Source: Gammaproteobacteria bacterium (GTDB lineage Bacteria > Pseudomonadota > Gammaproteobacteria > Steroidobacterales > UBA11654). From it: DNA of 45,851 nucleotides. The notes under the pieces were generated by a model. That model saw only the letters and a list, made by a program, of their open reading frames with translations. It was not told the DNA's origin and did no database searches. Every line of letters starts with the position of its first letter. Positions within the stretch are counted from its first letter, which is position 1. A program made the position numbers and the translations under genes. The stretch is from NCBI GenBank assembly GCA_029244925.1, contig JAQWQE010000060.1, positions 1 to 45,851 of the forward strand, given 5' to 3'. Positions 1 through 45,851 of the stretch are shown here, piece by piece.

Positions 1-1373
1 AAAGTGTTCAATCCTTCATCCATCCAAGTCCACTGCCTTTCATCTGAATTAACAATCATAGGAAAGTAGATATGACCAATCTCATGAATGATTACTCCGA
101 TAAGAAATTCCTTTTCACTCCTAGAGTACGTCCTTGTTCCATTTTCATCAGCAACCGTTCTAGGCCCATTGAATGTGATCATGGGGTATTCCATACCGCC
201 CACAGGTCCATTGACACTTTGTGCCGTTGGATAGGGATAATCGAAAGTATATTTTGAGTAGATCTTTAAAGTATGCATGACCACTTCTGTAGAGTATTTT
301 GACCAGAGTGGTTCGCCTTCATTGGGATAGAAAGACATTGCCATAACCAAAGGATTCTCTTCTGAATCTTGTTTATAACCTGCAGCATCCCATATAAATT
401 TTCTCGAAGAAGCCCAGGCAAAATCTCTCACATTTTCAGCCTTAAATTGCCAAGTCTTTTTATCTTTGGATCTTTCTTTTTCTATCTCTAAAGCCTCTTC
501 TGGACTAACAATAAAAATAGGTGTTTCAGATTTTTCAGCTTTCTTTAGTCTTTTTCTATGCTCTTTACTTAAAATTCTTTCTGAATTTATAAGGACTCCA
601 GTTGACGATACAATATGATCAGCAGGCACTTTGATGGAAACATCATAGTTACCAAATTCCAATGTGAATTCACCATTTCCAATGAACTCTTTATTATGCC
701 AGCCTTCATAGTCACTGAATGCAACCAATCTTGGATACCATTGTGCAATCAGGAATATATCGTTTCCATCTTCAAATGTTTCATAACCGTTTCTGGAATC
801 TAGAGCATTGGTCTCTCCAATATTAAAATCCCAATCTATTTTGATTAGAATGCTTTCATCCATCTTCAGTTTTTGGTTTAAATCAACTCTGACCATTGTG
901 CCAACAATTTTTGTATTTACTTCTGAGCCATTGACTTTGATGCTTAGGTTTTGAATTCCACCTATAAAATCATCCATAAAATTGGTATTTCTCAAAGTGG
1001 AAAAGTTAATTTTATCGTTACTTGATATAGTTCTTGTTTGGAAATCAATAGAGTCTTGTTTAAATATGTTTTGATCAAGTTGGATCCAAATATATTTTAA
1101 GTCTAAAGGAGAATTATTGGTGTATTTTATAGTTTCTGATCCTTTTAAACTCCTTTCATCCTCAAACAGTTCAATATCTATTTTATAGTCAGCTTGTTGT
1201 TGCCAATACTTGTTAGTTGGCTCTCCTGTAGCAGCTCTGTATTGATTTGGATCTGGAAATATTTCATCAAGCTGCCTAAATTTATCTTCAAAGATACCTT
1301 TACTTTGATCTACAGGATGAGCATTTAAGTTAGCCATAAGACTAAATAAACATACAATCATTATCTTTTTCAT
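1..1373 (-). CDS. M1 family metallopeptidase (partial, runs off left edge)
   Basis: Reverse-strand open frame from ATG at 1373 to the window edge: MKKIMIVCLFSLMANLNAHPVDQSKG...; signal peptide; GGMEYPMI and HEIGH...WMDEG zinc-peptidase motifs. Not in the ORF track because the stop lies outside the window. Confidence 0.88.
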   Translation of the reverse strand, partial: MKKIMIVCLFSLMANLNAHPVDQSKGIFEDKFRQLDEIFPDPNQYRAATGEPTNKYWQQQADYKIDIELFEDERSLKGSETIKYTNNSPLDLKYIWIQLDQNIFKQDSIDFQTRTISSNDKINFSTLRNTNFMDDFIGGIQNLSIKVNGSEVNTKIVGTMVRVDLNQKLKMDESILIKIDWDFNIGETNALDSRNGYETFEDGNDIFLIAQWYPRLVAFSDYEGWHNKEFIGNGEFTLEFGNYDVSIKVPADHIVSSTGVLINSERILSKEHRKRLKKAEKSETPIFIVSPEEALEIEKERSKDKKTWQFKAENVRDFAWASSRKFIWDAAGYKQDSEENPLVMAMSFYPNEGEPLWSKYSTEVVMHTLKIYSKYTFDYPYPTAQSVNGPVGGMEYPMITFNGPRTVADENGTRTYSRSEKEFLIGVIIHEIGHIYFPMIVNSDERQWTWMDEGLNT

Positions 1374-1566
1374 AGCATTTAATTCTCAGTAATATTAATA
1401 TCAAGATGGACCATAACTTAAGGATAATTATTAAGAAATGCAAATCAAATCTAAGAAATATAAAAATGATTTCTTTGAAGTCTATAGATGGAGCAATTAT
1501 CGAATTTTTTCAAAAAACCAAATAATGCTTCTTGATATCTTCCTTTGAACCTGACAAGCTAAATTT

Positions 1567-2349
1567 ATGGTTTCTTCAAAAGTACGGCTCTCCATCACTA
1601 AAGATTGGCTCCCTCGCTACACTGGGATGGAGATTGATGAATTTGGTGATTATGTTTTATTAACCAATTTCAGTGATTATGTGATTCGTTTTTCTGAAAT
1701 GTTTGATTGTGAAATTAAAGGTATTGGAAGACCTATGCAGGCCGCTACAAATTCAGAGGGATTGAGCATTGTCAATTTTGGCATAGGCTCTCCTAATGCT
1801 GCGATTATTATGGACTTATTGACTGCGAGAGATCCAAAAGGAGTTCTTTTTCTTGGTAAATGTGGTGGTTTAAAGGAGTCTTCAGAAATTGGTAACCTAA
1901 TCTTACCCATTGCCGCTATTCGTGGAGAAGGAACAAGTGATTACTATTATCCTCCTTAAATTCCTGCCTTGCCATCTTTTATATTGCATAAATTTGTTTC
2001 TGAGAAAGTTATTGAACAAAATCTTGAGTATAGAACGGGTGTCATATATACAACCAATAGAAGGGTATGGGAGCATGACGAAGTTTTTAAAAATCGTCTG
2101 AGAGATACCACTGCTATAGCCATAGATATGGAGACAGCAACAATATTTATTGTTGGACATTACAATCAAATTGCAAGGGGAGCTTTGCTTTTAGTGTCCG
2201 ATACACCGGTTACACCAGATGGAATAAAGACAGGAAAGTCTGATCAAGTGGTTACTGATAATTGGCTACAAAAGCACTTGGATATTGGTATAAATGCCAT
2301 GACAGAAATAGGGATGACTGGTGAAACAATCAGACATTTCAGATATTAA
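1567..2349 (+). pseudogene. amn: AMP nucleosidase-like (phosphorylase family), interrupted by in-frame TAA at 1957-1959
   Basis: ORFs 1567..1959 and 1969..2349 are in the same frame. The joined product reads ...LFLGKCGGLKESSEIGN...RGEGTSDYYYPP*IPALPSF...AIDMETATIF...LLVSDTP..., typical of AMP nucleosidase. Confidence 0.75.
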
Positions 2350-2367
2350 ATAATTTAAGGAAAGTCT

Positions 2368-2706
2368 ATTAAACTTATTACCGCAATAATAAAACCCTTT
2401 GCTTTAGAGAGAGTCAAAGAAAGTCTAATCAATATAGGTATTCAAGGAGTCACTGTTAGTGATGTTAAGGGTTATGGAAGGCAAAAAGGACATACGGAAT
2501 TATATAGGGGTGCCGAATATCAGGTAGATTTACTTCCAAAAATTAAAATAGAAGTTGCTGTAACAGAGGAATTATCAGAACAAGCAATAGATGCCATAAT
2601 TGATTCTGCTTCTAATGGGAGTATTGGAGACGGTAAAATTTTTGTCACCAGCCTTGAGGAAGTCATCCGAATAAGAACTGGTGAGAGAGGCAAAAATGCC
2701 ATATAA
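2368..2706 (+). CDS. Nitrogen regulatory protein P-II (GlnB/GlnK), apparent ATT start
   Basis: Frame reads (M/I)KLITAIIKPFALERVKESLINIGIQGVTVSDVKGYGRQKGHTELYRGAEYQVDLLPKIKIEVAV...GDGKIFVTSLEEVIRIRTGERGKNAI*, exactly 112 aa, with conserved T-loop Tyr. AAGGA lies upstream of ATT at 2368. Missing from the ORF track for lack of ATG/GTG/TTG. Confidence 0.88.
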   Translation: MKLITAIIKPFALERVKESLINIGIQGVTVSDVKGYGRQKGHTELYRGAEYQVDLLPKIKIEVAVTEELSEQAIDAIIDSASNGSIGDGKIFVTSLEEVIRIRTGERGKNAI

Positions 2707-2758
2707 GTTTAGAATATTTTTTTTGGATAGTGTTTCTTTGCTATAAGGAGTTATTTAA

Positions 2759-3181
2759 ATGGAGAAACTAAACCCATTTCATTTAGCTATTCCTGTCACA
2801 GATATAGAGGAATCCAAAAGATTTTATCATAATCTTCTCGGAGCCAAGATAGGAAGGTTTAGTGATACATGGATTGATTTTGATTTCTTTGGTCACCAGC
2901 TCGTGTGTCATTTATCTCCTGCTAGTATTTCTGAGACATCAAATCCAGTTGATCAAGAGGATGTTCCTATTCCTCATTATGGTGTAGTTTTAGATTGGAA
3001 TGAGTTTGAGGCAATCATTAAACAACTTGAAGAAAAAAAGATTAATTTCATTATTAAACCAACCATTCGTTTCAAAGGAGAGGTGGGAGAGCAAGCTATA
3101 GTATTTCTAAGAGACCCTTCAGGAAATGCGATTGAATTTAAATCGTTTCGTAATATGGATAATTTATTTAAAGCAGAATAA
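2759..3181 (+). CDS. VOC family (glyoxalase/dioxygenase-like) protein
   Basis: N-terminal FHLAIPVTDIEESKRFYHNLLGAKIGR and C-terminal FLRDPSGNAIEFKSF typical of the VOC fold. Confidence 0.85.
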   Translation: MEKLNPFHLAIPVTDIEESKRFYHNLLGAKIGRFSDTWIDFDFFGHQLVCHLSPASISETSNPVDQEDVPIPHYGVVLDWNEFEAIIKQLEEKKINFIIKPTIRFKGEVGEQAIVFLRDPSGNAIEFKSFRNMDNLFKAE

Positions 3182-3245
3182 ATAGTCTTGTACTGTTCCA
3201 ATAATGATCAGATAATAATAATCACTAATTAATAGGAGGAATGAA

Positions 3246-3530
3246 GTGCCTGAAAATATTTTCTTCAATGGCGATATCTTTGGAATAATCGATAATGGTA
3301 TTTTAGCGTTGATTTCAGTATTCGGTATAGATATTGAAAAAAGGCTAGGGGGGAAAGGAGTTTATGGAGCATTATTTGGAGCTTTAATTGGTAATGCTAT
3401 CAGTGATTTTGTCGCAGCTCTCATAGATCCTTCAACCAGTGATCTTGCATTAGGTGTGTTTGCAGGTTGCATGTATGTGACGATTCTTACTTATATCTAT
3501 GTGAGATTTTTCAAAAAAGACAGTTTATGA
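3246..3530 (+). CDS. small hydrophobic membrane protein of unknown function
   Basis: 94 aa, GTG start, glycine-rich TM segment GVYGALFGALIGNAISD plus a second TM; coupled to the downstream gene (ATGA overlap). Confidence 0.6.
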   Translation: MPENIFFNGDIFGIIDNGILALISVFGIDIEKRLGGKGVYGALFGALIGNAISDFVAALIDPSTSDLALGVFAGCMYVTILTYIYVRFFKKDSL

Positions 3531-3898
3531 AATTGAGTGCAATTGAGAAATGGCATCTTTGTATCAACGAAAAAATAGTTGACTCTGATGCTCTAGATGA
3601 AAGCATTAAATTTTACTCTCCATTTGTTTTCAAACCTATAGAAGGAATAGAGAAGGTGACTCAGTATCTCAATGCTGCTAACTCTGTAATAGCTAATGAT
3701 GATTTTAAATACACTGAAGAGTTGGTTGGTGATGACACTGCCTTTTTATCATTTGAAACAAAAGTGAGTGATCTGTATGTTAATGGCATTGATTTTTTGA
3801 CTTGGAATCAGGACCAAAAGCTCACTGAATTGAGGGTATTCATAAGACCGTTTAAGGGGCTCACCGTTGTAAGTGAAATGATGATGAAGTATCTTTGA
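3527..3898 (+). CDS. NTF2-like/SnoaL-like protein
   Basis: Start taken at ATG 3527 (MKLSAIEKWHLCINEK...); NTF2-like pattern FYSPFVFKPIEG...FLTWNQDQKLTELRVFIRP. The 3467 start in the track overlaps the upstream gene extensively. Confidence 0.6.
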   Translation: MKLSAIEKWHLCINEKIVDSDALDESIKFYSPFVFKPIEGIEKVTQYLNAANSVIANDDFKYTEELVGDDTAFLSFETKVSDLYVNGIDFLTWNQDQKLTELRVFIRPFKGLTVVSEMMMKYL

Positions 3899-4176
3899 TC
3901 ATAATTAAAGAAAAAAACACAAACTTGTATCAATATTGGAGAGCAAATATTCGCTTAGTATTGGGACTTCTTTCCATATGGTTTTTGGTGTCCTATGGTT
4001 GCGGTATTCTCTTTGTTGATTTTTTAGATCAATACACCTTTTTCGGTTTCAAACTAGGCTTTTGGTTTGCTCAGCAAGGCAGTATTTTTGTCTTTGTTAT
4101 TTTAATTTTTATTTACATTCAACAAATGAAAAAATTAGACCTTCTATACAAACACAAGAATCGAGAAAAAGACTAA
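3895..4176 (+). CDS. DUF4212 protein, small subunit of a sodium:solute symporter
   Basis: 93 aa, TTG start overlapping upstream TGA; YWRANIRLVLGLLSIWFLVSYGCGILFVDFL...GFWFAQQGSIFVFVILIFIY matches the DUF4212 pattern; immediately precedes an SSS symporter. Confidence 0.87.
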   Translation: MIIIKEKNTNLYQYWRANIRLVLGLLSIWFLVSYGCGILFVDFLDQYTFFGFKLGFWFAQQGSIFVFVILIFIYIQQMKKLDLLYKHKNREKD

Positions 4177-4177
4177 A

Positions 4178-5926
4178 GTGTCGGTTCAGTTATTAACTTA
4201 TATTTTTGTGGGTATTTCTTTCGGAATATATTTATTTATAGCTATTCGTTCGAGGGCCAATTCTACCAGTGAATTCTATATTGCTGGAAAGGGTGTTCAT
4301 CCTATTGCTAATGGAATGGCAACCGCTGCTGATTGGATGTCTGCGGCCTCATTTATTTCGATGGCAGGCATTATTTCTTTTATGGGTAGAGATGGATCCG
4401 TTTATTTAATGGGCTGGACAGGCGGTTATGTTTTACTGGCTCTTCTATTGGCACCGTATCTAAGAAAATTTGGACAATTTACAGTGCCTGATTTTATTGG
4501 CACCAGATATTATTCATCCTTTGCAAGAATCGTAGCTGTGGTTTGCTTGATAGTCGTTTCCTTTACTTATGTTGCAGGTCAAATGAGAGGAGTAGGTATA
4601 GTTTTTTCTCGATTTTTGGAAGTTGATATTAATACCGGAGTTATGATTGGCATGGGAATAGTATTTTTTTATGCTGTTTTGGGTGGTATGAAAGGGATTA
4701 CTTATACCCAAGTTGCTCAATATTGCGTTCTAATTTTTGCTTACCTAGTACCCGCTGTCTTTATCTCAATTCTAATTACTGGCAATCCAATACCACAATT
4801 GGGTTTTGGAGATCAGGTCATAGACGACCCTCAATATTTATTAAGTAAATTAGATGGCGTTATGACTCAGCTTGGATTCGAACCCTACACATCAGGTATC
4901 AAAAGCACCATTGATGTTTTTTGTATAACTGCCGCACTGATGTTGGGAACAGCTGGCTTGCCTCACGTTATAGTAAGATTTTTTACAGTGCCCGATGTTG
5001 CCGCTGCAAGACAGTCTGCAGGATACGCTTTAATTTTTATTGCCATACTTTACACAACAGCTCCAGCAGTTGCCTCTTTCGCCCGATTGAATTTATTTGA
5101 ATCAACACATAATGTCTCGTATGAAAAAGCACCTGAGTGGTTTAAGAATTGGGAAGATATAGGTTTGATTGCTTGGAAAGATAAAAATAATGATGGAAAA
5201 ATCCAGCATGCCAATGGCAATGCCTTTGAACCTGCCAAACCAAAATTTAATGAAAAGAAAGGAGTTTACGGACAGCGATTGATCATCAATGAAGCAAATA
5301 CAACCAATAATAATGAAGTGTATATAGACCGAGATATTATTGTTTTAGCGAACCCTGAAATTGCTCAGTTACCCCCATGGGTCATTGCTTTAGTGGCTGC
5401 TGGAGCATTAGCAGCAGCATTATCAACTGCGGCAGGGCTTTTATTGGTTATATCCACAGCTGTTTCACATGACTTGTTGAAGAAAACATTTGCAAAAAAC
5501 ATCACTGAGAAAAAAGAGCTTTTATTCGCAAGACTTTCAATTTTTGTAGCGATTATTATTGCGGGTCTTTTTGGTATTTACCCTCCAGCATTTGTGGCAC
5601 AAGTGGTTGCCTTTGCTTTTGGACTGGCAGCAGCAACTCTATTTCCTGCTATTTGCATGGGTATATTCTCAAAGAGAATCAATAAACAAGGTGCGATTAC
5701 TGGAATGTTGGTAGGTCTTATTTTTACCCTTAGTTATATTATTTATTTCAAATTTTTATTCCCTGAGATGAATTCTAGTGAGTATTGGTTTTTAGGCATA
5801 TCACCAGAGGGAATTGGCTTTATTGGAATGCTATTAAATCTCTTTATAAGTTTCTTGATTTCATTCTCAACTGCACCACCACCCAATGACATTATTGAAA
5901 TGATTGATGAGATTAGACAGCCTTAA
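4178..5926 (+). CDS. Sodium:solute symporter (SSS), ActP/VC_2705-like
   Basis: 582 aa, GTG start; SEFYIAGKGVHPIANGMATAADWMSAASFISMAG signature; partner DUF4212 directly upstream. Confidence 0.9.
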   Translation: MSVQLLTYIFVGISFGIYLFIAIRSRANSTSEFYIAGKGVHPIANGMATAADWMSAASFISMAGIISFMGRDGSVYLMGWTGGYVLLALLLAPYLRKFGQFTVPDFIGTRYYSSFARIVAVVCLIVVSFTYVAGQMRGVGIVFSRFLEVDINTGVMIGMGIVFFYAVLGGMKGITYTQVAQYCVLIFAYLVPAVFISILITGNPIPQLGFGDQVIDDPQYLLSKLDGVMTQLGFEPYTSGIKSTIDVFCITAALMLGTAGLPHVIVRFFTVPDVAAARQSAGYALIFIAILYTTAPAVASFARLNLFESTHNVSYEKAPEWFKNWEDIGLIAWKDKNNDGKIQHANGNAFEPAKPKFNEKKGVYGQRLIINEANTTNNNEVYIDRDIIVLANPEIAQLPPWVIALVAAGALAAALSTAAGLLLVISTAVSHDLLKKTFAKNITEKKELLFARLSIFVAIIIAGLFGIYPPAFVAQVVAFAFGLAAATLFPAICMGIFSKRINKQGAITGMLVGLIFTLSYIIYFKFLFPEMNSSEYWFLGISPEGIGFIGMLLNLFISFLISFSTAPPPNDIIEMIDEIRQP

Positions 5927-5977
5927 AATAGTATCAATTAAAAGCGTTTCTGTAAAAGCTATCCTTTAGCTTCAATA

Positions 5978-6847
5978 TCACTTCTTTGGAGGGACTAAGA
6001 TTAATTTAGATGTTATTTTTATGTAATTTATATACTCTGAATCTAAGCCCCATTTCTCTTTGGCCATGCGATCTAGTATAGGTATCCCACTGACTTTGGT
6101 AAGCAGAAAATAGACAAAAATAGGTGATATTAAGGTTACTAATTGCCATCCAGACAATACTGGAAATGCGAGAAGAGCTAAACCAAACCAAAGGATAATT
6201 TCACCAAAATAATTTGGATGCTGTGACCATGACCAAAGACCTGATGTAATAAAACGACCTTGATTGTTTGGATCTTTTTTAAATTGTGACTTCTGAGTGT
6301 CAGCAATCACTTCTACTGCAAAGCCAAATAGCCATAAAGCGATCCCAATATAACCCAGAATATTTAATTCTATGGTTGTGTTAGAGGTTAGTGCAGCAAG
6401 ACCAGCTGCCATTGTTACCAATACCCAAAGTCCGCCAAGCGTCCACGTTAAAAGAAACCATGTAAACTTGGTTTTCATCACGGTAAAACGTTTGTCTTGC
6501 CCAACAGTTTTAACTCGCCAAAATAAAAATGAGCCCAGTCGAATCGCCCACAACATTATCATGGAGCAAATAATCCAATCTCTGATGTCTAAAGAAGGAT
6601 TCAATAGAATCGCTGTAATGACTGTAGCAATATAGGAAAGAGAACCTATTAAATCAAAGTAATGCTCGGTTTGAAATGCATAAGAGGGTATGAAGATAGT
6701 CCAGTGTAGAACAAACCCTATGACCCCACATACAGCAAATAATGGTAGACCCTCAAAACTCAAACTTCCTTGGCTGCCAGAAAAAAGAATGAATGCAGCA
6801 ATGATTAGTGAGATTATAATACCTATTAGACTTTTTGATTCTGTCAT
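5978..6847 (-). CDS. DUF1295-domain (steroid 5-alpha-reductase C-terminal-like) membrane protein
   Basis: GLWSWSQHPNYFGEIILWFGLALLAFP and C-terminal motif; multiple TM segments. Confidence 0.85.
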   Translation of the reverse strand: MTESKSLIGIIISLIIAAFILFSGSQGSLSFEGLPLFAVCGVIGFVLHWTIFIPSYAFQTEHYFDLIGSLSYIATVITAILLNPSLDIRDWIICSMIMLWAIRLGSFLFWRVKTVGQDKRFTVMKTKFTWFLLTWTLGGLWVLVTMAAGLAALTSNTTIELNILGYIGIALWLFGFAVEVIADTQKSQFKKDPNNQGRFITSGLWSWSQHPNYFGEIILWFGLALLAFPVLSGWQLVTLISPIFVYFLLTKVSGIPILDRMAKEKWGLDSEYINYIKITSKLILVPPKK

Positions 6848-6862
6848 ATTAAATTCCTTTTT

Positions 6863-7447
6863 TTACGTCTTAAGTCGCTCAAACCATTTTGATTTGTCTT
6901 GGGGAGTAAAATTATCAATTACATCCATTGCCTCATCAATCGAGTCAGCAAAAATGAGTTCATCAGATGTGGATTGGGGAAGAAAACCTTCTTGAACAGC
7001 GTGTTTGACAAAAGTTTGTAGTGGGGCGTAATAATTTTCAATATTGAGCAAAATAATTGGTTTGGATTGAATGCCAAGTTGATTCCAGGTCAATGATTCA
7101 AAAAATTCTTCCCAAGTGCCAATTCCTCCTGGTAGGCAAATCACTGCTTCCGATCTTTTTGCCATTTCTAGTTTTCGTTGGTGCATTGATTCTACAACCA
7201 CAAGTTCAGTTAAACTCTTATGGCCAACTTCAACAGCATTGAGCTGCTCTGTTATCACTCCAGTTATATGTCCACCATGTTCAACAGCAGCATCACCCAA
7301 TACACCCATTAATCCAACACTGCCTCCTCCATAGACAATACGATATCCTTTCTCAACAATTGAAATGGAGAGTTGATGGGCTGTTTGACGATATATTGCT
7401 CGCTCACCAAAACTCGATCCTGCAAATATACAAATTGTTTCTATCAT
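6863..7447 (-). CDS. LOG family (TIGR00730-type Rossmann fold) protein
   Basis: CIFAGSSFG...YGGGSVGLMGVLGD and LPGGIGTWEEFFE motifs. Confidence 0.9.
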   Translation of the reverse strand: MIETICIFAGSSFGERAIYRQTAHQLSISIVEKGYRIVYGGGSVGLMGVLGDAAVEHGGHITGVITEQLNAVEVGHKSLTELVVVESMHQRKLEMAKRSEAVICLPGGIGTWEEFFESLTWNQLGIQSKPIILLNIENYYAPLQTFVKHAVQEGFLPQSTSDELIFADSIDEAMDVIDNFTPQDKSKWFERLKT

Positions 7448-7476
7448 AACTATGTCTTTATTATTGATTTTATATT

Positions 7477-8922
7477 TTATATTAAGAAATAAGGCACTAA
7501 ATAAATACCTGCCAGTGAAACAATGACAATTGCTATTAGGTTGATGACTATGCCTGCTCGCATCATTTGAGGTACTTTGATTAATTCAGAGCCAAATACA
7601 ATGGCATTGGGAGGTGTGGCAACCGGTAACATGAAGGCACAACTTGCTGCAATGGCAATTGATGCAGTGAGTAACAATGGATTAAATCCAAATTGAGTTG
7701 CAATAATTGCAACGATGGGTAAAAAAGTAGCTGTTGTTGCAAGGTTTGAAGTTAGTTCAGTTAAGAAAATGATTAAAGTTGTAAACAGAAGTACAAGTAG
7801 GAAAATACTCAAACCAGTAGGCATCGAACTCCCAATCCATGCTGCCAATCCAGAACTTTGTGCAGCGGCAGCTAAAGACAGTCCTCCACCAAATAATAAT
7901 AAAACTCCCCAAGGCACTCCAGCTTCAGCATCCTTCCATTCGAGTAGATTATTTTGATTACCGCCACCGTTGGGTGTTAAGAATAAAATCAAACCACAGA
8001 GCATTGCTATACCTGGATCAGTAAGACCTTCCAGTCCAGATATCCCATTGATTGATCCTCTAAAGATCCATAGTAGGGCTGTGCAAATGAAAATGAAAAA
8101 TACTCTTTTTTCTGAAGTTGAAATCTTTCCAAGATTGTTTCTCATAGAAAGAATTGTTTCTTGAGTTTGATGCGAAGTTTCAAAATTAACTGGAAAACTA
8201 AATCGAGTCAGGCTTAGCCAAGTCAGCGGCAAGAGAATCATACTCACAGGTAGACCCACTTTCATCCAATCTACGAATGAGATGGAGACGTTGTATTGCT
8301 CTTCCATAAAACCATTCAATGCCATATTGGGAGCAGTTCCTATTAGGGTAGCAATACCTCCTATATTAGCTGCATAAGCTATTCCTAAAAGAAGAGCCAC
8401 CTGAAAATTAGCTTTATCATCATTGCTCAGTTCTGCCATCGATTCATTGATAACAGCAATAATTGCTAGACCAATAGGTAGAAGCATGATTGTCGTTGAA
8501 GTATTCATGATCCACATGCTAAGAATGCAGGAACTTAACATAAATCCACCAATAATCGATTTACCTCTGGTGCCTGTATATTTTAAAACCGTTAATGCCA
8601 TTCTTTTGTGTAAGTTGCATTTCTGTATGGCTATGGATAAGAAAAATCCACCGAGGAAGAGAAAAATATTTTTATTGGCGTAAGGTGCTGCCGTTGCCTC
8701 AATACTAGAGACTCCTAGCAATGGAAAAAACACAAGTGGAATTAAAGCCGTTATAGCAATGGGGACTGCTTCTGTTGCCCACCAGATCCCCATCCAAACA
8801 AAGACAGCTGCTGCTCTTTTTGCCTCGATTGGTAGTGATTCACTGCCAGGGAGGAGGAGAATAATAATTGCAGCTATTAACCCAAGTATAAAGCCAACTT
8901 TTGATTTCTTTTTATCTGACAT
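7477..8922 (-). CDS. SLC13/DASS family anion (dicarboxylate):Na+ symporter
   Basis: WMGIWWATEAVPIAITALIPLVFFPLLGV; NTSTTIMLLPIGLAI; CAFMLPVATPPNAIVFGS signature. Confidence 0.9.
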   Translation of the reverse strand: MSDKKKSKVGFILGLIAAIIILLLPGSESLPIEAKRAAAVFVWMGIWWATEAVPIAITALIPLVFFPLLGVSSIEATAAPYANKNIFLFLGGFFLSIAIQKCNLHKRMALTVLKYTGTRGKSIIGGFMLSSCILSMWIMNTSTTIMLLPIGLAIIAVINESMAELSNDDKANFQVALLLGIAYAANIGGIATLIGTAPNMALNGFMEEQYNVSISFVDWMKVGLPVSMILLPLTWLSLTRFSFPVNFETSHQTQETILSMRNNLGKISTSEKRVFFIFICTALLWIFRGSINGISGLEGLTDPGIAMLCGLILFLTPNGGGNQNNLLEWKDAEAGVPWGVLLLFGGGLSLAAAAQSSGLAAWIGSSMPTGLSIFLLVLLFTTLIIFLTELTSNLATTATFLPIVAIIATQFGFNPLLLTASIAIAASCAFMLPVATPPNAIVFGSELIKVPQMMRAGIVINLIAIVIVSLAGIYLVPYFLI

Positions 8923-8958
8923 TGAACCTTATGCTATAAAAAAATGAATTTTAGGATA

Positions 8959-9816
8959 CTACACCTCATAATTGAAATCTGATAAGAATTCCATGAATTT
9001 TTTTGTGGCTATTGCAAAAGGTCTTTCTTTTAAATACATCAAGCCTATCGTAAATTCTAATTTGGGTATGAGAGGCTTAATACTGGATCCTCTAAATTGA
9101 CTTACTTTAGCAGTAAACTCATCCAATATGGTATAGCCAGAACCATTATTTACAATCGCTGCAGCCATCTGGTAGTTATCCGAAGTAATGGTTGATTGTA
9201 AGTTAATATTATTTTTCTCAATATATTTTTCAATCTTTTTACCCAATGGACTTCTGGAGCTGAGTTTGATAAATGGAAGGGGTGCATCATTCTTTGTCTT
9301 ATTATTTGGTTCAAGTATTACAAATTTACCACTGGTTAAACCCATCAAACCTATTTCTTCATCCTCTTGATGATCTTGGGCTATCGCTATATCTAATGAG
9401 GTGTCTTTGATTTTATTTTTTAAGTCTAAATAATGAAGTGACGAAATTTCAAAACTTACATTGGGATTATTTTTTTTAAAACCAGCAATAGCTTTAGGTA
9501 AAAAATCAATGCCAAGAGAAGGGGTGCATGACACCCTTAATTTATCCATGGGAAATTCAGTTAGACTTTCTGATATCTGATTGATATCTGTTAATACTTC
9601 TTCCATAATAGCGGTGTGTTTGAAAAGAATATTCGCTTCAGGAGTGGGAACTAGCTTCATACGAATTCTCTCAAAAAGACGGAATCCAAGTTGTTGTTCC
9701 GCATGAGCGAGAACTTTACTCACAGAAGGTTGAGATACATTTAAAAGTTTTGCTGCAGATGTTACTGATCCTGTCTTATAAACGTTATTAAAAACCTCAA
9801 TATGCCTTGTTCTCAT
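8959..9816 (-). CDS. LysR family transcriptional regulator
   Basis: N-terminal HTH: MRTRHIEVFNNVYKTGSVTSAAKLLNVSQPSVSKVLAHAEQQLGFRLFER. Confidence 0.92.
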   Translation of the reverse strand: MRTRHIEVFNNVYKTGSVTSAAKLLNVSQPSVSKVLAHAEQQLGFRLFERIRMKLVPTPEANILFKHTAIMEEVLTDINQISESLTEFPMDKLRVSCTPSLGIDFLPKAIAGFKKNNPNVSFEISSLHYLDLKNKIKDTSLDIAIAQDHQEDEEIGLMGLTSGKFVILEPNNKTKNDAPLPFIKLSSRSPLGKKIEKYIEKNNINLQSTITSDNYQMAAAIVNNGSGYTILDEFTAKVSQFRGSSIKPLIPKLEFTIGLMYLKERPFAIATKKFMEFLSDFNYEV

Positions 9817-9849
9817 GATTTACTCCATAGATAGTGTTTATAACATACT

Positions 9850-9864
9850 ATAACATTAAGTTAT
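9850..9864. promoter_or_regulatory. candidate LysR-type operator (ATAAC-N5-GTTAT)
   Basis: ATAACATTAAGTTAT: perfect 5-bp inverted repeat containing a T-N11-A core, in the divergent gap between the LysR gene and the TonB receptor; extra ATAAC/AACTTAT half-sites flank it. Confidence 0.45.
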
Positions 9865-9955
9865 AACTTATGATAAAAGAAGAATAGTCTAGTTAAGTCA
9901 GTTTTAGAGGTTATATGCTATATTTAAAGTCTAATAACTTATATCGGGGAATATA

Positions 9956-12900
9956 ATGAATCGAGTAAATAAGAAATTTGTAGCTTTAATGGCTTTAATT
10001 TTATTTTCAGCTCAAGGGATATTGGCTCAAGAAGACGCTTCTCAGCAAGTTGAAGAAATAACTGTCACAGGCTCACAAATCAAAGGTGCAAAGATTTCTG
10101 GAGCTCTTCCAGTCTCTGTTATCAGGATAGAAGACATTGAAGGTTTGGGCGTGGACTCTGGCGAGGAGTTGCTAGAGAATATTGCTGAGAATGGCATGAA
10201 TCTTTTTAATGAGTCTGAGAATGCATCGGGCGGTGTTAATTCAGCTCGAGGTGATATGGGTGCTTATAACTTAAGAAATATGGGCACAGGAAATACCTTG
10301 ACTCTCCTCAATGGAAGAAGATTGGTTAATTCTCCTGGTTATCAGACTGAATTAATTGGTGGTGATTATGTTCCTGCTATGACTGTCAATTCAAACTTAG
10401 TGCCTGTTTGGGGCATTGATAGAATGGAGATTCTTCGTGATGGTGCTTCTGCTATTTATGGTGCTGATGCTGTTGCTGGTGTTGTTAATAATGTATTGCA
10501 AAAAGATTATGAGGGATTTCAGTTTAGAACTAAGTTCGGCTGGTTTGATAATTTTGATGCTGAAGACAAAACTTTTACTGGTAAATTTGGTAAAAACTTT
10601 AACGATGGTGCAACCAATGTTAGCGTTTTCTTTGATCACTACGATCGAGAGCCAATCAATGCACAAGAAGATCCAAGATGGGGTAATTCTGATCACAGAC
10701 AATGGACAACTTGTGACTTAGCTGATGGTACAGATCCAGAAGGAAGATGTCTTCCAAAGGGCTCACCTTGGGCAAATTCAAGTTCGTTTAGAAACACTAG
10801 TGCGAATAATTTTTATGGACAATTTGATATGGTTTCGTCCAGTGAACATGGAAGTAGTAATGCTTATAATCATGTCTTTACAGATTCTAATGGTGAGTTT
10901 GAAGTATTTCCTTTAGGGGATTCTCGTTGTAGTAATAGATCCAGCCAAGGTGGTGAAGTATTTGATACAGGATATGGTACATGTATAGCTCAAGATGGTA
11001 ATGGAACAGAACGATACAATCTTTGGGGATTGACTGATGCAAGATCTGATTTGCAAAGAAGTAATGTCTTTGTCTATATCAACCATGATTTAGGCAATGG
11101 AATAGAATCCTTTACAGAAGCAAGTTTTTATACATCCGATTATAAAATTACTAGGCATCCCTCCGCTCCATTCTCTTCAGTCAAACACAGAGTAGGACCA
11201 GACAATTATTGGCTTAACCAAATGAAATTAGCAGATGGAACAGCACTATTTGCTGGTAAACAACTTTATGTTGATAACTATCGATTCGCAGAAAAAATGA
11301 GAAGGGTTGAAGTTGAGAAAAAGACTTATCGATTATTGCAAGGTTTTAGAGGTAGTTTTGATGAATGGGATTGGGAAGGAGCCTTCCTTACCTCAAAAGC
11401 GACTACCGATGATATAACTAAAGATAGAATCTCTAATAGTCTTTTGAAAGAGGCACTTATGGACTCAACTCCAGCTGCTTATAATCCTTTTTCTGCTGGT
11501 GTTGACTCGAATATTGAAAGAACTCTTATTGATGTTTATAGGATAGGTGAAAGTGAACTGACCATGCTTGATTTTAAAGTGGCCAATAATGAAGTAATGG
11601 AGCTACCAGCAGGACCACTTGGGATGATGTTTGGTTTTGAGTACAGACATGAAACCGTTTTAGATGATCGTGATCCAAGATTGGATGGCACAATAAATTA
11701 TATTGATTATGAGAGCGATACTTACCCAGAAGTTTCAGATGTTGTAAACTCAAGTCCAACCGGCGATGTTTCTGGCAAACGTAATGCTATGTCTTTGTTT
11801 GCAGAAGCTCAGCTTCCTCTAGCTGAAAATGTGAATGCCCAATTTGCAATGCGTTATGAAGATTTATCCGATGTGGATAGAGCACTCGTTGGCAAAATTG
11901 CCATAGGTTGGGAGATCACCGATGGTATTTTATTTAGGGCCTCAGCTTCTACAGCTTTTAGAGCTCCGAATATTATTCAGATCAACGAAAAAATTGTTGT
12001 TAGATCTGGCACGCGGAATGATTATGCTATGTATCGAGTCGAGCAGTTGAATGGTTTGGATAAGGATGATCTTAATTCAAGACTCTCCATGCAAAGGCAA
12101 GCAACAGGAGCTAATAACTTAGTCTCTGAAGAATCTGAAAATACCTCTATTGGTTTTGTTTTTTCTCCCCCACAAGTGGATGATTTAACTATCACAGCTG
12201 ATTATTGGTCTATAGAAAAAGAAAATACCATTGGTCTCTTTGGTAGAGATAATCATACTGTTGAGGATATGTCTCTTCGTTTTGCTAATGGCACTAATAA
12301 CTGCGATAGTTTTGTAGGTAATCCAGCTGTTGTAAGAGACGCTCCAGATCCCGATGAAGCGGCTTATTTTGCCGCAGCAGGAGTCTGTGCTTTTGGTAAT
12401 GTAAAACACGTTGAGGATAACTACCTGAATCTGGCAACCAGAACGATTGAAGGTTTTGATGTCGGCGTTTATTACAATGTTGATACCGGTTTTGGTGATA
12501 TTGGAATTCGCTATATTGGAAGCTTTATAGATAAATTTGAACAGATTCCAGGCGGAGCTTTCCAAGCTTTAGCTCAGCAGCAAGCAGCAGGACAAATACC
12601 TGCTGATATTCCACTGAGTGGTTTTGGTGATTTACTTCTAAAGGACGGTAATTATGACAATAAACATTCTTTAAGAGTCTCCTGGAGAAAAGGACCTTAT
12701 GGAGCTACATTGACTGCTCTTCGTAAAGGTGAATTTTATCAAAATAGCTTGACCTTAAGCGATGGAACTAGATTTATGATTGACTCAATGACAACTATGG
12801 ATATGAATCTTAGTTATCGTTTTGATATATCCGATTATAATTCTAGACTTACATTAGCTGTTAAAAATCTTGCCGATGAGAGAGCGCCTTTAGCCGATCG

Positions 12901-12976
12901 GTATTATGGATATTTTGCGGATGCTCATCAAGATTTAGGTAGAAATTACTACCTTGATTTTAGAGTCAGCTTCTAA
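9956..12976 (+). CDS. TonB-dependent receptor
   Basis: 1006 aa, signal peptide, plug motif EEITVTGSQIKGAKISGALPVSVI, TLLNGRRLVNS, and a C-terminal beta-strand ending in Phe (YYLDFRVSF). Confidence 0.93.
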   Translation: MNRVNKKFVALMALILFSAQGILAQEDASQQVEEITVTGSQIKGAKISGALPVSVIRIEDIEGLGVDSGEELLENIAENGMNLFNESENASGGVNSARGDMGAYNLRNMGTGNTLTLLNGRRLVNSPGYQTELIGGDYVPAMTVNSNLVPVWGIDRMEILRDGASAIYGADAVAGVVNNVLQKDYEGFQFRTKFGWFDNFDAEDKTFTGKFGKNFNDGATNVSVFFDHYDREPINAQEDPRWGNSDHRQWTTCDLADGTDPEGRCLPKGSPWANSSSFRNTSANNFYGQFDMVSSSEHGSSNAYNHVFTDSNGEFEVFPLGDSRCSNRSSQGGEVFDTGYGTCIAQDGNGTERYNLWGLTDARSDLQRSNVFVYINHDLGNGIESFTEASFYTSDYKITRHPSAPFSSVKHRVGPDNYWLNQMKLADGTALFAGKQLYVDNYRFAEKMRRVEVEKKTYRLLQGFRGSFDEWDWEGAFLTSKATTDDITKDRISNSLLKEALMDSTPAAYNPFSAGVDSNIERTLIDVYRIGESELTMLDFKVANNEVMELPAGPLGMMFGFEYRHETVLDDRDPRLDGTINYIDYESDTYPEVSDVVNSSPTGDVSGKRNAMSLFAEAQLPLAENVNAQFAMRYEDLSDVDRALVGKIAIGWEITDGILFRASASTAFRAPNIIQINEKIVVRSGTRNDYAMYRVEQLNGLDKDDLNSRLSMQRQATGANNLVSEESENTSIGFVFSPPQVDDLTITADYWSIEKENTIGLFGRDNHTVEDMSLRFANGTNNCDSFVGNPAVVRDAPDPDEAAYFAAAGVCAFGNVKHVEDNYLNLATRTIEGFDVGVYYNVDTGFGDIGIRYIGSFIDKFEQIPGGAFQALAQQQAAGQIPADIPLSGFGDLLLKDGNYDNKHSLRVSWRKGPYGATLTALRKGEFYQNSLTLSDGTRFMIDSMTTMDMNLSYRFDISDYNSRLTLAVKNLADERAPLADRYYGYFADAHQDLGRNYYLDFRVSF

Positions 12977-12992
12977 GAAGTACCTGACAGAT

Positions 12993-13020
12993 AAAAAGGG
13001 AGCCTTGGCTCCCTTTTTTT
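12993..13020 (+). terminator. Rho-independent terminator
   Basis: aaaaagggagcc-tt-ggctccctttttt, perfect stem followed by a T run, 16 nt after the TonB receptor stop. Confidence 0.88.
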
Positions 13021-13114
13021 ATAAGGGTGGTGGAGTCGTACTTTACTTAAAGCCAATTATGATTTAGCTATCTATAAAGTTACACTAAATAATACAATTC
13101 TTACTTATAAAACA

Positions 13115-14827
13115 ATGTTCAAATATCTATTAATTCTTTTACTGCCATTGAATGCTTTTAGCCAACAAAGCTATATCGATTATCAGTCTCCTTATCATCC
13201 AATTATCAATACCAGAGGAATGGTAGCCTCTCAAAATATTGAATCGTCTAATATTGGTTTAGAAATTTTAAATAAAGGTGGCAATGCTATTGATGCTGCT
13301 GTGGCTGTTGGATTCTCTTTGAATATTACTCTTCCAAGAGCAGGAGCTCTTGGTGGAGGGGGTTTTATGCTTGTCTATATTAAAGAAAGAGAAGAGTTAT
13401 TTGCCATTGATTATAGAAGTCAATCTTCCTTAAATGCAGATCTTAAAAGTGTATTTAAAGTTGATTTACCAGAGGACTATGAGAGAGCAAACTTTGAAAC
13501 AGTTAAATACGGTTACAAGGCTTCTAATATTCCAGGAACGGTTTCAGGTTTACTTAAAGTGCATAAGGAATTTGGTAAGCTACCTCTTTCCGAGATTCTA
13601 AAACCTGTCATCAATCAAGCGAGAGAAGGTATTTTAGTTTCTTATGATTTAGAGAAGTCTATTGGTAGCACACCACAATTATTGAATGATTTAGAATCAA
13701 AAAGTATATATTTTATGAACGATGAGCCATTAAAAGAAGGCTCCATCATGAAAAGGCCTGATTTGGCTAAAACAATGCAATTAATTTCTGATAATGGTTT
13801 GGATGGTTTTTATAAAGGACCTATAGCACAAAAGTTTGAAGAGGCAATGAGCTTGAATAATGGATTCATAGATGCCAATGATATGAAAAACTACGAAGCA
13901 AGATTCACTGATCCAATTGGTATTAACTATCGAGACAATAAAGTTTTTACACATGGACCGCCCTCAGGCGGTGGACTGGTTCTATTGACAGCACTAAGCT
14001 TGCTTGAGGTGTATGATTTAAAGAAGTATAAAAGTAATTCAACTAAAACTTACCATTTATTGGCTGAAGTCTTAAGAAGAGGGCATAACAATCGATCGCA
14101 TCAGATTGGTGATCCATCCTTTTATAATGTTCCTATGAAAAAATTACTTTCAAAACAAAGAATCAAACAACTATTCAATGGCATGAACCTCAATAAAGCC
14201 ACTTCAGCATCCAAGGTGAAGCCACTAAGAGTAAGAGAGGAAGGCAAAGATACAACTCATTATTCCATCATTGATGAAGATGGTAATGCGGTTTCAAACA
14301 CTTTTACATTGGGGTATTCATTTGGATCAGGAGTCACTATACCAGGCACTGGTATTTTGATGAATAATCAAATGAATAATTTTGCTTATCGTTATGGCGA
14401 TCAATCAATAAAAGGAAGAGCAGCCAGTCCTGGCAATCAATTTAAACCCGGTAAAAGACCTATGAGTACCATGGCTCCAACGATGGTCTTTGATAAACAA
14501 GCTCAGTTGACATTAATTACGGGATCACCGGGAGGCTCATTTATTCCGGATGCCATACTTAGGGTGGTCACTGGAGTTATAGATTTTGGTTTGAATATTG
14601 GAGAAGCAACGATGTTGCCAAGATTACATAAAGATTGGCCTTATGCTGAATTGGAGTATGAGTCAACAATCAGCTCCGATATTCTCAATGATCTTAAAAA
14701 AATGGGACATAAAGTTGAAGCTTCAAAAACAATGGGGAGCACTCAAAGTATTCATATAAAAAATAATATAAACTATGGATTCTCTGATCTTAGAAGACCA
14801 AATTCAGGAGTGGCTAAACAACAGTGA
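13115..14827 (+). CDS. ggt: gamma-glutamyltransferase
   Basis: GNAIDAAVAVGFSLNITLPRAGALGGGGFML; catalytic Thr region KDTTHYSIIDEDGNAVSNTFTLGYSFGSG; GSPGGSFIPDA. Confidence 0.92.
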   Translation: MFKYLLILLLPLNAFSQQSYIDYQSPYHPIINTRGMVASQNIESSNIGLEILNKGGNAIDAAVAVGFSLNITLPRAGALGGGGFMLVYIKEREELFAIDYRSQSSLNADLKSVFKVDLPEDYERANFETVKYGYKASNIPGTVSGLLKVHKEFGKLPLSEILKPVINQAREGILVSYDLEKSIGSTPQLLNDLESKSIYFMNDEPLKEGSIMKRPDLAKTMQLISDNGLDGFYKGPIAQKFEEAMSLNNGFIDANDMKNYEARFTDPIGINYRDNKVFTHGPPSGGGLVLLTALSLLEVYDLKKYKSNSTKTYHLLAEVLRRGHNNRSHQIGDPSFYNVPMKKLLSKQRIKQLFNGMNLNKATSASKVKPLRVREEGKDTTHYSIIDEDGNAVSNTFTLGYSFGSGVTIPGTGILMNNQMNNFAYRYGDQSIKGRAASPGNQFKPGKRPMSTMAPTMVFDKQAQLTLITGSPGGSFIPDAILRVVTGVIDFGLNIGEATMLPRLHKDWPYAELEYESTISSDILNDLKKMGHKVEASKTMGSTQSIHIKNNINYGFSDLRRPNSGVAKQQ

Positions 14828-14855
14828 GTAATTTTATAAAGTAAGTGGTAAACAT

Positions 14856-16163
14856 ATGATTCAAATGAAAATAGTCTATTGGTTGGTTTTAATCTCAACT
14901 TTCTTGGGTATTTATTATCTAGGATCAAAAACAGATTTAAAGCTCTGGGGTAGGGTTATTATAGCCCTTGCTTTAGGAATCATTATTGGATTTATTTTTG
15001 GTGATCTTGCCGAAACCTCAAAATGGATAGGAGATTTATTTGTAAGACTCATTAGAATGCTAGTAGTTCCATTGATATTCACCTCTTTAGTTTCAGGTGT
15101 GGTGGCAATGGGCGATCCAAAAAAACTAGGATCCATTGGAATAAAATCAATCGGTCTTTATTTAATAACCACTTTGTTTGCCATTATTATTGGTTTAATA
15201 CTGGGAACCATCTTTAAGCCTGGTAACGGCATAGACCTTACTGGTGTGGATCCGTTCACATCAGGCGTTGCCTCAATGAGCGTTGCTGAAAGATTGTTTG
15301 GCATTATACCCATGAACCCTTTTTCATCTCTTGCTAATGGAGAAGTTTTACCAATCATCTTTTTTTCAATTCTTCTTGGAATAGGAATTATTATGGGTGG
15401 CGATAAAACCAAGTCTTTAGGTAATTTTTTCTCAGCTGCTGCAGAAGCAGTATTAAAAATTGCTCATATGGTTATGCAAGTGGCTCCTTATGGTGTTTTA
15501 AGCTTGGTCGCATGGGTCTCAGGAACAATGGGTTTGGCCGCGTTACAGAATTTACTTGTTCTTACAGTCATTCTCTATATGGGTTGCCTGTTTCATATGA
15601 TATTTGTGTACGGTGGTTTGATTAGGATTTTTGCTAAATTGCCATTAAAAAACTTCTTTAGAGGAATACTTGATGCACAAGCCGTGGCGTATTCAACTTC
15701 CTCTAGTTCTGCAACTTTGCCAGTTACATTGCAATGCGTGCAAGAGAATCTCGGTGTAAAGAAAACCGTTGCTTCATCGGTTTTGCCACTAGGTGCGACA
15801 ATTAATATGGATGGAACGGCTCTTTACTTAGGCATCGTTGCTTTATTTGCGGCACAAATATTTGGCATCGATTTGAGCTTTACGGATTATTTATTAATTG
15901 CCATGACAGCAACATTAACCTCAATTGGCACAGCTGGAATTCCCTCAGCTTCTTTATTTTTATTGGCGACTGTTTTATCTGTTATTGGTGTCAGTGATGA
16001 GCAGACGGCTTTAATTGTAGGCTTTGTATTGCCTTTTGATAGGATTTTAGATATGGCAAGAACTGCTGTTAATATTACAGGCGATGCCACTGTCTCAGTT
16101 CTGGTGGCTAAGTCTGAGAATGAAATAGATGAGGATGTTTTTCGTGAGAATGCTGTACTATAA
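14856..16163 (+). CDS. dicarboxylate/amino acid:cation symporter (DAACS/SLC1 family)
   Basis: FVRLIRMLVVPLIFTSLVSGV; AYSTSSSSATLPVTLQCVQENLGV; LPLGATINMDGTALY; GFVLPFDRILDMARTAVNITGDA. Confidence 0.93.
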   Translation: MIQMKIVYWLVLISTFLGIYYLGSKTDLKLWGRVIIALALGIIIGFIFGDLAETSKWIGDLFVRLIRMLVVPLIFTSLVSGVVAMGDPKKLGSIGIKSIGLYLITTLFAIIIGLILGTIFKPGNGIDLTGVDPFTSGVASMSVAERLFGIIPMNPFSSLANGEVLPIIFFSILLGIGIIMGGDKTKSLGNFFSAAAEAVLKIAHMVMQVAPYGVLSLVAWVSGTMGLAALQNLLVLTVILYMGCLFHMIFVYGGLIRIFAKLPLKNFFRGILDAQAVAYSTSSSSATLPVTLQCVQENLGVKKTVASSVLPLGATINMDGTALYLGIVALFAAQIFGIDLSFTDYLLIAMTATLTSIGTAGIPSASLFLLATVLSVIGVSDEQTALIVGFVLPFDRILDMARTAVNITGDATVSVLVAKSENEIDEDVFRENAVL

Positions 16164-16181
16164 AAGTTCTAAGATACAGAA

Positions 16182-17624
16182 ATGAGAAAAACAAAAATAA
16201 TAGCCACACTAGGCCCAGCTACCGAAGACCCTAAAATACTAACCAAGCTTCTTCAACGAGTCGATGTCGTTAGGATAAATCTTGCTCATGGAACTTGGGA
16301 TCCGAAGGATAAATCGAGTCATCAAAAAAAGATTCGAATGGTTCGAAAAATTTCTAAAAAAATAAAAAAACCGATTGCTATTTTAGTTGACCTTAAAGGC
16401 AATAAAATAAGAATAGGAAACTTTAAAAACGATGCTATAGAGCTTAAAAAAAATGCATTGATCACGATTCGTTTTACCGAAGAAGAAATAAGCCAAAGCG
16501 ACAAAGAAATTGTAGTTAATGCGGATTATGTCTTTGATAATATAGAGGCCAAAGATATTATTCTTCTAGACGATGGGTTGATTAGGTTAGAAGTAAAAAA
16601 GATTCAACCTAAGAAAAAAGCATTGATTTGCATAGTCCATGAAGGTGGATTACTGCTAAGAGGAAAAGGATTAGAGGTTAAAAACAAAATTATTAATCAG
16701 TCAGGCTTGCCTGAAAATGATAAGAAGGACTTAAAAAAGCTAGCTAAATTAGATATTGATTGGGTTGCATTGTCTTTTGTCAATCAAGCAAGTGATGTCA
16801 ATCAGGCTAGAGAGGTTTTATCGGGTTTTAATAACCATACCAAGTTAATTGCTAAGATCGAAAGAATAGTCGCATTAAAGCAACTCTATTGGATTATAAA
16901 AGCCAGTGATGGAATCATGGTTGCAAGAGGCGATCTAGCATTGGAATCGGGTCCTGGAGAATTAACTGGACTTCAAAAAAATATCATTAAGCAAACCGTT
17001 AAGGGAAAGAAAATTGTTATCACTGCCACTCAAATGATGGAATCGATGATTCATAATCCAACTCCCACAAGAGCTGAGATGACAGATGTTTCTAATGCAG
17101 TATTGGATGGTACCGATGCAGTCATGCTCTCTGCGGAAACAGCAATTGGTGATTACCCCATAGAAACAGTTGAAGCGATGTCAGAAGTTTGTTCGGGTGC
17201 AGAACTTTATGAAGAATCAATTAGTAAGGCTGATACATTTAGATTTACAGAGTTGCAACGAATAGATGAAGCCATTGCTATCAGTTCAATTAGTATTGCT
17301 AGAAATATGAATATTAAAGCAATTGTTGCTCTGACTGAATCTGGATCAACAGCTTTGATGATGTCTCGTATTAGATCGGATATTCCAATATATGCTTTTA
17401 CAAGAAATGAATACACACAAAGAAGAGTGGGACTTTACCGCGGTGTAAAGTCTTATCCTTATAAATTTAAAGCAACAAATTTCACAGAGGTCTTATCCGA
17501 AGTCTCAAAAGAACTACTCGATTCAGAAATGGTTAGTCTGGGAGACTTAGTCATCATAACCTCAGGTTCTCCTTTAAAAATAGAAGGGTTCACAAACAGT
17601 CTTAGGATTGTAGAAATTAAGTAA
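16182..17624 (+). CDS. pyk: pyruvate kinase
   Basis: MRKTKIIATLGPATEDPKIL; LLDDGLI; DGIMVARGDLALE; ATQMMESMIHNPTPTRAEMTDVSNAVLDGTDAVMLSAETAIGDYP. Confidence 0.93.
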   Translation: MRKTKIIATLGPATEDPKILTKLLQRVDVVRINLAHGTWDPKDKSSHQKKIRMVRKISKKIKKPIAILVDLKGNKIRIGNFKNDAIELKKNALITIRFTEEEISQSDKEIVVNADYVFDNIEAKDIILLDDGLIRLEVKKIQPKKKALICIVHEGGLLLRGKGLEVKNKIINQSGLPENDKKDLKKLAKLDIDWVALSFVNQASDVNQAREVLSGFNNHTKLIAKIERIVALKQLYWIIKASDGIMVARGDLALESGPGELTGLQKNIIKQTVKGKKIVITATQMMESMIHNPTPTRAEMTDVSNAVLDGTDAVMLSAETAIGDYPIETVEAMSEVCSGAELYEESISKADTFRFTELQRIDEAIAISSISIARNMNIKAIVALTESGSTALMMSRIRSDIPIYAFTRNEYTQRRVGLYRGVKSYPYKFKATNFTEVLSEVSKELLDSEMVSLGDLVIITSGSPLKIEGFTNSLRIVEIK

Positions 17625-17694
17625 CTCATATAAACCTCTTTCAGTACTAATATTTTAAGACTACAATGCTTTTTTAATTTAATTTTCAATCATC

Positions 17695-19164
17695 ATGGAT
17701 AATCTAAAAGTAGGAATCAGTGCATTAACAACCTATGTTCCTCCATATCGTGTAGATCTTGAGCAATGGTGCGAATGGACTGATAATTCATGGAATAAGA
17801 TAAACAATATCGTCGGTTCTGGTTTCAGAGTTTTGGGCCCCAATCAAACAATTTACTCGATGGCTGCAAATGCAGTTCTTGATTTAATTGTATCTCATGA
17901 AGTTAATCCATCAGAGATAGGATTTTTAGCTTTAGGCACAGAATCTAGCACTGATAACTCAGCAGGTTCCATCATCATCAAGGGCATGGTTAATGAAGAA
18001 TTAAAAAATAGAAAAATGGAAACTATTTCAAGTCGCTGCGAGGTACCCGAGTTTAAACAAGCATGCTTATCAGGTATTTACGCCTTAAAAAATGCTGTTC
18101 GTTTTATTAAATCAGATGCACCGTCCTTAAAAGCAATTATTGTTTGCTCTGATATTGCCCTCTATCAAATAGGCGCCAGTGGAGAACCAACACAAGGAGC
18201 AGGAGCTATCGCTGCTTTGGTTGAGAGAGATCCAAAAATTGCTGAAGTTAGAACGGAACTCTCAGGTACTTCATCAGATTATCGTTTATTGGACTTTAGA
18301 AAGCCAATTCAGTACAGAGCTACACAAGCAAGTGATCATTCTGATTTTGATATTGATTTGCCTATATTTAATGGTAAATACTCATCATCTTGTTATGTAG
18401 ATGAAACCATTGCAGCGATGGATGATATGACAAAAAAAAGAACAATACATACCGCAAAATACCTCAGAAACATTAGTGCTGCATTTCTTCATAGACCATT
18501 TCATAAAATGCCTATGACTGCTTTTTCAATTGTTTATTTGCATGCATTAGCTCATGGGAATAAAAATGATAAAGCAGAACTGGAAGCCTATGCTTTAGCG
18601 TCTGATATTGATTTTGAAGAGTTGTTAAATGAATTAATTAATAGACCCAATGTGTCAGAATTTGCTAACAATGATGTTAATGCTGATTTTCTTCCACTAT
18701 CTAATAGAGTAGTTAAGAAAGTTAATAATGATGATAAATTCCAAAATAATGTTTTGGCGAAAATCAAATACGGTTCTTTGCTAACAATGGAGATGGGAAA
18801 TATTTATTCAGGATCTGTTTTTGGATGGTTTGCTGCAGGAATGGAGGATGCCATAAATAAAGGTATTGATTGGTCAAATCAAGAAGCTCTTTTATTTGGA
18901 TATGGAAGTGGCGATGCTGCAGAAGTGATACCACTTATTTTTACAAATGACTGGAAAGAAGCATCCATTAAATCTAATTTTTCTGATGCTTTTAAAGATC
19001 GATACGACCTATCTCAAGAGCAATATCTTACTTTAAGATCTGAAAAAACAACCAATGGGATAGATCATCAATTAAGAAATCAATTCGTTGTTAAAAGAAT
19101 AGGAACAGAAGAGCGAGATGACTTTCAGGATGCTGGAATAGAGTATTACGAGTACTTAAATTAA
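17695..19164 (+). CDS. hydroxymethylglutaryl-CoA synthase-like protein
   Basis: EFKQACLSGIYAL (Cys nucleophile region), SGEPTQGAGAIAAL, FLHRPFHKM (catalytic His region), GNIYSGSVFG, FGYGSGDAAEV, all in HMG-CoA synthase order. Confidence 0.85.
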   Translation: MDNLKVGISALTTYVPPYRVDLEQWCEWTDNSWNKINNIVGSGFRVLGPNQTIYSMAANAVLDLIVSHEVNPSEIGFLALGTESSTDNSAGSIIIKGMVNEELKNRKMETISSRCEVPEFKQACLSGIYALKNAVRFIKSDAPSLKAIIVCSDIALYQIGASGEPTQGAGAIAALVERDPKIAEVRTELSGTSSDYRLLDFRKPIQYRATQASDHSDFDIDLPIFNGKYSSSCYVDETIAAMDDMTKKRTIHTAKYLRNISAAFLHRPFHKMPMTAFSIVYLHALAHGNKNDKAELEAYALASDIDFEELLNELINRPNVSEFANNDVNADFLPLSNRVVKKVNNDDKFQNNVLAKIKYGSLLTMEMGNIYSGSVFGWFAAGMEDAINKGIDWSNQEALLFGYGSGDAAEVIPLIFTNDWKEASIKSNFSDAFKDRYDLSQEQYLTLRSEKTTNGIDHQLRNQFVVKRIGTEERDDFQDAGIEYYEYLN

Positions 19165-19176
19165 TAATTGTATTTA

Positions 19177-20712
19177 TTATGAAATATTTTTATCCATCGT
19201 AGAATCTTTCAAAGCATAATGACTTCTTAATGTTTTTATCATTGATAATGCAAAGATGGGTGATAGGAACAGAAGAGGCGGTGACATTAATAAAATGAGA
19301 TCCATTGCTGTCCTGTTGCTCCCTATGAGAAAAAGACAAGCTGGAAGGATAGCAAGAACTAAGGCCCAAAATAGTCTCATATTCTTACTAGGCTCATAGG
19401 CTTCACTCGCAGTAGTCTTTACATGATAAGAGAGAATATAAGAAACTGAATCATATGAAGTGACTATAAAGATAATCACTATTAAGCAGTAAGCTAAAAC
19501 AAATAATTCCCCAAAGGGTAATTGAAGCAGGATTGCTGTAGCCGCAATTTGATGACCATCATTGGCTAAAATATCAGTAACAATAAGTTGATTACTAAGC
19601 TCTAAATTAATCGCATAATTACCTAAGATAGCAAAAAAGATAAAGCAACCCAAGCTACCAATGATTAGCATACCCATTACCAATTCTCTCAAGGTCCTAC
19701 CCTTGGATATTCTGGCTACAAATAATCCCACTTGTGGACCTAAAGCAAGCCACCATGCCCAATAAAAGATAGTCCAATCGTCTGCAAAATCAGATTGCTC
19801 AGTTATACCCAAACTATTCATACCTATAAAGTTTGTGAAAAGTGATTTAATTGCCTCAATAGACAAAGCAATGATTTCTTGAAAGGATCCTAAGAAGAAG
19901 ATCAGTATTAGAAACGTTAATGCCAATAGAACATTAAAATTACTGAGAATCTTAATTCCTTTATCTATTCCTCTGTAAACACTTGCTCCAAACATTAATG
20001 TGCATAATGAAAGCATGCTTAAGTCAAGAATCAAATCATGATTGATTCCAAATACTTCTGATAAACCGGCACCAATGATGGGCACATACATACCAATGGT
20101 ACCGCCTGATGCACCGATTAAAATAATAACAAAAATAAAATCAACCAATCGTCCAATGAATGAGTTTTCTATGGCACTATTTTTATTGGTTCTAAGGCCA
20201 GAGCTCAATCTTAAAGATCCAAGATTATAATGATAGAAAGGGATGGCTATGGCTATGGCAGGAAGACAATAAAGAGCCCAACCAGTTAAACCCCAATGAA
20301 ACATGCCATAGGCTGATGCAAGGTGGTAAGCTCCTTCTGAGAAAGGTTCAATACCAAAAGGTGGTCTACTAACATAATAAGCCCATTCAACACCCGACCA
20401 ATAGAGTATTCCCCCTCCAATACCAGAGCAAAATAACATACTTGACCAACTAAAATTAGAAAACTCAGGAGAGCTATTCTCTCCACCTAGCTTAAATTTT
20501 CCATACTTTGAAACTGATAAAGTGACAAGAAAGAATAAAGTCATAACACCCAAGATCATGTAAGAGGGTCCAAAAATGTCCACAGTTCTTTGATAGGTTG
20601 TGGAGATGAATGTTTGCGCTTGATCGGGATTTATTACTATTGGGATTGTGATACAGAGTATCGCCAATATAATACTGACAATTGTATAGTTATCTGATTT
20701 ATTATTTGTCAA
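19177..20712 (-). CDS. BCCT family (betaine/carnitine/choline) transporter
   Basis: FSNFSWSSMLFCSGIGGGILYWSGVEWAYY; FHWGLTGWALYCLPAIAIAIPFY; WTIFYWAWWLALGPQVGLFVARISKGRTLRE. TTG start. Confidence 0.93.
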   Translation of the reverse strand: MTNNKSDNYTIVSIILAILCITIPIVINPDQAQTFISTTYQRTVDIFGPSYMILGVMTLFFLVTLSVSKYGKFKLGGENSSPEFSNFSWSSMLFCSGIGGGILYWSGVEWAYYVSRPPFGIEPFSEGAYHLASAYGMFHWGLTGWALYCLPAIAIAIPFYHYNLGSLRLSSGLRTNKNSAIENSFIGRLVDFIFVIILIGASGGTIGMYVPIIGAGLSEVFGINHDLILDLSMLSLCTLMFGASVYRGIDKGIKILSNFNVLLALTFLILIFFLGSFQEIIALSIEAIKSLFTNFIGMNSLGITEQSDFADDWTIFYWAWWLALGPQVGLFVARISKGRTLRELVMGMLIIGSLGCFIFFAILGNYAINLELSNQLIVTDILANDGHQIAATAILLQLPFGELFVLAYCLIVIIFIVTSYDSVSYILSYHVKTTASEAYEPSKNMRLFWALVLAILPACLFLIGSNRTAMDLILLMSPPLLFLSPIFALSMIKTLRSHYALKDSTMDKNIS

Positions 20713-20842
20713 TTGATCCCTTCATTTCATCTATATTTTTGAATTGATCTTTTGATAGGTTGCCCGTGATATAAAAATCAGCAGCTATGATAAAAATAAA
20801 GAGAAATAGAAAAATCATCAAAGATATTATTGTTTCTTTCAT
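20702..20842 (-). CDS. 46-aa single-TM small membrane protein overlapping the BCCT gene start
   Basis: Reverse-strand frame ATG..TAA: MKETIISLMIFLFLFIFIIAADFYITGNLSKDQFKNIDEMKGSIDK*; overlaps the first 11 nt of the BCCT ORF; below the ORF-track length cut-off. Confidence 0.5.
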   Translation of the reverse strand: MKETIISLMIFLFLFIFIIAADFYITGNLSKDQFKNIDEMKGSIDK

Positions 20843-20952
20843 TTAATTCCTTCGTTTTACTGTCTAAAAAATAATTATAAGTAAATAATCTATAGTATTT
20901 ATCACTCTATCTATTATATTACTAAGTAGATAAAATTTATTAGATATTATTT

Positions 20953-21759
20953 ATGACTGAGCCTAAGAACATTGATAGATCAAAGGGAATCCTTCCTCAA
21001 AAAGAAAAGGGTTCACTTCAGCCAATTATTCCTCAATCAATTGAAGAACAAAGGCGGTTGCAACTTGAGAGATTGGCAGCTGGTTTTCGTTTGTTTGCAT
21101 TGTATGGTTTTGATGAGGGACTAGCAGGGCACATAACTCTGAGAGACCCAGAATTTAGTGATCATTTTTGGGTTAATCCATTGGGCATGAATTTCAGTCA
21201 AATCTCAGTTTCAGATTTATTACTCGTTAAAGAAGACGGTCAAATAATCCAGGGTAATCGCCCAATTAATCCTGCTGCATTTGCAATTCATTCATCAATT
21301 CATAAGGCAAGACCGGATGTTAATTCAGCAGCCCATGCTCACTCTGTCTTCGGAAGAACGTTCTCTAGTTTAGGTAAGCTGTTGGATCCCATTACCCAAG
21401 ATGCAGCACTCTTTTTTCAAGAGCAGGCGATTTATGATAGTTACGGTGGAGTTGCTTTTGATATAGAAGAGGGTTTAGCAATTGCAGAAGCATTGGGAGA
21501 AAAAAGAACTGCCATTTTACAAAATCATGGATTATTGACCACGGGTACTAGTGTGGATATAGCCATTTGGTTATTCATAGCTATGGATAAGTGTTGCCAG
21601 AGTCAATTGTTAGCAGACTCAGCAGGATCCCCTATTATTATCTCTGATGAGATTGCACTTCAAGCTAAAGCTCAAGCTGGTACGGATATGATTTTATGGG
21701 CTAGTTTTCAACCTCTTTATGATTTAATTTATGCAATGGAATCTAATTTCCTTAAGTGA
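20953..21759 (+). CDS. class II aldolase/adducin family protein
   Basis: GHITLRDPEFSDHFWVNPLGMNF; NSAAHAHSVFGRTFSSLG; ILQNHGLLTTG. Confidence 0.9.
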   Translation: MTEPKNIDRSKGILPQKEKGSLQPIIPQSIEEQRRLQLERLAAGFRLFALYGFDEGLAGHITLRDPEFSDHFWVNPLGMNFSQISVSDLLLVKEDGQIIQGNRPINPAAFAIHSSIHKARPDVNSAAHAHSVFGRTFSSLGKLLDPITQDAALFFQEQAIYDSYGGVAFDIEEGLAIAEALGEKRTAILQNHGLLTTGTSVDIAIWLFIAMDKCCQSQLLADSAGSPIIISDEIALQAKAQAGTDMILWASFQPLYDLIYAMESNFLK

Positions 21760-21765
21760 GTATTT

Positions 21766-23172
21766 ATGAAAAAAACTTTAGATAAACAAAGAATTAATGT
21801 ATTAAACGATACAATCCCAAGTTTAAAAACACGCATCGATCGACTTGACAGGTTGATGGAGATGTTACTTGAATTCCAGGGACAAATTCCAGAAGTATTA
21901 TCCAATGACTTTGGACACCGATCACCGGCCATGTCAAAGTTCGCAGATGTTGCTGCAGTTTTTGACTCTATTCATTACACAAAGAAGAATCTTAAGAAAT
22001 GGATGAAACCAGAATCCCGGAATGCCTCTTTTCCTTTTAATATTTTATTAGCAAAAGCTTATGTTCAGTATCAGCCTGTCGGTTGTGTTGGTGTTATCAG
22101 CCCATGGAATTATCCGTTTAGCTTAACTTATGCACCACTTGCTGTAATTCTAGCGGCTGGTAATCGAGCTATGATTAAACCATCTGAGTATACTCCTCAA
22201 TCCTCCCTATTGATGAAAACAATGATTGAAAAATACTTTGATGAAGATGAAGTCGCAGTCTTTCCCGGCGGTCCTGAAGTTGGGGAAGAGTTCACCAGTT
22301 TGCCGTTTGACCATCTCTTGTTTACTGGTTCAACATCAGTTGCTAGAAAAGTTATGGAAGCTGCTTCAAAGAATTTAGTACCAGTTACTCTGGAGCTGGG
22401 TGGTAAATCACCCGTAATTGTTGGTGATACAGCTGATATGACTGTAGTGTCAGACAGAGTCTGGAATGGAAAATTGATGAACTGTGGACAAACATGTATT
22501 GCACCGGATTATTTATTTATTCCTGAAAGAAAGATGGAGGACTGGATTGAAGCTTCACAAACATCAATCAGCACCATGTATCCATCTATCTATTCTAATG
22601 ATGATTATTCATCAATTATTAATGATAAGCATTTTAGTCGTTTGCAATCTTATTTAGATGATGCAAAAGATAAAGGAGCTAGAATTATAGAGATTAATCC
22701 TGCTAAAGAAAGCAATGAAAAACGGAATCATCATAAAATGATGCCAACCATTGTATTGGGAGCAACAGATGAAATGTTGGTAATGAAAGAGGAAATATTC
22801 GGACCAATTCTTCCTGTTAAAACCTATAGAAAAGTTGATGAAGCCATTGATTATATTAATAACAAGGATCGACCTTTAGGGATGTATTATTTTGGTAATG
22901 ATACTTCAGAAGAAAGTAATGTAATTAATAAAACAGTGTCTGGTGGTGTTTGCTTGAATGATGTCATTTTTCATTATGTACAGGAAGATCTTCCTTTTGG
23001 AGGCATTGGCCCTAGTGGAATGGGACGTTATCATGGCATTGAGGGATTCAAGACTTTTAGCAATCCCAGGGGGATCTACAAGCAAACTCCATTTAATGCT
23101 ATTTTAAAGTTAATGCGTCCACCGTATGGTAAGTTATTCGATGGTTTAATTTCTTCACGAATCAAAAAATAA
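21766..23172 (+). CDS. aldehyde dehydrogenase (coniferyl-aldehyde dehydrogenase-like)
   Basis: GVISPWNYPFSLTYAPLAVILAAGNRAMIKPSEYTP; LELGGKSPVIV; NCGQTCIAPDYL; C-terminal tail LKLMRPPYGKLFDGLI. Confidence 0.92.
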   Translation: MKKTLDKQRINVLNDTIPSLKTRIDRLDRLMEMLLEFQGQIPEVLSNDFGHRSPAMSKFADVAAVFDSIHYTKKNLKKWMKPESRNASFPFNILLAKAYVQYQPVGCVGVISPWNYPFSLTYAPLAVILAAGNRAMIKPSEYTPQSSLLMKTMIEKYFDEDEVAVFPGGPEVGEEFTSLPFDHLLFTGSTSVARKVMEAASKNLVPVTLELGGKSPVIVGDTADMTVVSDRVWNGKLMNCGQTCIAPDYLFIPERKMEDWIEASQTSISTMYPSIYSNDDYSSIINDKHFSRLQSYLDDAKDKGARIIEINPAKESNEKRNHHKMMPTIVLGATDEMLVMKEEIFGPILPVKTYRKVDEAIDYINNKDRPLGMYYFGNDTSEESNVINKTVSGGVCLNDVIFHYVQEDLPFGGIGPSGMGRYHGIEGFKTFSNPRGIYKQTPFNAILKLMRPPYGKLFDGLISSRIKK

Positions 23173-23175
23173 ATA

Positions 23176-23538
23176 ATGGAAAATAAAGAGCATATTCTGG
23201 CTAAAAAGTTAGATGAATTAGGCGTTGATATGATGAAGCGACATATTTTTCTTTGTGCCGATCAAACAGAAGCGAATTGCTCCCCACGTAAAAAAACAAT
23301 GGAGTCTTGGAATTTTTTAAAGCAGCGTTTGAATGAACTCAATCTTGATAATAAGGGGGGTATTTTTCGTTCTAAGGTTAACTGCTTAAGAGTTTGTTCG
23401 CATGGCCCTATTGCGGTCGTTTATCCTGAGGGCATTTGGTATAAAAAATGCACCCCTGAAATCTTAGAAAAGATCATACAGGAGCACTTGATTTCTGGTA
23501 ATCCAGTAGAAGAATTTATTATTTCAAAGCCGAATTAA
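23176..23538 (+). CDS. (2Fe-2S) ferredoxin-domain protein
   Basis: [33 protein letters not shown]...[28 protein letters not shown]. Confidence 0.87.
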
Positions 23539-25615
23539 GCGTCTCCAAATAATAGGTTTCTTTTGCTCTTTGAATGAGATAAGCATGAATATCTTTGGCA
23601 TCTTGTTCGGAGATTTTATCAGCAAAACCCACCATACCTTTGTTTGTATACAAACCACCCAGAGTGATTGCTAAAAAATTATCATGTGTTTCTTTATCCA
23701 TGTATCGTAGGTCAGCAATAACTCCACCCCCTATAGCACCTGCACCATGACACATATGGCATTGATAATGATAAACTTTTTCACCATTAGCAATTGAGGC
23801 TTCATTACCCATTGATTCTGGTGGTTTGGGCATAATCTTATTGGCTATTCTTTTTGGTAGTTGCTCTTTTGAATCTAAGGCAAAGGTAACAATTCGACCA
23901 TTGATAGGGCCACCTGAGTATTTCGGTGGTAATCCAGCTTGCAGTGCAAATACTCCACCATAACCAGCAACAACACTTAAGTATTGCTTGCCATTAATAG
24001 AGTAGGTAATAGGCGGAGCTATTATCCCTGTCTGCAGGTCATAGGACCAAAGTTTGTTGCCATTCATAGCATTATAGGCTATCAGCTCACCATCGGATGT
24101 GCCTTGAAATACAAGATTGCCAGCTGTCGATAATAGTCCACCATTCCAAGGGAGTGTTTGATATTTTTTCCATATTTCTTTTTGTGCAATAGGGTCCCAT
24201 GCGCTTAATCGACCCCTTATACTTTTTACAAGCAAGCTAAGTTGCAATAGATTTTTAGGTGGATTGATTGCTGTTAAGTCTATACCTGTATTCCAATTAT
24301 CTTTTTTAAAGGTGTATTCTTTATCTTTCTGAAACGGTAAATAGAGCTCTTGTGTAGGAATGTATACCAATCCAGTTTCTGGATTATATGACATAGGCAT
24401 CCAATTATGTCCGCCTAGTGCACCCGGAGATACCAATCGATCTTCTTTTTCATAATCACCTAATGCTGTTTTTTCAGGTCTACCCGTTTCAATATTAATT
24501 TTATTAGCCCAAGTCACTCGCACATAATTTTCTGCAGAGATTAGTTCACCAGTTAGACGATCTATGACATAAAAGAAACCATTCTTCGGAGCTTGCATTA
24601 ATGTTTTTCTATTTTGACCATCAATCATTAAATCGGCCAAAATAATATGTTGGGTTGCTGTGTAATCCCAGTTATCCCCTGGAGTTGTTTGATAATGCCA
24701 AACGTATTCTCCATTATCAGGTCGAAGAGCAATGATCGAAGATAAAAAGAGATTGTCACCTCCATCTGGGCTTCTAACTTTATAATTCCACGGCGAACCA
24801 TTGCCAGTGCCAATGTATAAAAGATCCAATTCAGGGTCATAAGCCATAGAGTCCCAAACAGTGCCTCCACCTCCATATTCCCACCAATTTGATCCACTCC
24901 AAGTCGAGGCGGCTAATTTCATTGCTTCATTTTCAAAACCATCTTTTGGGTTTCCTGGAACAGTATAAAATCTCCAAATCATTTCACCCGTTTTACTATT
25001 GTAAGCACTGACATACCCTCTAACTCCAAAATCAGCTCCACCATTTCCAATAATAACTTTATCTTTAATGATTCTAGGCGCCCCTGTGATGCTGTAGGCC
25101 TTTGAATCTTCAACTGTAATTTTTTCCCAGATTAATGCACCATTTTTTGCATCCAATGCAATAAGTCTGCCATCCAAAGTACCCAAGTAAATTTTCCCTT
25201 CCCAGATGGCAACGCCTCTATTTACTGCATCACAACAAAGATAATATGCTTTTTCTCTAGGTACTTGAGGGTCGTATTTCCAGATGAGCTCACCAGTGGA
25301 GGCATCATTGGCAAAAACCACACTCCAGGCACCGGTTGAGAACATTACACCATCAACCACCAATGGTGTTGCTTCATGACCTCGGCTGCTGTCCAAATCA
25401 TGAAACCATTCGATTCCTAAGTTACTAACATTTTTTTCATTAATTTGTTTTAGTCCACTAAATCGCTCTTCACTATAAGTTCTGCCATGTGTTATCCATT
25501 CTTCTTGATTGGATTTAGCCTCAATGATTTTCTTTGTATTAATATCAAAGTTTGAACTCATTGATATCTGAGATATGAAACTAAATAGAAACAGAAGTAT
25601 TATTCTTGAGTACAT
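23519..25615 (-). CDS. PQQ-dependent (quinohemoprotein) alcohol dehydrogenase
   Basis: Signal peptide; [11 protein letters not shown] vicinal Cys pair; [26 protein letters not shown]-terminal CHMCHGAG heme-c site. Confidence 0.92.
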
Positions 25616-25745
25616 CACAACCTAATTTATGGTAAATAAAAAATAGTATTAAACTAGTATCGCTCTAAAAATATAGTTTATCGAGCCTATTTTATAAACT
25701 TTCTTATAGTAGTATCCTTAGTTGAAGAATAACTATGAGATTACT

Positions 25746-27164
25746 ATGAAAAATATTCCAGAAAATAAAGTATCAAATGTATTAATTATTTTACTTTTAT
25801 TAATACACACTCAATTGGCTTATGGCGAAAGTGAATCAGAATTAATCAACCAAGTCTACCAATCCACTTATAAACCGGATACAAGCCCAAGAATATTAAT
25901 CAAAAATGCAACAATCCTTACAGGAACAGGAGAACTATTAGAGAATTCTTCTATTTTAATAGACAGTAATAGAATTGTCTCAATTGGTAATGATGATACT
26001 AATAATGCTGAGATTATTGATGCTAAAGGCAAATGGATTACACCAGGAATTATTGATATTCATTCGCATATGGGTGTTTATCCTGCTCCATCACTGAGAG
26101 GTAACTCAGATGGTAATGAAGCCACTAATCCTGTGACTCCTCATGTTTGGGCTGAGCATTCCGTTTGGACGCAAGATCCTCAGTTCACTCTAGCTCTTAA
26201 AGGAGGAATTACTACTTTTCATGTTTTACCAGGATCAGCCAATCTTTTTGGAGGAAGAGGTGTTACGTTAAAAAATACTAGAAGTGTTACAGTTCAAGGA
26301 ATGAAGTTCCCCAATGCCCCTTATACCCTTAAGATGGCCTGCGGTGAAAACCCCAAAAGAGTTTATGGTAATAGAGACAGCGAACCCTCAACTCGAATGG
26401 GTAATGTAGCTGGTTATCGAGAAGCATGGATTGATGCACAGAGTTATATGCAAGCAAAAGCTCTAAGCGAGAAGCTTTCTGATGAGGAGGAGTCTGATCA
26501 AGAGCAAGAGTTATTCAAAAGAGATTTAAAAATGGAGACGCTCAGTGGTGTACTTAAAGGCGAGATTCTAATACAAAACCATTGTTATCGAGGCGAAGAA
26601 ATGGCAGTGATGATTGATATAGCTAAAGAATTTAATTATCGAGTTACAACTTTTCATCATGCAATCGAGGCTTATAAAGTAGCTGACCTGCTTGCTGATA
26701 ATGGAGTTTGTGCTGCGATGTGGGCAGATTGGTGGGGTTTTAAAAATGAAGCTTACGATATGGTGTGGGAAAATGTTGCTATGGTTGATCAAGCTGTGAA
26801 TGGCACAGGTTGTGCAATTGTGCATTCAGATTCTGCTGTAGGGATTCAGCACCTCAATCAAGAAGCCTCTAAAGCATTATCCGCTGGTTTAAGAGCAGGA
26901 CTAGAGATCTCTAAGGCTAGAGCCATACAATGGATAACTCTTAATCCTGCAAAAGCTTTGGGTATTTCTGATCAAGTAGGCAGTCTTGAGGTTGGTAAAA
27001 TGGCAGATCTTGTAATCTGGGATGGCGATCCTTTTAGTACTTTTAGCAAAGCAGAAAAAGTATTTATAGACGGTCACTTATCATTTGATGCTACGAAGAA
27101 AAATGGTTTCATCAGAACTGACTTTGATCTTGGAATCATAAATCCAGAAGGGGATAGATTATGA
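25746..27164 (+). CDS. amidohydrolase family protein (secreted), catalytic-type
   Basis: Start chosen at ATG 25746 giving a signal peptide; GIIDIHSHMG HxH motif, LIQNHCYRGEEM, TTFHHAIEAYK, VHSDS, and the C-terminal LEVGKMADLVIWDGDP. Confidence 0.88.
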   Translation: MKNIPENKVSNVLIILLLLIHTQLAYGESESELINQVYQSTYKPDTSPRILIKNATILTGTGELLENSSILIDSNRIVSIGNDDTNNAEIIDAKGKWITPGIIDIHSHMGVYPAPSLRGNSDGNEATNPVTPHVWAEHSVWTQDPQFTLALKGGITTFHVLPGSANLFGGRGVTLKNTRSVTVQGMKFPNAPYTLKMACGENPKRVYGNRDSEPSTRMGNVAGYREAWIDAQSYMQAKALSEKLSDEEESDQEQELFKRDLKMETLSGVLKGEILIQNHCYRGEEMAVMIDIAKEFNYRVTTFHHAIEAYKVADLLADNGVCAAMWADWWGFKNEAYDMVWENVAMVDQAVNGTGCAIVHSDSAVGIQHLNQEASKALSAGLRAGLEISKARAIQWITLNPAKALGISDQVGSLEVGKMADLVIWDGDPFSTFSKAEKVFIDGHLSFDATKKNGFIRTDFDLGIINPEGDRL

Positions 27165-28399
27165 AAATCATAAAATACTCTCTAGTTTTTTTATTTTTAT
27201 CACCTTTACATGCAGAAATTAATGAAACCATTCTCATAAAGAATGCAACTGCAATGACAGCCATGAAATCAGGCACACTTCAAAATACAGATATTCTAAT
27301 TGTTGATGGGTTGATTGCAAAAATAGGACAAAACCTTGATTTTGAAAATGCCATTGTTTTTGATGCTACAAATCATTTTGTAACACCAGGTTTAATTGCA
27401 CCCCATAGCATGATAGGGCTACAAGAAATTGAACTTGAAGCTGAAACAAGAGATGATTCAACCGATTATTTTTCCTCTGGATTTAGTATTGTCGATGCTT
27501 ATAATCCATCATCCGCTCTTATTCCACATAATAGAACGGGTGGTATCACCACAGCTATTGTTACCCCGTCTTCTGGACACCATGTATTTTCTGGGATGGC
27601 TTCTGTCTTTAAATTAGATGGAAAATTAACTGAAGAATCTATAGGACAAGACATTGCAATGGTAATGAGTTTTGGTGGTAGTGAAGATTCTAGGGCTTCA
27701 CAAATGCTATTAATAAAAGATGGGTTTATAAAAGCTAAGAATTATCATAAATCTAGATCTCAGATAATGAGAGGAGGTTATTTTGATTTTGGTTATTATA
27801 CTCCAAGAGATTTAGAAGCAATATTAAGGGTTGTAAACAAAGAAATTCCACTCATTGTTAGGACGGATCGAGCTAGAGATATACTTAGAATGATTGCTTT
27901 TTCCAATAGTCATGAAATTGATATTATCCTAGCAGGGGCCAAAGAAGCTTGGAGAATTGCTGATAAAATTGCCTTGGAATCAATACCTGTGATTCTTGAT
28001 CCAATGGATAATATTCCAAGTTCGTTTGATTCCATTGCAGCCAGAATGGATAATGCATCTATTTTGAATAATGCAGGTGTTAAAATACTCATTACTTCAC
28101 AAAGTACCCATAACTCTTATCTCAGTCGACAAGGAGCGGGCAATGCTGTTGCTTATGGGTTATCAGAAGAAGACGCATTGAAAGCATTAACTATAAATGT
28201 GGCTTCAGTTTTTGGACTTGACGAAAGAATTGGCACTCTAGAAGTTGGTAAGGATGCTGATCTTTTGATTTGGGATGGTCACCCATTGGAAGTTTCATCT
28301 TTTACAAAGAAAATATACATCGATGGAAAAGAAATTAGTACCGTTACTCGATCTCAAAGATTGAGAGACCGTTATCTTAAAAAACTGGGCTTGGACTAA
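27161..28399 (+). CDS. amidohydrolase-like protein lacking canonical metal ligands
   Basis: Signal peptide; GTLEVGKDADLLIWDGHP C-terminal amidohydrolase signature; HxH position reads APHSM; ATG overlaps the upstream TGA. Confidence 0.83.
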   Translation: MKIIKYSLVFLFLSPLHAEINETILIKNATAMTAMKSGTLQNTDILIVDGLIAKIGQNLDFENAIVFDATNHFVTPGLIAPHSMIGLQEIELEAETRDDSTDYFSSGFSIVDAYNPSSALIPHNRTGGITTAIVTPSSGHHVFSGMASVFKLDGKLTEESIGQDIAMVMSFGGSEDSRASQMLLIKDGFIKAKNYHKSRSQIMRGGYFDFGYYTPRDLEAILRVVNKEIPLIVRTDRARDILRMIAFSNSHEIDIILAGAKEAWRIADKIALESIPVILDPMDNIPSSFDSIAARMDNASILNNAGVKILITSQSTHNSYLSRQGAGNAVAYGLSEEDALKALTINVASVFGLDERIGTLEVGKDADLLIWDGHPLEVSSFTKKIYIDGKEISTVTRSQRLRDRYLKKLGLD

Positions 28400-30174
28400 T
28401 TTAGGTTTCCTCTTTGATTGATGGTTTGATCCATGAGATTCATGTATTCAGAAAGGTCATTAGGTGTTTCGATTAGATCAATATTTAAATCATTGAAAGT
28501 TCCAGAAATGCTTTGATTCTTTTTAATCGATCGAGTTGAGAAGGGATCACCATTATCATTTCTATCTTGTGAAACTTTTTCCACGATAAGAATGATTTCA
28601 TCTAAATTAAGTTCATTTAACAAAAGGTATTGATCAATCGAGAATTGATCTTCTATTATTGATTCCTCTATTATTTTTTGATCACTTACTTCAATAAGTT
28701 CTAGGTAGTCAGAGTAATTTCTTGATTCACCAGAATTCAGAGTCGCATCCTTAACCCAAGATAAATACACTCGAGGTTCATTATCAGTATTACCAGTAAC
28801 TTTATCTTTAAAGAGGTCTAGACCAACTCCAAGATCAAAACTACCTATGCCAATATCAAACCAATAGAGATCAAACTGATAACCCAGATCAAAATTAAAA
28901 TAGTCGGTTTTGTTCTCTACCAGTTGATAGCTGCTAGTTGATCCACGGTTTAGTTGACCTATCGATAAGCTGGACTTAAATAACTGAGAATTCTCACCAA
29001 TCAATATAGCACCAATAGAAATGAGACGTGAATCACCATCAATGCTATGACCAATATTAGTTCCTTGATAGCGATAGCCATCAGAATCGGTAGTATTCTG
29101 ATAGGCGCATCCATATTTTGAAGAATTATATTTATAAAAACCACATCTTGTTGAAGCAACTTCAGTGTAGATACGATACCCTTCAAGTGTTTTAAATCCA
29201 TCCATTGAACCCCAGGTCTCGAAACCAAAAAGGCCCATTGAGTCTTTTATAGATTCTCCAATGATCTGGCCGTAAGACGCAAAAGGAGTATCTCTCCATT
29301 GTTGTGAAGATCTAAAGTCAAAACCAGTTAAATGATAATTTGAATCTTCTTTATACAAGGATGGATTGGGGCATTCAATTGATTCACATGGAATGTTTTT
29401 ACCAGTCTCTACTACAGTTCCAATAAGACCAATTTCTAAATTCTGTAATGGTCTGATGCCAATTCTTGCCGCATAGGATTGTCTTGAGTTTTCCATCTCA
29501 GCAATCAAGATAGAGAGGTCCCATGGACCGACCCAATTGAAAAATCTTGATTTAGAAGGGTCTGAAAAGTTTCTTTCAATTGAAAGGCCATTTAATGGTC
29601 GAGCATTTGTTGAAAGGGCTAAACTTCCATTCCAACCTGGACCCCACCAATTTTTCTTTGAACCAAGGGTCAATGAGTAATTGCCTCTAGCAACTGATAG
29701 ATAAGAATCATCCATATTCTCTTTACCAGGGGTTTTTTCAAATTTAATGTTCATTGCTATATTTTTAGAAAAATAAGAAGTACCAGCAGCAATGGATTTG
29801 CTTTGAGTAACTATGTCATTAAACGATGTAAGTTGTTTAGGGTTTTTTGAAAGCTTTATTTCAGTCTCACCAAATATTCCTAATTCTTGTGCATCAACTA
29901 ACGCATTTTTAACACGGTTGAAAGAAGCCAGTTCAATCAAAGTCATCTCGGATTCATTTTTTGATAGATTGTATGCAATATCACCCCAAGATACTGGCCA
30001 AGTAGTAATCGGAATATTGAGAACACCTGAATCAACTAATAGATAAATATCATGCCTAATTAATAAATCATCTGGCATCGCCCACGGTTCTGCTTTTATG
30101 GGCTGATGATTGCTAGTGAATACAAATAAAGCAATTAACAAAGAAATATTTTTAATTATCTGTCTTATTTTCAT
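28396..30174 (-). CDS. Wzi-family capsule assembly/outer-membrane protein
   Basis: Signal peptide then EPWAMPDDLLIRHDIYLLVDSGVLNIPITTWPVSWGDI; LTLGSKKNWWGPGWNGSLALSTNARPLNGLSIERN typical of Wzi. Confidence 0.82.
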   Translation of the reverse strand: MKIRQIIKNISLLIALFVFTSNHQPIKAEPWAMPDDLLIRHDIYLLVDSGVLNIPITTWPVSWGDIAYNLSKNESEMTLIELASFNRVKNALVDAQELGIFGETEIKLSKNPKQLTSFNDIVTQSKSIAAGTSYFSKNIAMNIKFEKTPGKENMDDSYLSVARGNYSLTLGSKKNWWGPGWNGSLALSTNARPLNGLSIERNFSDPSKSRFFNWVGPWDLSILIAEMENSRQSYAARIGIRPLQNLEIGLIGTVVETGKNIPCESIECPNPSLYKEDSNYHLTGFDFRSSQQWRDTPFASYGQIIGESIKDSMGLFGFETWGSMDGFKTLEGYRIYTEVASTRCGFYKYNSSKYGCAYQNTTDSDGYRYQGTNIGHSIDGDSRLISIGAILIGENSQLFKSSLSIGQLNRGSTSSYQLVENKTDYFNFDLGYQFDLYWFDIGIGSFDLGVGLDLFKDKVTGNTDNEPRVYLSWVKDATLNSGESRNYSDYLELIEVSDQKIIEESIIEDQFSIDQYLLLNELNLDEIILIVEKVSQDRNDNGDPFSTRSIKKNQSISGTFNDLNIDLIETPNDLSEYMNLMDQTINQRGNLN

Positions 30175-30265
30175 TGATTCGTATTCTACTACTTATCATT
30201 CTTCAATGTTAAATAATATAGATAATTGTAAATATTCATTTTTAAAATATAATCAACACAGAATC

Positions 30266-32125
30266 ATGAGAATCAATAAAAAATTAATCACTTTTGTCCT
30301 GAGCCTTTTCTTAATAACGTCTTGTAGCTTTTTAGTTGAGAAACAAACAACTGACTCCAATACATTAAGAAAAATAGAATCTGGAGAGATTATTGGGATG
30401 GATAATGGCGAGACATATCAATGGCTTGGTATTCCCTATGGAAGCGTACCGGATAGTAATTATAGGTGGAAGAAAGCCAAACAACCATCATCATGGGATG
30501 GTGTTAAAGAAGTCATTGAGTTTGGTGAATTTTGTACTCAAAGAAGCTCATTGATAAATTCTAATGTAAGTTTATGGGCTAATACTGTTGGATCTGAAGA
30601 TTGCCTAAATTTGAATATTTGGTCACCTAAAGCCAACGAAAATGAGATTCTTGATTCAAAAAAATACCCTGTTATGGTGTGGATCCATGGTGGCAGTAAT
30701 ATGTCAGGCAATTCGGATTTTTATAACCCTATGCAATTGGTTAAAAATCATGATGTAATCGTAGTGACTATTAATTATAGGTTAGGACCCTTTGGTTGGT
30801 TCAATCACCCAAGCATTAACAAGCTTTCCAATAAAATAAATTCGTCAGGAAACTATGGCAATCTTGATACTATCCAGGCATTAGAGTGGGTTCAGACTAA
30901 TATTGTTAATTTTGGTGGAGATAAGAATAATGTAACAATTTTTGGAGAATCTGCTGGAGGTTATAATGTTGCAGCATTGCTTTCATCCCCCATAGCATTA
31001 GGCTTATTTCATAAAGCAATCATTCAAAGCGGAGGTGTTAAACCAGGCGATATTGATCATTCGCAGAGCTTCATAGAAGAGCCTTTGCCATGGAAGAATT
31101 ACACGTCAAAAGAACTTGTTAACCAGTTACTGATTATTAAAAAAATGGCTAAAAATAGAAAAGATGCATTAAAAGTTCAATCAAAAATGAACGATGAAAC
31201 TATTGATTTGATTTTAAGATCTGCTTCAACTGAAGACATATACTTGGCTTATTTAGAAGCAAAAATAAACACAAATGAAATGCTAAGGCCATTTCCAGAT
31301 GGGACTGTTTTATATGAAGGCGGTATTATGAAAGCCTTGAAAAAAGGCATGTCTGCAGATATACCAATAATATTTGGAACCAACAGAGATGAGAATAAGC
31401 TCTTTCTAATAGAAAATAAAAGACTGACTAGAAGTATTTTTGGATTGCCATTTATTAAAGATATTAATTACTACAATGCTGTTTCCAAGCATCGTTCCAA
31501 CACTTGGAAGCTTTTAGCAGTGGATCAACCGGCAAGAGATTTAGCCAATCTTAATAAGAAATCTATTTATGCGTATCGTTTTGACTGGGATGAAGAGCCA
31601 AAAAAATACGGTGTTGATTTATCCAATCTTCTTGGTGCCGCTCATGCGTTTGAAATCCCATTTGTAATGGGAGATCTTGAAATGGAAACTTTATCAGATT
31701 ATATGGTCAGTAGAGATAATCTGGATGGGATGCAGCAGCTGTCTAATGCTATGATGAGTTACTGGGCTGAGTTTGCATACAATGGAGATCCAGGAAAAGG
31801 AAGAAGCAACGAATTACCCATCTGGAATGCTTGGTCTGAAATAAACGATGAATCATCAAAGTACATGATTTTTGATTCTTATAGAGACCGTGGCATAAGA
31901 ATGACTAATGAGAGTCTAACCAAGGAATTATTATTTTCTCAGATAGCAGAAGATGAAGATCTAGATATTAAATATAAGTGTGAATTGGTTGATATAGCTA
32001 TTAAATATGATGATTTAGAGAATGAAGAATTTTTATTTGAGTTCAACCAAGGACTTTGCAAAGGTTTGAACCCAGACTTAGAATGGAGACAGTATTGGTA
32101 TGAAGAAATGGATGAACCATGGTAA
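30266..32125 (+). CDS. type-B carboxylesterase (predicted lipoprotein)
   Basis: Start at ATG 30266 gives lipobox-like FLITSC; VMVWIHGGSNMSG; VTIFGESAGGYNVAALLSSP; GAAHAFEIPFVMG. Confidence 0.9.
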   Translation: MRINKKLITFVLSLFLITSCSFLVEKQTTDSNTLRKIESGEIIGMDNGETYQWLGIPYGSVPDSNYRWKKAKQPSSWDGVKEVIEFGEFCTQRSSLINSNVSLWANTVGSEDCLNLNIWSPKANENEILDSKKYPVMVWIHGGSNMSGNSDFYNPMQLVKNHDVIVVTINYRLGPFGWFNHPSINKLSNKINSSGNYGNLDTIQALEWVQTNIVNFGGDKNNVTIFGESAGGYNVAALLSSPIALGLFHKAIIQSGGVKPGDIDHSQSFIEEPLPWKNYTSKELVNQLLIIKKMAKNRKDALKVQSKMNDETIDLILRSASTEDIYLAYLEAKINTNEMLRPFPDGTVLYEGGIMKALKKGMSADIPIIFGTNRDENKLFLIENKRLTRSIFGLPFIKDINYYNAVSKHRSNTWKLLAVDQPARDLANLNKKSIYAYRFDWDEEPKKYGVDLSNLLGAAHAFEIPFVMGDLEMETLSDYMVSRDNLDGMQQLSNAMMSYWAEFAYNGDPGKGRSNELPIWNAWSEINDESSKYMIFDSYRDRGIRMTNESLTKELLFSQIAEDEDLDIKYKCELVDIAIKYDDLENEEFLFEFNQGLCKGLNPDLEWRQYWYEEMDEPW

Positions 32126-32586
32126 AAAATAGAATGCAATATTGGATAATGAAATCCGAACCCGATACTTACAGTATTGATGATTTGAAGTCTTTTAATA
32201 TTGATCATTGGGATGGTATTAGAAACTATCAGGTTAGAAATTTTTTTAGAGACACGATGCAAGTTGGCGATCAAGCTTTCTTTTATCATTCCAATTGCAA
32301 GGAACCAGGTATCGTAGGTCTAATGGAGATAGCCAGTGAAGCTTATCCAGATCATACAGCCTTCATTAAAGGAGAGAAATACTTTGATGCTAAAAGTGAT
32401 CCAGATCAGCCCAGATGGCTAATGGTTGATGTTAAGTATCAGAGACATTTAAAAAGAAAGATCACACTTGGCGATCTTAGAAATCAGAAAACATTAGAGT
32501 CAATGAGACTATTGCAAAGAGGGAATAGACTCTCAGTGATTCCATTGGAAAAAAAAGAATGGAACTATATTCTAGGAATGGAATAA
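32119..32586 (+). CDS. EVE domain-containing protein
   Basis: YWIMKSEPDTYSIDDLK...WDGIRNYQVRNFFRDTMQVGDQAFFYHSNCKEPGIVGLMEI; internal ATG at 32134 is an alternative start. Confidence 0.9.
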   Translation: MVKNRMQYWIMKSEPDTYSIDDLKSFNIDHWDGIRNYQVRNFFRDTMQVGDQAFFYHSNCKEPGIVGLMEIASEAYPDHTAFIKGEKYFDAKSDPDQPRWLMVDVKYQRHLKRKITLGDLRNQKTLESMRLLQRGNRLSVIPLEKKEWNYILGME

Positions 32587-32592
32587 TAAATT

Positions 32593-33021
32593 ATGATCAT
32601 CGTGTGTAAAAAAACCCTACTAGCATTTCTATCAGTATTAATTATGATGGCTTCTTTTCTTTCTCTTGCAAAAGAAGAAGATGGGGCTCAAGTCTCAATA
32701 CTAAAACCATTGGATGGAGAAGTTGTGAATCAAACTTTCAGAGTTACATTTGATATTAAACATTTTGATTTAGCACCAGCAGGAACTTATAAAATAAATA
32801 CAGGGCATCATCATTTGATCATAGACGCAGAATTGCCAACCTTAGATTCTCCAATTCCAAGTAATTCCAATTATCTTCATTTTGGTAAAGCTCAAGAATA
32901 TACAGATATAACTCTACTGCCAGGTAAACATACATTGCAGTTATTATTGGGCGATGGAAATCACATGCCTCATGAAAAACCGATATATTCGGAACCAATT
33001 GAAATTGAGGTTAAGCCTTAG
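32593..33021 (+). CDS. DUF4399 domain-containing protein (exported)
   Basis: Signal peptide; ILKPLDGEVVNQTFRVTFDI...GHHHLIIDAELP...LLLGDGNHMPHEKPIYSEPIEIEV. Confidence 0.85.
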   Translation: MIIVCKKTLLAFLSVLIMMASFLSLAKEEDGAQVSILKPLDGEVVNQTFRVTFDIKHFDLAPAGTYKINTGHHHLIIDAELPTLDSPIPSNSNYLHFGKAQEYTDITLLPGKHTLQLLLGDGNHMPHEKPIYSEPIEIEVKP

Positions 33022-33820
33022 TTCTCAGCTCTCTTTGTTCAATAAAATCAATTAAAAGGTCAATAGTTTTTTTGGTATCAAGCTCAGGTGAGGCTATTAA
33101 AGTCTTTCCTAATTCTGCAATTCTCGCTGATGGAATATCTTTTTTAATGATTTTTAGTTTATCAATAAAAAAATCATTAATTGCAGACATAACTAGTATA
33201 GGGCATTTAACCTCTCTAAGAATTTGAGCAAAATCTTGCTTCTTTAATGAAGCAAAAGCTTGGTTTCTTCCTTCTATAGATCTCAAAGCACCAATTAATT
33301 CTAAGTTAACCAATTCAGGGTCAAAAACTGGAAAAAAACTTTTGATAAGAGTAAAACGCTCATGGAGATATTTTCCACTATGGTCTGGGTTAGGGATCTG
33401 TGTAAAATTCTTAAAAAAGAGTTCTCGTTCTTCATATGAGAAGTAGGCAGCACCATTGAGGGCTAGAGATTGAACTCTTTCAGGCCACAGTAACGCTATT
33501 TCAGCAGCAAAATGAGTGCCAGTATGATGTGCATATATATGAAAGTTATCAATACTAAGAGCATTGATGGCCTCACAAAGCCAATCTCTATAATTACTAA
33601 TACTCGGCATTCCTTCAGGGTTAAAGGAGTTCCCAAATCCTGGTGTATCGAGTGCATAAATTGGTCTTAAACCATTCAATTCATACATCATTCTTTCGTA
33701 CATAACAGAACTACTAGGCGTTCTATGAAATAAGACTAATGGCAATCCTTTGCCTTCAGTATAACGATAATGCATTTGCCCAGAGTTGGTATCTATATAG
33801 GATTTTTTTATTTCTACCAT
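33011..33820 (-). CDS. alpha/beta hydrolase
   Basis: LPLVLFHRTPSSSVMYERMMYEL...PIYALDTPGFGNS...YAHHTGTHFAAEIALLWPERVQSLAL. Confidence 0.87.
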   Translation of the reverse strand: MVEIKKSYIDTNSGQMHYRYTEGKGLPLVLFHRTPSSSVMYERMMYELNGLRPIYALDTPGFGNSFNPEGMPSISNYRDWLCEAINALSIDNFHIYAHHTGTHFAAEIALLWPERVQSLALNGAAYFSYEERELFFKNFTQIPNPDHSGKYLHERFTLIKSFFPVFDPELVNLELIGALRSIEGRNQAFASLKKQDFAQILREVKCPILVMSAINDFFIDKLKIIKKDIPSARIAELGKTLIASPELDTKKTIDLLIDFIEQRELRTKA

Positions 33821-33935
33821 GGCTAATCTTTAAGAGATAGTTTTTTAATTTAATTCAAAAAAAATTATAATATTTATATATTGTACTCAGTGATATAGGT
33901 TAATTTAATAGACTGTAAATTGATATAATAAAAAA

Positions 33936-34502
33936 ATGAAGAAAAGAATAATTGTAGGGATATCAGGAGCAAGTGGGGTGATCTATGGGATTCGCTTACT
34001 GCAGGTACTGCAAAATGATTCAGAAATTGAAACCCATTTAGTTTTAACAAATGGGGGAAAGCTTAATATTACATTGGAAACTGATTTTGATATTAAATCA
34101 ATAGAGGGTTTGGCAGATGTAGTACATAGCGACAAGAACTTAGGAGCTACAATTGCGAGCGGTTCCTTTCAAACATTGGGAATGATTATTGCTCCATGTT
34201 CGATGAAAACTCTATCTGGTATAGTTAATTCATACGCCACGAATCTTATTGTTAGAGCTTCCGATGTCATCTTAAAGGAAAGCAGACAACTTATTTTAGT
34301 TCCAAGAGAGACTCCTCTTCATACGGGACATTGTGAATTACTCTATAGAGCCTCAGTGCTAGGTGCTCAAATTGTTCCACCCAATCCTGCCTTTTATAAT
34401 AATCCAGAATCTTTGGACGATATTATCAATCATACAGTTGGCAGAGTTCTGGATTTAGTAGGCTTAGATAATGACATTGTTTCTCGATGGGAAGGCGTCT
34501 AA
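33936..34502 (+). CDS. ubiX: UbiX family flavin prenyltransferase
   Basis: RIIVGISGASGVIYGIRLL; IIAPCSMKTLSGIVNSYATNLIVRASDVILKESRQLILVPRETPLHTGH; VGRVLDLVGLDN. Confidence 0.93.
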   Translation: MKKRIIVGISGASGVIYGIRLLQVLQNDSEIETHLVLTNGGKLNITLETDFDIKSIEGLADVVHSDKNLGATIASGSFQTLGMIIAPCSMKTLSGIVNSYATNLIVRASDVILKESRQLILVPRETPLHTGHCELLYRASVLGAQIVPPNPAFYNNPESLDDIINHTVGRVLDLVGLDNDIVSRWEGV

Positions 34503-34509
34503 TTAGAGA

Positions 34510-35028
34510 ATGGATGATGGTGTTTCAGTTGATGATTTACTAGCGAAAGTTGAATCATGTTTAATTTCTCACAATACAATCTCCATTGCTTCTGTTCATG
34601 AAAAAGAAATATCAGCAGCAAGTGTTTTTTATGTATCCGATATTGATCTAAAGATTTACTTTCTTTCTTTTGATAAAACTCTTCATTCGCAACATATTTT
34701 TCAGAATAGAAACATTGCTGCGACCATCAATAAAGATGTTGAGGATTGGACTGAAATTAAAGGGCTTCAAATTAAGGGTTATGCAGAGAAGTTAGATGAG
34801 CATCGAAGAGAAGAAATACTCAACCAATACAAGGAAAAATTCAAGTACATCAGTCAAATTCTTGATCTGCCAAAGAATAGTAATGAGCAAAAAATAGCAG
34901 AACAGTTCCAAGCAATCAGTGTTTTTATTTTTACTCCAAACTCATTTAGATTAATTGATAATTCACTTGGTTTTGGAAAAAAAATGGAGTTAGCTCATTC
35001 AGATGGGGTTTGGATAAGAACTAATTAA
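34510..35028 (+). CDS. pyridoxamine 5'-phosphate oxidase-like flavin-binding protein
   Basis: NTISIASVHEKEISAASVFYVSDIDLKIYFLSFDKTLHSQHIFQNRNIAATIN: split-barrel PNPOx-like pattern. Confidence 0.78.
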   Translation: MDDGVSVDDLLAKVESCLISHNTISIASVHEKEISAASVFYVSDIDLKIYFLSFDKTLHSQHIFQNRNIAATINKDVEDWTEIKGLQIKGYAEKLDEHRREEILNQYKEKFKYISQILDLPKNSNEQKIAEQFQAISVFIFTPNSFRLIDNSLGFGKKMELAHSDGVWIRTN

Positions 35029-35042
35029 TTCGGATTATTAGT

Positions 35043-35831
35043 CTATTCATCTCCACTCGAGTAAGCAGGTAATGTTCCCAAATGAACTCCACTATCCATG
35101 ATTAGAACCTCACCCGTTATTAGTTTTGCACCTTCAAGAAACCAGACTAGAGTTTCTGCAACATCTTCGGCAGTCGCAACTTCTTGCAGGGGAAGTTTTT
35201 TTCTTGAGCCCTCAAGCATATTCTCATATTTTTCTTTGCTCATACCTGCTTTGAGCCAACGAGTTTGAATCATTCCTGGTGCAACACTATTAATACGAAT
35301 TTCAGGTCCTAGAATATGAGCCAAAGACTTTGTCATCATATTCAATGCTGCTTTCGATGAAGCATAGGCAATGGATGACCCTATACCTGTGACTCCTGCA
35401 AGAGAGGAATCATTAACAATTGCTCCTTTTCCTGCTTTTCTCATATGAGGTTCCACAGCTCTTACCATTTGATAGGCTCCCACTACATTGACTGCATAGA
35501 TATCTAAAAAATCATCTTTACTGAGTCCATCTAAGTTTGAATAGGCGTTGAATTTTGTTTTACCAGCATTATTGATTAGATAGTCAATTCTTCCCCATTT
35601 ATCGACTGCGGCTTTAGCCATAGATTGGCAATCATCATCATTAGATACATCGCCTTGACAGATTAAAACTTCAACCCCATGTTCTTCCGCCAATGCGGCA
35701 GTTTCTTTTGCTTCTTCTTCACTTCGTGTGTAATTGATGACAACATTGCATCCTTTCTTAGCTAATAAAATTGCAGCAGCGGAACCCACGCCTGTTGCGG
35801 AGCCAGTGATTATTGCAACTTTTCCTTTCAT
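35043..35831 (-). CDS. short-chain dehydrogenase/reductase (SDR)
   Basis: GKVAIITGSATGVGSAAAILLAKKG; NNAG; YASSKAALNMMTKSLA (YxxxK); C-terminal LITGEVLIMDSG. Confidence 0.92.
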   Translation of the reverse strand: MKGKVAIITGSATGVGSAAAILLAKKGCNVVINYTRSEEEAKETAALAEEHGVEVLICQGDVSNDDDCQSMAKAAVDKWGRIDYLINNAGKTKFNAYSNLDGLSKDDFLDIYAVNVVGAYQMVRAVEPHMRKAGKGAIVNDSSLAGVTGIGSSIAYASSKAALNMMTKSLAHILGPEIRINSVAPGMIQTRWLKAGMSKEKYENMLEGSRKKLPLQEVATAEDVAETLVWFLEGAKLITGEVLIMDSGVHLGTLPAYSSGDE

Positions 35832-35923
35832 GAAGATTCCTTATTTAATCTGATTATTTGCTATTTTATAGATTCCTAAAAATAAAATCTTAATTTTGAT
35901 GACCTATTCGCAATAATAGATTG

Positions 35924-35958
35924 TAATACATCATAAACAATTACTAGTAAATGTATTA
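35924..35958. promoter_or_regulatory. candidate operator: TAATACAT-N19-ATGTATTA inverted repeat
   Basis: Perfect 8-bp inverted repeat in the divergent SDR/UbiD intergenic region. Confidence 0.3.
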
Positions 35959-35998
35959 AGATATTCTAATTTAGCGTAGTTTTTTACAGGAGAAAACA

Positions 35999-37507
35999 AT
36001 GGCTTTTAATGATATGAGAGATTACATCCAACACTTAAAGGATAAAGGACAGTTGATAGATGTGAATACTGAACTGAATGTGGCTAGGGAAACCACTGAA
36101 TTGCAACCTTTGATGAGACATCTACACAATATTGATGGACCAGCTCTGATGCTAAACAATTTATCTGGTTATAACACTCAAGGTATTCCTGTTTTATTTA
36201 ATCCTTATGGAACCAGAGAAAGAACTTCTATGATTTTAGGTGAAGAGGGTGCTTTTGATGGAAAGGTTAAGCATGCAAAGATTCTAACTGACCCATCCAG
36301 TTGGCTTAAGCCAAACTGTATTGATGCATCATCGGCTTCTTGTAAAGATGTAAAAATAGAAAAAAAAGACATTGATATTGGTAAGCAATTGCCACACGTA
36401 TGGTTTGGAAAGGAAGGACCTTCATACATTACCAATGCCATCGTGATTACTAAGGATCCAGAAACTGGTATTCCAAATACAGGGTGTTATCGATTGACTC
36501 AATTGTGGAATGCATCGCATCCAAATGGTGAAGTGTATTCTGAAGAAGAGCAAAGAAAATGCCTCTCTATTTTTGCTTTCTGGAATCCACCAGGAAATCA
36601 CATTGGCTTGCACTGGGCGAAAGCACAAGAAATGAACAAGCCATTGGAGGTTGCAATTGCTTGTGTGGTTGATCCAGTTATACAATTAGCTAGTGCAACA
36701 GGTATACCTTTCGGTATGGATGAAATGGATTTTGCAGGAGGGTTAAAAGGAACACCTGTTGATGTTGTTAAATGTGAGACCGTTGATATTGAAGTCCCAG
36801 CGTCTGCTGAATGGGTTCTTGAAGGTAAATTTTTACCCAATCGAGATGTCACAATAGGACCTCATTCTAATCCTGTTGGATACTATGATGACGCTCAGTT
36901 ATTTCCACTGATAGAACTTGATTGTATTACACATAGAAAAGATCCTATTTGGTATGCCACAATGGAAATGGAACCACCATTTGATCATAATTACATGGCC
37001 TGTCTTCCAACGGAGGGAGAATTGTTCAGTGATCTGCAATCTAAAATACCAGAAGTTAAAGACGTTGTAGTCACTCCAAATCTCAGTTATTTTATCCAAC
37101 TCTCTGTCGATGGACCCCAAAAACCTCATCCAGAATTTGGTAAACATGTGCTTCATGCTGTCTGGGGGGCTAGTGGTAGGTGGGGTAGAACAGCAAAAGT
37201 TATTGTTGTCGTCGGACCCGATGTTAACCCTTATGATCTTTCAGAAATAGAATGGGCTATACAGACAAGAGTTCAACCAATTACTGACACCATTATGAAT
37301 AAATCAGGACAAGCATTTTTAATGGATCCATCAGCAACGAAAGATCCAGGGCATGGAATTGCGCTTCAGTCTGAGCAAATTGGTATCGATGCAACCATAA
37401 AAGTTTTTGAGCGTTTTTCGTCTTATCCGGAGTACAGCAATGCAAAAGCTGATGATGTTGCTGCAATTGCAGAAAAATTAAAAGATGTTCTTAAGCAAAA
37501 CAATTAA
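35999..37507 (+). CDS. UbiD family protein (atypical active-site motif)
   Basis: MAFNDMRDYIQHLKDKGQLIDV; DGPALMLNNLSGY; FNPYGTRERTSMILG; NTGCYR; VKCETVDIEVPASAEWVLEGKF; GYYDDAQLFP. Confidence 0.9.
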   Translation: MAFNDMRDYIQHLKDKGQLIDVNTELNVARETTELQPLMRHLHNIDGPALMLNNLSGYNTQGIPVLFNPYGTRERTSMILGEEGAFDGKVKHAKILTDPSSWLKPNCIDASSASCKDVKIEKKDIDIGKQLPHVWFGKEGPSYITNAIVITKDPETGIPNTGCYRLTQLWNASHPNGEVYSEEEQRKCLSIFAFWNPPGNHIGLHWAKAQEMNKPLEVAIACVVDPVIQLASATGIPFGMDEMDFAGGLKGTPVDVVKCETVDIEVPASAEWVLEGKFLPNRDVTIGPHSNPVGYYDDAQLFPLIELDCITHRKDPIWYATMEMEPPFDHNYMACLPTEGELFSDLQSKIPEVKDVVVTPNLSYFIQLSVDGPQKPHPEFGKHVLHAVWGASGRWGRTAKVIVVVGPDVNPYDLSEIEWAIQTRVQPITDTIMNKSGQAFLMDPSATKDPGHGIALQSEQIGIDATIKVFERFSSYPEYSNAKADDVAAIAEKLKDVLKQNN

Positions 37508-37523
37508 TTGCATTAAATACGAT

Positions 37524-37554
37524 AAAAAAAAGGCCCAATGTTTTGGGCCTTTTT
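37524..37554. terminator. bidirectional Rho-independent terminator between convergent genes
   Basis: aaaaaggccc-aatgtttt-gggccttttt: stem flanked by A run and T run, suited to both strands. Confidence 0.87.
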
Positions 37555-37574
37555 AATGAAAGTATCTTTATTTA

Positions 37575-38180
37575 TTACATAAAGAAACCATGACCAGCGC
37601 CAACCATACTCATTAACATGGGTATCGATAGCATGGTGTTCGTTCTTGAAGCTAGAAATGCAATTCTAGCACCTTTTGCTTTTTCTTCAGGAGTAGCATC
37701 GACTATACCAAGAACTTTCTTTTGATTGGGCCATATGAGAATCCACACATTAAATAACATAATGGTACCCATCCAAGCACCTATTCCAATGGTAGTAGCA
37801 TAAGAATTACCAGTTCTCATTCCTAATTCAAAAGCATCACCTAAGTTACCATTATGGAGTAAGAAAGCAGCACCTGAAATCCAGGTCAATAGAGCTGCCC
37901 ATCTAAACCATAGCAATGCTCTTGGGGCAACATATTTTGATATTGCTGCCGGTCCTGGTCCACTTTCATCTGCATTCGCTTCAGCGACAGATGGCACCTG
38001 AACAAAATTAAAATAGTACAGTAAGCCTATCCATAGGACTCCAGCTAAAACATGAATCCAAATGATTAATGAATTTGCTGCATTGGCACCTGAAAGGTCA
38101 GTTCCTTGTGCTATAACAATAGCAATTACAACTCCTGAAATAATTGTCCCGGTAATTTTATCTAATAGTTTCATTTTCAT
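37575..38180 (-). CDS. urate hydroxylase PuuD N-terminal-like membrane protein
   Basis: IIWIHVLAGVLWIGLLYYFNFVQVPSVAEA; RALLWFRWAALLTWISGAAFLL; IMLFNVWILIWPNQKKVLG; multiple TM segments. Confidence 0.78.
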   Translation of the reverse strand: MKMKLLDKITGTIISGVVIAIVIAQGTDLSGANAANSLIIWIHVLAGVLWIGLLYYFNFVQVPSVAEANADESGPGPAAISKYVAPRALLWFRWAALLTWISGAAFLLHNGNLGDAFELGMRTGNSYATTIGIGAWMGTIMLFNVWILIWPNQKKVLGIVDATPEEKAKGARIAFLASRTNTMLSIPMLMSMVGAGHGFFM

Positions 38181-38335
38181 ATTATTAACCCTAATTTTTT
38201 TTACTTACATACTAATTATAGCAATATTTAGAAAGAGATGAGTAAATACAGGGATAATCTATTTTGAAAATAATAAACATTTTTTTGCAGTAAGAATTTA
38301 TAATAGTTTTTAGTTATCTATATATAGGAGTATCC

Positions 38336-38656
38336 ATGGATATTAATGAAAAAATTAAAACGCAGTTGAGTGACTTCCCTTTATTGTTATATATGAAAGG
38401 CACACCTGATTTTCCTCAGTGTGGATTTTCAGCCAAAGTGTGTGGCATTCTAAAAGCCTCTGAAAAACGATTTGCCTTTGTGAATATTCTAGAAGATCCA
38501 GAAATAAGAGATGGATTGAAAGCGTATTCTAATTGGCCAACGTTTCCACAACTCTATATTAATGGTGAGCTAGTGGGTGGATGCGACATCATTGAGCAAA
38601 TGTTTGAGAATGGTGAATTAAAGACACTTCTTGATGGCGTAGAAAAAATTAATTAA
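38336..38656 (+). CDS. grxD: monothiol glutaredoxin, Grx4 family
   Basis: KGTPDFPQCGFSAKV (CGFS active site); NWPTFPQLYINGELVGGCDIIEQMFENGEL. Confidence 0.94.
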   Translation: MDINEKIKTQLSDFPLLLYMKGTPDFPQCGFSAKVCGILKASEKRFAFVNILEDPEIRDGLKAYSNWPTFPQLYINGELVGGCDIIEQMFENGELKTLLDGVEKIN

Positions 38657-38679
38657 ATAATCCTTATAGGAGAGTTTAA

Positions 38680-39984
38680 ATTTCTAGTAAAAATATAATT
38701 ATTGTCCCTGATTTAGGAGATTTCAATGATGTAGAAATCATTGAAATTTTTATTGCAGAAGGCGATGACGTGAATATTGGTGATCCATTAATTACACTGG
38801 AAACGGAAAAAGCAGCGATGGATATACCGTCTCCTTTTACAGGAAAAGTTGTTAGTCTTTTTGTTGAGTTAGGTGTAAAGATTAGCGAAGGAGATAATAT
38901 TTGTGAATTACTCAGTGAAGACAGTGATGTTATTAAGCATGAAAAAGAAAAAACAGAAGAACATATAGAATCCAAGAAAGAAGATTCTGTAGAAAAACCA
39001 ATAGTTCAAGAAGCATTAATTGAGCAACCAATATCGTCTGACCCCATTATTGATAATAAAACCATCACTAAATCCTTTGCAGGACTTCATGCTAGTCCTT
39101 CGGTTAGAAAATTAGCAAGAGAATTAGGTGCTGATCTAACTTTGATCGTAGGGACCGGTATGAAAAGTAGAATTCTACCAGAAGATTTGAAATCACATGT
39201 TAAAGCCATCTTGTCAGGCGGTAAGTCAAATACATCTAGCTCTCTTCCCAGTATTCCCACCATTGATTTTTCAAACTTTGGCGAAATAGAAAGCGTATCT
39301 CTCAGTCGAATCAAGAAGATATCAGGGCCTCGTTTGCAGGCAAGCTGGATTAATATCCCCCATGTAACCCAACACGATGAAGTTGATATTCATGAACTAG
39401 AGCAAATAAGAATTGATATGAAAGAAGAAGCAAAGAGTAAAAGCATACAATTATCTATTTTGCCTTTTATTATTAAGGCCATCACCAATGCTCTGATCGA
39501 GTTTCCTGACTTTAATTCATCGCTTACTCCTGATGGAAAAAAACTCATTAAAAAGAAATATATCAACATTGGGTTCGCTGCAAATACAGAGCAAGGGTTG
39601 ATGGTTCCAGTTTTAAAAGATGCTAAGAAGAAAAGTGTTTTAGACATTGCTAAAGAATTGAGTGAATTGAGCGAACTGGCCCGATCTGGAAAAATAAGAA
39701 TTAATGATTTAGAAGGCGGGACTTTTACTGTATCAAGTTTAGGTGGTTTTGGTGGCACAGGCTTTACACCTATTATCAATGCACCAGAAGTTGCAATACT
39801 TGGTATCGCCAGGGCACAAGTCAAACCTGTATTTAATAATGGACAGTTTTTACCAAAACTGATTCTACCAATTTCACTGTCTTATGATCATCGAGTCATT
39901 GATGGAGTTGGAGGCATACAATTTACAACTTATCTCAAACAACTATTAGAAAATCCTGAAACATTTCTCAATGAGCTATCTTGA
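38680..39984 (+). CDS. aceF: dihydrolipoyllysine acetyltransferase (PDH E2-type), apparent ATT start
   Basis: Frame extends upstream of the track start (GTG 38770) to (M/I)SSKNIIIVPDLGDFNDVEIIEIFIAEGDDV..., completing the lipoyl domain; AGGAG upstream of ATT 38680, preceded by in-frame TAA. LITLETEKAAMD lipoyl site, E3-binding domain, SYDHRVIDG catalytic motif. Confidence 0.88.
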   Translation: MSSKNIIIVPDLGDFNDVEIIEIFIAEGDDVNIGDPLITLETEKAAMDIPSPFTGKVVSLFVELGVKISEGDNICELLSEDSDVIKHEKEKTEEHIESKKEDSVEKPIVQEALIEQPISSDPIIDNKTITKSFAGLHASPSVRKLARELGADLTLIVGTGMKSRILPEDLKSHVKAILSGGKSNTSSSLPSIPTIDFSNFGEIESVSLSRIKKISGPRLQASWINIPHVTQHDEVDIHELEQIRIDMKEEAKSKSIQLSILPFIIKAITNALIEFPDFNSSLTPDGKKLIKKKYINIGFAANTEQGLMVPVLKDAKKKSVLDIAKELSELSELARSGKIRINDLEGGTFTVSSLGGFGGTGFTPIINAPEVAILGIARAQVKPVFNNGQFLPKLILPISLSYDHRVIDGVGGIQFTTYLKQLLENPETFLNELS

Positions 39985-39987
39985 AAT

Positions 39988-41658
39988 ATGACTAGATTAA
40001 TTATTCCTCAATTGGGCGACTTTGATGAAGTAGAAGTCATCGAGATTCATATTAAGGAAGGGGATAGTATAGAGAAAGATGATCCATTGATAACACTAGA
40101 GACTGAAAAGGCAGCGATGGATGTTCCTTCTGAATTTAGTGGAACAATAACATCTTTGAGTATTCAGTTAGGCGACAAGATTTCAGAGGGAGACCTAATC
40201 GGAGAAATAGCTAGTGAGATTCAAGAGCCAGAAAGTAAACAAGTAGATGAACAAAAAAATAATGACTATGATTTGATTGTTATTGGTGCTGGACCTGGGG
40301 GTTACACAGCTGCATTTAGAGCGGCTGATCTTGGATTAAAAGTTGCATTAGTGGATAAAAACTCAAATTTAGGTGGGGTTTGTCTTAATGTTGGTTGCAT
40401 CCCATCAAAGGCTTTTTTGCATGCAGCTAAAGTAATAGATGATTCCAAAGAAGCCAATATTGTGGGAGTTAAATTCAGTCCTCCAGAAATAGACATTGAC
40501 GCCATGAAATCTTGGAAAAACAATTTGATTGATGGGTTAACCAGTGGCTTAGATTTTTTAGCAAAAAAACGTAGTGTTTCTGTGTTTCATGGCGAAGCTT
40601 TTTTTCAGTCAAGAACATCAATCAGTGTTCAATTGTCATCGGATGAAATTACACTGCATTTTAAAAACTGTATTATCGCAGTAGGCTCTGAGCCATTAGC
40701 ACTGCCTTTTTTACCAATGGATCCAAGAATTATAGATTCTACAGGTGCGTTGGACCCAGATCACATCCCAGAGAGTATTTTGATAATAGGTGGAGGCATC
40801 ATAGGCTTGGAGATGGCTACAATATACTCATCATTAGGTTCCAATGTAACAATTGTTGAGTTGACCAAGGCTTTGATGTCAGGAACGGATCCAGATCTTG
40901 TAAGACCACTTGAAAAATACCTTGCAGGGAAATGTAAAATTATTAAAAAATCCACACAAGTAATGTCGGGAGAGGCTACAAAAGAAGGAATTAAAATAAA
41001 ATTCAAACAAGCAGAAAACATAAATGAAGAAACTTTTGATTCAGTCCTTGTTGCCATAGGCAGAAAATCTAATGGCCCTTTAATCAAATTAAATAAGGTA
41101 GGTATACAAACAGATGAGAATGGATTCATTGAAGTTGATAACCAAATGAGAACCAATATCGATAATATCTTTGCTATAGGCGATGTTGTTGGTAATCCAA
41201 TGTTGGCTCACAAGGCCAGTCATGAAGGTAAAATTGCTGCAGAAGTAATATCAGGTAAAAAGTCATTTATGGATGCCAGATGCATACCATCAGTCGCCTA
41301 TACTGATCCTGAGGTCGCTTGGGTGGGATTAACTGAAGATCAGTGTAAGTTAGAGAATATAACTTATAAAAAAGGAGTTTTTCCTTGGTCAGCAAGTGGT
41401 CGATCACTCACCATAGGAAGAAAAGAAGGTTTTACTAAGTTATTATTTGATCCTCAAAGTAAAAAAATTATTGGTGGCGGTATTGTTGGTACCAATGCTG
41501 GAGATCTGATAGCTGAGATTTCTTTAGCCATAGAAATGAATTGTGACGTGGAAGATATCGCACTCACTATCCATCCCCATCCAACGCTTGCTGAATCCAT
41601 CGCTTTAGCTGCTGAAGCTTTTGAAGGAACTATTACTGAACTTTATATCAAAAGCTAG
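39988..41658 (+). CDS. lpdA: dihydrolipoamide dehydrogenase with N-terminal lipoyl domain
   Basis: N-terminal IIPQLGDFDEVEVIEIHIKEGD...LITLETEKAAMDVP lipoyl domain; DLIVIGAGPGGYTAAFRAADLG; GGVCLNVGCIPSK; HPHPTLAESI. Confidence 0.95.
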   Translation: MTRLIIPQLGDFDEVEVIEIHIKEGDSIEKDDPLITLETEKAAMDVPSEFSGTITSLSIQLGDKISEGDLIGEIASEIQEPESKQVDEQKNNDYDLIVIGAGPGGYTAAFRAADLGLKVALVDKNSNLGGVCLNVGCIPSKAFLHAAKVIDDSKEANIVGVKFSPPEIDIDAMKSWKNNLIDGLTSGLDFLAKKRSVSVFHGEAFFQSRTSISVQLSSDEITLHFKNCIIAVGSEPLALPFLPMDPRIIDSTGALDPDHIPESILIIGGGIIGLEMATIYSSLGSNVTIVELTKALMSGTDPDLVRPLEKYLAGKCKIIKKSTQVMSGEATKEGIKIKFKQAENINEETFDSVLVAIGRKSNGPLIKLNKVGIQTDENGFIEVDNQMRTNIDNIFAIGDVVGNPMLAHKASHEGKIAAEVISGKKSFMDARCIPSVAYTDPEVAWVGLTEDQCKLENITYKKGVFPWSASGRSLTIGRKEGFTKLLFDPQSKKIIGGGIVGTNAGDLIAEISLAIEMNCDVEDIALTIHPHPTLAESIALAAEAFEGTITELYIKS

Positions 41659-42817
41659 AGGGTTTAAATTTACCCATTACCAAGGTGTAAAGAAAGGCAG
41701 ATAAAAAGATTACTGCAGCACAATAGTAATTGATTAACCCCATATTATTCCCCTGTATCAAAGAGGCAATAACGCCATGTCCAATTGCTATACCTCCCAA
41801 CTGAGAAGCTGGAATGAGCACTGAATAATTACCAGATTCATCTACACTGGCTATCAGACCCATGAGGAATGGTCCAACAAAGTTCCAAGCGGTTTGAAAT
41901 AAGATAACTCTTAAGGCAAAACCAAGCCAAGTGATCTCCCCTTGGAAAGATAAAATAATTATGACCTGGACAGCTAATGCACAACATATAGCAACACTTC
42001 TATTGATTTTAGACGCTAGTGCTGAAGCGGACAATGGTCCAATGATACTCAACGCTGTACTTAAAAATAATATAGTAAAAACATCAACTTTAATGGTATT
42101 TTTGAAAACGTTAATTTCAGCTTCAATATTCATAGAGATGCCATAAGGAACAAGATTATTAAAGAAAGGCCCAACACCCATTTGCCATATAACCATAATA
42201 ATCAGAGCTATTATTGGAAGAACTAAAAACTTACTATTGGTTGATGTTTTGGCATTTTTAATTTGAGCTGAAACAGCAAGTTTTGAAGTAAAAAATAAAG
42301 CAATAATACCAAGTAATATTGCTGGTGCAAACATCCCAGCGATGCCATAATTTGCTATGGCTTGAGGTATAAATAAGGCAGTTAAAGACCCCATAAGAAC
42401 TTGAGATGCAACACTATAACCAAAGTTTTTATCCGGTTGTGACGTAGCTCCTATTGCTGCGACACCCAATGCAAATGCTGTCCCATGCCCTAGTAATCCT
42501 GTTAAGAATCGAATTACTAATAAAGAGTTAAAATCTGAAACATAGCAAGAGATAATATTGCCAACAATAATAGCCGACAGTGCCAATGCAGCTACTTTTC
42601 TCCAATTGTATTTTCCAACCCACATGATTCCCAACAAAGAAGATACAGACATTCCAGAAATTTCAGCTGAGGAAATTAAATTTGCATTCGATTGACTAAA
42701 ATTGAGCTCTGATAGCATGCCACCAACAAAGAAAGGCATTCCAAAGACCATATAAACTCCAGCACATCCAATTAATATTGCAGCTATAACTTCACTACGT
42801 TCATTATTTTTTATCAT
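41648..42817 (-). CDS. MFS transporter
   Basis: 389 aa, about 12 hydrophobic segments; FLTGLLGHGTAFALGVAAIGAT; MFS-like layout. Confidence 0.78.
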   Translation of the reverse strand: MIKNNERSEVIAAILIGCAGVYMVFGMPFFVGGMLSELNFSQSNANLISSAEISGMSVSSLLGIMWVGKYNWRKVAALALSAIIVGNIISCYVSDFNSLLVIRFLTGLLGHGTAFALGVAAIGATSQPDKNFGYSVASQVLMGSLTALFIPQAIANYGIAGMFAPAILLGIIALFFTSKLAVSAQIKNAKTSTNSKFLVLPIIALIIMVIWQMGVGPFFNNLVPYGISMNIEAEINVFKNTIKVDVFTILFLSTALSIIGPLSASALASKINRSVAICCALAVQVIIILSFQGEITWLGFALRVILFQTAWNFVGPFLMGLIASVDESGNYSVLIPASQLGGIAIGHGVIASLIQGNNMGLINYYCAAVIFLSAFLYTLVMGKFKPSSF

Positions 42818-43446
42818 TGTATTTTTTCTTTTGATTCACAAAGTTTATTTATTTTACATTGATAGCATAAAGGTTTTCTTGCAATACAGGTATACCTTCC
42901 ATGCATAATGAGATGATGATGAGCATTAAATAGAAATTCTTCAGGTATTATTTTCATTAAGCCTTTTTCAATGTCTATTGGTTTTACTCCTTTTGCAAGA
43001 CCTATACGATTAGATACTCTAAAAACATGCGTATCCACAGCAATGACAGATTTTCCAAAAACGGTATTTAAGATTACATTAGCAGTTTTTCTTCCTACTC
43101 CTGGGAGCTCTTCAAGACTTTCTCTTTCACCAGGCACTTGGCTGTTAAATTTTTTAATCAGTATTTCGCAAGTCAGCATGATATTTTTTGCCTTATTATT
43201 GAATAGACCAATGGTTTTGATATTTTCTTTTAACTTAGGAATACCAAGATGAATAATTTGTTCAGGTGTATTTGCAATTTGAAATAAAGATTTAGTGGCG
43301 TGATTTACACTTTTATCAGTTGCTTGAGCTGAAAGAATAACTGAAATTAGTAGTTCAAAGTTGGAATTATAGACCAATTCAGTCGTAGGTTTAGGATCAG
43401 ATGCAGTTAAGATTTTAAAAATATTACCTGCCTTAATTTTATTCAT
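42814..43446 (-). CDS. nth: endonuclease III
   Basis: ELLISVILSAQATDKSVN; LPGVGRKTANVILNTVFG; VDTHVFRVSNRIGLA; C-x6-C-x2-C-x5-C Fe-S loop CIARKPLCYQCKINKLC. Confidence 0.95.
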   Translation of the reverse strand: MNKIKAGNIFKILTASDPKPTTELVYNSNFELLISVILSAQATDKSVNHATKSLFQIANTPEQIIHLGIPKLKENIKTIGLFNNKAKNIMLTCEILIKKFNSQVPGERESLEELPGVGRKTANVILNTVFGKSVIAVDTHVFRVSNRIGLAKGVKPIDIEKGLMKIIPEEFLFNAHHHLIMHGRYTCIARKPLCYQCKINKLCESKEKIQ

Positions 43447-43464
43447 GGCGTCTAAAAAGTAGAA

Positions 43465-43788
43465 TTATCTAACTTTTTGCCCTGCGGATGATCCCTCATC
43501 TGGTGATATTAGGAAAACACCCTCATCATCATCTCCCGCTGCTAATAACATGCCTTCAGAAACTCCAAATCTCATTTTTCTTGGTTCTAAATTAGCCACG
43601 ACTACAATATTTTTACCAATCAGTTCTTCTGGATTATAGAAACCCTTAATGCCTGCAAAAATAGTTCTTTCTTCATTGCCTAGATCAACTGTTACTTTTA
43701 TTAGCTTATCTGCTTCTGGAATATCCTCAGCATTAATTACTTTAGCCACTCTAAGGTCTATTTTCATAAACTCATCAAAATTTATCAT
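43465..43788 (-). CDS. free-standing C-terminal tRNA-binding domain of methionyl-tRNA synthetase
   Basis: FDEFMKIDLRVAKVINAEDIPEADKLIKVTVDLG...VVANLEPRKMRFGVSEGMLLAAG...LISPDEGSSAGQKVR; own RBS (GGAG) and ATG; same frame as the upstream metG. Confidence 0.9.
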   Translation of the reverse strand: MINFDEFMKIDLRVAKVINAEDIPEADKLIKVTVDLGNEERTIFAGIKGFYNPEELIGKNIVVVANLEPRKMRFGVSEGMLLAAGDDDEGVFLISPDEGSSAGQKVR

Positions 43789-43809
43789 TGTTATTCTCCA
43801 TTAGTTGAT

Positions 43810-45462
43810 TTAGATAGAATCCTTAATTATTAATTCAAGATCTTCTTTTTTAATACGAGTTAATAAGGCAGGATAATCATTAATCTTGTGACTTAATATT
43901 GTTTTATTTATATCATTCCAGCACTGAGATTCTAGATTCAGAAATTGTTCTGCTTCTTTAGCAATATTTGGAACTACAGGTTTTAAATACACCATTAATA
44001 TGAAAAAAAGATTTATAGCAGTGGAGCAAACAGCATGCACTTTTTCATAATTTAATTCATCTTTAATGAGCACCCAAGGTTTCTCTTTTTCTAAGTATTG
44101 ATTGGCTTGATCAGCAAGCAACATAATTTTTCTCATCGCTTGCCCAAATTCCCTTTTTTCATAGAGGGAGCTAATATCTTCAGATGCTTCTTGAAAAGTC
44201 TTAATTAATTCAGGATTATCAAGTGATTGAGATATTCTATTTTCAAAATATTTATTAATAAATTTAGCTGATCGACTCGCAATATTGATCCATTTCCCAA
44301 CTAAATCTGAGTTCACTCTTTTTTCAAAATCATTCGTATCAAGATCAAAGTCATCTATTCCAGAATTAGTTTTATAAGCATAGTAGTATCTTAAATACTC
44401 AGGTTTTGAATGATTGAGATAAGTTCTGGCTTTTATAAAAGTGCCTCTGGATTTTGACATTTTCTTCCCATTGACAGTGAGAAAGCCATTGACATAGATT
44501 GCATCTGGTTTTTTTAACCCAGCTCCTTCTAATACAGCTGGCCAAAATAAAGCATGAAAATAGATAATATCCTTACCGATAAAATGAACCAAGTGGCAAT
44601 CGGCATTCTCACTAAAATAGTCTTCATAACTAATGTTACTTTTTGATGCAAGGTTTTTTAAAGAAGCAAGATACCCAATGGGTGCATCCAGCCAAACGTA
44701 GAAATATTTCTTATCTTCGCCTGGAATCTTAAATCCAAAATATGGATCATCTCTCGATATATCCCAATCCTTAAGACCCATTGAGAACCATTCATTGAGC
44801 TTTCCTTTGACTGCATCATTCATATCTATCGTTGGAATCCATTTCTTGAGCATGTCTTCAAAATGACTGAGCTTCATAAAATAATGTTCTGATTTCTTTA
44901 GGATCGGGGTTTCACCTGATAGTACTGATATTGGGTTTATGAGATCTGTAGGTTTGTAGGTGGCTCCACATTTTTCACAGTTATCCCCATATTGATCCTC
45001 AGTCGAACATTGTGGACATATTCCCTTAACATAACGATCAGGTAGGAAGATTTCTTGTCTTTTATCATAAGATTGTTCAATTATTTTTTTCTCAATATGC
45101 CCTGATTTATTTAATTGATTAAATATTTCGCCAACCAAGGTTTCATTTTCAGTTGTATGGGTAGAATGATAATTATCAAATTCAATTAAAAAATCCTGAA
45201 AATCCTTACTGTGTTCTTTCGTGTATTGTTCAGCCAATGCTTCAGGTTCAAGTCCAATGGCTTCAGCGCTTAGCATTATTGGTGTTCCATGAGAATCACT
45301 TGCACATAAGTAGAGACAATCCCTTTCTTTCATTTTTTGATAACGAACCCAAATGTCAGCTTGAATGTAGCCTACTAGATGTCCGATATGTATTGAATTA
45401 TTAGCATACGGTAATGCATTGGTCACCAATATCTTTTTACTCATTTCATTAATGGATGTCAT
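43810..45462 (-). CDS. metG: methionyl-tRNA synthetase, catalytic and anticodon domains
   Basis: ILVTNALPYANNSIHIGHLVGY; CPQCSTEDQYGDNCEKCGATY zinc knuckles; VNGKKMSKSRGTFI. Confidence 0.95.
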   Translation of the reverse strand: MTSINEMSKKILVTNALPYANNSIHIGHLVGYIQADIWVRYQKMKERDCLYLCASDSHGTPIMLSAEAIGLEPEALAEQYTKEHSKDFQDFLIEFDNYHSTHTTENETLVGEIFNQLNKSGHIEKKIIEQSYDKRQEIFLPDRYVKGICPQCSTEDQYGDNCEKCGATYKPTDLINPISVLSGETPILKKSEHYFMKLSHFEDMLKKWIPTIDMNDAVKGKLNEWFSMGLKDWDISRDDPYFGFKIPGEDKKYFYVWLDAPIGYLASLKNLASKSNISYEDYFSENADCHLVHFIGKDIIYFHALFWPAVLEGAGLKKPDAIYVNGFLTVNGKKMSKSRGTFIKARTYLNHSKPEYLRYYYAYKTNSGIDDFDLDTNDFEKRVNSDLVGKWINIASRSAKFINKYFENRISQSLDNPELIKTFQEASEDISSLYEKREFGQAMRKIMLLADQANQYLEKEKPWVLIKDELNYEKVHAVCSTAINLFFILMVYLKPVVPNIAKEAEQFLNLESQCWNDINKTILSHKINDYPALLTRIKKEDLELIIKDSI

Positions 45463-45469
45463 CTAACCA

Positions 45470-45851
45470 TTATTCCTTAATATTGTCAGAATTTATATTG
45501 ATAAGTAATAGTGGCAACAATGTAAGATTTGCTATTAACGCAATTAACATCGCAAATGCTGTAAAGGTCCCGAAGTAGATAGTGGGTACAAAATTCGAGA
45601 GAGATAATATAGAGAAACCTATAATGATAATTATAGAAGTGTAGTAAATAGCTTTACCTATGCTGGCATGTGAATTCTTAACCGCTATTTTTGAAGAACA
45701 CCCTGATTTTATTTCCTCTCTGAAGCGATGAATGTAATGAATTTTCCTGAAAAATCTATGGATTGGGTTAGGGTTGGTATAGGTATTTTTGGAGGATATA
45801 TTGGCAGTAATGAACTTCAAACAGCAATGACGTTAAGATCGCCAATAATAA
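45470..45851 (-). CDS. RND/MMPL-type transporter C-terminus (partial; upstream frame disrupted or unresolved)
   Basis: IHYIHRFREEIKSG...GKAIYYTSIIIIIGFSILSLSNFVPTIYFGTFTAFAMLIALIANLTLLPLLLI typical of the RND C-terminal TM bundle; the frame meets a stop about 5 codons before the track start at 45820. Confidence 0.55.

Follow-up and report, generated by a model that had tools for sequence, protein, structure and literature searches.

UbiD-family decarboxylases are described as conserving a Glu-Arg-Glu/Asp network throughout the family (PMC5818171, PMC8379154, PMC8988006). In Fdc1, the ferulic acid decarboxylase, the E282Q variant is inactive and E277Q nearly so, with Asp variants remaining active; for prFMN maturation, Arg173 is required but the glutamates can be lost (PMC5818171). 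The two acids lie in the sequence EGPFGE in HmfF, the 2,5-furandicarboxylate decarboxylase (6h6v/6h6x), and in VdcC, a phenolic acid decarboxylase (7ae4) that keeps the E(D)-R-E arrangement (PMC8379154); E. coli UbiD (2idb), the 4-hydroxy-3-polyprenylbenzoate decarboxylase, has EGPYGD. Specificity for furan-type substrates is reported to be set by HmfF H297, which corresponds to HudA N318 (PMC7976604).

The window analyzed here comprises 45,851 nt of contig JAQWQE010000060.1, from assembly GCA_029244925.1 of a marine gammaproteobacterium of the order Steroidobacterales. On its forward strand, an open reading frame at 35999–37507 encodes 502 amino acids and, by translation, Pfam, NCBIfam, and HMMER alignment, specifies a UbiD-family protein with IGPHSN in the place of E-G-P-[FY]-G-[ED]. 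The UbiD_N, UbiD, and UbiD_C domains are all matched above the Pfam gathering scores, and the general UbiD model TIGR00148 gives 272.4 bits against a cut-off of 244.85; this is thus a full-length member of the UbiD family, to which the original prediction had assigned it. Its scores with the NCBIfam equivalogs, i.e., PRK10922 (158.9 vs. a cut-off of 788), VdcC (second best, 231.8 vs. 650), the menaquinone-type model, and phenylphosphate carboxylase alpha/beta, are all far below the cut-offs. The best phmmer match among solved structures is HmfF, and VdcC is also matched over the full length.

The IGPHSN motif (residues 286–291; 36854–36871, forward strand) was aligned by HMMER with the motifs of all these solved UbiDs without a gap, so that Ile286 occupies the site of Fdc1 Glu277, Asn291 that of Glu282, and His289 replaces Phe/Tyr. 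The earlier by-eye alignment, which had placed Ile and Asn at these positions within 36840–36890, is thereby reproduced, and since the HMMER alignments agree and the motif is gap-free, we consider that observation correct. The possibility of a register shift was rejected, as an acid is found one to four residues upstream of Ile286 in many related proteins, but at no fixed position. The arginine motif is preserved, also as predicted: in NTGCYR (residues 160–165; 36476–36493, forward strand), Asn160 and Arg165 correspond to Fdc1 Asn168 and Arg173. Glu271 (36809–36811, forward strand) corresponds to the metal ligand Glu233. Hence the R-Xn-E-X4-(E/D) pattern of E(D)-R-E decarboxylases is lacking, with Arg165 present but Ile286 and Asn291 at the acid sites, and the Glu-Arg-Glu/Asp network is, as had been claimed, missing from this protein.

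A suggestion that IGPHSN might mark a clade in a family tree proved well founded. I-G-x-H-S-N defines a conserved monophyletic group, placed on one branch of the maximum-likelihood tree with support 100/100; the stem is long, at 1.57 changes per column. In an alignment with 61 rows from this clade, some of them duplicates because the same gene was seen in overlapping loci, the Glu277 site is Ile in 58, Val in two, and Thr in one, and the Glu282 site is Asn in all 61. His289 and Ser290 are invariant, other UbiDs having Phe/Tyr at position 289, and Arg165 is present in 61/61. The residues of the metal and prFMN-phosphate site are retained as well: Asn160 in 60/61 rows (the remaining one is a gap), Glu271 in 61/61, and His201, the equivalent of Fdc1 His191, in 55/61. 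Among non-clade UbiDs, the arginine is found in 110/110 rows, and both acids in nearly all of the 108 that cover the motif; about 100 of the other UbiDs sampled retain the acid-base residue. The exceptions among the 110 are a small TLGEF group of ambiguous alignment, two rows with Asn for Glu277, the divergent and poorly aligning L202, and two truncated sequences. One further locus, L157, carries EGPFGE and hence does not belong to the clade.

Comparison of the window with its 98% relative (L005) yielded dN 0.008 and dS 0.173 (dN/dS about 0.05), so purifying selection on the gene is strong, and the motif codons of relatives vary at synonymous positions only. A one-off mutation is ruled out by the conservation in every clade row, and a decaying gene by the dN/dS value. 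The copy in a genome of the same genus (G005), located at L085 (G005:C1:52400-53700), is split by stops or frameshifts, which may reflect a sequencing error or a pseudogene.

The clade protein was found in 11/11 genomes of the window's family, counting the fragmented copy in G005, and in 52 of the 196 sampled genomes of the order. No members were detected outside the order, at the thresholds used, among samples of 369 genomes of the class and 399 of the phylum; the outgroup matches inspected in the phylum search were UbiDs of the EGPYGD/EGPFGD type. These E. coli-type proteins were the nearest outgroup matches, with about 26–34% whole-length identity to the clade, which reads IGxHSNPVGYYD in the motif region. 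Thus, among the genomes sampled, the clade is restricted to the window's own order. A scan of a collection of named genomes recovered two close relatives only, and a scan of viral contigs found no clade member. Two IMG/VR contigs catalogued as viral (L122 and L204) do carry UbiD-family genes, possibly through cellular contamination, and the motif region of L122 is unusual (QHTHSGKAMPEF). A literature search with partial coverage found no paper on the IGxHSN clade.

The second hallmark of the clade, which the original prediction had missed along with its other new invariant residues, is a 16-residue insertion within residues 166–200 (36494–36598, forward strand), directly after the catalytic Arg165. 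The spacing from Arg165 to His201 is 35 residues in 60/60 clade rows vs. 17–19 in 102 other UbiDs; neither Fdc1 nor HmfF has such an insertion behind the arginine. The window's protein carries the whole signature: a residue of the I/V/T set at 286, His289, Ser290, Asn291, and the insertion. Residues invariant in the clade only include His205, His289, Ser290, Glu323, and His330, with Asp329 conserved beside the last of these. Three of these positions fall in EMEPPFDHN (residues 323–331; 36965–36991, forward strand), where Glu323 is replaced by Thr, Ala, or Pro in other UbiDs. In the phmmer/HMMER alignments, which have a gap nearby, His330 faces residue 296 of 6h6x, a histidine in HmfF that we take to be H297. 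The original prediction of an otherwise unchanged fold therefore holds for the domains, as the three-domain architecture of Fdc1 is retained, but not for the details, since the insertion is fixed and dozens of positions are invariant in this clade specifically. An AlphaFold2 model built on a shallow five-row alignment had a mean pLDDT of 40.1 and was discarded.

The genes around the UbiD gene form a recurrent core. Upstream of it lie an alpha/beta hydrolase (33011–33820, reverse strand), which occupies the same place across the window's own family; the UbiX flavin prenyltransferase (33936–34502, forward strand; Pfam/NCBIfam), which is the only UbiX found in the assembly and provides the UbiX looked for in genomes with E(D)-R-E decarboxylases; a small PNPOx-like/YhbP-like protein of flavin-binding type (34510–35028, forward strand; Pfam match on an orthologue), conserved beside UbiX; and an SDR-family oxidoreductase (35043–35831, reverse strand), divergent from UbiD and adjoining it in most clade loci. 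No VdcD-like gene was recognized beside the window's UbiD gene. By analogy with PhdC and LpdD, which help prFMN maturation for other UbiDs (PMC13040415, PMC10865409), the PNPOx-like protein may be a prFMN maturase or chaperone; the analogy is one of putative role, PhdC being a flavin reductase of the HpaC type. Elsewhere in the window, 17695–19164 encodes an HMG-CoA-synthase-like protein (N- and C-terminal domains, weak scores) adjoining pyruvate kinase.

Across 48 loci searched by tblastn, the neighbors were SDR (40), UbiX (30), PNPOx-like (27), LeuC (22), LeuD (19), PrpB-like (19), PepM (19), and PanE (15), all of these counts being lower bounds because contig ends truncate many of the loci. 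In another family of the order (f15), the cluster in many genomes runs on from UbiD through genes for PanE-like, LeuC-like, and LeuD-like proteins, a PrpB-like lyase, PhyH, PepM-nucleotidyltransferase, Ppd, and PhnW, in that order. PepM, Ppd, and PhnW, encoded by 2-aminoethylphosphonate genes, pass the curated equivalog cut-offs, and the best NCBIfam match of PhyH is methylphosphonate hydroxylase, below the cut-off. The composite cluster, in which the UbiX/SDR/UbiD core is combined with PanE-, LeuC-, LeuD-, and PrpB-like genes and PepM-Ppd-PhnW (L061:3623-17491, L057:6010-15460, and others), is apparently undescribed; no paper in the partially covered literature mentioned UbiD along with PEP mutase, with dimethylmalate, or with the biosynthesis of phosphonates. 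A different context is seen in a subgroup of mostly second copies (L043, L045, L047, L072, and L078), where a carbon-nitrogen hydrolase adjoins instead and where most loci also have an acyl-CoA-synthetase-like and a CMD-like gene nearby.

Part of this cluster resembles the module of DmdAB and 2,3-dimethylmalate lyase, since in relatives a small subunit of the LeuD/DmdB family, scoring above the cut-off, adjoins a PrpB-family lyase. In the window's own family, however, the LeuC-, LeuD-, and PrpB-like genes are missing from the UbiD locus, and we know of no UbiD partner in the DmdAB/dimethylmalate lyase pathway.

PepM lies about 50 bases downstream of UbiD in 8/11 genomes of the window's family, whereas no match to it was found in the window's genome or in two sister genomes (G006 and G009), which keep only the core of alpha/beta hydrolase, UbiX, PNPOx, SDR, and UbiD. 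In the window, the place directly downstream of UbiD that PepM occupies in those eight genomes is taken by a membrane protein (37575–38180), part of which matches Urate_ox_N. No PrpB-like match was found in the window's genome at the threshold used. As the assembly is 79% complete, absences from it are weak observations, but the local gene order backs the lack of PepM. Because three genomes without PepM keep the core, its function is independent of the phosphonate genes, even though the two often lie together, and in the window's genome UbiD must work without either PepM or the PrpB-like lyase. An obligate role in phosphonate synthesis was therefore rejected for the window's species.

The window's genome encodes four UbiD-like genes in 1.6 Mb: the clade member and three paralogues, of which L001 has EGPFGE, L003 has TLGEFGN, and L004 ends before the motif. 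We rejected L003 as a second acid-less variant, since its alignment is ambiguous and phmmer retains the Glu282 equivalent. A UbiD subgroup with the motif T-[LM]-G-E-F-x-x-x-Y-G and a variable Glu277 site is represented in the window's genome by L083:7483-8874 (contig C37), beside a carbon-nitrogen hydrolase, and includes the relatives L149, L153, L163, L183, L186, L192, L196, L197, and L199. In f15, the paralogues L187 and L193 have NGPY[GA]E, with Asn for Glu277 and Glu282 present. Rieske oxygenase and carbon-nitrogen hydrolase genes occur near some other UbiD copies of the window's genome, and UbiD genes have expanded elsewhere in the order, up to 10 UbiD-domain genes in a 2.4-Mb genome (G058). 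No ubiquinone-type UbiD with EGPYGD was found in the window's 79% complete assembly, which contains a single UbiX. Since that UbiX also serves the other UbiDs, its adjacency is no proof that the clade protein uses prFMN.

Nevertheless, from the retained Asn160, Glu271, Arg165, and, in most members, His201, together with the neighboring UbiX, we infer that the clade protein binds UbiX-made prFMN. As maturation in Fdc1 needs Arg173 alone and turnover needs both acids, binding and maturation of the cofactor are plausible here, and acid-base catalysis by glutamates in the manner of Fdc1 is not. The reading that we tentatively prefer, while granting it somewhat less than an even chance, is that the protein is a prFMN (de)carboxylase, acting in one direction or the other on a small polyanionic acid, in which the Glu-Arg-Glu/Asp network has been exchanged for a neutral Ile-Arg-Asn site with an invariant His-Ser pair. 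Two carboxylates near the substrate-binding arginine would repel a second acid group, and hence Ile/Asn and His/Ser would suit a multiply charged anion, such as a dicarboxylate, a tricarboxylate, or a phosphono-carboxylate; with both carboxylates next to Arg165 gone, its second anionic group could be accommodated. Enzymes of the LeuCD and PrpB types, like PepM, use di- or tricarboxylates or phosphonopyruvate as substrates. Such a substrate is favored because the LeuCD-like, PrpB-like, PanE-like, and PepM neighbors handle compounds of this kind. Proton transfer might proceed via His289 and/or the Asp329-His330 pair, or be assisted by the second acid group of the substrate itself. Its partner would be the divergently transcribed SDR, joined in many relatives by the LeuCD-like hydratase, the PrpB-like lyase, and the PanE-like reductase.

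More generally, replacement proton donors could be His289, the Asp329-His330 pair, Glu323, or a residue of the insertion. This leads to a realistic alternative, to which we assign a substantial minority share of the probability: ordinary UbiD decarboxylation with a relocated donor, Glu323, Asp329, or an insertion residue standing in for Glu282. The invariance of Glu323, the conservation of Asp329 and His330, and the position of the insertion directly behind the catalytic arginine agree with it, but no conserved acid is present at the canonical sites or at any fixed adjoining place. It is unlikely that the protein is a prFMN enzyme of a non-decarboxylating kind, catalyzing isomerization, addition, or elimination via a prFMN-substrate adduct with no loss of CO2: both residues needed for turnover in Fdc1 are gone and the maturation arginine is retained (PMC5818171), as such an enzyme might have it, yet the cited literature holds no such activity among UbiD enzymes. 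Still less probable is a non-catalytic homologue that binds prFMN on behalf of the other UbiD paralogues, as their carrier, chaperone, or regulator, despite the lost acids, the retained arginine and metal-site residues, the location beside the sole UbiX, and the three other UbiD-like genes in the assembly; dozens of very strongly conserved positions, the insertion and the clade's own His, Asp, and Glu residues among them, speak against it, and the recurrent SDR, hydratase, and lyase neighbors look metabolic. Finally, misalignment or a decaying copy, to which only the gene broken into pieces in the G005 assembly lends color, is for practical purposes refuted across the whole clade by the gap-free motif alignment, the 61/61 conservation, and the low dN/dS.

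Returning to the polyanionic-acid (de)carboxylase, its extension to a full pathway is doubtful and is offered as speculation: a prFMN enzyme lacking the acid-base glutamates would use its neutral Ile-Arg-Asn/His-Ser site to process a multiply charged substrate, perhaps a tricarboxylate or phosphono-carboxylate, within an undescribed route of SDR and LeuCD-, PrpB-, and PanE-like enzymes, often physically linked to aminoethylphosphonate genes in marine gammaproteobacteria.

On sequence grounds, this conserved acid-less lineage is a distinct, order-restricted UbiD subfamily. As a natural clade without both acids and under strong purifying selection, it makes the function of these residues directly testable. 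With the IGxHSN clade, the chemistry of prFMN may reach further substrates, and the association with genes for phosphonate biosynthesis, conserved in some lineages, points to an unrecognized metabolic route in marine bacteria.
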